From NCBI GenBank assembly GCA_934045905.1, contig OW203768.1, positions 28,549,060 through 28,613,059 of the forward strand: a stretch of 64,000 nucleotides of DNA, written 5' to 3'. A program made the translations under genes and the position numbers. Shown piece after piece: positions 1 through 64,000 of this stretch. The first letter of the stretch is position 1. Every line of letters starts with the position of its first letter. The notes beneath the pieces were generated by a model. The model was given only the letters and a program-made list of their open reading frames with translations, was not told the origin of the DNA and made no database searches. The DNA is from Leuctra nigra (taxonomy: Eukaryota > Arthropoda > Insecta > Plecoptera > Leuctridae).

Positions 1-55
1 TGAACACTATTTATAGTTCGGAGTTAATCGTGGAGTAAACCCAGTTTAATAACGA

Positions 56-2294
56 CTAAAAACTATCCCTTACATCGTCGTCCTCATCCAAATCATCACA
101 ACAGTCCGGACAGCAACACTTGGCGGCCATGGCAAAGGGCAGCGCGAAGAAGAAGACGATGTTGAGGAAGAACTGCGCTATGTTCGACAGGACCCGTATC
201 GTGCGCTTGCCCGTGATGGGATGGACGGGATACCGAGTGACCTCGTCGTACACCACGAGGTAGAGGTAGAGCTCGGACTCCATGTAGCGGTCCATCCGGA
301 CAGGGCCGCAGAAGAACATCCAGATTCCAGCTGAGCCGAGAGCGGTCCAGCACAGTCCGAATACAGCCTTCAGGAAGCCTGGAATACACAGTACATCGTA
401 TATGGCTCACATATGGCATGTCTGGCTGCATGGCATCTGACGTCACAGCTGACAAAAACTTAACTGGGGGACAGATGATTTCAGTTAATAAGTGAACTTA
501 CTTACTATTATACCCTTATTTTATTTGATACCATGTCTGATAATATGACGTTTGTATCTGTCATATGAAGATATGAGTGTTGTCTTTCTTTGTCATCTTT
601 CACAACTGTATATTTTGAAACTTTGAAAATTGCTTGTATCCAAACAAAATAAACAAGCCAAACCACCATGGGCGATGCAAACCCTGTTATTGAGCGAGCG
701 AAGCGAGCGTCTCCTTTTAGCTCTTTTAGCACGGACCTCTTTTTTTTTTTTTTTTTTCTGTACCTGAGGCTATACAAGTCAGAGTTTTTCTTCGACCGAG
801 CTGAAATTTTGCACACATGTACGTAACATTTCTGATTGTTGCTGACCATATTTTTTTGGAAATTCACTGATTGGTTCAAATTTAAAAAAAAATATCTTTC
901 GGTTGGTTGGTTTGATCAATTTGAAATTTTGACAAGTTGTTACGACCAACATTGTCCCCAATTTTGCAAAGTTTCAGCCAAATCCACCCATTGGTTAAAA
1001 TTTAAAAAAAATGTGATTTTTGAAATTTAAACTAGAACCGTTTGACCGATCAACTTAAAACTTTGCATGGTCATTGGGACCAACATTAACTGTATTTTTA
1101 CTATTTTTAGACTTATCTGTGTTTAAATCCAAAAGTTATTGACAGTTTTCGGACATTTTGCGTGTTGGCTGTCAAATTCAGTAAATAGTTTGATCACGGC
1201 AACTTTGAGCCTCAGTTCCAAGGTAGTTAGAGCAAAAACTTTCAAACGCATATGAAACTGATATGACCGTTCAACTGATATGAACTGATCATAGAGATAA
1301 CTGATCAATCTTATATTGTATAAACACACTTATATCATATGAGTGGTCCAGGTATATTTTTTAACGAGATCCTGTGATTTTTGAAAATTAACAAGGAACC
1401 GTTTGATCGATCAACTTAATAAAACTTCAACTTAAAACATGCTTATTGGGACCAATATTTTAGGATTTTTTAAAGATTTGCATACAAGTCTGTGACGAAA
1501 TTCAAGAAATATTGGCTTTTAAGGAAATTTACGATATAGTACAGAATTTCGGTTCAAGGAATTTCGGTGTTGCGTGTATATCCGTGCTCGCTCATCAATG
1601 CGTTACTCAGAGCGTTTTCCTAGTCAAATAACAATTGTTCACGAGAAGAGAAAGTCCCATTCTAAATTACGTGGCAGTTTATATAACGCTCTTATGACGG
1701 CATTTCATACAAATTGTACAGTTTGCAAGTGGAATGTTTGTAGTGTGCCAAGCGTCACCATGATTCTTTCTCTGGTGTGTTCTATCTCTGTCTGTGTTTA
1801 TGACTGCAAAAGACAGTTCAAAGATTGCATTCGAAGCAAAGCGAATGGAAAGCATAGGCTTCTATAGGTACACTCGGCCAAACAAAACTAGAACGTTGAC
1901 CAAATTTAAATGACTACTGGTCATGTCCCATAACCAATCAAAGCGTGTTATTATCATTGAAACGGAGGTCACATACTAGAGTGAGACAATGAGATCGCTT
2001 AGATTGACTTCTGATGGTCCTATCAGATTTATTGAACGTTCAAGTTTTGTTTAGAAGATGTATACAAGGCTGTGATCTCTCACCTAGGATCAGCAAGACT
2101 GCGAGGAAGACCAGTAGGATGTACAGGAAGTCAATGCTCTTGGATTTACAGTCGTCCTCGACGTAGACCGGCTTCTTGGGTTCGCACGCGCGACATGGAT
2201 GTCGAGCTGAACACGAGACTGCCAGGAGGCACAGGCCTGCAACACAGTCGTCTACTATACCGACACTTCTATACGTTCTCTCATAGACCACCAA
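56..2294 (-). CDS. Small multi-pass membrane protein, 3' exons (partial)
   Basis: Two exons join cleanly on the minus strand: 2294-2084, ending CTA-G before the donor GTGAGA, and 378-56, following the acceptor TATTCCAG, with stop at 58-56. The phase-1 junction restores Gly. The product has a Cys-rich segment (SCSARHPCRACEP), an acidic stretch, two adjacent hydrophobic segments spanning the junction (FLYILLVFLAVLLILG, then GFLKAVFGLCWTALGSAGIW), a loop rich in Tyr and Glu, a third hydrophobic segment (FFLNIVFFFALPFAMAA) and a cytosolic-looking tail, KCCCPDCCDDLDEDDD. The clustered cysteines just after the last helix could be palmitoylated; that is inference. I do not recognise the family. The Met at 2294 is the first in the open frame, but an upstream exon with an acceptor inside this stretch cannot be excluded, so the N-terminus is uncertain. 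Confidence 0.6.
690..1623 (+). mobile_element. Non-autonomous Helitron-like element, family A, full length
   Basis: The element begins TTGAGCGAGCGAAGCGAGCG and ends with the hairpin CGCTC...GAGCG followed by TTTTCCTAG and then T. The same two ends bound other copies in this window (36165, 37181, 42438, 43243, 56702). The 5' GAGCGAGC and the 3' GCTCGCTC form subterminal inverted repeats. The interior is AT-rich, with repeated phrases of the type 'ttgatcggtcaaacggtt...aaaatttgcacac', and has no credible coding sequence. It lies in the intron of the membrane-protein gene. A 3' hairpin plus CTAG|T is what Helitrons or Helentron-associated INEs show; the family assignment is inference. Confidence 0.6.
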
Positions 2295-3540
2295 TCTATT
2301 CAGAAGATGTTACATTTTGTACCTGATATTTATTGAGGATTAATGAAACAATTTTAAATTGCCATTATGATTCTAGGTATTGTTAAACACTGGAAAGTAC
2401 ACTTCTTCCTCCTCTGCAGTTATACTTCACTCTTCCTTAGCAGTACTCAACTCATTGGTATTTCTGTCTTGCAACTTTCGTAAACTCTAATCATTGACAT
2501 TCCCTCTATGTTTTGATAAGCTACGCACTGCTATAACGGCAACATTGAATGATCTCGTTTATAATGAAGACCCTATCAATTCTGTTACGATCACGTTGTG
2601 TCTTCATATTTAAAACACGGCCGTAAAAGAAGCATATTGTTGTACTGTGTCATTTTTAATGCAATTTGGTAGAATGTAAAACAATCTTCACCGTTTCAAA
2701 GTTGCCTTGGTCCATTTCCATTATGATAAGACGTGACGGCGCGCTTTGTCATTATACATCGACGACAGAGCTACTTATCCCAAACATATCAGAACGAGTC
2801 ATTGTTCTAATAATATGAATAGAAAAATTGCTTCTTCCGTCACAACATGCACGATCGATGTTCCACGGTTTGTGGTTATTCCATTTCATATAGTTGGTTA
2901 TATTACAAGGCTCTAAAACTGGTTGTAGACTTTCTCTTAACTATCTCAAACTTGTTCTAGCTTGAGGAAAATGCCCAAAGATAATTTGTTTTGCAGCAAC
3001 GCACCAAGATACAAACTCAAGACTTCAGAACGAGGGTCTATAATGTTGGTTCTTGCAATGCTGTAACTTATCGCGTTAAAAGCAAGAGATTGTACTTACT
3101 TACTTTAATAGCAAGGAATTGTACTTACTTACTAGTGCTATTCCGATGTTTTTGCTTGTCATTTCTTTGCTTACAATTTTCTCTCAGACCACATCATTAT
3201 CCTCAATATCCACGACAACCATAAAAAGTACAATTCAGTTGAATTGTCGGGAGGATTATTGTGGATTCGTAGTTGTTTTAGTTTGAATAATTGTTTAGTG
3301 AATGTGCATTGTTTTTAAGTCGGTTATTGCATTTATGATTTTAATGTGATTGTTGGTAAGACTGAACTAGATACCTATTTATATATAGGGTTTCGCAGTG
3401 GTACATTCGCCGGTGATCGTTTGGGAGTCTGAGTCGTGGTTATGAGGCATTATTAGTACTTATATTAACATCTTTCTCCAACTCCTTTCGTAATTTACTA
3501 TTCAACAAAATATCTTCTTCTGCTTGAACGGCCTTCGCAC
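1624..3540. other. Largely unannotated stretch with one solo TIR end
   Basis: Apart from the membrane-protein exon at 2084-2294, I see no gene. At 1871 the sequence CACTCGGCCAAACA directly follows a TA. It matches the terminus of the TA-flanked element at 50747-53819, so it is probably a solo or truncated end of that family. The short ORFs here have no recognisable motif. Confidence 0.4.
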
Positions 3541-3870
3541 CTATGTGTAGGTCTTAGCAGTGACGACAATCTGCCTATATGTGTCTCGAAGCTGGCCTTC
3601 TAAAATCCAGTTCTGGACCCCCAGACTCAGCAGGTCTCCGTCGATGTAGTTCTGCCACTTGGTGCAGGGCCATCCGAGTGGTCTTGAGCCAGGAGCTTTC
3701 GAAGAAAGCTGGGTGTTGGGATTAGACTGTCTTATGGAGCCCGGACAACGTGGCCAGCGCATCTTGGCCCCTGGGCCTTCACTCAACGCACCAGGTTCTC
3801 CGGACGAAAAGCTCCTACAGGTTGGCGTTAGTTCTCCCTCGCCACACCCAGCGTCCTCAGCCAACTTTAC
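3541..3870 (-). pseudogene. Non-LTR retrotransposon C-terminal remnant
   Basis: The minus-strand reading ends with a segment containing KWQNYIDGDLLSLGVQNW and TYRQIVVTAKT. This matches the tail typical of LINE reverse-transcriptase ORFs (a W..YIE.DL..LGV.NW...R..WR.IV..AKT pattern). The canonical basic GRPR..W segment has decayed to RPLGWPCTKW, and no RT core lies upstream. It is a 5'-truncated, old copy; the upstream half of the open frame is not recognisable. Confidence 0.55.
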
Positions 3871-4164
3871 TTCTTACAAACCTAATGTCGTTTTTTCATT
3901 TTCATTCAGTTCACGACATTCTGTAGCAACACCAGTTATGCAATTCACTTCTACTAACAAAACTGAACACATCCAAATAAATACCGTTCACATATATTGG
4001 GTGATCAGGAGCTCATGTTGATCACTTCCCAATCATCATGAGCTTTCAATTGGCGAGTTCATTCGGGAAATGGCTGTAGTTTTGAAAATTACATAATATT
4101 TCATTTCTAGACAACAGCAATTGATTTTGATGTCGTGGACGTTTCCGGATTTATTACAATTGAT

Positions 4165-5030
4165 CTAGTGGAGCGGTCGCTCCACCCAGCCAAGTCGTAC
4201 TGTACACTCACACTCACTTAACATACCGTAAATGCCGATATAAACTGAGGAGCAGACCAAACACTTTTACTGTGAGCAACAACATGGCATTTTCGGCCTA
4301 CTGGATCTCAAAATTGGGAAATCTCACATTGTTGCGAAATAACTTAATTTCGAGCTATGGCCCACCTGACAACATATACCAAATTTGGGAACAATACGTT
4401 ATGCCGTTTGGGTGCTAGAGGGCCGTGAAAACAGTGAAATTACACCCCTTTTAAAAGCTATCTGATGATGATTCAGATATCAGGAAACGTTGCTATCACC
4501 GCCACAGCCTAAACGGCTGAACCGATCGATATATAAATTTTACCACATGTGCACTTTTGGCGTCTGATGATACCTTTGTTCTTATACATTTTTTGTGCCG
4601 CCATTTTTAAACCGGAAGTGACGTCATATATCAAAAACGGCTGGACCGATTAGAACGAAATTAGCGCCATTCGATTTAGAAGGTCATTTATAAGGAATAC
4701 CAATAGTGGAAGAAGAAATGTTTCATAACCTAAACCGGAAATGACATCATGAAAATGACAAATCTGACTAAAATCATCTCTTATATCAATAACTACATAT
4801 TCAGAAGGCTCATAATGTTACATAACATTTATAGATACAAATTTTAGGTGGCAGTGATGTCAACCGCCATTTTGAAAACCGGAAGTGATGCCGTAACTCG
4901 AGAACGGCTGGACCGATTGGAACGAAACTTTCGCTATACTTTGTAACATATTATTTATAGCATTAACACAGTAACAAGCACAACTTTTCTTAGCAGCCTA
5001 ATCACAAAATCTTATTTTTTAAAAGAATTA
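4165..5030 (-). mobile_element. Non-autonomous Helitron-like element, family B
   Basis: On the minus strand the element ends with the hairpin GTGGAGCGACCGCTCCAC running directly into TAG, then AT. Its body is homologous in inverted orientation to 30640-30900. It contains degenerate repeats of a phrase with CCGGAAGTGACGTCAT, AACGGCTGGACCGAT and GCCGCCATTTT. No ORF is convincing. The 5' end (right side) is not defined; I place it where similarity to the other copy fades, near 5030. Confidence 0.5.
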
Positions 5031-5202
5031 TAATCTTTGGTGCCACAATATGTTACAAGTTGTAATAATAAACTGAAAAAAGGAGTGATATCCCTATAAA
5101 AAAACACTCCGTGTAAAAATACCAGCCAAGTCTCTTCAATTAAAAAAAATAGAAGAAATCTAAAAATTCAGCACTGAAAAGTAGTGATATCGAAAAATTG
5201 GC

Positions 5203-5341
5203 CAAGTCAAAACTTTTCAAAAAATACTTGGCGCATCGTTTTTTTAGGACATGTGTAGATGAGTACATTTCATTTCCTGCCTACTTCTATACTAATTATA
5301 TGCACGATGCGCCAAGTATTTTTTGAAAAGTTTTGACTTGT
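5203..5341. repeat. Hairpin insertion inside the left TIR arm
   Basis: GCCAAGTCAAAACTTTTCAA and following bases (5203-5240, ending in the gcgcatcgt motif) reappear inverted at 5304-5341. They enclose about 60 bp and end with the complement of the starting motif. The corresponding right arm near 10600 lacks this block, so the left arm has gained a roughly 135-bp foldback. The aagtattttt...gcgcatcgt core also occurs in the TIRs at 16880 and 17720, so it may be a rearranged TIR of the same family. Confidence 0.6.
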
Positions 5342-5979
5342 AGTAGAGGGCCAAGTGGTATCCCGTAGGATCGTCGTGAAGGGAAGGTGCCACCTATCTC
5401 ACTTAATGCATATATAGGTCAAAACCTAAAAAATTTTGGTGCCACCCCTAGACCCCTGGGCCCTCATTCACGTACATTGTCCTTATCCTTGCCTACCCCG
5501 GGGTAGCCTACCACTTGCTTACCACCTCGGGGTAGCGAATGACAAATTCGTATTCACGAAGCAGTGGTATCTTGGTGGATGGTCACTGCCTACTTGAAAT
5601 TTGAATAGTGTAAATAGAACGTAAATTTTAAGTAGGCAGTGGATTATTCCACCAATCAGATTCAAATATCATTTTCTGCGCGCGTGCATTTGTCTTTATT
5701 AAAAATAGTGACAGTTCAATTCCAAACGATAAACTATACAAAGATGGAACGAAATGTGTTAGTTCAATAAAATGTGATGCAACAATAGTTTTCAACGGTG
5801 AATTCAGTGCTAACTTAACTCTGCAACATAAAAATATGAAGTTTATTACTTATATCTAGTGTTTAAGAAAATGTTTTGGAGGTTATATGGTCCATGGATT
5901 AACTTACTAGAACCAAAAATACTATCCGATATTGTGTGGAATGACTAAATAAACATGAACTAACATAGAAAACGTAAGT

Positions 5980-8900
5980 CTTCTTCTTCTTCTTCTTCTG
6001 TTAGCTAGGAGATTCCTCCTGTTGCTCGGCCTCTTCTTCTTTTCTCCTCTAGGACTAGGATTGCCAGCTATCTGCCCATCTCTTGAGCGGTCGTCCTGGT
6101 AGTCTTCTCCCCGAAGGTCGTCCCTGTTTACAAATGCGGGCAAGTTGCTCATTTCCCATCCTCTCCACATGACTGTTCAATTCCTTCTACCTGATCTTAT
6201 TCCATTCCACCACGTCTTGAACGCCACATTGCTCCCTAATATCATCACTTCTTTGACAGTCCAGAAGCGTGACTCCTGCTATGGATCTTAGAACTCTCAT
6301 CTCGACAGTCCTAGCCTTTTGCTTTGTTTTTGTTGTCTCCGCTCTGGTTTCGGCTGCGTATGTCAAGACCGGACGCACCATCACTTTATAAATTCTGCTC
6401 TTGCATTCTCTACGCATGTACTTATTCCTCCAAATAGTGCTTCTCAGATATCCCGCTACCTGCGCCGCTTTCATTGATTGCTGCTGAACTTCACGAAGTA
6501 AGTCTCTGCTGCTTGTTATATCTACACCTAGATATTTGAAAGACATAACTTGCTCGACTATACTCCCATCAATTTCCAATTTACACCTAACTGGCGTCTT
6601 GCTTATTACCATTGTTTTGGTCTTTTCAACAGATATTTCCATGTTATATGTTTTTCCAGTTATATTAAATTGATGAAGTAATCGCTGCAGATTGTCTTCA
6701 CTATTAGCCAGCAAAACTGCATCGTCAGCAAAACATATAATGTTTACATTTCTATTGCCCAACTTGTAGCCATCTTTGCATTTAACCGCCTCTATTAGTT
6801 TGTTCATCACCAAATTAAAGAGAAAGGGGCTGAGGGAGTCACCCTGCCTAATGCCTTTTCTTATTAATATAGGCTCAGTTCTGCCATTGGATGTTATCAC
6901 CCTGGTGGTGCTACCCGTATTAATATCATCGATTACATCAATAATAGCGCGCGGTATGCCGTGTTCTTTTAATATATTTAGGACATCATATTTCTGCACC
7001 CTATCAAAGGCTTTTTTAAAATCTACAAAGCAGAGAAACAATGGGTGATCATACTCTATGGCCTTTTCTACTAATTGCCGTAACATGAAAATCGCGTCAA
7101 TTGTGCTTCTGTTCTTCCTGAACCCTTGTTGTTCCTCTGCAATGCTTATTCTTTCTTGGAGCTCATCTTTTATTACTGCCGTGAACAACTTTGCTACGGA
7201 ATTCATTAACGTGATACCGCGATAATTTTCTGGGTTGTTTTTGTCCCCTTTTTTGTGTATAGGTATTGTCAAGCTGCATTTCCAGTCGTCCGGGACTTTT
7301 CTTTCACTCATTACTTTATTGAAAAGGTCTTGCACATGATTCTGTAATGAGCCTCCACCGTACTTAATCATTTCATTGTAGATACCATCTGGACCTGCAG
7401 CTTTCCGGTTACTCATTCTTGAGATTGCATTCGTTATCTTGTTTGGCGAGAATACAATATCATCATTAATGCTATAGTCGTCATTATTTCCATTTTTTTG
7501 TCCGAGTTGCTGAATTTCAGATGCAGTAAGAGTGGAGTACAGTGATGTGAAACTTTCATACCACTGACTGGCATCTATATTATTTATAACAACATACTCG
7601 TTTATTTCCTTTTTTTGTTTCCTAAGCATTTTCCAGATACTTCTTTGTATTCCATACATATCATATTCTAAGTCCTTAGTATATTTTTCCCAATATTGTT
7701 CCTTTAATTTCCTAATTTCCCTACTAACTCTGTTCCTCACTAGTGTATACTTATGGTACTCATTAGGAATTGGGTTGGACTTGTATGCCAAGAATGCCTT
7801 CTTCTTCTCTTCTGCTAGAATCTTAACGCTTTCATCATACCAAGGGGTCTTTCGGTTCCCTGTATTACTAGATGTTATCCTAGTTCCCAGTGCCTCGTTC
7901 GCTGCTGACTGTAAGCTCAATTTCATTTTCGTCCATGTTTCATCCGCTGAACATCCCTGTGTAATTCGATTAGCGATTAACTTTTCTTCTAATCTTGACT
8001 TGTAGAGGTATTGGGTGCTGGACGTTGCAATTCTTTCAATATTCAACATCTCTCTGCATACTGGTGTAACTTTCTTTAATCTAATTTTGAGATTCATCTT
8101 GCATAAAACTAAACCATGATCGGAGCCTATGTTGGCTGACGAGAGTGTACGCACGTCTAGAACTTGGCTAGGATGTATCTCTCTATTAGTTACAATAAAG
8201 TCGATCATTGAATGCTGCCCTCTTGTGTTGGTCCATGTTCTCTTCTGCTGTGGTGGATGGTCAAAAAAGGTGTTGTTAACTCTGAGTTCATTAAGAGCAC
8301 AAAACTCTACAAGTTCCTCCCCACTCTCATTGAATACAGGTTCGTTGAATCTCTGCTTAACACCCCTAAGAGGCATGTTTCCAATTCGGGCATTAAAATC
8401 TCCTATTAGCACAACTTTATCTTGGGTTGGTAAAGAATTTAACACATTTTGCAGACTATCGTAAAAGCCTTCCCTTTCAGCTCTTGACTTACTAGTGTCT
8501 GGTGCATATACCGAAATGATATTCAACTTGACGTCATTGCACGATAATGAAACAAGAAGTATTCTTTCGCTAACATATTTGATGTCCAGTATGTTATTAA
8601 CGAATTTCTTATGGATAAGCATTCCTGTACCAGCATGTGCCCTACTTGTTCTAGGAACTCCGCTGTACACAAACATGTAGTTGTTCCTCATCGTGGATCC
8701 ACAACCCTTCCGTTTTGTTTCGCTCAGGCCGCATATGTCAATGTTGCGCGTCTCCATCTCTAAGATGATTTCCTCTTCCTTATTATTCCAAGTTAAGATG
8801 TTCCATATGGCTATTCTAATCGTATCCGCATTCTTAGTCCGTTGTCTCGCTGGTGTCATCATCGTGGGATCCGTCCTGTTCCGAGGCCTCTTGTAGTTTC

Positions 8901-9062
8901 TGTGAGCAGCGTTTTTTCTTTACGGTAGGTAGGTTGCTAGCCTTGCCTACCAACCTTCCTCCTTTATCCGGGCTTAGGACCGGCAACAACTAGAACCGAA
9001 CTACTCAATCCATCCGATTCCAATTGCAGGCGGAGTTGACGACGTTGACGGAGTTCACTTAC
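5980..9062 (-). mobile_element. Full-length RTE-type LINE with 12-bp target duplication
   Basis: GAAAACGTAAGT occurs at 5968-5979 and again at 9063-9074, exactly flanking 3083 bp. On the minus strand the unit has a roughly 200-bp 5' leader, one long ORF with endonuclease and reverse transcriptase, a short 3' UTR and a (GAA)n-type tail abutting the left duplication. The length, single ORF and microsatellite tail fit the RTE clade. The perfect duplication and nearly intact ORF suggest a recent insertion. Confidence 0.85.
6187..8862 (-). CDS. LINE ORF: AP endonuclease and reverse transcriptase
   Basis: This 891-codon ORF encodes the retrotransposition enzyme. Residues 15-260 form an exonuclease-endonuclease-phosphatase domain, with catalytic-type Glu48 (GLSETK), GDFNARIG (Asp155, Asn157), MIDFI (Asp221) and GSDHG (Asp248-His249). 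The reverse transcriptase follows: AAGPDGI near 488, IPIHKKGD at 533, NYRGITL at 546, FVDFKKAFD (Asp614), GIRQGDSLSPFLFN and FADD (Asp713-Asp714), so all key acidic residues are present. The amber stop at 6189-6187 is followed in the same frame by 43 more codons ending at 6058. These contain the HVERM, LARIC and GRPLKRW motifs usual at the end of LINE proteins, so the stop looks premature by one substitution. An upstream in-frame TAA sits before the Met-Met start. Confidence 0.9.
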   Translation of the reverse strand: MMTPARQRTKNADTIRIAIWNILTWNNKEEEIILEMETRNIDICGLSETKRKGCGSTMRNNYMFVYSGVPRTSRAHAGTGMLIHKKFVNNILDIKYVSERILLVSLSCNDVKLNIISVYAPDTSKSRAEREGFYDSLQNVLNSLPTQDKVVLIGDFNARIGNMPLRGVKQRFNEPVFNESGEELVEFCALNELRVNNTFFDHPPQQKRTWTNTRGQHSMIDFIVTNREIHPSQVLDVRTLSSANIGSDHGLVLCKMNLKIRLKKVTPVCREMLNIERIATSSTQYLYKSRLEEKLIANRITQGCSADETWTKMKLSLQSAANEALGTRITSSNTGNRKTPWYDESVKILAEEKKKAFLAYKSNPIPNEYHKYTLVRNRVSREIRKLKEQYWEKYTKDLEYDMYGIQRSIWKMLRKQKKEINEYVVINNIDASQWYESFTSLYSTLTASEIQQLGQKNGNNDDYSINDDIVFSPNKITNAISRMSNRKAAGPDGIYNEMIKYGGGSLQNHVQDLFNKVMSERKVPDDWKCSLTIPIHKKGDKNNPENYRGITLMNSVAKLFTAVIKDELQERISIAEEQQGFRKNRSTIDAIFMLRQLVEKAIEYDHPLFLCFVDFKKAFDRVQKYDVLNILKEHGIPRAIIDVIDDINTGSTTRVITSNGRTEPILIRKGIRQGDSLSPFLFNLVMNKLIEAVKCKDGYKLGNRNVNIICFADDAVLLANSEDNLQRLLHQFNITGKTYNMEISVEKTKTMVISKTPVRCKLEIDGSIVEQVMSFKYLGVDITSSRDLLREVQQQSMKAAQVAGYLRSTIWRNKYMRRECKSRIYKVMVRPVLTYAAETRAETTKTKQKARTVEMRVLRSIAGVTLLDCQRSDDIREQCGVQDVVEWNKIR

Positions 9063-9386
9063 GAAAACGTAAGTGAAAGACAAATTAGATACAATATACA
9101 CACAGCACAGCTGATAAGATGACGACGCGAAGGAATTACTTCAAACAGTTGTTTTGACAGACATGTCAAGTTAAAAATGGCCGCCAATAAGTTACCACCA
9201 ACTTCAAACTTGGTTACCACGGCTTACCCCTGCCTCGAGGTAGGGGTAGACTCTACCCCGGGGTAAGACATGATAACTTCTTCGTGAATACCGATACCAC
9301 TGCCACCCGGTCTACCACGCCTTACCACTCGCTATCATGGCTTACCCCATGTACGTGAATGAGGGAATGAGTACGTGAATGAGGGG

Positions 9387-10480
9387 AAATTAATCGAAAA
9401 GTCGATTAATTTGAGATCCGTTTAATTGATTTTTCGATAACCAAATTCGAACAGCTGTAACTTTTTTTCTACATTAGTAATGTTTTTGAAACTTTCACAC
9501 ATCAAACCTTGGTATGTTTTTTATAATATGTGAGATGTTCAGCCAAATTACTGAAGAAGTTTCATCACAGCGATATCTCGCCCATTGGACCTTTTCTTGC
9601 GCCAACCGGAATTTAATAACTGGCCCACGCTGTTCAGTATGTATAAAAAGCTCTTTGTGTTACCTTTTTTCCCCAAGATGACGGCGTTGGACATTTTTGT
9701 TTTCTTTTTTTCAAATTACATAATCCAATTTATGTGTGCCAATTTTTTCAGATTTTTTTTTTGAAACCGTCGATTTTTTGGAAAATACCCCCCGCCCCCG
9801 CCCCCGGCCAGGGTTGCGAGGTTGGCCCCATGACTTTTCATACATCTCAAAGCATGCTTTATCAAATGGCATTTGGTGCCAGCCCACTTCACAAAAATCC
9901 TACGGTGTAATTCACTTGTGCCTGTACTACCTCCATAAAAACGAATTGAAAATAAGTTCGATTTCTTTTCAAGAAATATTGCTTTTTCTCAACAATGGAA
10001 AACAGAAGAATGTTGCGAATTCATGAAAGTTGACCTTTCATATGCCTTTCATATGCCGCAAAGATTTTTTAGATCGGATGAACGGTTTCGGCGCTACGAT
10101 GTCATAAAAAAGCGGTAAAATTCACTCCGTTCAAGGCCCCCCGAGATCAATTAACATTGTGTAGTCCCTATCCCGCTCCGAAAAACGGCACTAAATCGGC
10201 TCTTACTCATAAAGTATTGGTGATAGAAAAAAATGTTAAATTACAAAGTTTTTGCATTTTATGAGTACTATAACTTTTGTTTGGGACATTTGTTCGTCCA
10301 ATGACCGATTTAAAGTGTATATAAATTCTTAATGTTTCAAGTTTTTTCTCCAAGATGGCGGCTAAAATTTTTTAAAATAAGATTTTTTCACAATAGGGCA
10401 TTCAGTTTTGATCTTAAAAAAAAAATTAGTCCTCTATGTCTTTTCGTGTAGGGTACAGGAATGAATAATTTTAGCCCCCA
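9387..10480. other. Interior of the outer TIR element, noncoding
   Basis: This is AT-rich sequence with phrases such as 'ccaagatggcggc' repeated at two places and C-rich tracts at about 9790 and 10480. No ORF longer than about 100 codons and no protein motif is visible. It is presumably the original interior of the outer element. Confidence 0.4.
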
Positions 10481-10740
10481 GCCCCCAGCCCCCGCCAGGG
10501 GTCTGGGGGTGGCACCAAAATTTTTTAGGTTTTGGACCTATATATGCATTTACCCTTCCCTTCACGACGATCCTACGGGAGCTTTAAATCGACCTTTTGG
10601 CCCCCTACTATTGGCCAATTTTTTGATATCACTACTTTTCAGTGCTGAATTTTTAGATTTCTTCTATTTTTTTTTAATTGAAGAGACTTGGCTGGTATTT
10701 TTACACGGAGTGTTTTTTTATGGGGATTTATTACTACGGA

Positions 10741-11040
10741 ACAGGTATGGCTAAGTGGTAACGCTCTGTACTTGTATTCCCGAGGCCCGGGTTCGATTCC
10801 CGCGGCCGTCCTTCCTGACTGTTTTTTTATTGTGGTATTCCCTCAGTCGACAGGCAAATGCTGAGAAGGTACCCTACTAGGCTACTAATAGTCTAATAGG
10901 ACATGACCGCTTCCTTCCCACCTTCCATCCTAACCTACTCTTCACCATCATCTCCCAAACATCATAATCATTCATCCGTCGCCATTAGCCTCGCTGCAGA
11001 ACAGTGCGACGTTAAGCCCCACAGAAAATGTCTTTCTTTG
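10741..11040 (+). mobile_element. tRNA-derived SINE
   Basis: The head has an A-box-like TGGCTAAGTGGTAACGC and a B box GGTTCGATTCC spaced as in tRNA, followed by an unrelated body and the 3' motif 'gacgttaagccccacag'. A fragment of the same body ('ccctcagt.gacaggca.atg') lies at 44507. The head does not fold as a full tRNA, so this is a SINE and not a tRNA gene. A 20+ bp G run begins at 11053. Confidence 0.65.
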
Positions 11041-11052
11041 AAACTTACATTT

Positions 11053-11076
11053 GGGGGGGGGGGGGGGGGGGGGGGA
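11053..11076 (+). repeat. Poly-G tract
   Basis: A run of about 24 G residues. A comparable run occurs at 33481-33502 and a C run near 48762-48773. Length is probably unstable in assembly. Confidence 0.9.
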
Positions 11077-11329
11077 GATTAAAAAACCGTTCCATCCTAA
11101 TTGTCTGGTCTATTTAAAGGCCACACCGTCGTACAGCACATGGCAAGAGACACATCCCGTACTTTGCCACGCCTTTGTAACTTTTCTGGGTACAATGTAC
11201 ACTTTCCACTTGAACTTTCTCAGCAAAAAAAAAAATATATAAAATAAATTTTATACATATGATGCGAGAGTGAGTTCGTTTTTTAGTGTTAATATTTTAT
11301 TATCGGTTTTATATCAAACATATATGTTT

Positions 11330-11625
11330 TTAATCGTTATATCATAGTATAGATATTGCATTCATCCGGCGTATGATGTAATCACAGCCATAACGTTTAA
11401 ATTCTAAAACGTTATAAAATGTTACTGGGAAACCACTTGTGAAACGTTTTGATATAGTTGACAGATTTAACCGACATGCATTAGCGAATGCAATCGACAC
11501 TTCCGCCACATTCAGTTCGTATGTTATCGACGTCATAGCTGTCGATTCTTCTTAGCTTATTACACATTCCAGAATATCCAGGGATGAGCAAAACTTATTG
11601 ATGTGTACAATCAAGCATTTAATGA
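11330..11625 (+). repeat. Segmental duplication unit, copy 1
   Basis: Motifs in this stretch ('gtgaaacgttttgata', 'gcattagcgaat', 'cgcttccgccaca'-like, 'cagggatgagcaaa') recur in the same order and orientation at 34290-34545. Each lies upstream of one ML-like gene copy (13717 and 39270), which suggests the genes were duplicated with their 5' flanks. Confidence 0.55.
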
Positions 11626-11639
11626 CCTCCCCTCTCCCC

Positions 11640-12298
11640 CTACAGACGGACCCAGGGCCTGACCTCCCTTGTCACTCACTAGACGGACCCAGGGCCTGAC
11701 CTCCCCTCTCCCCCTACTAGACGGACCCAGGGCCTGACCTCCCCTCTCCCCCTACTAGACGGACCCAGGGCCTGACCTCCCCTCTCGCTCACTAGACTGA
11801 CCCAGGGCCTGACCTCCCCTCTCACTAACTAGACGGACCCAGGGCCTGACCTCCCCTCTCACTCGCTAGACGGACCCAGGGCCTGACCTCCCCTCTCACT
11901 CGCTAGACGGACCCAGGGCCTGACCTCCCCTCTCACTCGCTAGACGGACCCAGGGCCTGACCTCCCCTCTCACTCGCTAGACGGACCCAGGGCCTGACCT
12001 CACCTCTCACTTACTAGACGGACTTAGGGCCTCGCCTTTTTCACACAAGACGAACCCAGGGCCTGACCTCCCTTGTCACTCACAAGACGGACCCAGGGCC
12101 TGACCTCCCCTCTCACTCACTAGACGGACCCAGGGCCTGACCTCCCCTCTCACTCGCTAGACGGACCCAGGGCCTGACCTCCCCTCTCACTCACTAGACG
12201 GACCCAGGGCCTGACCTCCCCTCTCACTCGCTAGACGGACCCAGGGCCTGACCTCCCCTTACACTCGCTAGACAGACCCAGGGCCTGACCTCCCACCT
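11640..12298 (+). repeat. 37-38 bp GC-rich minisatellite, about 17 units
   Basis: The unit 'agacggacccagggcctgac' plus 'ctcccctctcactcgct' repeats about 17 times. Measured starts at 11644, 11681, 11719 and 11757 give spacings of 37-38 bp. Units vary mainly in the final 10 bp (ctccccctact, ctcactcgct, tgtcactcact), and one unit near 12020 is diverged. It has no coding potential and is far more GC-rich than its surroundings. Confidence 0.9.
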
Positions 12299-12415
12299 AC
12301 CCGTCGCCCTGCTGTGCCGGACTCCAACGGACCGGCGCCCATTAGGCCACTTCCCAAGACTTTCCTTTATTAAAAATAAAAGTATAACTTTATATGCGCA
12401 AAATTACCTGACTAA

Positions 12416-12573
12416 GGCCCGATTGCACCAAGTCCCGATAAAGTTAGCGGCAGGATTTATCGGCTGAAACCATGGCAACAGCCAATGAAACACAGCCATC
12501 TAGACCACTGAAGTCCACTCTAGGCTCAAGTAAACTTTATATCTTACATATCGGGACATCGTACAACCGGGCC
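12416..12573. mobile_element. MITE with TAA target duplication (Harbinger-like)
   Basis: The termini GGCCCGATTGCACCA... and ...ACCGGGCC are inverted, with a further 'gtcccgat/atcgggac' inverted pair inside. TAA flanks both sides (12413-12415 and 12574-12576). At 158 bp with a 3-bp TAA duplication it fits PIF/Harbinger MITEs. Confidence 0.7.
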
Positions 12574-12576
12574 TAA

Positions 12577-12774
12577 TGCTGGCTTTCCATGCTCCGTCAT
12601 CTTCCGTCAACGTCCGTCACCGTCCGACGAAAACGACCACGTGACCCGTCTCGACCAATCAGAGCCATCCCTAAAAATCTCGGACGGCGAGGGATTGGTC
12701 GAGACGGGTCACGTGGTCGTTATCGTCGGACGGTGACGGACGTTGACGGAAGATGACGGAGCATGGAGCCAGCT
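12577..12774. mobile_element. Palindromic MITE with TAA target duplication
   Basis: Arms of about 80 bp are nearly perfect inverted copies: 'ccatgctccgtcatcttccg', 'cgtccgtcaccgtccga' and 'cacgtgacccgtctcgacca' all reappear reversed. They flank a short spacer near 12665-12690. TAA lies on both sides, and the left TAA is also the right target duplication of the neighbouring MITE. Confidence 0.75.
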
Positions 12775-12777
12775 TAA

Positions 12778-13600
12778 AGTGGTCCCACTGCTCCAGCCAA
12801 GGTGCTTAGAATTCGCCGTAATTCATACAAATCTCTGATGAAATAATACCTCAAACAACAGCATAAAACAATTATATCTTACCGTACGCTCCAATTATAT
12901 GTTTTTAATTGAAGTTCCAATTAAACTATCCCAAAATAATTCATATTTGTAGTGCAATGTTGCCAGATTTAAGGTAAATTTCACACATTGTACACATTTT
13001 CTTTCTTATTTGGCCCGTGACCACATTATTTCAAACGGCAGTCTTATTCTAAAAATTATTACTACTAATAATAATAATAATAATAATTATTACTTTAATT
13101 TGAGACTATTTTCAATAATTTGTCATTCCTCTTGCGGTTTTAGGAGCAATTTAAGGCCAATTTTCCGGGACGATTTCATGTCCCCCTGTGTTATCTTATG
13201 GGGGAAAAGATGATCTTCAATCAAGAATATCTAATTATATGATACCGTAAGGGGCAAATATTTTTTTGCTAGTTGTAGGTAATATGGTTTCATTAATCTT
13301 TGGTGTGAATTACAGCAAATTCTCATTCTCATTCCTATGCCGTAACCCTGGAACCCCCTTAAGAGGAGTATTACAGTTGTCCGTTAGTTAATTTTACATC
13401 TCGTATCCACTCTTTACTGATGGATGCATTTTGCTCAACCCTTGTTTCTTTTTGCACCGTCCTCCTTTAAACAGGACGTTGGTTGTATGTTATTATTGCG
13501 CCTAAATTTAAAAAAATAACTAATAATAATTTTCTTCCAGTATATACCATGAAATAATGATGGGCATTTAAACATTATATTGATACCATATCGACGAATC
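12778..13600. other. AT-rich intergenic stretch
   Basis: It holds an (AAT)n-type microsatellite at about 13066-13090 and no supported gene. Confidence 0.4.
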
Positions 13601-13672
13601 AGATCAGGTGACACACACACTACAGGGATGTTGTATAATATTGACCAGGATACTGACTATTGTAGATCCAGG

Positions 13673-13680
13673 TATAAAAG
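13673..13680 (+). promoter_or_regulatory. TATA box of ML-like copy 1
   Basis: TATAAAAG lies 37 bp upstream of the exon-1 ATG. The surrounding sequence ('gatgttg.ataatatt..ccaagga.actg', 'ccaggtataaaagt') is conserved in the intact copy at 39210, which supports a real promoter duplicated with the gene. Confidence 0.65.
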
Positions 13681-14391
13681 TGATTGAGAAACAAGTGCAA
13701 GACATATGCAGTAACCATGGCGACACTCAACGTTATCAGTGTAGTTCTCGTAGTCTTTTTCTCAACTACATGTATCAAGCGGTAAGTTCAGACAAGCGAG
13801 CGAATTCCACATCATGCAAATGGTGGAGACACTGCAAACCAATTTTGAGCTATGGCCCACTTCTACTAATATACCGACTACCGAAGAACCGAACACACGA
13901 ATGTTAGACAAATACACATAACACCATTGGGATGTATTTATTTTGATCATAGAAATTGTACTTTGGCATCCATAACTGTATTATTCTCGAAAAAGAGGAA
14001 AGAAATAATAACAACAAGAATTATATTCTGGGTTTTGTTGTACTCTGTTTCACAGCCATTCACAGCAGCAAAAAAATATATTTTCTGTTTCCACACACCA
14101 ATGCCCAAATATCTCAATAAAAACTAAATATTTTCCATATTTTTCATTGGCAAAGTTTGGGTTATGGGAACATATTCTTATAAATCTTATCCTCACTTTT
14201 TCATATGGAATCATTTCCATAATATTTGAGCTCGAAGACATTCACACACGGACAGGTTTTCTTCAATCTTGGCTTCATGCCAAGGTCACTTGTATTGAAA
14301 AGCAAGATTGTCATGCATGATGGCACGATGGTATGTGGCGGACCTTACTTGACAAGTTAACAAGTCTGCCACTGCCACAGCTTGTCATGAT

Positions 14392-15878
14392 CAGTGTTGT
14401 GACTTATCTAGATAAAATTATCTAGATAATTATCTAGATAATTATTTTTTATCTTTATCTTTATCTAGATAAAAAAAATCGTTATCTTTTGTCTTTTATC
14501 TAGATAAAAAATATTTATCTATTTTAATTTTAAAATACAATGTAATGTAAATTGGAATTCATAATACCGAGTGCCGCAAAAAAAAATCACCCTGATTGAG
14601 AGGTCACTATAAAGAAACTATTATGGATTGGATTCTGAAATTTGACATACCAAAATTTAATATGTGCAAGTTTCAAAAACTTTTCTATTGTAGACAAAAA
14701 GTTACAGCTGTTCAAATTTGGTTGTCAAGAAATTGATTATACGGAGCTTAAATAGCGCGTGTGTCCAGAAATACGCGGCCGGCGTGCTGTTTCTCAAACT
14801 ACGTACGATATCAAGCTGAAAATTTCAAATAATATTCAAAATAGATAAGAATCGATTGTGTAAAAATTTTAAATAATTACATTAGTAGGGGAGCAAATGT
14901 CATTCCGCTCGATTGGAGTGCCGAAATTGATTTTTTCATAATTATCGATTGTTTACATCATTCTTAATATTACCTGACGTGCCTTCAATTTTTTTGGTGG
15001 CCATCTTGGAAAATATGGCGGAAAACGAACGAAAAACGTAAATTTTACAAATTATTTAATTGTTGGTAGAGGAAATATTGAAAAATTATGAAATAATTCA
15101 CTAAAACTAACTCAAATATTGTGACTTGAAAAAAAAAATACGCCGTAAACAAAATTTTTTAAAAATTTAAAAAAAAAATTAAGTTTTTTTCTAGAAAAAC
15201 GTATTTTTTTTTAAAACGCATATTGTTCAAAATGAAATTGTCTACAAATTTTAATTCTACATATTTTAGTCTAAGTCTACGCGTTTCATAATAAATTGAG
15301 AGCAAAAAAACACAGAAACGTGATTGGTCAATTCCAACAATGAAAAAATAAAATTCGTTCACGGCGTATTTTTTTTTCAAGTCCCCATATTTGAGTTAGT
15401 TTTAGTGAATTATTTCATAATTTTTCAACCTTCACTCTACCAACAATTAAATAATTTGTAAAATGAACGTTTTCCGCCATATTTTCCAAGATGGCCACCC
15501 AAAAAATTGAAGGCACGTCAGGTAATATTAAGAATTATGTAAACAATCGATAATTATGAAAAAATCAATTTCGGCACTCCAATCGAGAGGAAAGCATTTT
15601 TTCTACATTTGAACCTGCACTATAACGAAAGTTATTGAATTTTGAAGTTGAGCTTGAAAACAGAATAGTGGGGGAAAACCTATGTAAAAAGAAATTAGAC
15701 GTGATTTTTTAAAATTATCTTTTATCTTTCAATATTTATCTAGATAATTTTTTTTTATCTTTATCTATTATCTAGATAATTTTTCATAATATTATCTATT
15801 ATCTTATCTAGATAAATTTTTGGCAGTTATCTATTATCTTTATCTAGATAAAAATAAAATTATCTAGTCACAACACTG
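14392..15878. mobile_element. Non-autonomous hAT element with 8-bp target duplication
   Basis: CAGTGTTGTGACT at 14392 and AGTCACAACACTG ending at 15878 are exact inverted termini. GTCATGAT flanks both sides (14384-14391 and 15879-15886). The subterminal regions are dense arrays of ATCTAGATA/ATCTTTATC motifs (14404-14520 and 15715-15865), plausibly transposase-binding clusters. No transposase is encoded. A second element is nested at 14885-15620. The right end lies only about 20 bp before the exon-2 acceptor of the decayed ML-like gene. Confidence 0.85.
14885..15620. mobile_element. Foldback TA-flanked element, copy 1 (nested in hAT)
   Basis: Long inverted arms (about 220 bp) begin near CCGCTCGATTGGAGTGCCG and run through 'taccTGACGTGCCTTCAA' and 'gccatcttggaaaatatggc'. 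TA lies at both borders. The copy at 32610-33353 is the same element in opposite orientation, sharing asymmetric ends (GTAGGGGAGCAAATG and CTACA.TTGAACCTGCAC). No coding sequence. A TA target suggests a Tc1/mariner-type MITE; this is inference. Confidence 0.7.
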
Positions 15879-16704
15879 GTCATGATACGTCTTACTCATG
15901 TTACAGGCAAAGCTCCGAGGACTTGTGAAGTCAGCAGAAAAGTGTCCCGGCACCAACCCATGGAGATGTCAGGAATGAGAGTTAGGCCGTTAAGTGGCGG
16001 GGAAAAATCCAAATTCTACACGCTTGCTAAATTACATGAAGACGTCAATATTACGAAAGTAAGTCATTCACATGATAATTTAAAATTGAAGTTATCTCCC
16101 GTATTCTGCTTTTAAGGTGATGCAAGCACGAGTAATTTTGCCGCGTGTTGCAGCATAGTTGCAGGTACTTATTTTATTCGATTGGAGACAAAATAGGTCT
16201 ACGAAAATATTTTAAATTTTAATGTGATTAGATAAAAGACAAACTTAGGGTTATCTCTTGCTACATTTTAAATTTGCTTCGTAATTAGTAATAATTAGTT
16301 ACTTTTTGGAAACAAATTGTATATTTTCTTGTCTCAATGGGTGTCGTATGAAATTTAATTAAAAAAATGTGCCAAGTGATAGCCCTAGATTGTCTTTTTA
16401 TCTAATACTGATTAAAGTTTGAGATCAATTGGTTAACGGGTTTGGTCTCCAATCGTATTTGAAATTTCATCGTTTTGTGTGGTTTTGTTGAATAGCCCGC
16501 GCCTAATTAACAAGGCATGAAGCACAAATTAAAAACGTTCTACTTATATACAATCAGACTGATCATGTGAACATCCTTTTAAAGTTATACCCACTTATGA
16601 AACAATTTATCGCTCTCAATTTTCTAAAACAACCGAGCACTTGCACCACCTTAAGGCAATTGCATATCACGTGACTTTATTTCTCTACATCCGATCAAAA
16701 GAAA

Positions 16705-17911
16705 CCCAGAAAAAAACACTCCGTGTAAAAACGGCAGCCAAGTCTCTTTACTTTAAAAAAATTCTGCACTGAAAAGGAGTGATATCAAAAAAGGAGCCAA
16801 GTCAATGACATTTCCAAATATTTAATCGTACCTTGAAATAACAAATGAAAGCCACCAGAGAAATACTTAAAAAAAGGACTTGGCGCATCGTTTTTTTAAA
16901 GATATTTTCCTATCCTAAAAGTAGAAACAACTAGGTATGCGAGAAGTATATTTTCTATATTATATCTGTCTACTAGAGTCTATCGATGAATCATGCTACT
17001 TTATATGATACCTATACTCAATATTAGCGCTATACTCTTACTAATGGCCGTTTTGTAATTTTGCCAATGCGAAAGAAGAAATATTTCTTGGTGTAGGTAG
17101 TAGATAAGTAATTTCAATTGCGGATTGAATCAATTACATGGAAGAGGGCTCGTATATTCACATGTTAATGTTCCCATATGGTCATATTAGTAAAGTATAT
17201 TCTCAGAAGTTGCATCTTGACTGAGTGAAATCACGAACCATACACATAGAATATTCTGTGCCCATACAAGAAGGTCGTCAATGGGATCTAACACGGGCAT
17301 CCAGAGTGCACGTTTAGATGGTTGTAGACTGAGCCAACTTGCTCAAATAGTTCTAACTATCTATTGGAACCCGTTATTTCACTTTTGAAGTTTCAAGTTT
17401 CAAGTTTATTTCCAATTACATAACAAATCAATTAATAAGTAAATACATTTGTTTTGCAGTGACCCCTAGGATGCTCTCATTGTTAGGGTTAAAAATTGAC
17501 GCATGAAATTTTAAATTTGAGTAGAAACTCAATATGACTTCACTGCATAAACATGAGTATTCTGTATTTATTGCAAACAAGGATAATGAACATGAAATAG
17601 AAAATAGTTTACTAGATGTTTAATATTTAATTGTATTGTTGTGTCATTATTATTCAAGGCATTTCTATATTGAGGTAACTAGTGAGTGACATAAGCTTTG
17701 GAATAGGAAAATATCTTTAAAAAAACGATGCGCCAAGTCCTTTTTTTAAGTATTTCTCTGGTGGCTTTCATTTGTTATTTCAAGGTACGATTAAATATTT
17801 GGAAATGTCATTGACTTGGCTCCTTTTTTGATATCACTCCTTTTCAGTGCAGAATTTTTTTAAAGTAAAGAGACTTGGCTGCCGTTTTTACACGGAGTGT
17901 TTTTTTCTGGG
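16705..17911. mobile_element. TIR element with about 210-bp inverted termini
   Basis: CCCAGAAAAAAACACTCCG at the left reappears inverted at the right. The arms extend 16705-16914 and 17702-17911, ending in 'aaagatattttcctat'. It belongs to the family of the 5092-10725 element. The 790-bp interior has no ORF. It lies in intron 2 of the decayed ML-like gene. Confidence 0.8.
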
Positions 17912-18730
17912 ATATCACGTCTTTTTTTAGTAGCTTTTTGTATGTATTTAGACTTTGTATAAAATTACATAATTACATCAAATGAATAGAATTTTGAGAA
18001 AGTGGTTATGTTATTATTATTATTATTTATTTTCAAAACACCAAAAAATATACAGTGTTTTGCTGGTAGTGGGAATAGGACAATCCCCATAGCACAAGTG
18101 CCCCACTACCAGCTGTAAAATAAATATACTATATAAATTATAAATGGCATATATATAAATATATATATAAATGGCATTTGATGTGGTTTAGTTTGATTTC
18201 ATTTGGATTTCATTTTAGGTTTTTTTCCTTGTTATGGTGATACTCGACGGATTTGGTCAAACAATATAATATTCAGTTGTTCAAATTAAATCGAGACGGG
18301 TTCTATTAAGATTTTATATGAAGAATTGTATTTCAGTTTAATAGCATGTAAGCAACAATCACTTTAAAGTTAAATTAGGCTTGTGTAATGTTCGAGTGCA
18401 GGTCTTCTTGAGCAAACTTGTTACTGAATTGTCACTCCAGACGTCCATACCAGAGAGTAGGTTACTTCTTTTGAAGATGAAGTCATTCTTGTGTCTGTAC
18501 GGAACAAGATGCATGTAGTTAGTTAATGCAATCTATTGCCCATTTTAAAATGTATTGCATTTTAGATAACGATACTTGTATGTTAATTGTTGAAAATTAC
18601 GAAACTTTTAGAACATGTCGTTTACTGAGCAAAATATTTTTAAACATAATTGGTATGGTATTGCCGTATTACTACCATTAATGCTAAGAGTAAATTATTA
18701 TGATATAACTTGCCTCATTGATGAACGATG
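17912..18730. other. AT-rich intronic stretch with a small hairpin
   Basis: (ATT)n sequence at 18012-18030 precedes a small hairpin, 'ctggtagtggg...ccccactaccag' (18063-18113). An (AT)n-rich tract lies at 18140-18175. No gene seen. Confidence 0.4.
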
Positions 18731-18959
18731 TGATGCTTCAGTGAATTTGTTGCTTGATTGCATTTAATTTACAATTATCGTGGATGAAATTGGCTGCGTG
18801 GCCATTATTTATGCACCATCCCGGCATTTGCCTTGACGAATAAGGAAAACCACGGAAAACCTTATCAGGATGGATGGTCGGCATGTTATATCGATTCGAA
18901 TGACAGTTCAGAGATGTCTGCAGTAAGTCATTGAAGAAATGATGATATTGAAGGATCAA

Positions 18960-19430
18960 TGTTGCGAGGAAGCTGATCTTCAACAATGTCTTCAACTGGT
19001 AGATCGAAGTTTGATGAAGTCTTGTAACAAACGCCGAGCTTATATTTGATGTTATGGAAGGATTAATGTTTGCGAGGAATCTGATCTTCAATTATGTTTC
19101 ATCTGGTTGATCGAAGTTTGATGAAGTCTTGAAAGTACAGTCGAGCTTACATTTGTTGTTATGAAGTCTTGCGGAGCTTGTTATGGAATGATCAATGTTT
19201 GCGAGGAAACTGATCTTCAACGATGTCTCAACTGGTGGATCGAAGTTTGATGAAGTCTTGTGGAGCTTGTTAGGAGGGATCAATGTTTGCGAGGAAACTG
19301 ATCTTCAACGATGTCTCAACTGGTGGATCGAAGTTTGATGAAGTCTTGCGGAGCTTGTTAGGAGGGATCAATGTTTGCGAGGAAACTGATCTTCAATTCA
19401 ACGATGTCTCGACTTGTGGATCGAAGGTAT
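18960..19430. repeat. 88-bp tandem repeat, five units
   Basis: Units contain 'gcgaggaaactgatcttcaa', 'tggatcgaagtttgatgaag' and 'tcttg.ggagcttgtta'. Starts at 18964, 19072, 19201, 19289 and 19377 give spacings of 108, 129, 88 and 88 bp, so the array is homogenised at its right end and diverged at its left. The minus-strand frame stays open over part of it, which probably follows from the repeat structure. It may belong to the 3' part of the minus-strand Helitron. Confidence 0.8.
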
Positions 19431-20239
19431 ATGTAGTTGTAGAGCCCTAGATGTTACTGTTGCATCAATATTCTCCCTATAGAAATGTGCTTGGAGACTT
19501 GGAGATTCTGAAAACAAATCGTTTGTTAAGTGATTGTGATTGTGAATATTTTTGTTTGAAAATATTGTTCTGTTTAAAGTACCTACTTACTCTCACATTT
19601 GGACGCAAATTGCACATATATCCTCGAAGACATCGAAATAGATTTGGTTTGTATCAAGGATAGGTAGTTTCTTCACCATGAAAAGCTCTCTTCGTATCTC
19701 TCAATTGCGTTCTCCATTGGAAGTTTGAAGTAAGATCGTACATACTCGAAGACACCGACATTTATTTGGCTTGAATCAAGGTAACTTTTTCTTCATATCT
19801 CTCATCTCTCTTCCTTTCGTCCTTCATTAGTGTTTTCATGTAATCTTATTGTTGTCTCAACTCCAACCAGTTTCTTTATTAACTCAGTGCTACCTTTGAA
19901 TATTTTGAGAGAAATGTACAATGTACAAATATGAACATACAATTTGTATTGATTCCTAATTGAATGTAGATTTTGACAGTTGTTCGTCTTTTTTTGTACT
20001 TTTTTTAACAGTTTTAATTTTGTTATGTGATAATCTACTAGTTGAATGTATGCTTTAATATTAATTTATATATTTTTTATATTTTTTAACAGTTTGTTTA
20101 TTTTCTGTTTGGTTTAATTAATAGAATATGCGTATTAACAGTGAGCTATTTTTTCTATTACGAACAACTATACATTCACAAACAATAATCTAATTTCATG
20201 TTGTCATTCACAAAAATGATAATTTGATATTTACTTTAT

Positions 20240-21090
20240 ATCCATTTTTTGTTCATTATTTGCCCAATGTATGATCTGTGAAATTGAGTAAGATGGACCT
20301 CCCACGTACCACCCTTCCATCATACCATGCCATTTGTCAGTAGATGCAAACTTGGTGACAATTTGGATTATATATTCACAGAACATGTAGTGTTATGTAC
20401 GAACATGATTAGATTAGGTAATAAATTAATGCACGTACCTTTTGCAACTTTATTTCTTACCTTTACCTCGGCATTGATTAGACCAGTTTGAGGTAGAATA
20501 TGCCATGGCATTAAAGCATTTTGTTGCATTTGTGGTATCAATTATTGATATTCCTCAAGTGTAATAGCAACATGTATAGATACTTTTTTGTTTGGATCAT
20601 TATTTGCCCATTGTCTGTTCTGTGAAATAGAGTAAGATGGACCTCCCACGTTCCACCCTCCCATCTTACCGAGCCATTTGTCTGTAGCTGCAAACTTGGT
20701 GACAAATTGGATTATATATTCACAGAACATTTAGTGTTAGGTATGTACGAACAGAATTAGATAAGTAATCAACTCATAATGCACGTACCTTTTGCAACCT
20801 TATGTCTTACCTTTACCTCGGCATCGATTAAACCAGTTTGAGGTAGAAGGTTCCATTTAATTGGAGCGCTTGGTTGATTTTTGAAATATTCACTGATATT
20901 CCTCGAATACAATAGCAACAATAACAGGTACATTTTGTTGGAATATTTATCAGTCGAGACTCTGTTCTGTGAAAGAAAGTAGGTGGATCCTCCCACATAC
21001 CACCCCATCCACCTTACTTTATTATTTGTCTTTGCTGCAACTTTGTGACAAATTTGATTATTTTCACAGAACGTGTACTCTTATCACTGG
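20240..21090 (-). repeat. Three tandem ~345-bp repeats, coding-like on the minus strand
   Basis: 'gatggacctcccacgt' and equivalents lie at 20291, 20635 and 20981, spacing 344 and 346 bp. On the minus strand each unit encodes a similar segment: FCEY.IQFVTKFA, then W.VGGPSYSISQNR, then LPQTGLI.AEVKVR.KVAKGT. Stops interrupt between segments. The W..GG pattern is faintly like the C2-like domain of calpains, but I would not assign it. GGTAAGA donors follow 'gccgaggtaaag' in two units. The array sits just downstream of the Helitron ORF and may be captured host exons or an untranslated array. Confidence 0.6.
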
Positions 21091-21126
21091 AGCTCGCATT
21101 TCACTGATTACATGATATGTGTTGAT

Positions 21127-24100
21127 TTACATTTTCTTCAGGATCAACATGTACATATCTTTTGCGAGTGTTGGCCATTTGCTGGACTCGACAATCTCGT
21201 CATTGGCATGTAGCCACCGTGTTCCGTCTTTCAGGTAACAGGTGTAATGTCCTTTGCTGATTGAAGAGCCGTGGTGAAACACAGCTGCCATGGGAACGTA
21301 GGAAGCGTCGTCAATCTTAATATTGATTTTAGGCACCTCGGCCACTTTGACACTCCTTTTGTTCAATCCATTAGTGAACAACATGAGTTGCATCACTATC
21401 AAGTCACTGGCTCTTGTGACGTTCATGCGTTTCTTTCTCGTCTCTTGGTTACACTCTGAACATACGTAAGAGCGTTCGTCCCATGACGTTGACATGTCAT
21501 ACAACTTTTGCATAGTGTACCTTTCCTTTCGGTTTTCAGGAACGTACAAGCGCAACAATTTATGATTTTCGCTTTCTCCAACTGAACTGTAACCACAGTG
21601 TTGCGAAAAGCATCTCGTTTCAGGAGTCAGCTTCAGCTGTGTTGCATTTTGCACAGAACTTGACAGAGTTGCCAGTTTCTCGAAGAATTCTACAGCACAT
21701 TGATGTCCTCCACCAGGTTGGAAATAACCACCGGCTAGTTCGCGCACCATGGTAGAGCTCATTGTAGAATTTCCCTCGGCATACTCAATGGCAAGTTGTT
21801 TGATTTCTCTGGGGTTGACGTCTTGTTCGTCAGTTGCCAGCTCGTATCTCAGAGACTCACAGTGTAGCAAGCTCTGTAGAACTACGTTTGCATAGCACGA
21901 TTCATCGTCTACATTGTTGAACCCCCTCATGATTCGTAGTGGGCGTCGTGCCACAACTGCAGCAGTTTGTTCAGCAGCAACAGCGTCCTGAACCAAGTCA
22001 GCTTGGATGTTTGCGGTCCACGGTCTATCCATGACTCTACGTCGGTTGGATGGACCGTTGGTCTCCAGGAGGCACAGATCTGGCCTGTATTCGCGTCTCA
22101 GGCGATTGTATTCGACAATTGCGCTCGGGAGTGCTTTGATTTCCCTCGGGTCGAAATTAATTAGATGAATACCATCCAACTGAGTGACGCGGGACAGAGC
22201 GACGTAAGCCTGACCCTTTGTGAACACTGACGATCCTATGTCAATGATTGCAGAGTTCAGGCTGAGTCCCTGACATTTATGTATGGTGATTCCATACGAG
22301 ATTGTGATTGGGAATTGCTCTCTCATCACATAAGCTCCATCAATGGGCTCAAATTTGCCACTCACTGGCTGAAGATCATGGATGTAGCCAGAAGCAAATC
22401 GGGTGTTGATGGATTCGACCTCGGCATTGTTGTCAATGCTACGCTTGACAGACAAGACAGTGCCTATGGCGCCATTCACCAAGCCGAGAGTCACGTCAAT
22501 GTTTCTACACAGCATGATTCGGCAACCAATTTTGATGGTGACGATCTTTTCGAGGCCGGCTGTTGTCGAGGAGTCATCCTCGTTCTTGTCTATCCACGTG
22601 CTCACTCTCTTTTTCAGAAAGTTTTTCACACATGACAGATCGTCCTTGGCCAAGAGTTTGATTTCCTCTGATTCGATCGTGTCCAGCATTGCCTTGTTCA
22701 ACACTTTGCACATGTTGCGCTTGGGCAACAGGCACACCGTGTCCACAGGCAGTGTGTTTATGTAGACACAGATCTCGGTTAGGATTTCTCCGGGCGTTTT
22801 GCCAGCGAATTGAATCTTCCTCGCTTCCAACAACTGGGTATCGGTTTGCGTCAACAAACCGAGCCTGATTCTGGACAACATGTCTACGAATGTAGAGTCG
22901 TTTAGCTGTCTCATGTTGATCCCGAGCTCATCGTAAGAGAAGAGCTCATGCCACAGATTGATGGCGCTGAGTGACCCCACGTACGTGGTGATGTCGTGAT
23001 CGGATAGTTTGACAAACGGTGGCTCTTGGTGCACCGGCGGCAACTGGAGTAGATCTCCAAACACGAGAATGTGTATCTTGCCGAACCATCCGTCACTTGA
23101 GTCTCGGGTGGCATATATCTCAGTCAATCGTAGGTGAATGTACATGAGAGTGAGATTAGACACCATTGATATTTCGTCGATGATGATCAGTGCCACATTC
23201 TTCATGTCGCCTCTGATAACCTTCAGTACTTGGTCTGACAATTCAGTGTACTTTGGCGTCTTCCTGTGCTCGACGGGAAGCTGAAGAAGACGGTGTATTG
23301 TCAAACCGCCGACGTTGTAAGCCGCTATTCCCGTGGGAGCACTTACGGCGACATCTTTTCCAAGTTTGGTTTTTACCCACACCTTGATGGTTTTGATGAG
23401 GTAACTTTTACCAGTACCACCCGTCCCACTGACAAACTGTCTTAAAACCTTGCCAGTGGAGGCAGTATCTGTGAGAATATCGACGACGTTGTCGAACACT
23501 CGTTTCTGATCAGAGTTCAGAGCTTTGACCATCTCGTCAACATCCTCTTGTGCAATTTCATCGCAACAAGCAGCATCTCTGAACTCTTGCATGGCCGCGA
23601 CAACTTCTACGGGCTGGAACGCCAGTGGGTTGTCAGGTGCATTGTCGTCCTCGTCATTCGAGGTTTCTTTTTCGATTTCTGCAATCCTTGCAGCAATCAA
23701 CTCTCGGGCGAGATCGGTTGCCGCTTGCAGGTCGGTGATCGTCTTGTCGTGCTCGATTGCATCGACGAGATCATCTTTGCACGAGGCAAATGCAAGTGCA
23801 TACGAGTCGTGATCTCCTTTCAGCTCGTCAACATCTCGCCACGTCTTGAACATGAGCAACAGCGAGAAGTAGTACTTCTCGGGATTCTGGTTCACGTTGT
23901 ACTTGTAGTGGTTGATCAAGTATTTACGTGACCTTTCCTTGAGGAACCTGCCGCTCGGGAGTTCGTACACTTTGAACTTTTCCTCGTTTGGTTTGTCTCT
24001 GACGATGTCGAAAGAAGCAACAAAGTCAAAGAGATGCATGTCCTCCAACTCGTCTGGTCGATTTGGATAGTGATCATCGACCCATGACTCGTAGAAGATG

Positions 24101-27100
24101 TCTGTTGCATCAGCTGACATCTGCCTCATCTGATTGCGCGGCTTTAGTCTGCGGTTTCTGATCATGTTCACGTCCAACCATCGGATGGTCGTGTCTGGAT
24201 CTGTACCGTGCAGAGAAATGCCGAGAAGGGTGTCGCTACATTCGAGAGCTCCGCATTCCCTGTTATTCAGTGCACGCAAGCCGACATTGAACAGTCGGCT
24301 GGCCAACGATTTTGTCGAGTTGATATCGTCAAACGTTTCGGTAGCGTGGCTTTTCTCGCTCTTGGTGGTGTATTTGGTAATATACCAGTTGAGCATTGCC
24401 GTTTTCTCACCAACGAACTGAATGTCCACATTACCATTCCAAGCCAACAAGATGGCTGGATTGTAGTCGTTGATGTTGACCTCGGACTCTGCTCGTGGCA
24501 AGTCGTAAAGACGGCTGTTTGATTGCAGAGTCTTTCTGCCGGCGATTGACACCGTAATGTCTCTCAGCACGAGTGTCTCGGTCGCAGGGCGTGGAAACCC
24601 AAAACGACACACTTTTCTGAATCCAGACTTGGTTTTCTTGTTCCTCTGGCAGTATGAATTGTCCACGTGCTTCTGATACTTGACAACTCTGTTGTGCAGA
24701 GTAGGACAAAGATTCTCATTTGGTATTTTACACGTGCAATACGTGGTAATGAATGAGGCTACCTCCTGATTGGTCGACTGACCAAGTATCGGGGAGCCAC
24801 TCACCCACAGTAACATGTGGAAGTGTTGATTGCCTCGGCCTTGGTATTCACGACGCCAAAAGTAGTGTGACACCTTGCCTAGAGGCGCGTCGTCTGAAAG
24901 AATTAACTTCAGCAATGCATGAAACTTGTTGTCCATGAATCTAGAAGTGGACACTGGGTCCAGTGCTACCAGTTCGCTGACTGACTTGTTGGCGAATTCT
25001 GGACCATTGACGTCACGTATGTACTGTCCCAAATCGTCCCAATCCCATTCACTGGGACTGACGGTGAGGAACCACGTGGCCGGACCGTAATAGGCGGTCA
25101 TGCAATTCAAATCATTGCGAGGAGCCACCCAGTATTGCTCGGTGTTGCGAAGGCGGGAGAAGATGGTCGTGAGACAACCCTCCAACTCTTCGCTTGCAAT
25201 CTTTGCCAACACACTGGCTACGGTGTATTTCTCTCTGGGATTAATTACGTTCATTTTCTGAAAAATCCCAGCGCTCAGCTGACGAAGATTGGCATCATTC
25301 AACAGGTAGAACAAGTACTGTTGGTTCAGCCTGAACTGAGAATGTTTGGACATCAGTTTTGTTTTTATGAACTCTGCCGACTTGAGTTCGACAGTTCGCT
25401 TGTGAAACTGACCGAATTTTCCGTCGACAAACAGATCAGAGAAGCATTTCACGTCCAACTCACGATCTCGGGAGTCGATCGGTGCCTCGTTCACTTTCAG
25501 CATCTGATAGAGTGCGCACGCGCTCTGGTTATCACGTGGTTCGTGTAACGGATAGATAGTGAACTGTTCGTAGGCTGTTTCTGCGACGGCGGAATCAACT
25601 TGAGTCAAAATACCTCGCGTCACTTCACCAGCTACAACTTCAGTGGCACCAACAGGTGGTGCACTCGTATCGACTTCGGATTGAATTTGAAATTCAACAT
25701 CGTCGCCGTCATCGAATGCGTCCAGAAGATTCTCTGGCGATCCAGGCAGTTGGATTTGTGCATAGAGTTCGTTTGTTGTTTTGAGTAGTTGCAGAGCGGC
25801 AAACACTTTGTTCACATCAACAAAGTTTTCCCAGACAACTTTGGACTTTGTCGGAATTCCGCGTACCAATATGTACAACTCTTGATCCCTCATTATGGGA
25901 TCGAGAGGTGATGGCAGCTTCTTTAGAGTTTCCTCTAGTGGCAAAGGCAAATGAAAGGTCCTGCCCTTCACCTTCTTCACCCTATGGCTATGGGGCACGT
26001 TTCTACGAGCTACTGTACCCATGCTTGTTACCACTTGGAAAGCTTTCGCGCGTTGTATCAGTATCTTTTCGTAATCGTTGAGAACGGTTATCTCTTTTGG
26101 ACGTGGCTGAACGACAAGGTCGTTTGAAACGCACGTCGAGGGTAATTCACGCTTTCTAAACTTTCCCACGCAGAAGTGGCAAATGAACTCACTTGGTTCC
26201 ACATGTCGGCTCTCATTGAATTCGAGGAAACGTTTCCAATGCGGCAACGTTTCGGGGTTCAAAGGCTTCTTCATGTTGCTGAACGCGGTGACATCGCGTT
26301 TGTAGCAAAGCTTTTCACAAGAAATGCACGCGTACTTGGGCAAGTCCAGTGAATGCTTGGTGAAAGCTTTGAATGCATTCTTGTTAGAATAAAAGATTGC
26401 AGTCTCACTCATTTCGTTCTCGCAAGACACGTGTTGATAGGCATTTGCTTTACGTTCAGTTAATGAAGCCAGCGATCTAAGTTTTGAAACATCACAAAAC
26501 TTTATTGCTTGGTCAAGTTCTCGCCTCTCTTTGTTTGCTGCACGCAATTTGTATAGAGTGTTCACTAAGAAGCGTACTTCGTGATAGTGAGGAGCTAGTG
26601 TTCTCAAAAACAAAAGCTTTGATGCACAACACTTGTGCGAAACGTGGCAATCAATTGGATGACCTTGTTTGTCAAACCGCATGAACGTTGCTATCTTGCT
26701 GCAAGAAGCTAAATCAACAACTAGATCTACGGCCATTTTAGTAGTGCATGTTGAGAAAGTTCTCACGACCTGTTGCATTCGATTCGTGATGGCCTCTTGG
26801 TCAACGTTACACAAGTCTTTGCTGCATGTCCAAATGTCAGCAGACCCTTGTGGGTGTTTTTTCGTAAATGCGGGCTTGAAAATATTTGCTGCCTCGCCGT
26901 GTTCATTAATAGCGATTGGTTCATTGCTATTCTCGTACACTTTGTACGTGTATTCGTAGAAATAGGGCTCGGAGCCTGCCGTGTGCAAAGACGGTCCGCA
27001 CAAGGCGGTCATCTTGTCGGCATTGACATTAGATTTGCACTCGGCTAGTCTAGTCATGGCGACTGTGCAAGCCTCTCTCAACTTTGACAGACACTTTTTG

Positions 27101-28134
27101 AAGGTCACGACATACTTCTTGCGTGCAAACATGCACCATTTTAGTATTTTCTCGGCGTCAATGCGATCATCGACTGCGTTGTTTCCATGCAACTTAGATG
27201 CAAGTTTGGCTGTGGCCCGTTCAATTGAGCCCCTGTATCGCAAACAATCGACAGTACGACTGTACTTTTTGCGAATGTTGCCATAAGCTCTAAGATTCCT
27301 CCTTCTTGCGTTAATACTGTTCCTAGCTGCACGGTATCGTTGCAGAACAGCTTCTCGCCTTGCTAGAGTGTTGGCTTTGTAGGCTGCCCTGTTCAGAACC
27401 CGTCTTTGTTCAGGGTTTGCTCTGTGGGCTGCCCTGTTCAGCACCCGTCTTTGTTCAGGGTTTGCCTTGTGGGCTGCCCTGTTCAGCACTCGTCTTTGTT
27501 CAGGGTTTGCCTTGTGGGATGCCCTGTTCCGCACCCGTCTTTGTTCAGGGTTTGCCTTGTAGAAGGCCCTCTTGTGCGCCTTCACTGGTTCAGGATTAGC
27601 CTCGTAGGCAGTCCTCTTGTGAGCCAGCAGTGGCTCAGGATTAGCCTCGTAGGCAGTCCTCTTGTGAGCCAGCACTGGCTCAGGATTAGCCTCGTAGGCA
27701 GTCCTCTTGTGAACCAGCACTGGCTCAGGATTAGCCTCGTAGGAATCCCTTTTCCGCCTATTAATTGGGTCGGGATTTGCCCTGTAGACAGCCTTTTTGT
27801 GCTCCTTCATAGGTGCAGAGTTCTCACTATAGGCTAGTCTAGATTTTATGCGCTTTATTCTAGATTTAAGTTCATTAACAGATTGCGCCTTGGCATGATT
27901 GTCACCAACTGACGAATACCTTGCAACTTTACAATTGCTGTTTTGATCTGAAGTCTCAACAACATCACCTGATTTTCGCTTCATCCCGAGAGATGGCGCA
28001 GTGTGTGTCGCAGTAGACGTGTCAGCAGGAGCAGTCTCAACAGTCTCATTGCCGCCATTAGACGCAATAATTTCTCTCTGAGATCTGACTTGCAAACGAA
28101 CTCGTTCTCTCCTTTTCTGAATCTTACTAACCAT
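21127..28134 (-). CDS. Helitron transposase: HUH Rep nuclease, PIF1 helicase and USP-like protease
   Basis: One uninterrupted ORF encodes 2335 residues. Residues 1-110 are basic. Residues 118-255 are about nine 15-residue repeats (Y.ANPEP/Q....KR type). Residues 600-660 hold Cys pairs (CISCEKLC, CHFC) like the zinc-binding segment before Helitron Rep domains. The Rep domain (about 1000-1260) has the HUH motif H1104-F-H1106 and the two-tyrosine motif YITKY (Y1251, Y1255), so rolling-circle nicking residues are intact. The helicase (about 1535-2010) has Walker A GTGGTGKS (K1576), DEISM (D1653-E1654), GDLLQLPP, GITIHKCQG and QAYVALSR. Residues 2070-2335 form a ubiquitin-specific-protease-like domain: Cys box DDESCYANVVLQSLL (C2080), Cys pairs at 2175/2180 and 2225/2228, and His box KGHYTCY (H2296) with W2307 and D2312. 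Helitron fusions to OTU proteases are known; a C19/USP fusion is less familiar. Element termini were not found. Confidence 0.92.
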   Translation of the reverse strand: MVSKIQKRRERVRLQVRSQREIIASNGGNETVETAPADTSTATHTAPSLGMKRKSGDVVETSDQNSNCKVARYSSVGDNHAKAQSVNELKSRIKRIKSRLAYSENSAPMKEHKKAVYRANPDPINRRKRDSYEANPEPVLVHKRTAYEANPEPVLAHKRTAYEANPEPLLAHKRTAYEANPEPVKAHKRAFYKANPEQRRVRNRASHKANPEQRRVLNRAAHKANPEQRRVLNRAAHRANPEQRRVLNRAAYKANTLARREAVLQRYRAARNSINARRRNLRAYGNIRKKYSRTVDCLRYRGSIERATAKLASKLHGNNAVDDRIDAEKILKWCMFARKKYVVTFKKCLSKLREACTVAMTRLAECKSNVNADKMTALCGPSLHTAGSEPYFYEYTYKVYENSNEPIAINEHGEAANIFKPAFTKKHPQGSADIWTCSKDLCNVDQEAITNRMQQVVRTFSTCTTKMAVDLVVDLASCSKIATFMRFDKQGHPIDCHVSHKCCASKLLFLRTLAPHYHEVRFLVNTLYKLRAANKERRELDQAIKFCDVSKLRSLASLTERKANAYQHVSCENEMSETAIFYSNKNAFKAFTKHSLDLPKYACISCEKLCYKRDVTAFSNMKKPLNPETLPHWKRFLEFNESRHVEPSEFICHFCVGKFRKRELPSTCVSNDLVVQPRPKEITVLNDYEKILIQRAKAFQVVTSMGTVARRNVPHSHRVKKVKGRTFHLPLPLEETLKKLPSPLDPIMRDQELYILVRGIPTKSKVVWENFVDVNKVFAALQLLKTTNELYAQIQLPGSPENLLDAFDDGDDVEFQIQSEVDTSAPPVGATEVVAGEVTRGILTQVDSAVAETAYEQFTIYPLHEPRDNQSACALYQMLKVNEAPIDSRDRELDVKCFSDLFVDGKFGQFHKRTVELKSAEFIKTKLMSKHSQFRLNQQYLFYLLNDANLRQLSAGIFQKMNVINPREKYTVASVLAKIASEELEGCLTTIFSRLRNTEQYWVAPRNDLNCMTAYYGPATWFLTVSPSEWDWDDLGQYIRDVNGPEFANKSVSELVALDPVSTSRFMDNKFHALLKLILSDDAPLGKVSHYFWRREYQGRGNQHFHMLLWVSGSPILGQSTNQEVASFITTYCTCKIPNENLCPTLHNRVVKYQKHVDNSYCQRNKKTKSGFRKVCRFGFPRPATETLVLRDITVSIAGRKTLQSNSRLYDLPRAESEVNINDYNPAILLAWNGNVDIQFVGEKTAMLNWYITKYTTKSEKSHATETFDDINSTKSLASRLFNVGLRALNNRECGALECSDTLLGISLHGTDPDTTIRWLDVNMIRNRRLKPRNQMRQMSADATDIFYESWVDDHYPNRPDELEDMHLFDFVASFDIVRDKPNEEKFKVYELPSGRFLKERSRKYLINHYKYNVNQNPEKYYFSLLLMFKTWRDVDELKGDHDSYALAFASCKDDLVDAIEHDKTITDLQAATDLARELIAARIAEIEKETSNDEDDNAPDNPLAFQPVEVVAAMQEFRDAACCDEIAQEDVDEMVKALNSDQKRVFDNVVDILTDTASTGKVLRQFVSGTGGTGKSYLIKTIKVWVKTKLGKDVAVSAPTGIAAYNVGGLTIHRLLQLPVEHRKTPKYTELSDQVLKVIRGDMKNVALIIIDEISMVSNLTLMYIHLRLTEIYATRDSSDGWFGKIHILVFGDLLQLPPVHQEPPFVKLSDHDITTYVGSLSAINLWHELFSYDELGINMRQLNDSTFVDMLSRIRLGLLTQTDTQLLEARKIQFAGKTPGEILTEICVYINTLPVDTVCLLPKRNMCKVLNKAMLDTIESEEIKLLAKDDLSCVKNFLKKRVSTWIDKNEDDSSTTAGLEKIVTIKIGCRIMLCRNIDVTLGLVNGAIGTVLSVKRSIDNNAEVESINTRFASGYIHDLQPVSGKFEPIDGAYVMREQFPITISYGITIHKCQGLSLNSAIIDIGSSVFTKGQAYVALSRVTQLDGIHLINFDPREIKALPSAIVEYNRLRREYRPDLCLLETNGPSNRRRVMDRPWTANIQADLVQDAVAAEQTAAVVARRPLRIMRGFNNVDDESCYANVVLQSLLHCESLRYELATDEQDVNPREIKQLAIEYAEGNSTMSSTMVRELAGGYFQPGGGHQCAVEFFEKLATLSSSVQNATQLKLTPETRCFSQHCGYSSVGESENHKLLRLYVPENRKERYTMQKLYDMSTSWDERSYVCSECNQETRKKRMNVTRASDLIVMQLMLFTNGLNKRSVKVAEVPKINIKIDDASYVPMAAVFHHGSSISKGHYTCYLKDGTRWLHANDEIVESSKWPTLAKDMYMLILKKM

Positions 28135-29640
28135 GTTGGCAGTGAAGACGATTTAATGGATTTTATTGTTTGTTAACAGAGTATAACAATGTTTAACAAT
28201 ACCTAGTGCTGGCAATTAAGAGACAGGCTGCCTGGCAGATTTACACTAGATTATGTTTACACTTCAATTGGGAAGCATAAACTCTGTGCATATCATTTTA
28301 CCAGGTGCAGTGATTCCTATTGTCTCTCAAGAGTAGGCTCAATAGACTCACTGTACCGAATGAAGAGACTAATTTTGTTCAATTCAAGCTGAGATGGCTT
28401 TGATCCTCCCAATTTGCACTTAGTGAAGGAACCTTCTCCCGGTCGCGATTGAACACTAATCTCTTAACAAACTGAACAGCGAGTTGGCCTCTATTGAGCC
28501 TGGGCAAAAGTATACAAGGTACCTCCTCCCCGCATCCAGTTGGCTCCAATTGGTCGTATGGCTCCGTGCTTTGTGTGGTCCTGGGGCTCGTATGTCTCGT
28601 GGGCTCGTAGGACCAATAGTTCGTGTGGCTCTCCTCAGCTAAATGGTTTCGTCAACGATTCTCTGCCAAAAATGGCACGTTTCTCTTCAATACTAGAAAA
28701 TTAAAATTACATTTTGTTATAATAGAAAGGCATTAACATTTTACATTCATAGATTAAATTGATATTAACAATTGAAATTAAGTAGGGAGTAGGTATGTCA
28801 TTCCTAGTAAAATTGAGTTACTTTTCAAAGCGATTTGATTTACGTGTTGGTAGGTATATTTTTTATCTGAATAAGAGAGGCATTGTAATCTAAAGTTATA
28901 GGTATAAACTAAATAAATTTACTCTGAATGATCCAGGCTGAGGCTCGTATGTCAAGTATACATATAGAACACGAGTCGCTCGTGAGACTCTCAGCTGTAG
29001 CGTAGCAGTAGTATATTGCGCCAATCAATTTTCCAAATTCCCACTTTCTCGCACGATTCTCTGGCTCAATGGCAACTTTATCTTCAACACTGGAAAAGAA
29101 GAGTTAGATGTAGTTATTGTACAACATTTGAATGAGAGTATAACATTTTTATTCTTAAATTAGGTAAATAGGTAACTTATAATAATGCTGATTGCTACTA
29201 GAGGGAAAAGTTATACCTACCTACCTACCAAGGAAACGTTAGTACAATATGACATTGATTTACGAGGTAGGTAATTATAATAATGTTTTATCGTAATAAA
29301 CGTTTCATAACATCTAAATAATAAAATGTAATAAAGTTTACTCTAAATTATTGTTAATAATTATATAAATCGAATGATTGAAGGGAACATGACTTACCTC
29401 CAGAACGATAAAGTTGTTTATAACTAAAATTTTCATTCCATTCAGTACGCCGTGAACCGCAACCAAGGTTTTTTGATGATCCGCGCACATAATTGCTTCA
29501 CGCGAAAAATTATGAAGGAGTTGGAAATAAAATTATTCAGCATGTGTGTTAATTTGGTCTTGCGTCGCCGTTATGTTTACGTCACTATGATGTTACGTCA
29601 ATTGTAAACATTCCCGTTCAGTCCCATGTCTCTGCTACGC
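28135..29640. other. Upstream flank of the Helitron ORF, with a diverged repeat
   Basis: This is probably the 5' leader of the minus-strand Helitron. Two related blocks at about 28650-28720 and 29050-29110 share 'cgattctctg.c..aaatggca' and 'tcttcaa.act', each preceded on the minus strand by a pyrimidine-AG run, so they look like a duplicated exon or spacer. 'ggctcgtatg' and 'tcgtgtggct' phrases recur at 28550-28640. No protein motif recognised. Confidence 0.4.
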
Positions 29641-30900
29641 CAATTGTAGGTCGGCCTTTAAGTTTCATTAATAGGTATCCCGTCTTCGAGATATGGCATC
29701 ACTTCAATAGCGATTAAAAACACTGTCATCTTGAATTTATAAATATTGATGTTAACTTATCATTATAATTCGTCTGAATGTTGTGATTATTTTATGGAAT
29801 TATGAATTTTGTGAATGTGTGACGTAATTTCTTGTTTTAGAAGTTTGAAACTGATTATTTTATATGGACGACCATCCGAATCGTTTGGCTCTGGTTAATT
29901 GTTATCGGTCTACCCGCTTTCGAGAAATAACTTTACGTCCGGTTGCAAAATAGCGGTTGAAAACAGAAAGACCCATTGAATTGATTTATATTTATTCAAT
30001 ACAAGTCGCCTGAATATTTAATTATTGTATCAAAATGTAAATTTGTGAGGCTTTTAAAATGTGTGACGTCATTTCCGGTTTCGGTATGGGAAACTGCAAA
30101 TATTATTGATGATAATACATAAAGTTGACCGTCTAAATTGTTTAGCGCTGGTTTCGTTCAAATCTATTTAGCCGTTATTGACATATGATGTCACTTCCGG
30201 TTTCAAAATGGCGGCTTCCGGTTGGTTTTATAATAAGTCAAATGAGATATCAAAAGTACATACGTTACATAAATAACAAAATAATCGGATCAAATTTGTT
30301 GCCGAAATGCCAATCGATGTATTTCAAATTTCATGACGTCATTTCCGGTTTCGTTAACATAAATTTTAGTCTGTTGCTATTGATAATCCATATAGTTTAC
30401 CGTCTGAATCGTTTGGCGCAAATTTCGTTCCGATCGGTATAGCCGTTGTCGAGATATGACGTCACTTCCGGTTTCAAAATGGCGGCACAAAAAATTAATG
30501 GGGTGAAGGTTAAATCAGACGCCAAAAGTGCACACGTGGTAAAAATGTGAGATCAATCGGTTCAGCCGTTTAGGCTGTGGCCATGTTACCGGATTTGAAT
30601 TCCAGGAGACTACTACTACTGAGATTATTATTATGAAAACCGCCCTAAAACACTGTTTTCACGGCCCTCTAGCGCGCAAAGGGCGTAACCTATTGTTCCC
30701 AAATTTAGTATATGTTGTAGGGTGGGCCATAGCTCGAAATTAAGATATATCGCAACAATGTGAGATTTTCCAATTTTAAGATCCAGTAGGCCGAAAATGC
30801 CACTTTGATGCTTACAGTAAAAGTGGGTTTGCTCCAGCCTTTATATGAGAGTGTGCGCGCGCCGTACGACTTGGCTGGCGTGGAGCGACCGCTCCACTAG
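29640..30900 (+). mobile_element. Non-autonomous Helitron-like element, family B, plus-strand copy
   Basis: It ends with the hairpin GTGGAGCGACCGCTCCAC fused to TAG at 30900, followed by AT. Upstream are degenerate tandem units of about 240-275 bp, each with 'tgacgtcatttccggtttc' (29820, 30063, 30338) and 'gacgtcacttccggtttcaaaatggcgg' type phrases. The distal 260 bp is an inverted counterpart of 4165-4440. The 5' border is uncertain; I place it where the first unit begins. Confidence 0.55.
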
Positions 30901-31435
30901 ATAGTAACCTATGAGTATACCTTACATCGTTCATGTTGAATAATCCAAGGTGATTTATGAAGAAAATTCACTGCATACTGGAGCTTATCAATATTTGCAG
31001 TCAATAATATTTATTTTTGCAGTGGTTTTATAAATAAAAACAACACAAATCTCGTGTATACGTACGCGTGTGAAGACTGTCAAAACCAAGTGCTGTTCGT
31101 TTAAACATTACATTCATAATAGTGGATATAATTAATATCTCAACATTTCGTTGGAAAGAGGAAGAAAGAGCGCATGTTATACATTAGACATTGCGTCAGG
31201 TTTGTGATGCATATACAAGGATGGTGTAGAACGATTCATGTTGTTTCATATCCGAATAGATGACTACTGCAGATGGGGAATCAAAGAGGAACATGAATTT
31301 TCAAACATATTATTTGGCTCCGGTGAATTTTCAAACATATTATTTGGCTCCGGTAAACTACCACGTAAATGTGTGTTCAAAAAGGTAAACAAAATGTCCA
31401 TAGCTGAGTGTTCAGCAGGAAAGTCCAATACTAAT

Positions 31436-31735
31436 CTAGTGGAGCGGTCGCTCCACCCAGCCAAGTCGTCACACTCACTCAACATACAGTAGTTGCCTAT
31501 ATAGTGCAGTCCATAAACCGCAATTTAGGGGTAAATAGTGCAAATAGTCATAGAAACATAAACATTTGTGTACTTAATTTGATCATGACAAATCCAAAAA
31601 TGTATGACCACAAGCTGAATTCCTGCAACTTTCGGAGTAAATTAATTAATGAATTCACATTTTTTAGTAAAGTGTCAAATTAGCACGCGGTTTATAGACT
31701 GCGCTAATATAAACTGACTGAGCGTTTTCCTAGTA
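31436..31735 (-). mobile_element. Family B Helitron-like end interrupted by a MITE
   Basis: CTAGTGGAGCGGTCGCTCCAC at 31436 is the family-B terminus. Continuity with the copy at 4165 resumes after 31712 ('atataaactga'). Between them, 31500-31712 carries inverted ends TAGTGCAGTCCATAAACCGC and its near complement, so a MITE of about 213 bp was inserted at an AT-rich target (ATA on both sides). Confidence 0.6.
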
Positions 31736-32047
31736 ACAACCAACAATACACTACAGCAACTGCAACCATGAATTGAGAGCAATCATAAAGATCTAAACAT
31801 AATTATAAGATAAGCCGATAAGACTTTAGTCTTGCAAGATTGATAATATATATTAATTCTTTTTACAGGGCTCCCAGTACGCAGTAAATTCAACAATTGA
31901 CTTATATATAGATGTTGAAGGGACGGATCTTAGCCTTCTCAGGGGACCAATCACCTATAAACTTGTAGTACAATACAAAGCTGGAAGCACCGATATACTG
32001 TATCGAAGGAAAGGGGGAAATTAAAACTTCCTAAATCACTCTCCCAA

Positions 32048-32187
32048 GGGGCCCTATTCTTGAACTTTTGAATTCCCAATTCTGATGGAATTGTCGAGGA
32101 ATTGTATTTAATACAATGTTAATCATTTTGGCCGTGACCGGATTCCATCAGAATGGAATTGGGAAAACGTTCAAGAATAGAGCTCAA
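32048..32187. mobile_element. Short MITE, copy 1
   Basis: 'ggggccctattcttgaac' and 'gttcaagaatagagctc' are inverted ends. Internally 'cccaattctgatggaatt' is inverted as 'attccatcagaatggaattggg'. A related copy lies at 35809-35938. Confidence 0.65.
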
Positions 32188-32607
32188 GGTACCCCATTTT
32201 ATTCAAAGAATGCTAAATACATTTTTCAAATGCTAAATGATAAATGCTAAATGCTAAATGCTAGTATTCCTTGCCAGCGTGTACTATTTGCAAGATGATT
32301 TAAATAAATTGAATTAAATTGAATTCTACACTTTCCTGCACATCCAAGCATCATATGTTCTATAGTAGAATGCATTTGTTTGTATTTGTTACCGTAAATT
32401 TTAAAGTCAAAGTTATGTAATGTAAGGAGTATTATGACAATAAACAACTGTGTATCTGTTTAATGAATTGAATTCTAAACCATATCTTCATTTTAGTTGA
32501 ACGCTCTGTTTAACTGTCGATTAGGATTACATTACCATGGCTACAGCCAATGATACCTGGAATGAGCACTTTGATAGAGATCATCGCACTAACCACATTT
32601 CTTCCTT
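32188..32607. other. Noncoding stretch
   Basis: It has short 'aaatgctaaatgc' repeats at 32222-32262 and a phrase 'accatggctacagccaatga' resembling the interior of the MITE at 12416. No gene. Confidence 0.4.
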
Positions 32608-32609
32608 AT

Positions 32610-33353
32610 AGTGCAGGTTCAAGTGTAGAAAAAATGCTTTCCGCTCGATTGGAGTGCCGAAATTGATTTTTTCATAATTATCGATTGTTTACATCATTCT
32701 TAATATTACCTGACGTGCCTTCAATTTTTTTGGTGGCCATCTTGGAAAATATGGCGGAAAACGTAAATTTTACAAATTATTTAATTGTTGGTAGAGGGAA
32801 GGTTGAAAAATTATGAAATAATTCACTAAAACAAACTCAAATATGGGGACTTGAAAAAAAATACGCCGTGAACGAATTTTATTTTTTCATTGTTGGAATT
32901 GACCAATCACGTTTCTGTGTTTTTTTGCTCTCAATTTATTATGAAACGCGTGGACTTACTAAAATATGTGGAATTAAAATTTGTAGACAATTTCATTTTA
33001 AACAATATGCGTTTAAAAAAAAATGTTTTTATTTTTAAAATAATTTTTTTTAATAAAAATTTAAAAAATTAAAAAAAATTAAAAATTTGGTAATGGCGTA
33101 TTTTTTTTTCAAGTCACTATATTTGAGTTAGTTTTAGTGAATTATTTCATAATTTTTCAATCATTCCTCTACCAACAATTAAATAATTTGTAAAATTTAC
33201 GTTTTTCGCTCGTTTTCAGCCATATTTTCCAAGATGGCCACCAAAAAAATTGAAGGCACGTCAGGTAATACTAAGAATGATGTAAACAATCGATAATTAC
33301 GAAAAAATCAATTTTGGCACTCCAATCGAGCGGAATTACATTTGCTCCCCTAC
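32610..33353. mobile_element. Foldback TA-flanked element, copy 2
   Basis: This is the same element as 14885-15620 but in opposite orientation. It is flanked by TA (32608-32609 and 33354-33355) with matching asymmetric ends. Arms of about 220 bp and an AT-rich middle; no ORF of interest. Confidence 0.7.
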
Positions 33354-33480
33354 TATTATTAAGCATTTCAAAAGTTAAGGCAACAATTGAAAGATGTCTC
33401 GCTCGCTATACAAAAATGATATTATATTTGGGTAATATAATCATGTTATGCGAAGACAACGCTATTTCAAAGGGTGAGGT

Positions 33481-33502
33481 TGGGGGGGGGGGGGGGGGGG
33501 GG
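33481..33502 (+). repeat. Poly-G tract
   Basis: An uninterrupted G run of about 22 bases followed by AGGGG, similar to the run at 11053. Confidence 0.9.
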
Positions 33503-34289
33503 AGGGGCAGTGTTGCAGTTCTTACATTATTAACTAATATTCATCATATTATTTACTCATGTAACTATTTTATATACCTATGTATTATATTTATAATAAT
33601 TGTATGTAATGAAAGTAATACATTATTGAGAATTGTTTATTTAACTGCTCAAAATCAAGCACCAATGTGCCCCACAGGAAGGGTACATTGGTGCAGCAAT
33701 GGGGCAGATTGGTTCACACGTGTTTATTGGGCATTTCATTTAGTATTATTCGTAATTATATTCGTAGCATTTGTACCTACTTAAAAACCCAAATAGTTCG
33801 TTCCGGAACATAATGTTTACTAAAAATATTTTATCACGAATAATTTTGTAAAATTCTAAAAAATTATAATTATACATTATTAATAATAAAATAATTATGA
33901 TAAAATTCATAACTATTGAAAAATCAAATAAATCTATTATTTTATACCTAGATCTATTCGAAGTATGTAACTTCTTACATACCTACCTGCTATGATCACA
34001 CTTTCCTTTAATTAACCAACAAGTAATCCACCCTCTCCTAAACTTATATTTTACTTTCAAAGATTATTTTTCATGGTGAGTATACTTCTGGAATGACAAG
34101 TTCTTTCGTAATAGAAGTTGATATAAAACATATCAACTTAAATATTAATGAATGCAAAAGAAAGTGAGATTGTTTTCGTAATATCCGGCATGCGCAATAG
34201 AACTTGCAAATCTTATTTATATATCCTAATGATATCAACCATATTTTTATCAAATCCATATAATATGTATATTTGATGATATTACATTC

Positions 34290-34545
34290 TTCAGTGCAAT
34301 GTTTTATTTACCCATAACGTTCTATAACGTTCATATGAATCCGATTGTGAAACGTTTTGATAGCTGGAAAGATTTGATCGATTGCATTAGCGAATACAAT
34401 AGACGCTTCCGCCACAATTCAGATCGGATGTTCTCGTTGCCGTAGCTGACAATTACCTATTCTTCGCTTATCATCACAAATTGGATTTACAGGGATGAGC
34501 AAACCCTAATCATTTTGTATAATAAAGCAATTACAGTACAATCAA
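34290..34545 (+). repeat. Segmental duplication unit, copy 2
   Basis: It matches 11330-11625 in order and orientation ('gtgaaacgttttgata', 'gcattagcgaat', 'gcttccgccaca', 'cagggatgagcaaa'). It lies upstream of the intact ML-like gene. Confidence 0.55.
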
Positions 34546-34568
34546 TTTCAGGCTTAAAAATGTCCAAA

Positions 34569-35181
34569 CCCAGAACAAATTGCAACATTTGAATTTTTGG
34601 TGTCATTCTCTTCAGAAAAATGCCCCCTACAACATATCCAAAATCCGCCAAAATCTGTGCACGAAGTACTTTTTAATCACTTATAAAGTTAATTTCTCAT
34701 GTTAATTCCATCTTGCCATAAAAAATGCATGTAAGTCCGATTTTGACGAAATTTGGCAGAATTGTTTACCATCCTAAATTAACACAAATAGCTTTTCGAG
34801 CGTTTTTCTCTAAATCTTATCGTTTGGGAAATATGGCCCATCGAAAAGTCATATTGAGTCAGTTTTTTTGGCAGTTGTTTGCAGTTTTTTGCAGTTTTTT
34901 GCAAGGGCTATATTTACCTATTTACCAAACGTTGGGAATAAGAGAAAAATGCTCAGACAGCTATTTGTGTTCATTTAGGATGTTGATCAATTGTGCCAAG
35001 TTTTGTCAAAATCGGAGTTACATGATTTTTTGCAAGATGGAAATAACATGTGAAATTAACTTAAAAAGTTATTAAAAAGTACTTCCGGTGAACGGATTAT
35101 GGCGGATTTTGAATAGGTTGTAGAGTGCATTTTCCTGAGGAGAATTCCACCAAAAAACTAAAGGTTGCAATTTGTTCTGGG
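34569..35181. mobile_element. TIR element with about 230-bp inverted arms
   Basis: CCCAGAACAAATTGCAAC at the left end is inverted at the right end (ttgcaatttgttctggg). The arms also pair through 'aaatccgcc' and 'aagtactttttaa', and through 'ccatcttgc' and 'gctatttgtgtt'. Divergence is moderate, so it is an older insertion. No ORF, no clear target duplication. Confidence 0.7.
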
Positions 35182-35808
35182 TAAACCTCTAATTTGACTG
35201 GACTATTAAAATAAGGTCTTCCAAGTCTGTAACTTCTTTCATACCTGCTACACGGTCTTATCAAGACAAACGTCCACACCAGCGGTCAGAAAAATTGACG
35301 ATTAATTGTTATAAGGTAGAATTACTGTAAATATTTGTTGACTGGAGGAATTATTATTAGGTATGTGGTGATTGGTTGGTTTTTACAACTAAACCCTCCT
35401 ACCACACGTGCTCGAAATCTGCATCCACCTCTCGTTTTTTCGTTTGGTTATCAAGTATGGAGATGATGACTTAAGAATAGCAATTTATATGACCGCGGGT
35501 GTACCTATCAGAATTTTTGTTTTAGGAAATGTATATAAGATACAGTCTTCTTCTTCCATGGCGCTACAGCCCAGACAGCCCTCTCCTTAGCACTAGCAGA
35601 TACATTCTCTAATAGGATTACCTTTTTGGAAGCATTTCTGGAAGTCTCTTTTTGAAACCATCTTGAACTGCTCCGTTCGATTTTGCCCTACCTTTTCTTT
35701 TCCACATCTGGAAAACGATGACATTTCGGCGTCATTTAGAACTTGGTTAATTCATAGATTATATGCGACATCATTCATTGTGAATGATTCAGAATAGTTG
35801 TCATATCT
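35182..35808. other. Noncoding stretch
   Basis: AT-rich sequence without a supported gene or clear repeat, ending at the second short MITE. Confidence 0.35.
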
Positions 35809-35938
35809 GGGGGCCTTCTAGAAGCTTTATAGGTATTTCCAATTCTGATGGAATTCGATTCCATGCAATGTAAATCCTTATGGCCGTGACAGTATTCCAT
35901 CAGAATTGAATTGGTAAATCGATCTAGAATAGGCCTCC
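35809..35938. mobile_element. Short MITE, copy 2
   Basis: Inverted ends 'gggggccttctagaa' and 'tctagaataggcctcc', with internal 'ccaattctgatggaatt' inverted as 'attccatcagaattgaattgg', relate it to 32048-32187. Just after it, 35955-36015 carries three copies of 'gttgatggtatttaatgatgg'. Confidence 0.65.
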
Positions 35939-36164
35939 AGAACAGTTTAAGTGAGATGTTGATGGTATTTAATGATGGTGTTGATGGTATTTAATGATGG
36001 TGTTGATGGTATTTAAGGCTCCGGAGAAATCTTGACGTTAATAGGTATCACTCTTTTCACAAAAATACATAGAATGATTATTATTTATAGCTTAAATCTG
36101 ATCTGTCAAACGTGACGAACTACTGGGTGTCAACAGAAAAACGTTAGAAGTTCGTGGATAGGTA

Positions 36165-37169
36165 CTAGAAAAACGCTCAGTGTAACGCGTTGATGAGCGA
36201 GCACAGAACATGCAACATCCCCATTAGTAACGATGCACGACACGGCACAAAACGATTTTCTCTGCAATTTTTCAATCTCCATAATACTCTGGATGAATAA
36301 CAGATCCATTGTGTCGTGAAGTCTTACCTACATACCTTCTCCAGAAATCTCTTGTAACATCCCATTCTAAACTCGTAAAATTACAATTAATACTTGACTG
36401 ATTGGGCTTACAATATGTAAAATTTAATATTAAGTTGGTCTTGATCACCATGCAAAATTTGAACTTAATGTGAACATTTTGATTGTCGACCAATCAGAAG
36501 ATATTATTTAAACTTAAACCAATTAGAGGATTTGTCCTTTGTACTGCATCCGATTTCATGCGCTAGCTCAAAAATGCTTTCATTTTACTTTACATTGTGG
36601 ATAGCTTGGCTGCTCTACAGGCCTTGCCTTGGAGCAGAAGCTTAAAGAAGGCAGGGATGACAATTTAGTATACATTTTTCAAGATTACGGAATAAAATGA
36701 CCTTTAAATGACAAAACTTTTGAAAATAACGACAGATTAGACTGGAAATTGGCAAAAATATCTAAAATGTTGGTACCAATGACCACGCGAAGTTTCAAGT
36801 TGATCGGTAAATCTGTTCTAGTTTAAATTACAAAAATCACCGTAAAAATGGTTTCAAATTTGAACCAATGGGAGGATTTGGCTGAAATTTATTATGATTG
36901 GGTAAATTGTTGGTTGAAATGACTTTGCTAAATTTCAAATTGATCGGAACAACCAATCGAAAGATAATTTTTTAAAAATTTGAACCAATCACAGGAGCCC
37001 GTTCAAAAACGATCCCAGGGACCTCATAGATTACGTTAGTATGTGTACAAAATTTCAGATCGATTGCTTGAGCGGTTTAACCTGGGCTGTGACCACACAA
37101 AAAAAACAAAAAAACACACAGAGAAAGTGCCATAAGAGTACCGTGGTGACGCTCGCTACGCTCGCTCAA
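36165..37169 (-). mobile_element. Family A Helitron-like element
   Basis: On the minus strand it runs from TTGAGCGAGCG (37169) to GCGTTTTTCTAG (36165), followed by T. Its interior is related to the copy at 690 (phrases 'ttgatcggtaaatctgttctagttt' and 'aaatttgaaccaat'). No coding sequence. Confidence 0.65.
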
Positions 37170-37180
37170 CTAATAATAGA

Positions 37181-38675
37181 CTAGGAAAACGCTCGGTGTA
37201 ACGCGTTGATGAGCGAGCACCGACACGCACGACATCGCCAATCATAGCACGATCCATTCAATCAAAGATAACTTACTATACATTATTTATTACCAATTTT
37301 CCTTGCAACTTTTCATAAACACTCTGGATCAATTAAATAACAGATTATTGTACTGATATTTTTCCATCAATCTCTTTGGACAGATATTCAAACACTTAAA
37401 ACAGCAATAAGTCTGTAAATTCTTGACCGATTGTGCTGGAAATGTGTAAAATATGATGTTATCTAGTCAAAACGTCGTTTTCATAACTGTGAAACACAAT
37501 CCATATCGTAAAATAAATTATTTTAGATAAGGTATACCTATACCTATGTATATGAAATACCTACATTACATTTTAACTACATTATGTATTGCAATATGAT
37601 CAACTAAGAAAAGAATCTGTCTTACTTGATATTGAGAATAGCCATCTATAAACTTTGCTTTGCTACATAGAGCAACCCAGAATGCAGTGGAATTTCTGTT
37701 TTGAAATGTCATTTCTGACAGTTATTAAAACTGTCAATAAGTGCATCTATGTTCTTGACTGGTAGGGCTGAAAATTTGTAAAATAAGAGACAATGTTGGT
37801 CTGAACGACCATGCAAAATATGAGTTTGATTGATCAGATTAATCGAAGACCATTTGATAGGTCAAATGGTGGTGTGGCTATAGGCCGTTTTAAATTAAGT
37901 ATACAAATGAAAAATATTGGTGCCAATCCTTGCTAAGTTTTAAGTTGCCAATCCTTGCTAAGTTTTAAGTTGATCGATTAAACCTTTATGATTGAACGGT
38001 TCCTTGTTAATTTTCAAAAATCACAGGATTTCGTTCAAAAAATATACCTGGGACCACCCATATGATATGATATGTAGTGTGTGTACACAATATCAGATCA
38101 ATCTGTTGAACGGTCATTATTAGTTTCATATCGTTTAAAACTTTCTGCTCTAACTACCTTGCCTTGTAGATTCGAAGTCGCCGTGAATTTGACAGCCAAC
38201 ACGCAAAATGTCCCTAAAATGACAAAACTTTTGAAAATAACGACAGATTAGACTGAAAATTGGCAAAAATACCTAAAATGTTGGTACCAACGACCACGCG
38301 AAGTTTTAAGTTGATCGGTCAATCTGTTCTAGTTTAAATGTCAAAAATCACATGAAAAATGGGTTTAAATTTGAACCAATAGAAGGATTTGGCTGAAACT
38401 TTTTATGATTGGGTACAATGTTGGTTGCAATGTTTTTGCTAAATTTCAAATTGATCGAAGCAACCAATCGAAAGATAATTTTTTTAAAAATTGAACCAAT
38501 CACGGGAGCCCGTTCAAAAACGATCCCAGGGACCGCATAGATTACGTTAGTATGTGTACAAAATTTCAGATCGATTGCTAGAGCGGTTTGACCTGGGCTG
38601 TGACCACAAAAAAAAAAAAACACACAGAGAAAGTGCCATAAGAGTACCGTGGTGACGCTCGCTACGCTCGCTCAA
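37181..38675 (-). mobile_element. Family A Helitron-like element, long copy
   Basis: It starts only 11 bp from the previous copy, with the same termini (CTAG at 37181, CTCAA at 38671-38675). At 1495 bp it is longer than its relatives. The segment from 38213 on closely repeats 36712-37169, so it looks like a composite of two family members. The tandem head-to-tail arrangement resembles that of Helitron arrays. Confidence 0.6.
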
Positions 38676-38719
38676 AAAGGGTATTGTATAGAGCTGGAGT
38701 TTGTTTTTATTGAGATCTT

Positions 38720-39115
38720 TGAATCGTATGTGGAATTTTCAATTTTGTAAATGTTTTTCTGCTAGGTATATTTTATCAATATATTGCCTAAAGGAAACGG
38801 AGTGAAATATTGTATTACGAATAATGAATCAGAATTGTCAAGGAAGGCATCAGTTACCTGATTTAATTATTTACTCCATATCCAGTTCAATAAAATTAGG
38901 TAATAATAAGAAAATATGCCATCTTGATAAAATGGCCGCCACAGAGTTTCTGCAAACAATTTCAGTTTGTCTCCCACTCTTAAATAACTTTTTGCCTAAT
39001 AAACGTATGCGCCAACTTGCACCTTCATATCACAATTTGCAGGATTCCTTCTATATTAAGCTGGTAAAAAAACACGAAATGATTACGGACGTTTCAATAT
39101 TGAAATCATATCGTT
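38720..39115 (+). repeat. Duplicated 5' flank of the intact ML-like gene
   Basis: Phrases such as 'attttgtaaatgtttttct', 'atattttatcaatatattg', 'ttaaataactttttg' and 'attccttctatatt' recur in order at 60930-61415. This marks a noncoding duplication of about 400-500 bp. Confidence 0.6.
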
Positions 39116-39209
39116 GAATCAATTGACAATCTGTTGACACAACACTGCAAGGATGTTGGATAATATTACCAAGGACACTGCTCGGCATTGGATATTGCAG
39201 ATAGCCAGG

Positions 39210-39217
39210 TATAAAAG
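39210..39217 (+). promoter_or_regulatory. TATA box of ML-like copy 2
   Basis: TATAAAAG in the context CCAGGTATAAAAGT lies 53 bp before the ATG and is conserved with copy 1. Confidence 0.7.
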
Positions 39218-39269
39218 TAGGAGCACTTAGGCAAGAAACAACGGCAAGACCTTTGCAGCGCCAGCAACC

Positions 39270-42200
39270 ATGGCAACTTTCAACATAACCAGTGTTATTC
39301 TCTTGGTCGTATTCTCGCTCAGCATGTATTACACGGTAAGTTTGGTCAAGAGAGATTCAGTTCTAAATTTTTATAATCTTTTGCATTAGTTATTAATATG
39401 TTAAGGTTGATTATACGAATAACAGAATATTATTAAAGTTTTATATAATTTTGTTGTAAAACCATGGGTTTTGGTGATAATGATTGCCCAAGCCACCAAA
39501 TAACCCACACTTAAGTTCTGTACGTTTCGAACGGAAGCTCCAAAAACAAGAATTATTGAAAACAAAATAACATTTACATTATACTTTCATCGCTTAAAAA
39601 AATAATAAAAATAATAATAATAATATTGAATTGAATTTTAATTAATTTAAGTTTTAGATTTTCAAACAATGTCCATGATTTGTAATCTTTAAGCCAATAT
39701 TTTATAGTATGTATTAAATAAATAACATAAATTTAGCTTGCCAACAAAATGTTTATGTCTGTACTATGTTCAGATCCATTTAGTTCTTCTTCTTGTATGC
39801 CATGTTCGATTATCGAACGTCGGCGATCATGTCGGCTATCTTTGTCTTGTCAACTGCTACTCTGAACAGTGTCTCAGTAGTTTGACCAAACCACTGTCGC
39901 AGGTTCTTCAGCCATGATGTTCGTCTCCTTCCAGGTCCCCGCTTTCCTATGATTTTCCCTTGAATAAGGTGCATAATGTTGTACGTCTCTGGATGCCGCA
40001 TGACATGGCCGAAGTAGGACAATTTTCGAATCTTGATGGTCGATATTACTTCCTTAATCTTCTTCATTCGAACCATGACATCCTCATTTCGTACCCGATC
40101 CATCCAGCTAATACGGTGCATTCTCATATATACCCACATTTCAAAAGCCTCGATCTTCTTAAGGACAGTTTCAGTGAGTGTCCAGGTTTCTACACCATAA
40201 AGGAGAACCGAAAAGACGGAACACCGTACATTCGTATCTTGTATCTTGTATTGCAAATACATTGAAACAGAGTATTTTGCCTATGTCTGTCCATTCCGTA
40301 TGCAAATAATGGACACATTATGACTTTCAAGGGTTTTCACGACTTCGTTTCCGTAGCAGAGCTATTGTGAAAGATATTTGAAACCAAAATCTAGTTTAAC
40401 CCACCTTTAATATCCCAACAAAAATTTAAAACTGGTATTTTATACAATAATTATTTTTTCTCCCATAAGATAAGTATTTGCCAGAAAAATATTCGCTAAT
40501 CGCTTACCGCTGAAACTGCTATAATACCAACCAGGCGCGTAGGAAGGGGGGGGGAGTGGGGGTCAATGACCCCCCCACTTTTCATCTTGACACCCCCAGA
40601 TATCACTCCCAGATATACAAAAATATTGATAATGAGATCCAAAAATGCACAGATTTGCTCCATTATGAGGTTGAATTCTCAAAATTTTCCCAGGTTTTGC
40701 AAAACTAATTGAACAGAGGTATTTCCAATGAGACAATAACTAATTTGTCCAACATGATCATCCTCATGAATAAAATTAAATATTACACGTTAAACTAATA
40801 TACCAAAACACAAACAGATGTATCTTATTGCTTATTGGTGTTGCTTATTGTAACCTTTTTCAAATGAATTCCAAATTGATTCATAATCGATTCTCCTTTA
40901 CTAGAAATTCAAAAATTCCCTGCGGGGCCATTGGAGATTTAATCAAATAACTAAATTTACAGATTATAAATTATAATGCAATTTGTCTAAAGTTTCCCCA
41001 AGAATATTGCATATCACACATTTTAAATTTCTTTGAAAAGGATGCGAAAATAGCTTCAAATTCGATTCTTTTGTATCAAAAACTCAAAAATTTCCCTGTG
41101 GGGCCATTGGAGATTTAATAAAAACAAATAGTTACAGATTATCACAAATGTCTAAAGTTTCCACAGAATATTGCATATCACACATTGTAAATGTCTTTGA
41201 AAAGAATGCCAAAATAGCTTCAAATTCGATTCTTTTGTATGAAAAATTCAAAAAAAGCCCTGCGGGGCAAATTGGGGGGCAAGCCCCCAGACCCCCTTGT
41301 GCGCGGCGCACTGCTTTTTTCTCACATTCATCGTTCCCCGATAATTTTGACCCCCCCCACTCAAAATGAAGTTCCTACGCGCCTGATACCAACATTACAA
41401 CACGGCTCTCTGAACTTGAATAACTAAACAAGATTGAGTTGTCACCTAGCAACCAGAGTGGTCCTATTACAGGCGGAGATCCGATGTACCTGGAAGTCAG
41501 CAAGCAATTGTCCGGGCAAACGAGCCATTGAAGCTCATGGAATTACAGTTCGGCCTCTAAGTGGCGGCGACAAATCCAAAATCTATACGTTGCTCAAATT
41601 TCATGAAGACGTGGGATTAAAAAAGAAAGTAAGTAATAAGCTGTAACTGAATGTGGAGATAGTGGGTATAGCAAGAGGTCATGAAGGGAATTCCAGCTAT
41701 ACCACGTTACTGAAATTAAAAATCACTAAATTGGCCAAACTATTGCACATACAAGAAAGAAAATATGTTTTCCTCATTCTAAGTGTTTCTATAACTCACT
41801 GGACATATTCATCTCCAATACTTCTGTCCTGATGTTTGACGAAATATTGTGGATGTTTTCAAATCATCCTAGCGACGAAAATATAGAATTTGTATTAGAA
41901 GCAGTGACTCTATTGGTGCAGTAGAGTGATTTCCTTGTACCTACTACTGATATATTTTTATCGAATAGAGGATATATCCTGAAGAGGATTAATGCAATGT
42001 TCCATGTTTTAGGCATATTTGACAGTCTTCAAAGACACAATGCCAAAGATGATTTTGTTTCACGTCGTATTTCCCAACCTTTGCAACGAAATAATGAACG
42101 GGAGTACGTTTGTTCCAACGTTGTTTGGCCCTGGTAAAATTGCGCGTCAATGTTCATTCAAAAAGGTAAGATTTCATTTCGACAGCCGTTTCGAGAACCG

Positions 42201-44185
42201 AAGTATACATACAACCGATGTCATCCATCCACCAGCCTTTGGTTGAAGTACAAGTTAAATACAAGTATAGGCATACAAATTAATTAAGTTAAAACACATG
42301 ATATCAATGATTTAGGAATTTTGAGTATCTAGATTTCGGAAAAATCTAGAGCAGAAGTTAAGAACAAAACACGTCAAAAATACGGATGTTATAGGAATTT
42401 AAAAAATACACTTACTTAAGGTTGTCTAGTAGTATAACTAGGAAAACGCTTAGTGTAACGCGTTGATGAGCGAGCACAGATGTACAGAACATGTAAGCAT
42501 GATCTACCCGAAATTCTGTAAATAATCCATGAATAATCACGGTAATTATAGACAAAATGCTCACACGGCTAAAAACCTGATCAGGTAAATGAAGGAAAAA
42601 CTCCAACAGGAATTCCGTACCAAATGCACAGAAACATACACTCAATCAACATAAAAGTGTCTGTTTTCTGTTGAAACTTAATAATATCAATCTATAACTT
42701 TGGTACATAGCAAATCAGATCCACGTTGATCCACGTTGAGTATTCATTTCGATACTTCATTTCTGACAGTTATTAAAACTGTTCTTGACTGATTGGGCAG
42801 AAAATTTGTAAAATAAGAGACAGTGTTGGTCTTAAAAATCATACAAATTATGAGTTTGATCAGATTTATAGAAGACCATTTGATAGGTCAAAGGGTGGTG
42901 TGGCTACAGACCATTTGAAGTTCATTACAGATTTGTCAAAAAAACACTTATAATGCTGGTACACATGAACTTGCAAAATTTGGTGATGATCGATCAAACG
43001 ATTGCAGTTATATTGACACACAGAGTTTCTTTCATCCCCAGTGCCAAGCTAACTATAATACACATCAAGTTTCCGATGCAACCAATGCACCAAACTTGCT
43101 GAAAATCATTTTGACCATAACCCAGAATAGTAATATAAGTTTTGTGAAAAAATTTACCTAATCCGAATTATTTCGTTTGGCAGGAGATGCCAACGGTTTC
43201 AAGTGGAGACGCTCGCTACGATCGCTTGACTATATTTATTATTTGAGCGAGCGAAGCAAGCAACTACTTTTTCCATATTTTTCACTATTTCTGCTACCTG
43301 GAGCAATACAAGTCGCACCGTTTCACCGATCGATCTGAAATTTTGCACACATGTAAGGACCATCCTTTCTGTTTGCATTACCTATATTTTTTTTAAATCC
43401 GTTTATTGGTTAAAATTTAAATATATGGTTCAATGATAGATTAAACAATTAAAATGTTTTTCGATAAATCTGATCAAACTCATATTTTGCAAGGTCATAA
43501 AGACCAACATTGACTCTTATTTTACAAATTTTCATTCCAATCGGTTAAGAACGTATTGACATTTTTAATAGCTGTCAGAAAAGAAGTATCGAAATGAATG
43601 ATTTTCCACTGCAACTGAATCTGATTTGCTTCAGGTACCAGGAGGGTGATTCCTGTATGCATTTTTACTCTCTTATCGTACATTATTAGAGAGTAGCAAC
43701 CGTTGTTATGGACGTTGACATTTGAGTAAACAAAATTTACTATACGATACCTATAGCTTTAGAGACAAAAATATTCATATTGCTTAGATACTATATTTTC
43801 AAGTTTCAATGAAAATACTTTTGAATAAAACAATGAAGATACTTTTGATTGAGTGGATCATATTTCAATTCAATATGGATGTATATGTTGTCTGTGGGTT
43901 GTGTACGCAATCCGGTTCGAGAAGATGCAATTGTCCTACGCTCGCTCAACAACGCGTTACACTGGGCGTTTCCCTAATAATCAATGTAAAATATCTCTGA
44001 ATTGTTTGTTTCAGGGCTCCGAGTATCCTCTAAATACGACTCTCGAGATGTTCATTGATGTTGTTGGAACGGATCTCAGATCGTTGAGAGGACCTGTGTT
44101 TTTAAAAATTGCAGTAGTTTCCAATTCAATACCTGAAACTATGTTATTCTGTCTTGAAGGAACAGCTAACTTAAAAACTTCTTAA
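39270..44185 (+). CDS. GM2-activator/ML-like small secreted lipid-binding protein
   Basis: Four exons, all phase 0: 39270-39335, 41473-41628, 42013-42165 and 44015-44185, each bounded by AG and GTAAG-type sites, give 181 residues. Exon 1 is a complete signal peptide (hydrophobic, ending near MYYT). The mature part has CTW....NCPG, then LCNEI, then QCSFKKGSEYPLNTTLE and a final FCLEGTANLKTS. The arrangement 'Cys-x-Phe-x-x-Gly-x-x-Tyr-x-Leu', about 45 residues before a last Cys, is the pattern I know from GM2 activator and ML-type proteins, which hold lipids in a beta cup outside the cell or in lysosomes. Identification rests on this pattern only. Intron 1 carries a hAT element and a LINE remnant; introns 2 and 3 carry Helitron-like copies. 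A decayed tandem paralogue lies upstream. Confidence 0.7.
39810..40262 (-). pseudogene. 5'-truncated non-LTR retrotransposon, C-terminal part
   Basis: The open frame starts mid-protein with VLLYGVETWTL, then AFEMWVYMRMHRISWMDRVRNEDV, KLSYFGHVMRH, GKRGPGRRRTSWLKNLRQWF and ADMIADVR. This is the standard C-terminal region after the RT domain of a widespread insect LINE family. The 3' end (about 39790) shows the usual 'catacaagaag' tail on the minus strand. The RT core is missing, so it is dead. It lies in intron 1 of the ML-like gene. Confidence 0.85.
40532..41385. mobile_element. Non-autonomous hAT element with 8-bp target duplication
   Basis: CAGGCGCGTAGGAA at the left and TTCCTACGCGCCTG at the right are inverted. 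ATACCAAC flanks both sides (40524-40531 and 41386-41393). G- and C-rich subterminal blocks pair with each other. The interior has three degenerate tandem units of about 140 bp (from about 40900 to 41260, marked by 'gcaaatcacaca'-like and 'ttcccctg.ggg' phrases). No transposase. It lies about 80 bp before exon 2 of the ML-like gene. Confidence 0.85.
42438..43231 (-). mobile_element. Family A Helitron-like element
   Basis: The CTAG end is at 42438 with the aaaacgcttagtgtaacgcg hairpin. The 5' terminus at about 43231 is mutated (TCAAGCGATCG instead of TTGAGCGAGCG). It lies in intron 3 of the ML-like gene. Confidence 0.6.
43243..43977 (+). mobile_element. Family A Helitron-like element, head-to-head with neighbour
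   Basis: TTGAGCGAGCGAAGC at 43243 and ACACTGGGCGTTTCCCTAA at 43977, followed by T. The two copies point away from each other across about 11 bp, both within intron 3 of the ML-like gene. The 3' end stops about 37 bp before the exon-4 acceptor. Confidence 0.6.
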
Positions 44186-45648
44186 ATACTACATATACCT
44201 ACTTATAAACCAAAAAAAATAATAACCAGAAAACTTTGTGAAAAAACCTTACACTTCAACTTATTACTCTAGACACCAACACATATTTCTGTGTATCAAT
44301 ATTTATATCTAATTAATTGTGCACTCCAGCAACTGACGTGTGGTCTGGAACTGTTTGTGAATTATTTCATATCACAAACTGTATTTCTGTGTGGTGAAAA
44401 TAAAAAAGTTTATAAAATAACCCAACGCCGTGCTGTTCATACAAGCTGGTATTGTAAAGACTGAAGAGCAGATTTGGCGCATAAGTTTTTTTTTCTCCTT
44501 TAATTCCCTCAGTTGACAGGCACATGTTGGTAAGATATAGACCTACGCGGGGCTGCTACCCTTCCTTGGCCGCTTCCTACCAACATATGCACAGGTGAAT
44601 AATGTAGTTACATTCGGTTTGTAGGAGACCAGAAGGAGGAAAAAAAATAAAAAATAAATTCGGCGCTTAATAACATTGTAAAAATATTAACATGTAGGTA
44701 TACATGTTGTCAAAGAATAAAAAATAATAATAAGTGGTCAATAGTCCCTGTCAGTCTGCTATAAAATCTTCCATTGAATAATTGAATTTAAATTTTGTGT
44801 GTCCTATTATATTATTAAAACTATAATATTAGATGCTGATAGGTACAAGAATTTTCGTTTAATTATAATGCTAATGAAACTATATGTGGATACATTGTGA
44901 TTTTGTTTTAATTTTTGATACCCTATCCGAATCCTACTTAGATGTGAAATTCATACAACATCGGGAATAACATGATGTGTCCTGATATTATTGAAATAGA
45001 ATCAGAAATAGAATAGAAATTGTTTTTTGTCACTTGTAAAATTGAATTGCAAATTTGCAAATGCCATTTAAAAATTATTTACATCACAAACTCAACACAA
45101 AACTAAGGTATTGAAAGCTAAGACGTTATAGGTTCAAGGCATATTGCTTTTATTACTCATTATTAATTAATAATTGTGATAGGTTTTAATGCTGTGCAAT
45201 AAAAATAGCACAGTAATGGCTGAGATTGAATATTTATACCGAAATGGAAAAGTGTTAATGACGTAGCGAATTTTTGGTTCTTTAGTTTGCTTTATTGCAA
45301 TTGATAAACAAGAGCTGAGCCATGGACATCTTTTGAACATTATTTTAGCTGTATTTATTTTAATTTGAAATTATTGAATTTCATCAATTATTTCAATATA
45401 TTTTCATTATTTTAATTGAAATTAATTAAATTTCTTACATAGTAAGAATCATAATACAGATAAATAAAAAAAAGTTCATTAAATAAGTTCTACTTATTTT
45501 ATCCCATAATTGCTAAATGAACTTTAAATGATATTTAATGTTAGCAGTGTTTTAAATCAGTAATTAAAGTTAATTAACCTAATAAACTCTGGTGTACATG
45601 GCTTTCATGTAAGCGTCATTGGCAATCAATATTGAACCATTGACAACG
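44186..45648. other. AT-rich intergenic stretch with a SINE fragment
   Basis: This lies between the ML-like gene and the lipase. At 44495-44640 'ccctcagttgacaggcacatg' and 'ccttccttggccgcttccta' match the body of the SINE at 10741. An AATAAA-type signal follows the ML-like stop (about 44398). The remainder shows no gene. Confidence 0.45.
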
Positions 45649-48600
45649 ATGATTGAAAGAAACATATTGGTGGCACTGGCAGTGCTGGGGATTGTAGTAA
45701 ATATTGGTAAGTTAATTGAAAATTTACAATTTTTTATTTGTATTCTTTAAGTTTATAATCATTATTTCATGCAGTGTGTACGTGACTACCGTGTTACGAC
45801 AGTCCCTATTTAATAGTGTGCCTTTGTTTCACAGAAGGCGAAGAACCTCCTAAAGAAGTTTGCTACGGGGTTCTCGGATGTTTCTCTTCGGACCCGCCTT
45901 GGTACTCGTCTGAGCACAGACCCGTTCCTGCTCCAGCCAAGCCAGAAGATATAGCCACCAGATTCTACCTCTACACGTCGAAGGACAGCAACAAGAGGTA
46001 AGGGAAAATAATGTTATTCGCACAAACAAGCGACTGATACGGGACGGAGCCACTTCTGGCAAGATGGCTAAATTGGAAATGTACGATTTTTTTATTTTGA
46101 GAGTTCGTGTTTCCAAGTGCAGTGAAAATGGAGAAATAATTTCAATTTTAAATTAGTTTTTCAAGACTGTAATTCAAACCAATAATTAAGTTAACACATC
46201 AATTCTAGGAATTCCATTTGTTGTTGCTATGACAATACAGTCCTAATCAACAATAAAAGTATGGTTGAGAAAGACTGGCCCCAAATCAGATTTTACATCT
46301 GATTTTAATATTCTCTTATTGTGAGAACGAAATTAAAAAAGAGGCTTAAAAGAACCGTGCTCGTCGCATTATTTACAGAGAGTACGTCTTAATGTCAATA
46401 TTTCACTTCTTCCAGTTTCAACATCAGCTCATCTGACACGGAGTTTAACGTCTCAGGTACTGGCTACGACGGGGCAAAGGAAACATACTTCATCACTCAC
46501 GGCTTAGCTGGGAGCTCCACAAACCGCTGGGTATCTGAATTGAGGGACGCCATCTTGAGAAAAGTGAGGCAAAACTTTCTGTTGATACCGTCTCCTAAGT
46601 ATGGACCATCATGGAACTCTATCTTAGCAATATCTCCAACCAAACTTTGTCCACTCAATCAAAGATAACTATTACATAATTATTTATCCTCATTGCTACT
46701 TTCCGTATAAGCTCTGGAACAATTGTAATGGCAGATCAACGTACCATGAATATGGTAATATTCGATATTAATCTGAACTCTTCAAATGGCAATAAGTCAA
46801 TAACTGTTTGACCGTTTGGTCTGATAATGCGTGAAATATGATATAATGTTTCAAAGTTTCAAATTGATCGGTTGTATTTTATTTTAAAATTTGAACGATT
46901 CAACGGATTTTGGAAAATTTGGAACTGTAAACCACCGAGTTGATACTTACAATTGTGCAAAATTTCAACTCTATCTGAGACGGGTGCGAACTGTATACCG
47001 GCAGTAAAAATGGAAAAATTTGGTCACTGCTAAAAGAGCGAAATGGAGAAGTTGCCTCGCTCTCTCAAAAATCCTTCTACTAGAATTAGATCAAATCGAA
47101 AGAGCCCGTATGCAAAGGCACAATATGCCGGAAACCTTATCTCGTATTTTTACACTGGATATCTAGAGTGGTACTCAGTAATGAATGATATGAAGGGAAG
47201 TGTGTTGTGAAAAAATATTCGACCGAACCGGGGCTCGAACCCGGGACCTCTCACTTGCCGGGCGAGAGCTCTACCAACTGAGCTACCCGATCGGACGGAC
47301 GGACATTAGACACAACACACTGATGAGGATTAGAGATCTCCGAGGAGAATGGAATGAAGGTAGAGAAGGCTTCTACGAACTGTCATACCACCGGTGACCG
47401 TGCTGTCACCCTGTCTTTTTGCACTTGCGTGCGCAACCCTCTTTTACTCGACTGAACGAGTTGCTTTTCAGCTCAAATGATGAGAGCCTCGGTTCGGTCG
47501 GATATTTTTTCACAACACACATCCCTTCATATCATCCTGACTCCATGGAAGTTTTCCACAGAAACCTATACATTCTCAGTAATGAATGTTGGGCAAACAC
47601 TTGCTGTTCGCATTGTTTTCATCATAGTACGAGGGCAACGTGATTCTCGTGGACTGGACCAAAGGAGCTGCTGTGGTTGGGCTAACATATTACTCTAAAG
47701 CGGTGTCTAATGCTCGAGTCGTCGGTGCTACTTTAGCCATGTGAGTAGGAAGAAGACATTCCTTGTTCATTGGAAAACCAATACACTCAGACGAGGCTCG
47801 TAGCAGCCTAGGTGAGGGAAAACGAAAGAGTCTGGGATTGCCAGACCACGGCGATGATACTTGTGTCGATGCAAGCCAACAAGAACCTACCACATCTAGA
47901 CACATCTCAAGTGACCATGTGGTTAGACAGCAAACGGAACAAAACTACCCTTCACGGGTAGCACGTCAAAAACAACAAATATCTGCTTGTTATGGAGGTT
48001 TGGCGCCAAAAGTTTCTGAGTGTCCATTCATTATATTATTAAATATCCAAAATCACACATCCTTAATCTTTGCACCAAATCATATACTTCATACTTCAAG
48101 GTACCACCTAAACAGATATTTAACCCAGCCTATCGAGTTCAGATGTCCTTTGTCAAGGGGTTGAACTGTGAAGTATCTAGCTATCTCTTGGTTTCTATCA
48201 AATTGACTTTTGCAAACAATGGTTAACTGCATGAGGATTTTTTTATTTCAGATTGGGCAAGTATTTGATAAGCCAAGGAGCAGCTGCTTCCAGATTCACT
48301 GTGATCGGTTTCAGTCTGGGCGCACACGTGTCAGCATACATGGGCAAGGCACTGCCCGGCATCGGCAAATTATACGGTAATACTTCAACCTTTGAAGTGA
48401 CATGATTTCCTCCTCAATACTTTACCGAGCAAGATATGAAGCGGGATTGCTTTTCGTATGCTTCTGAGGACTCTTTTCACTAAACGCAAGATAAGACACG
48501 TCACTAGTTTGATAGCAACAAGTGGGAAAAGAGTCAATGTTCATGATTGCAGATCGCATGTCTCATGGTTGACATTTTTTCCATTTCAAATAATGTTTTT

Positions 48601-51600
48601 TTAAATGTTTAAATAATACTATTCTTAGATTAAGATACAATTACCTAAAATATGTCTTCAACTTAATTTATATTTTGAAATGTACTCTTGCTGTGCTTTT
48701 TCATTGCTTACTGGTTTATTGTGCAGCATTAATTCCTTTGGCGTATGTCCCCCCCTCACCCCCCCCCCCCCCCCAACAAGTTCTTAGAAGTCGTATTACT
48801 AGGAAAACGCTCCGTGTAACGCGTTGATTAGCGAGAACCGACACGCGTGACATCGCCAATCGAGCACGATCCATTCAATCAAAATTTTCCTTGCAACTTG
48901 CCATAAACACGGAACAATTGAATAACAGATCAATGTACAGACAACGCATTAAGTCGTGATAATTCTTCACCCTTACAGAATATCATGATACCACCACTCA
49001 TACAGCGAAGCTCGATAAGTTGCCTACAGCAAACCCCATAGTTATTTGTCAACAGAGGGATGACTGAATTACTGGGTTGTGTTCCTCAGGCCCAGATAGA
49101 TCACACAGATAAGGAAGTCAATGTTATGTCGATCGAACAAACATAACTTAACAACAACCACATTTCTTTTATCGGAACTAATAATTTACTTTCAGTTAAA
49201 ACAAATATAGTTGGTTGGTGCATTAGGATTTCATTGGTATTGATAATATCAAGATTGTTATAATACATTTTGGAGTATTTAAACTATTTAATTTTAATAC
49301 ACAAAAATTATTTAATCATTATTTTTAATTATTTTATCTAAAAATTCATTTATATTAAAATGAAGTTAAGATCGTCGATTTGAATGTAATTTGTATTTAA
49401 TAAATCTTCCCAATAAAATAAATCGGTTAATTAAATGAAACCTGGTGTCAAGTCTGACAACATAATTTGATCTATAATATCAATTAGTATGTGAATCATT
49501 GATCAGAAAATATTTGATTGTTATTGTAAACACTTAAACAGCTCCTATAACCATCAAACCTTGGATACATTCATTTGTAAAAAGCGGAAAGTAACTGAGA
49601 CTCCACAAAAATTGCATTATGAAAAATAAAAAAATTTAAACATAAAACATAAATATTATACATAAAAATTTATGTAAAATTAGATACATATCAATATAAT
49701 ATCGAACTGATTGTATAATATTACCTAATAGCTGTTACTTTTTAAGTTGGTGCACAAATAGAATAACACTTTTTATTCACTTCGAACCAGCAAATACGTG
49801 AATTCATATTAATTTTGTTATAGGGAAGGGAAATTAAGATTTTATTGCTAAAACTGAATTTTTTGGTAATTCTTCAAATAAAACTACAACTGTGTAACCC
49901 CTGGTTAAACAGGTTTCATCACTATTATTTTTATCGCTGTGTCGTTCTGGAGCCCAAGTCTTGAAAAAAGCGTTTTGAAACCGTCTGGCGTTTTCATTGA
50001 TCAAAACATAAAAAAGTTGAAATCTAAGGTATAGTCGTCAACTTTTTTACGTTTTGATCAATGAAAACGCCAGACGGTTTCAAAACGCTTTTTTCAAGAC
50101 TTGGGCTCCAGATGTTAAACGCATCATAGTATGATCTCATCAACTCTAAAACACTCTCTTCTTCTCTTTTTATTCCTCTAAAAAATCTATAAGAAAAAGC
50201 ATTTTAAAAATACGCTAATCTTCCTAACGATTGATATCAAAATCCTGAGATCTGTCGAATAAACGAAAATCTTTATACTTGAATTGTCGAATTAGCATTT
50301 GTTTAATGACGGTCTACTCAGATTACAGAAAAATTAAGTAGTTTGGGAAATCACATAGGAAATAACAGTATTGATATTTTTGTGATTGCATCGCATCGAG
50401 TAGATATTAGTGTGGTGGAGTTGTTGATAGACAAAAACCAGTTTTTCAAGTCATCCGTCTGTTGATAAAATAACTATGGGTTGCTGTAGGCAACTTATCG
50501 AGCTTCGCTGTACGAGTGGTGGTATCATGATATTCTGTAAGGGTGAAGAATTATCACGACTTAATGCGTTGTCTGTACCATGAATATGATACTTTTCCAT
50601 CATATTCATCATATGCCTATGTATATTACATACATAGCAAATGGCACACATTATGTATTGCAATATGATCTACTCAATCTACATAAAAGAATCTGTCTTT
50701 CATTGAACGTTACATATCTCAAAAACTTTTTTTCAGTACTTATGTACCTCGGCCAAACATAAATTGATCGTGATGAAAAGTTAAAGTATCATCCTTTGTC
50801 TATGAATTTTCCGATTGCCTGTACAAACCGGTCAGACCTCTCACTCTAGCTGCTATCTCTCTCTGTGCTCGAGTAATAACAAGGGATGGGGGAGATATTG
50901 ACGTCAAATAGAAACAGGTAAATTCTCAATCACATCAGCCCAGCAGGTCGAATCTTCATTCGAATATTGCTCCTGGCTAACCCGATCGTGGTCTACCTTG
51001 ATTTCGGCTCAAGTTTTCTCAATAAGTGCAATCTATATTATGTTTCAGATTCATAATTTTAAAAGTATGTATAATATGATCTATGCTTAATGCTAATGTA
51101 TAATTTCATTTTCAAACAATCCGATCTAAGTGCAGTTAATCAATGGAACAAAATATACCTACGTCTATATAATAGATTGGGCTAACATAACATACCCTTT
51201 AAATTAATTTATGAGAAAACGTAAATTTCAAATTAACCCTAATATTTTGATTTATACTTTTAGTATACCTACAAAATTTTTTACAAATTGCCAATAGGAC
51301 AGTTACGATTTATTTTTGAATTTAATTCAAACCCGACTATAATAATTTCTTTATTCATAACAAAAAATATACAATTTTCATTAATAAATATCAATTTGAA
51401 ATTCCGTAAATATTATTCAGTATTTGAAAAATCAGTGTGATGTTATATTTATCAACCAACAATGATGTTGCTATGGCAACATAACAATAAAACTAGGACA
51501 GCACATGACGTTAATTCTTTGTCCCGCCATAAGGTGCACTGAAATAATATTCATATTGACGAAGGAAAATTTTGGCTATTGATTATCCTAACAAAATTAT

Positions 51601-54600
51601 TCTACGCCCACTATTTATGGTATTCGTGAGTATGAATCAAAGGAAAATTTTAGTTGAAAAGTGTGCGCCGTTAATATAAAAGTGACGTTGTTAACATAAA
51701 CTGCATGCATTGCATTTTATGTAAATAAGAAACTATGGAAAACTATTAATCGTAGAAAACAATGTATGTAACAATGCTCTTTTCTTTGCTAAGTGTGCGT
51801 CGTTAAAGAAACTCGCCAGCCTTGTTACCGTGTGTGCGTCATTAATATTCAGTCAAAGCGTGTTACATTATGTGCATTTATTCAGTGAGAGCAGAAAATT
51901 TAGTTTTGGACAAAGGATTTAGCTCGTTTTATTAATTATTTTTTTTAGTTAATAAATATTCATTGAATAATTGAATGGATAGGTAACATTTTTCTGATAT
52001 TATACCCGTTCTAATACATCTCCACTAATTGGTATTGGATAGTGGAAGTTTCTTTACATCGGGGTGTTGCAGTTTGAGTCCAAGTCTTGATGGATAATAA
52101 AGGGTTGCCGGTGGAAGGTGGGAAGGAGGCGCTCGTGGCTTATCAAAGCGAATAAAGCAAGTATCTTTATCTGAAACGTATGGCTCGAATCTATGATTTT
52201 TTGTCTATTTGTTGTTCCTTATCCATTTAAGGTCAAACATAATAACGGATTAGGCCAATTTATTCACAACACATTTTTTACTATCCTGATTGAGGATTTA
52301 ATAAATTCAAATGCATTTCCATGCAGTCATTCTTACTCAAGCAACTCGTTCAGTCGAGTAAAAGAGAGTTGCGCACGCAGGTGCAAAGATAGATACAGGG
52401 TGACAGTATCGTCACCGGTGGTATGACAGTTCGTAGTGAGCATTCTCTACCTTCATTCCATTCTCCTAGGAGATCTCTAACCCTCATCAGTGCGTTGTGT
52501 CCAATGTCCGTCCGTCCGACCGGATAGCTCATTTGGTAGAGCTCTCGCCCGGCTATTGAGAGGTCCCGGGCTCGAGTTCCGGTCCGATAGGATATTTTTA
52601 CAACGCACATCCCTTCATAACAATCTGAATAATGGATAACGTTCATTTGTCGTTCGTGTTATGCTTTTCATAATCTGTCTTATATTTTCTGTAAAGGGAG
52701 TTTCAGTTCGACTTCGAGGTGTTGCCCGTTTCGGTGCTCGATCATCAACGCGTTCCACTGGGCGTTTTCCTAGTTATTAGTGAAAATCATAGCATTGACT
52801 CTCGACTGAGGAACACCCACGACGAACTCAGTCAAGTAGCCGGTCGCGGGAATCGAAGTCAGGACTTTCGGGATACAAGTTTAGGGAGCTAGTGCCTGAG
52901 CCTACTTGCTCCAGTAAAATAAAACATTATGCATAAATTAGGCTTGGCGCTTAAAATGCATCAGTTGGAATATAATTATTCAAAACCACAAGAGTAATTT
53001 TATCAGGATCTTTAACCGACAGAAAAAATTCCTTTAAATATGACATTTTACGGGACAAAGACATGAACGTCATGTTCTGTCATAATTTTATTGTTGCTAT
53101 GGCAACTTCTTTGTTGTTTGATAAATATTACATCACAATGATTTCCAACATACTGTTAAAGTCCCTCAAAGATATTTACGTAATTTAAAATTGATATTTA
53201 TTCATGAAAATGTTTATATTTTGAGTTATTTGAAATCAATTCCAATGAAAAGACGTAACTGTCCTAATATTGGCCGTAGGTTTTTTTTTGTATAGACAAA
53301 AAGAAAAACTATAATGTGAGTGTTATTATGAAATTTAGGTTCTCTCATCAAATTAATTTAAAGTCAATGTAAGATGTAAGACCAATCATTTATATAGACG
53401 TATTCTTTGTGCTATGAATTGATTATTAACTGCACACACACCGGATTGTTTGCAAATGAAATAATACATTAACAAAAGTATCATATTATCAAATTCATTC
53501 TTTTCACATTATGAATCTGTAACACAATATAGATATAACATATTGAGAAAATGAGTCGAAATCTCGCTAGAACTCGGTCACCTTAGCCTGAGCGAGATTC
53601 GAACGAAGGTCTACAGGGTTGCTTCGACAGTTAGAGAAAATACCAGTTTCCCTGACATCAGTAGATATCTCCCCCATCCCTTGTTTTACTCGAGCACAGA
53701 GAGAGAGAGAGAGCACTAGAGTGAGAGGTCTGACCGGTTTGTACAGGCAATCGGCAAATTAATAGACAAGAGATGATACTCTAACTTTTCATCACGATCA
53801 ATTTATGTTTGGCCGAGTGTACCTTTATCGCAAAAACTATTTGAGCTAGAAAATTGTTTCAGTTCTGTTCATAAATTATTCCAAGCAGAATATTTATGCA
53901 AGCAAAATACAACTACTCTTAAATAATCCCATTATTCTAGCAAGGAAAGAGTTCTATAAAAAGTGTAAAAATTTAACGTTTTTATTGAAAAATGAATCTG
54001 CTTGCATATACTAATTAAACCTCACACATGACATAATATACAAAAATGCAGAAAGGTACATGAAGTTGCCAAATTTAACACAGGCAGTATTTCAAGTCTA
54101 AAAATAATAGTTACATTACTTTCCTAAGATCTTGTACTTAAGTAAATATCTGTTTTGCGCAAGTAAACATTCTAATTCAATATGAGATTGGTGGGCAGCT
54201 GTTAGAGGAATGAACGACTTATCGGAAATACTGATTAGTTAAACACCGTATTACATTGTTTATATTGTAAGCACACTGCATATCTAATATATTTCAGCTT
54301 TGGAACCAGAGCAGCAGCTTTTTCAAGGTTTTGATGACGTAGTTCGCTTAGTCAAGGAGGACGCAAACTATGTTCAGGTGTGTAGCTTCATGATGCTATG
54401 AATGTACTACTCTTGAAACGAATTGCTGAGGGAATAGTACATTCTAGTTTTCTCGTATTTATTTATTTAATCTAATCCTGTTTACAATTATAAATCATGT
54501 CAGGAGATGTTCCACATCATAATCTAGGGCCTTCTGATTCGCAACCGACTGGCCAAGTCCACATCACGTCATCTTCTTTTTCTTTCCCCAACTGTTCTTC

Positions 54601-57600
54601 CTCTTCTTCCCCCTCCGGTCTTCCAGTAAACTCTCGCCATTTATCTCGATCAGTCCACCACTTCTCTTCTACAACCGTCTCCCAATTCCCTCTTCTTTCA
54701 ATCACATCTGCTTCTACTGTCTTATCCACGTTGTACGCGGTCTTCCTGGTTTTCTTTTCACAACACCGTTCCATCTTTGAACTTCTCTTCTTGGTATCCT
54801 ATTGTTCTTCACTCGACCATACCATCTAAACCCCGTCCAACCTTAAATCCCAATCTTTCCATCCCAAAATCCTTTCTTATCTTGACACTTTTCACTCTGT
54901 CTAGTTCTGGTTCTAGTTCTGTGTCTAGTTCTAGTAGTCTAGTTCTGTCTAGTATCGATATTTTAAATGTATTTCCAATTTAATTCGAACACGATGTGTA
55001 AACAAGATCCCCATAAAATACACTCCGCGCCTTAATACCAGCCATGGCTCTTTTTTTTTTTTTTTTAATTTAAAAATTTAGCACTTAAAGTAGTGAGTGA
55101 TTGCAAATAATGTGTCAAATCAACTAAATATTTTATTATATGATTATTACATGGGCTTAATGGGTATTCCACTATTATTCAAATTGGGAAACTGTTATCT
55201 GCAGATTTCGATTGCCCAATTTCTCTATAGTGTCAAAAATATCCTAATCATGGCAATTCTTGTTTGAGACTCAGTTCTTTTGCCAACCTAAATTGGGCAA
55301 TTTGAGATAAGTACACTTTAATTGAACCCATTCTTCGAAACATAGAACACAACTTCAATATAATTAATCACATCATGTATAAAGATCAAATTAAAACAGA
55401 AATATTGAATGCTAACTGCCGTTTATTGTGTAGGACGAACGACGATGCGATTATGAAAAAAACATAAAGCAACCCGAATCTTAAACTTTGAAAGTGACAC
55501 ATGAAACCAAGATTTGAGTTTAAACAATTTGAGTCTTGAGGATTTGAGTCTTGAAGATTTGAGTCTTGAAGATTTGAATCGCTTAACTTGATAATTCCCA
55601 ACGTGCATTTACACGATTCAAAAGAGTGTATAGTGGACTTAGTGACTGGGTAAGCCTTTCCCTTCTTGAGACGAATAGTATTGTTCGACAGTTAAGCTCT
55701 GATAAGATACAACCCGAGTGATGATCTACCACCCCCTTCCACCAAAACTGTTGCCATTTTAAACAACTTTCCTTTGATTTTAACAGCCAACTGCTTTGAA
55801 AGATATTTGGCACCACAACAAAACAACACTTTTAAGAGATATTTACAACGGGACACGCGTCAAAACACTCAGGATTACAAGCTGGCCCTCTTGTTGAATA
55901 TTTCACAGCATTGCTGAAATGAGGTCCAATACATTAAAAGTGAAAAAAAATCAAATGTTTATTGTAAAGCATTTTATCTTAGAAGTCAGAACGAATTATT
56001 TCGCTTTTCTTTGACAACGATTGTTAACAGGTGGTTCATACAAACGGTGGGCGGTATTCTGTAACTAGCTTTTGGAATAATTTCGGAATGGGTGAGACCT
56101 GCGGGCACGTGGACTTCTACATGAATGGTGGTCAATATCAGCCAGTCTGTGACCCACGAACACGCAACCTGAAAGTACTGATTGGTAAGATCTTTAGAGA
56201 GCATGTGTAAGATCTCTACTTGGACTCAGAAAAGGCGCAGGTAAACGTTAGGTGATGTATAGGTTTGGAAGCAAAAGTGAACATTTTAAACTAGGAAAAC
56301 GCTCTGTGTAACGCGTTGATGAGCGAGCACAGATACGTGCAACATCCCCGGCCAAACACGATACACGATACGACATAATATGTATTTCTCTACAACTTTA
56401 CATTCTCCATATATACACTCTGGTTGAATAACAGAACCGTAATTTCATTAATTTTCTCAATTTCTCGTGCAAATAGACAACATCATAAATTATCTAGTTA
56501 GCTCTGCTTTTCAAAAATTTTCATATGCAGTACCGTGATCCAAGTATCTATTATGGTTATGATCCATTGTTGAAAAACCATAATAGATACTTGGATCACG
56601 GTACTGCATATGAAATTTTTTGAAAAGCAGAGCTAACTAGATAATTTATGATGTTGTCTATTGCTTTCCCTCGTGGCAATGAATATAAATAACAATATTA
56701 ATTGAGCGAGCGAAGCGGGCGTCTCCTTTTGGCTCTTTTGGCACGGACCTTGTTTTTTTTCTGTTTTTTTCTGTTACTGACGATATACAAGTCACAGTTT
56801 TTCTTCGATCAAGCTGAAATTTTGCACACATGTACTGACCATTTCCGGGCGTTGCAGACCCTTTTTTTTAATCCATTGATTGGTTCAAAAAAAAAATATA
56901 TCTTTCGATTGGTTGGTTTGATCAATTTGAAATTTTCAAAAGTCATTACCACGAACATTTTACCCAATCATACAAAGTTTCAGCCAAATCCTCCCATTGG
57001 TTAAAATTTAAAACCATCTTTACTGTGGTTTTTTTAATTTACCGTTTGACCGATCAACTTAAAACTTTGCATGGTCATTGGGACCAGCATTATCTGTGTT
57101 TTTCACAATTTTCAGACAAATCTGTGCCTAAATCCAAAAGTTATTGACATTTTACGGACATTTTGCTTGTTGCTATGGATCACGGCAACATTGACGCCTC
57201 AGTTCCAATGTTCCAAGGTAGTTAAAATAGAAACTTTCAAACGGATAATTATTATGACACTAATAATCAACAGATCGATCTGATCTGATCGATCGATCTT
57301 ACACACACTTATATCATATGAGTGGTCCCAGGTATATTTTTGGAACAAGATCCTATGATTCTTGAAAGTCATCAAGGAACCATTCAATCATTAAGGTTTA
57401 ATCGATCAACCAAAAACTTTGTATGGTTATTTAGACCATTTTTTTTTGAAATTTTTGAAGATTTTTTATACAAGTCTGTGACGAAATTGAAGAATTATTG
57501 GCTTTTAGTGACATTTTCAATAGACAGAATTTCGGTTCGAGGTGTTGCGCGTATCCGTGCTCGCTCATCAACGCGTTACACAGAGCGTTTTCCTAGTAAT

Positions 57601-60219
57601 AGTTACATAAACTATACTTATCTAACATGTTTACCTAACAAAACAACATAACAAAAAATTACAATTACTAACATGAAGTCATTAAAAATATCGAGACATA
57701 ATTAAAATTATAAAATCTAATCAAACCTTCCTCAGCTGTTCGCAACACGGATCTAAATCTTTTCGTGTCTTTCTCAAATCCAACCTCAACCACTCTGCAT
57801 GTCCAACAAATTCCAATCTCTCGTGGTTCTCTGCATAAATGCATTTCTTCCAACGGATTTCAAAAAAATAATGGGTCTTCAACAGCCCAAATATGGTCCG
57901 AATACCTATATGTCCAAAATTTCAGCTCGATCGAAGAAAAAATGTAACCTGTATATTATCGTCAGTCACAATAATTACTGAAAAAAAGAGGTCCGTGCCA
58001 AAAGAGCTTAATGGAGACTGGGGTTTTAATTATTTTCTGATCATATTTAATTAAACTGACTTATTGTCTGTAGAACACTAAATTCTATTCAGAAACTTAC
58101 ACAAAAGTGCAAATATTGCATTCCCTAAAGTTTCAATTTTCGAAGTAAATTTGTGCATTTGAAAATAGTAATAGTTTCAGTTAATATTTACAAAAAAATC
58201 ACAATTCCTCCGTGTGGGCCGAGACACGCCTGACATTATCTCTGGTTGTAAATAAATATGATTATTATTTAATACAGTTCCCTTTTAGATTCTGCTGGCG
58301 TTGATACTCATATAAATTCTTCTGATCATTCTTTAACTCTCGTTTGTTCGCACCGCATGGCAAATAACTACTTCACGCTTTCAATATTGAACTCGAATTG
58401 CACGTTCTGGGGCTACAGCATATCAGCAGATGAGATTGTCAAAAGGTAAGCTTATTGTTGCCAGGCAGGTAATTGGTAAAACAGAAAGCCAAAATGGCCA
58501 CATGAGAAAAAATATTTGTGTGACATAATTTAGAACAGGTTTTGCGATAGAAACTGAGCTTTGTTCGTATAGCTGGCCGAGATACACACAATTTAAGCAA
58601 ATGTGTATTTTTCTTTTAATGGGAAGAGCACGTCAGGCCCCTTTATTCCTGTTTCCATTTTCTCTGTTGCACTTCTTTGTTTCCTTAAGAAGATGTTGGA
58701 AATCTCTCGTGAGCCTAATTTACAATGTTTCACTTTTAAAAGCTATTGTTGAATGCTTCCGAAACCGGATCCTCAAAACGTTAGGATACTATCTGGTTTA
58801 TTGTATGGAATATTGTTATAATTTTTGCAATTAAAATCTATATTGTAATGTATTATATTGAATTGTATTTTTACTTAGTCTGTTGACAAGTAAATTATAC
58901 AAGCTTAGAGTCTAAAACAATAATAAGATCAACAAGTAAATAAATATAGTTAAGCGTAAAGTATCCCAATACACTCTATGGGGAAATCTCCGAAGAATTT
59001 AGAAAAAGGCCCTAAAAAATTTGACTCAAAAGTTCAAGAGGGAAATGTGCATGTAAATGCATATCTTTTTAACAGCGCACGTCTATAAGTCCTGTTATAA
59101 CCATTATAAAACAAACTTTGTTAACCTTGATACTGTGCAAAATCAAAACTTGTAAAAAGACTGCCGGCCGGACCTTCCCAATTAAAAGTATTTAGATCAA
59201 AAAGGAGGGTCAAGCAAAAGTTTGTTAGAACATGTATACGCACTTAAAATTAGTGAAATTATTTCGCACAGATACTGCCACCAAGCACTGCCATAATATT
59301 GTGTCGGAATTTGGGATAAAATAATCCTAAAAATTTCAAACATTAACCTTAATAGAACATTTGAACAAATTAAAAATAAAAATAGCCATTATAAAAAAAA
59401 GTTAACATTTGTATTCACACTGGAAAGGGTTTGTTTTCCAACCATACAACTGTTGTTGGTTTCTTACAGCCTGAATGAATCGGCAAAGTTTCCTCGTCAC
59501 AAGATTACGGAGAATGACTGCAACGCAACAAGCTGCCTTCCCATCGGCTTTGAAGCTCGAAACTATCCAGGCAGAGGAGCATTTTATGTGGAGACCACCA
59601 AGGAAACCCCCTACTGCAGTAAGTAGGACAAAACAAGGATTGTCTCTCAGCTCTGTTATTCCCACAAATAAGTGATACGTGATGGAGCCACTTCTGGCAA
59701 GATGGCTACTATCAGGTCCATATTAATTTGTTTGTTTTTACATTCCGTGATTCCATAAAGCAGTGAAAAAACAATAAACAAATGAAATTGATATTTATCT
59801 ATAAATTTACTTTCTTGGCCATAACAAACAACTATAGCAAATATTTGTATTTATATTTATGCAAATGCGCCCTTGATAGCCGCCATTTACCTAGTACCAC
59901 AAAATCTACCAGAGGTCAGTTGTGTTCCTTATTTTCAGAAATTGCAGTATTTTTATTTTTGTATAAAAAAAGTGTTAATAAGTGATGATTTTTGGGGGTT
60001 ATTTTGGTATGATTTTGTAAGCCAGAGGAGATGCCTTATTTATCCGTTATATATTTATCCGTTAAGTTTGTTGTATTAATGGACATTTTATGCTAATTTT
60101 GAAATATGTGTCAAATTTGTCTTGCAAATCGTTGTTCATGTGTTTTCTAATTTGTTTCAGTTCCACAACCAAGCATCGATTCAAAGATGGCGCCCTACAG
60201 AAACAGTTCATCGGAGTGA
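45649..60219 (+). CDS. Pancreatic-type lipase, ten exons, secreted
   Basis: Exons: 45649-45706, 45835-45997, 46416-46563, 47628-47740, 48252-48376, 54298-54377, 56031-56184, 58289-58445, 59470-59618, 60161-60219. All junctions are GT-AG and all phases agree, giving 401 residues. Residues 1-20 are a signal peptide. Family hallmarks follow in order: KEVCYGVLGCFSSDPPW, IATRFYLYTSK, YFITHGLAG (oxyanion region), NVILVDWTKGA, VIGFSLGAH (nucleophile Ser in GxSxG), LYALEPEQQLFQG, VQVVHTNGG, CGHVDFYMNGGQYQPVC, LVCSHRMANNYF (catalytic His), CLPIGFEARNYPGRGAFYVET. The family has Asp in 'LDPA'; here it is LEPE, so the triad would be Ser-Glu-His. No C-terminal PLAT domain is present, as is usual in insects. 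Likely a neutral lipase or phospholipase A1-like secreted enzyme, possibly with altered or lost activity. Confidence 0.92.
46600..47068 (-). mobile_element. Truncated family A Helitron-like copy
   Basis: The interior matches other copies ('actcaatcaaagataac', 'aattgatcggtt', 'gtgcaaaatttcaa'), and the segment ends in a degraded 5' terminus (cctcgctctctcaa at about 47055). The CTAG end is missing. Lipase intron 3. Confidence 0.5.
47186..47536 (-). mobile_element. tRNA-Ala-derived repeat with inverted ends, copy 1
   Basis: On the minus strand, 47292-47221 folds as a tRNA: acceptor GATCGGG/TTCGGTC pairs with wobbles, A box TAGCTCAGTTGGTAGAGC, anticodon stem CTCGC/GTGAG with loop CCGGCAA (anticodon GGC, Ala), B box GGTTCGAGCCC. 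Position 33 is C rather than T, so it is unlikely to be a working tRNA. 'atgaaggga.gtgtgttgtgaaaaaatatt' at 47186 is inverted at 47503-47536, so the whole unit has terminal inverted repeats, unusual for a SINE. A second copy is at 52340-52620. Confidence 0.65.
48938..50575. mobile_element. TA-flanked TIR element, about 128-bp inverted ends
   Basis: CAGACAACGCATTAAGTCG starts the left arm and is inverted at the right end. TA is on both sides, inside a GTAC. The arms match over about 128 bp with few differences. The interior lacks a transposase. A TA duplication suggests Tc1/mariner-type; inference. It contains the hairpin at 49947-50111. Confidence 0.75.
49947..50111. repeat. Near-perfect 165-bp hairpin (foldback MITE)
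   Basis: CTGGAGCCCAAGTCTTGAA begins an arm of about 73 bp that is repeated inverted up to 50111, around a spacer of under 20 bp near 50020-50038. The arms include 'gaaaccgtctggcgttttca'. It is nested in the TIR element, which is nested in a Helitron-like copy in lipase intron 5. Confidence 0.8.
52340..52620 (+). mobile_element. tRNA-Ala-derived repeat, copy 2
   Basis: It matches the repeat at 47186-47536 in opposite orientation: 'caactcgttcagtcgagtaaaag', 'ctaccttcattccattctcc', then a tRNA-like part at 52518-52589 (TAGCTCATTTGGTAGAGC, CTCGCCCGGCTATTGAG, GGGCTCGAGTTCC). Its stems are more degraded than copy 1. Confidence 0.6.
52735..52773 (+). mobile_element. Solo 3' end of family A Helitron-like element
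   Basis: 'gtgctcgatcatcaacgcg', then 'ttccactgggcgttttcctag' and T. Only about 40 bp is recognisable. Downstream, 52800-52912 on the minus strand has a weak tRNA-like signature ending in a TTCGATTCCCGCG B box. Confidence 0.5.
54517..54960 (-). pseudogene. Degraded non-LTR retrotransposon C-terminus
   Basis: The minus strand reads KIRKDFGMERLGFKVGRGLDG, then after stops and shifts KTAYNVDKTVEAD and RGNWETVVEEKWWTDRDKWREF. This matches the usual end of a LINE protein (LG.ERL.FK..R....G, ending W..V....W.DR..WR). Similar FKIERARI-type sequence occurs at 62090-62185. It lies in lipase intron 6. Confidence 0.6.
55008..55115 (+). mobile_element. Solo terminus of the CACTCCG TIR family
   Basis: 'ccccataaaatacactccgc', 'ataccagcca.ggctct', a poly-T run, then 'tagcactt.aaagtagtga' follow the order in the arms at 5092 and 16705. 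No inverted partner nearby; a truncated old copy. Confidence 0.6.
55116..56030. other. Lipase intron 6, remaining sequence
   Basis: There is a short (gattTGAGTCTTGAg)n tract at 55528-55575, four units. No gene or mobile element recognised. Confidence 0.4.
56291..56701 (-). mobile_element. Truncated family A copy carrying a long hairpin
   Basis: CTAG at 56291 with the aaaacgctctgtgtaacgcg end begins the copy. From 56472 it runs into an 87-bp inverted duplication (see next entry), and the 5' part is absent. Confidence 0.55.
56472..56662. repeat. 87-bp inverted duplication, 17-nt loop
   Basis: 56472-56558 and 56576-56662 are inverted copies with about one mismatch (caaaaattttc against gaaattttttg). 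The core includes 'tgcagtaccgtgatccaagt'. Near identity implies a very recent event, possibly a replication or repair template switch, or a hairpin MITE. Confidence 0.85.
56702..57596 (+). mobile_element. Family A Helitron-like element, full length
   Basis: TTGAGCGAGCGAAGCGGGCG at 56702 to CACAGAGCGTTTTCCTAG at 57596, followed by T. It is closely similar to the copy at 690-1623 throughout. A partial reverse fragment of the same 5' region follows at 57890-58020 ('aatttcagctcgatcgaagaa', 'gaggtccgtgccaaaagagc'). Confidence 0.7.
58446..59469. other. Lipase intron 8
   Basis: AT-rich, without a recognised mobile element. Phrases 'cccaatacactctatgggg' and 'gccggaccttcccaatt' look repeat-derived but I cannot pair them here. 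Confidence 0.35.
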
Positions 60220-60270
60220 TACTTAACTACGCATAGCGAATTATTACATCATTGAGAATGATAATATAGA

Positions 60271-60276
60271 AATAAA
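60271..60276 (+). terminator. Polyadenylation signal of the lipase gene
   Basis: AATAAA lies about 50 bp after the lipase stop codon, the expected place for the 3' end signal. Confidence 0.6.
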
Positions 60277-60299
60277 ACAAACTTCTTTATTGTAATCTC

Positions 60300-60929
60300 T
60301 GCATTCTTTCTTATTATAATCATTTGTTAATCAGTTAAAAATGATTCCTATTGATTAAAATTAAATGCATATTTTTTTAAAAATATAACATTAACCCAAG
60401 CGTATTATTTAATTGGCTAACACACATTTAAGGTATATAAACAACTTAGTACAAATATACATTTTTGAATATTCTTTTAGTATTAAGTCAAAGAAAACAT
60501 TTGCCTAAAATTACATAAATATACATATTTTTTAAGATTTAATTATCAATTATTTAACATTTCAATTAATTTTTAATTAAAATTATAGTGCTACATTATC
60601 AACATTGATAGTCAATGTTCCAATTTGTATGTTTTAATATTTCATAATGATCAATAAAGGTTTGTCTAATGTTATGTGCTAATATTTGTCTTTATGTTGA
60701 CGAAAAATATTTTTCAACTATACTTAAATGTTTAATTAATTTTTAATTCTCATAAGAAAAAAATACAATTTTTGCCTGACAGAAATGTTTAATTCTCATC
60801 TCTTTTCAAACCAAAAAATAATAAAGAATGTTCCCTCTATAACAAAATTTACTCTCATTTACTGACGTGAAAGAAACCAAATGTTTGTGAGATTTGCGAA
60901 TTTGCGAAATCTCTCAAACTCTCTTTTCG
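60300..60929. other. Intergenic AT-rich sequence
   Basis: Downstream of the lipase, I see no gene, repeat or structured element. Confidence 0.35.
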
Positions 60930-61415
60930 TGTGTGGAATTGTCAATTTTGTAAATGTTTTTCTACTATATTTTATCAATATATTGATAAAGAAGCTCAGT
61001 ACATACTGAGCGAATTATTGTGTTACAAATAAATGAACCAGTTGAAGGGCATCAGGAGATCAACGAGAACAAAATAAAAATAAATACCGCTCGGTATACA
61101 GAGCAAGTACCTACTGTTTGACAACATTTCGTCTTGAAACTTTGGCCTTATTTATCCAATTACATTCTTAAAACTTATTCAGTTCAATAAAATTAGGTAA
61201 AAAATATAAAAAATATTCCATCTTGATAAACGGCCGCCATAGAGTTTCTGAACACAATTTCCGTTCGATTCCGCCCCTCTTAAATAACTTTTTGTCTAAT
61301 AAACATAGATACTTATGTAAACACTTTGTGTGCTAACTTTCACCTTCATATCATAAATTGCGGGATTCCTTCTATATTCTGGTTGTAAAGACCACGAAAT
61401 AATTATGGACGTTTC
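60930..61415 (+). repeat. Duplicated flank matching 38720-39115
   Basis: Same order of phrases as upstream of the intact ML-like gene. No ML-like exon follows within the window; the sequence switches to a LINE remnant at about 61500. Confidence 0.6.
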
Positions 61416-61589
61416 AAGGAGTACGTCAGTCAGTAACTAACTCAGTACGTCTGTACGCCGGGAGTACGTAAAGGAAGTGTGTTTATCTCCGATTTAATGT
61501 TCTCTTGTGATGGATGAAATGTTAAGGTGTGTTGATCTAGAAAGAGATGGAGTGTTATCAATTCCATCTCCACACCATCCACACACTCC

Positions 61590-62190
61590 GGAGGTGCAAG
61601 AGAAAAACATATGGGATATGGTGTATGCTGACGATATTCTGGTTTGGGGACATTCAAGAGATAAAGTACAAAATGAAAGTAGAGAAGTGGAATGAAGTGA
61701 CAGATGAGTTTGGTATAAAGATTAGTTTGACGAAGAGTGAAGTGTTAAGTCTGGCTGGGAAGAAGAGAAAGAACAGTTAATTGAGTAAGGGGAAGAAGAT
61801 TGTGCTTAGGGGTGAAGAAATTTGCTTGAAGTAGAATAATTTAAATATCTGGGAAGCATCGTTTCCAGTGAGGCAAGGATTGACAGAGAAATTGATAGTA
61901 AAATTAAACTTCAGGTTCGAAAGCGTCTTTGGAATTAACATTTTCCCCGTAGAGTATATAAGTGTTACGACATATTCTACAATGTATATTATATCCAAAT
62001 ATTACCTTATGGATCGTGGACTTGGACGAGGGGCTGGAAAGAGAGAAGTAAAGTACAGGCGGCGAAGATGAAGTTTGTGAGAAGTACTTTGGGAGTGAGT
62101 AATTTGGGCAAGATTCGTAGTAGAGTGTTGAGAAAAGAATTGGGTGTTGAGAGATTGAACTTCAAAATTGAAAGAGCGAGGATCATAGCT
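61590..62190 (+). pseudogene. Degraded reverse-transcriptase fragment
   Basis: MVYADDILVWG (the YADD active-site block), then EFGIKISLTKSEVLSLAGKK, then after stops EEICLK..NNLNIW (a KYLGS-type region) and FVRSTLGVSNLGKIRS..LRKELGVERLNFK. At least two stops and frame changes. The 54517 fragment is probably of the same LINE family, covering the part lost here. Confidence 0.75.
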
Positions 62191-62212
62191 CATATATCAT
62201 ATCTAGTCGGGC

Positions 62213-62850
62213 GCTAGCTCGACGCTGCCAAGCACCGCTCTCATACAACGTGCGAGCTACTACCAGAGACTTATACCGCAACGGCTTAAGTGGTCGAAAC
62301 GAGGTGTCGACAGGCATACATGCAGTGAGAAATGAAAGTTGAAAATCATGGTTATCGGGTATATTTAGCCACCTGACAACACCTAACCAAATATCAAAGT
62401 GCTGCGTTCATCCCTTTGGGGTGAATTTTGGGCCTCAAACATGCAAGGATTGACTTTCATGTTGGCTGGCTGGCTAGCTAGCTAGGCTGGCTAGGCACGT
62501 CGTTTTGCTTGCCCTTTTCTACAGATTGCACGGTTTGGTCTAGAGAGTTGAAATTTGGTAGACACATAGAGTCCCCCTTCTCACGCGTACTTCTGAAAGA
62601 AAATCTGAAATATTTTGACCGGAAGTGAATTTATCCAATTTTAATTTTTAATTTTTTTCAAAAGTCAAACGGGTCCATCGACAGTTTTGAAATTTGGCAA
62701 CATTAAAGACAATGTATTGCTAGACACTCCACTTCAAGAAAAAACAAAATTTTCAAACCGGAAGTGGAAAAATTATCAATATTAAGCGTTCCGCTCTTCC
62801 CCTTCATCTACCAACACAGCAGCTTCGCTGTCAACTCCACATATCCTGTC
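62213..62850 (-). mobile_element. Diverged family B Helitron-like element
   Basis: The minus strand ends in an imperfect hairpin GTCGAGCTAGCGCCCGAC fused to TAG, then AT, as in family B. Just inside, 'cacctgacaaca' and 'aaccaaatatcaaag' recall the copy at 4350. Farther in, 'accggaagtg' phrases recur twice (62610, 62755). No ORF. Confidence 0.5.
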
Positions 62851-62857
62851 GGCCTGA

Positions 62858-62930
62858 ATAGCTGAATTATCGGAGGCAGCTGGCTTGTGTTCCTGCATAA
62901 CGGGTTCGATTCCCGATCCTAGAAAAACTT
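62858..62930 (+). repeat. tRNA-like SINE head
   Basis: 'ctgaatagctgaattatcgg' resembles an A box and GGGTTCGATTCCCG is a good B box, but the arms do not fold into a canonical tRNA. A poly-T run follows. Confidence 0.4.
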
Positions 62931-63189
62931 TTTTTTCACATCATCCTTTTTTAATTTGTGTAAGCGATGATACCTTCCAGTATATATATTCAAATGAGAG
63001 GTCGAGGGATGCTGTGTAGATCATCAATAACCCGAAACATCGCCATCGCGGCACGCCGATTGCCATCGCGATCACAGATAGTATCAGGTTCGTAGGTAAT
63101 GCTGCAGGTATGACGAGCGACATTGCGTCTTGTTGAAATCTTCGCCCATTTGCTAGTTTAGTGGTTACGAACGGCATACAGTATCGCCG

Positions 63190-63263
63190 TCCTGGTGGCG
63201 CAATGGACAGTGCATTGGCTTACGGTGTTAGGGGTCGCCGGTTCGATACCGGCCGGGGTCGTA
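63190..63263 (+). repeat. tRNA-Arg(ACG)-like sequence, probable pseudogene or SINE head
   Basis: TGGCGCAATGGACAGTGC gives a D arm. Anticodon stem TTGGC/GTTAG has loop TTACGGT (anticodon ACG, Arg). T arm GCCGG/CCGGC has loop TTCGATA. The acceptor GTCCTGG/CGGGGTC has mismatches, so it is more likely a degraded tRNA than a working gene. Confidence 0.5.
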
Positions 63264-64000
63264 CTTTTTTATTTGCAATTTTTACAAGTTTTAATTCTGC
63301 CTAACCATAGAGTTATTTTTTTAAGTTGCACAGTTTTAATTTTCGCCAGTTCGACTTTGTATATACCCATAGAGAGTTTTATTCCTTAGGCTGCCCAGTA
63401 AAACTTATGCGCGCGCCCTACGCCGCCTGGAGCACCTTCTGTCTCTAGCCGCTCGTAGAATTCTAGGTGAACTTCATAATTTTGTCACATTGAAAGATTC
63501 AAACCTCAAATATACCTCAATATGACGACAGAATATGACGTAGTATCAACCATTTGAGAAAACTCGTTTGGATAGTTATTATGGATATCCAAGTATTGAG
63601 ACAACAAACGAATAACAGACATCGATTCCGTTTCATAATGAAATCTTTAGTTCTACTACTTCACGTACCTATGAATATTATAATGTCTAAATTTATTTCG
63701 GTTTCGAGAGTATGGAAACTTCGTTTTGTGTAGAATAAAGAATAATAGGTTAACTACGCACAATGAACAATAGTATTGTATTCTGACGCCAATCGATTGC
63801 CTCACGCGGAATCTTTCGTCTGTGAGCTTACAAACATGGTCAACAATATGTAATGGCATTTTTAAAAGAATACCTACCTAAATGCACGAAATAATTCATT
63901 CTGTCTAAAATATCGAAACGCAAACAATAAATCAATTAGATGTATCAACAATATGCCATCATCATCAGGAATAAGGACCGGTAGACTAATTGATTGTATG
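63264..64000. other. Unannotated right end
   Basis: No gene, RNA or clear repeat is visible. Confidence 0.35.

Follow-up and report, generated by a model that had tools for sequence, protein, structure and literature searches.

A Helitron of the plecopteran Leuctra nigra encodes a Rep-helicase transposase fused to a predicted ubiquitin-specific protease

The window, a 64,000-nucleotide stretch of Leuctra nigra contig OW203768.1, contained what appears to be a complete Helitron with recent activity, whose Rep-helicase (RepHel) protein continues after the helicase into a ubiquitin-specific protease (USP) domain carrying all catalytic residues. It is probable (about 0.7) that this is an apparently autonomous Helitron, canonical in type by its insertion, and that the USP would remove ubiquitin in transposition. 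The reading was built from the fusion itself, the USP family assignment, the predicted fold, the intact triad and zinc Cys, selection on the domain, near-identical copies, and co-inheritance with RepHel across many hosts, all drawn from sequence. Features of the element, in window positions, were:

16705..30901, minus strand: whole Helitron, 14,197 bp, with 5' end TCTAGTGGAG... and 3' end ...TTTCTGGG; bounds common to aligned copies
30880..30897, minus strand: palindrome GTGGAGCGGTCGCTCCAC just inside the 5' end (z -1.65; 12 of 200 shuffles equally good)
16705..17911, strand not assigned: 3'-terminal segment between 215-bp, 99% inverted repeats, with a Helitron 3' end in each repeat
21127..28134, minus strand: single open reading frame (ORF), Rep-helicase-USP transposase (P0001), 2335 aa
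27370..27801, minus strand: N-terminal 15-residue tandem repeats, 45-bp DNA period, sequence like AYEANPEPVLAHKRT
25738..26151, minus strand: DUF6570, residues 662-799 (Pfam)
24808..25335, minus strand: Helitron_like_N match, residues 934-1109, including H1104 and H1106; Tyr 1251 and 1255 lie downstream
22840..23520, minus strand: PIF1 helicase, residues 1539-1765; Walker A K1576, Walker B D1653-E1654
21145..21924, minus strand: USP (Pfam UCH) domain, residues 2071-2330; zinc Cys 2175, 2180, 2225, and 2228
21895-21897, 21247-21249, and 21199-21201, minus strand: USP catalytic codons for C2080, H2296, and D2312, respectively

The preliminary description of this DNA had reported a frame open for more than 7 kb, and 2335 codons ran uninterrupted from the ATG. 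The active-site residues it had listed were all recovered: QHFHML at 1103 (H1104, H1106) and YITKYTTK at 1251 (Y1251, Y1255) for the HUH nuclease; GTGGTGKS at 1570 (K1576) and IIIDEISM at 1650 (D1653-E1654) for PIF1; and SCYANVV at 2079 (C2080), GHYTCYL at 2295 (H2296), and WLHANDEI at 2307 (D2312) for the USP boxes, together with its two zinc-finger Cys pairs at 2175/2180 and 2225/2228. A Pfam scan of the protein placed PIF1 (PF05970, 4.4e-27), Helitron_like_N (3.2e-21), UCH (7.1e-14), and DUF6570 (2.7e-13) above cut-off; neither AP endonuclease nor OTU was matched at E up to 1. The OTU domains of relatives P0004 and P0015, used as tblastn queries against the whole element, gave no match at E up to 1. 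A further protease elsewhere in the element was rejected, only chance-level matches to Ulp1-like domains being present (E 0.50 and 0.64). Matches to the N-terminal 15-residue repeat varied between copies of the window Helitron, and STPR repeat matches occurred near the N-termini of two related Helitrons in the same genome (L023, L026).

The C-terminal region, for which profile and structure comparisons had been proposed, scored as UCH at 52.5 bits (curated cut-off 23.9) with no OTU match, and its predicted fold was that of a USP and no other; an OTU or a different fold was rejected on these two results. Its Cys-His-Asp triad residues, four zinc Cys, and modelled fold assign it to the USPs (peptidase C19). 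The predicted fold was also matched by USPs of giant viruses and by other papain-like proteases of viruses, a resemblance uninformative on origin. Across the structural alignment, cellular USP12/USP46 (PF00443) shared about 25% identity with the window USP. The Cys box G-F-x-N-x-D-x-V-S-C-Y-A-N is typical of the Helitron USP group, unlike cellular USP12/USP46; in the window family, by eye, it is one residue longer than the classical USP box. Window residues 2141-2150 read GGGHQCAVEF at the QQDA-EF box common to aligned USPs, and the nine own copies examined had HQCA-VEF or HQCA-ADF there. The longer Cys box may count against the preferred reading, as may QCA in the window family versus QDA in most aligned Helitron USPs. 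Zinc Cys were retained in 45 or 46 of 46 Helitron USP domains, catalytically dead ones included. One Helitron protein, P0103 (residues 1969-2236), had a classical GLPNLGNTCFLN USP box and is possibly a separate capture; its USP grouped beside a cellular USP in the tree, on long branches that may attract each other.

Helitron hallmarks, as set out in PMC4067079, are termini of TC (5') and CTRR (3'), with insertion at an A-T junction and no duplication of the target. The window element combined a two-Tyr HUH Rep and a PIF1 helicase in the same protein with the Helitron terminal and insertion pattern. Its 5' TC was preceded by A in all eight copies read (window, L009, L011, L013, L014, L015, L017, L019). 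At the other end, CTGG was followed by G (two copies), GA (three), or nothing (one) and then by T in the six copies read, the split between element and flank being certain only for copies with an empty site. The flanks of the window insertion were continuous in locus L029 as AACTA^TTTC, and the C12:1.345-Mb copy sat in a tandem repeat whose uninterrupted units, a second empty site, read CATCAA^TCAGAT. Both sites gave A^T insertion with target duplication absent, and thus the canonical-Helitron mode of insertion; a Helentron was rejected on the absent endonuclease match and on A^T, not TT, insertion. Where Helitrons usually have a palindrome of 16-20 nt, some 11 bp inside the 3' end, there was just a 4-bp stem that scored no better than shuffled sequence (z 0.17). 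Given this weak 3' hairpin, the 5' palindrome, and the large 3' inverted repeat, the ends are unusual, and the element is classed as a Helitron on its protein and its insertion.

In the C12:1658640 copy (L012 1764-2974) the 3'-terminal 1.2 kb was inverted, a flip that preserves the 3' terminus. Short elements with the 5' end of the window Helitron were found in the window at 4164 (plus) and 31435 (plus), in L022 at about 2619-3946, and in L025 at 580-1896. Those at 4164, L022, and L025 (about 1.1-1.3 kb) also matched its 3' inverted repeats and are likely non-autonomous derivatives of it; the match at 31435 was limited to the first 36 bases.

The complete protein was encoded at three places in the genome at 100% rounded identity, within 10-kb DNA about 99.9% identical. 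Four additional long copies, of which one has a stop, were 87-97% identical in protein across the matched parts. A search with the USP part scored 24 candidates and yielded 16 near-full-length family copies (77-100% identity), four with a stop. Since near-identical complete copies and further long copies carry the whole protein, a chance fusion was rejected; the joining by chance of a separate gene, a scenario raised in the preliminary description, did not occur, other copies keeping the USP in the same open frame.

Relative to the window, USP dN/dS (Nei-Gojobori) was 0.25 (L004), 0.30 (L006), 0.27 (L007), and 0.07 (L005, 112 codons); between copies it was 0.22 (L004 vs. L007) and 0.41 (L006 vs. 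L007, five differences only). Rep dN/dS in the same pairs was 0.05-0.16. These coding comparisons establish purifying selection on the USP. In three pairs the USP ratio was about fourfold the Rep value, L005 being an exception (0.07 vs. 0.10 for Rep, 112 codons), so constraint on the USP is looser, a further point against the preferred reading. Of nine own copies that were aligned, eight retained Cys, His, and Asp; the ninth (L008) has Cys and His, and its alignment breaks off short of the Asp. The stop in L005 falls at zinc Cys 2175. No deubiquitinase match was seen in four other Helitron ORFs of the same genome (L024, L025, L026, L028) or in the shorter L023. A partial UCH match of 26.9 bits was located at C8:10106368-10106820 (in L023), about 6 kb from a broken Helitron_like_N copy at C8:10100396 and on the opposite strand. 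Three contig ends of the genome had none of the telomere repeats looked for.

RepHel residues 930-1980, used as a protein query, returned 225 matches, of which the 120 listed were analysed, so that the counts given here are not prevalences and are biased towards relatives of the window element. By iterated HMM, a homologous USP was present in 47 of the 120 listed relatives (48 of 121 with the window included; six of the 48 partial), and it followed the RepHel match in every one of the 48 proteins. Named hosts of these USP-bearing proteins were Linepithema, Cardiocondyla, Temnothorax, Nasonia, Trichogramma, Microplitis, Parnassius (domain remnants only), Cyamophila, Diaphorina, Bemisia, Acipenser ruthenus, and the sponge Dysidea avara. 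The domain order that had been proposed as something to seek elsewhere was therefore seen in Helitron proteins attributed to ants, wasps, psyllids, a whitefly, a sturgeon, a sponge, and environmental samples. The USP alone as query against the protein collection gave no matches, the probable cause being a scarcity of exact words in common; the RepHel query succeeded. USP and RepHel distances were correlated (Spearman 0.78, 42 proteins, 0 of 2000 permutations). Because same-position USPs occur in widely separated animals and their distances track RepHel, the fusion is judged old. The earlier suggestion of a fusion under selection or very young thus held for selection, on the USP dN/dS, but not for youth, on the homologous USPs of distant animals and the tracking distances. 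A young or accidental fusion was rejected by the copies, the layout shared by relatives, and the distance correlation, and USP and RepHel look like an old, selected partnership rather than an accident.

In a FastTree phylogeny built from 123 RepHel rows, those labelled as having a single USP were strongly clustered (38 rows; 10 changes vs. a shuffled mean of 32.8; 0 of 500 as low). The window fell within a 44-row clade, 36 of them with a USP (support 90; 99 for 43 rows), as sister to six rows with an OTU or without a detected protease. Two of the six, P0004 and P0003, stop 78 and 102 residues past the RepHel match without a USP (the OTU of P0004 is N-terminal); the remaining four stop within or soon past RepHel and may be cut. 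P0003 and P0004 are two of the nearest RepHel relatives of the window protein and indicate that the domain is dispensable or replaceable, which again counts against the preferred reading. Five C48 relatives, two from Mnemiopsis, formed a separate clade. USP rows were also present beyond the 44-row clade in two other regions of the tree, the backbone of which is too weak to separate one early USP gain from a few.

The triad was read in 46 sufficiently complete USP domains from 42 proteins. The USP was the sole protease detected in 28 of the 42 (detection covered OTU, C48, and Ulp1-like domains). Once P0016, P0024, and P0029, each with one incomplete or aberrant position, are left out, 24 of the 25 sole-USP proteins read C-H-D and P0028 is dead. 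Among the other 14 proteins the upstream or only USP was dead in 11 and alive in three: P0005, P0018, and P0033 (second USP cut by the protein end). Five of the 11 dead USPs were accompanied by a downstream OTU with an intact DGNCLF box, four were the first domain of tandem USPs with a C-H-D second domain, and two were among four proteins with N-terminal Ulp1-like domains. A dead USP was associated with an additional protease (Fisher p 2.4e-6, rows related); seven dead USPs form one clade (support 99), kinship that leaves perhaps two to four events behind the count, and proteases unseen in cut proteins could alter the tally. Related N-terminal Ulp1-like domains occurred in P0018 (one; residues 1-230), P0005 (two), P0017 (two), and P0035 (five), with a weak match in P0002. 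Their His-Trp, Asp, and Cys-Gly boxes read as Ulp1-like; Pfam left most of these domains uncalled, giving C48 above cut-off in one P0035 stretch and nothing above cut-off in that of P0018.

Tentatively, and at somewhat less than even odds, a large Helitron clade may depend on removing ubiquitin, or a relative of it, with the protease as a swappable cartridge. Taken jointly at that same strength, an ancient post-helicase USP would have been replaced or overtaken in sublineages by an OTU at either terminus, another USP, or an Ulp1-type protease, and the old USP, once a newcomer takes over, would lose its catalytic residues and retain its zinc Cys. The Leuctra nigra genome also held a USP reading frame on its own:

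L022 4548-5483 (C6:1699786), minus strand: standalone ORF P0122 with the Helitron-USP Cys box

P0122 was sister of the window USP (support 87, long branch) and had two split relatives, in L029 and L030. No RepHel match lay within the 10-kb loci of the three, and P0122 lies about 0.6 kb from the start of a short element of the window Helitron kind. This standalone ORF may represent a domesticated copy, be a mere remnant, or be related to the original donor, and all three USP ORFs are candidate domesticated genes.

OTU-protease fusions to Helitrons, called established in the preliminary description, are indeed so for Helentrons (PMC4067079, PMC9741609). OTU-bearing Helentrons/Helitrons (PMC4067079, PMC2836005, each in part) are likewise rolling-circle elements with a ubiquitin-type cysteine protease, and OTU-bearing relatives share the RepHel tree with the window element. 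The latter differs from OTU Helentrons in its protease class (USP), in having no AP endonuclease match, and in A^T, not TT, insertion. Zebrafish Helentron-encoded VTDs were shown to cleave ubiquitin chains (PMC9741609, excerpt); these too are deubiquitinases inside a Helitron protein, but of a herpesvirus-tegument-like class, and none of the USP mentions in that excerpt places a USP in Helitrons. Trichomonas XP_001314237.1 has a peptidase C19 domain on a transposase_11 protein (PMC2836005, excerpt), the same pairing of USP and transposase as in the window, but the transposase type is not Helitron. No report of a USP in Helitrons was found in the open-licence literature; as far as searched, a deubiquitinase on a Helitron is of a known kind and the USP class is new.

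Under the preferred reading, the predicted USP catalysis would remove ubiquitin during transposition. Its substrate, at a guess, would most likely be RepHel itself, thereby spared the proteasome, or else a partner in replication or repair where the rolling circle forms. Related Helitrons may serve the same need through other protease classes (OTU, Ulp1-type). USP12/46 work with WDR48 on chromatin and repair substrates, which fits a replication-linked role and is no proof of it. The domain might instead bind ubiquitin or ubiquitinated proteins, for example in chromatin, and so target the transposase, catalysis being secondary. Dead USPs with intact zinc Cys in second-protease relatives (P0009, P0012, P0013, P0015, P0030), and the same state of the first USP domain of P0034, P0038, P0041, and P0046, point that way, but as the window family retains the full triad, and 24 of 25 sole-USP proteins do likewise, such binding is an unlikely main function.

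That the USP is a captured passenger, tolerated C-terminally and with no role in transposition, is quite unlikely in view of a USP dN/dS of 0.07-0.30 in five of six pairs (0.41, on five differences, in the sixth), a triad retained in the eight own copies with covering alignment as well as in those 24 proteins, and distances that track RepHel across 42 proteins. It would nevertheless agree with a USP dN/dS exceeding that of Rep in most pairs, with P0003 and P0004 of the sister subclade being without a USP, and with the capture of host gene fragments by Helitrons (PMC6431247, in part). Quite unlikely, too, is a processing module that cuts the transposase polyprotein in the manner of viral papain-like proteases, instead of acting in trans on ubiquitin conjugates: no LRGG-like site was seen by eye in the helicase-USP linker, and the zinc Cys persist in 45 or 46 of 46 domains, the dead included, although the transposase is long and multidomain, viral deubiquitinases frequently process polyproteins too, and cleavage into Rep, Helicase, and Endonuclease subunits has been proposed for the Helentron OTU (parts of PMC9741609 and PMC4067079).

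The preferred reading, ubiquitin removal by a fused USP, adds the USP class to the deubiquitinases seen on Helitrons. With near-identical copies in open frames, tests of enzyme activity and of transposition are possible. Unrelated protease classes recur on one transposase lineage, and this recurrence suggests a general, testable link of rolling-circle transposition to host ubiquitin control. If the swappable-protease reading is true, ubiquitin-dependent host control would act widely among animals on the transposases of Helitrons, and the standalone P0122 and its two split relatives in the genome may be domesticated forms of the same USP.
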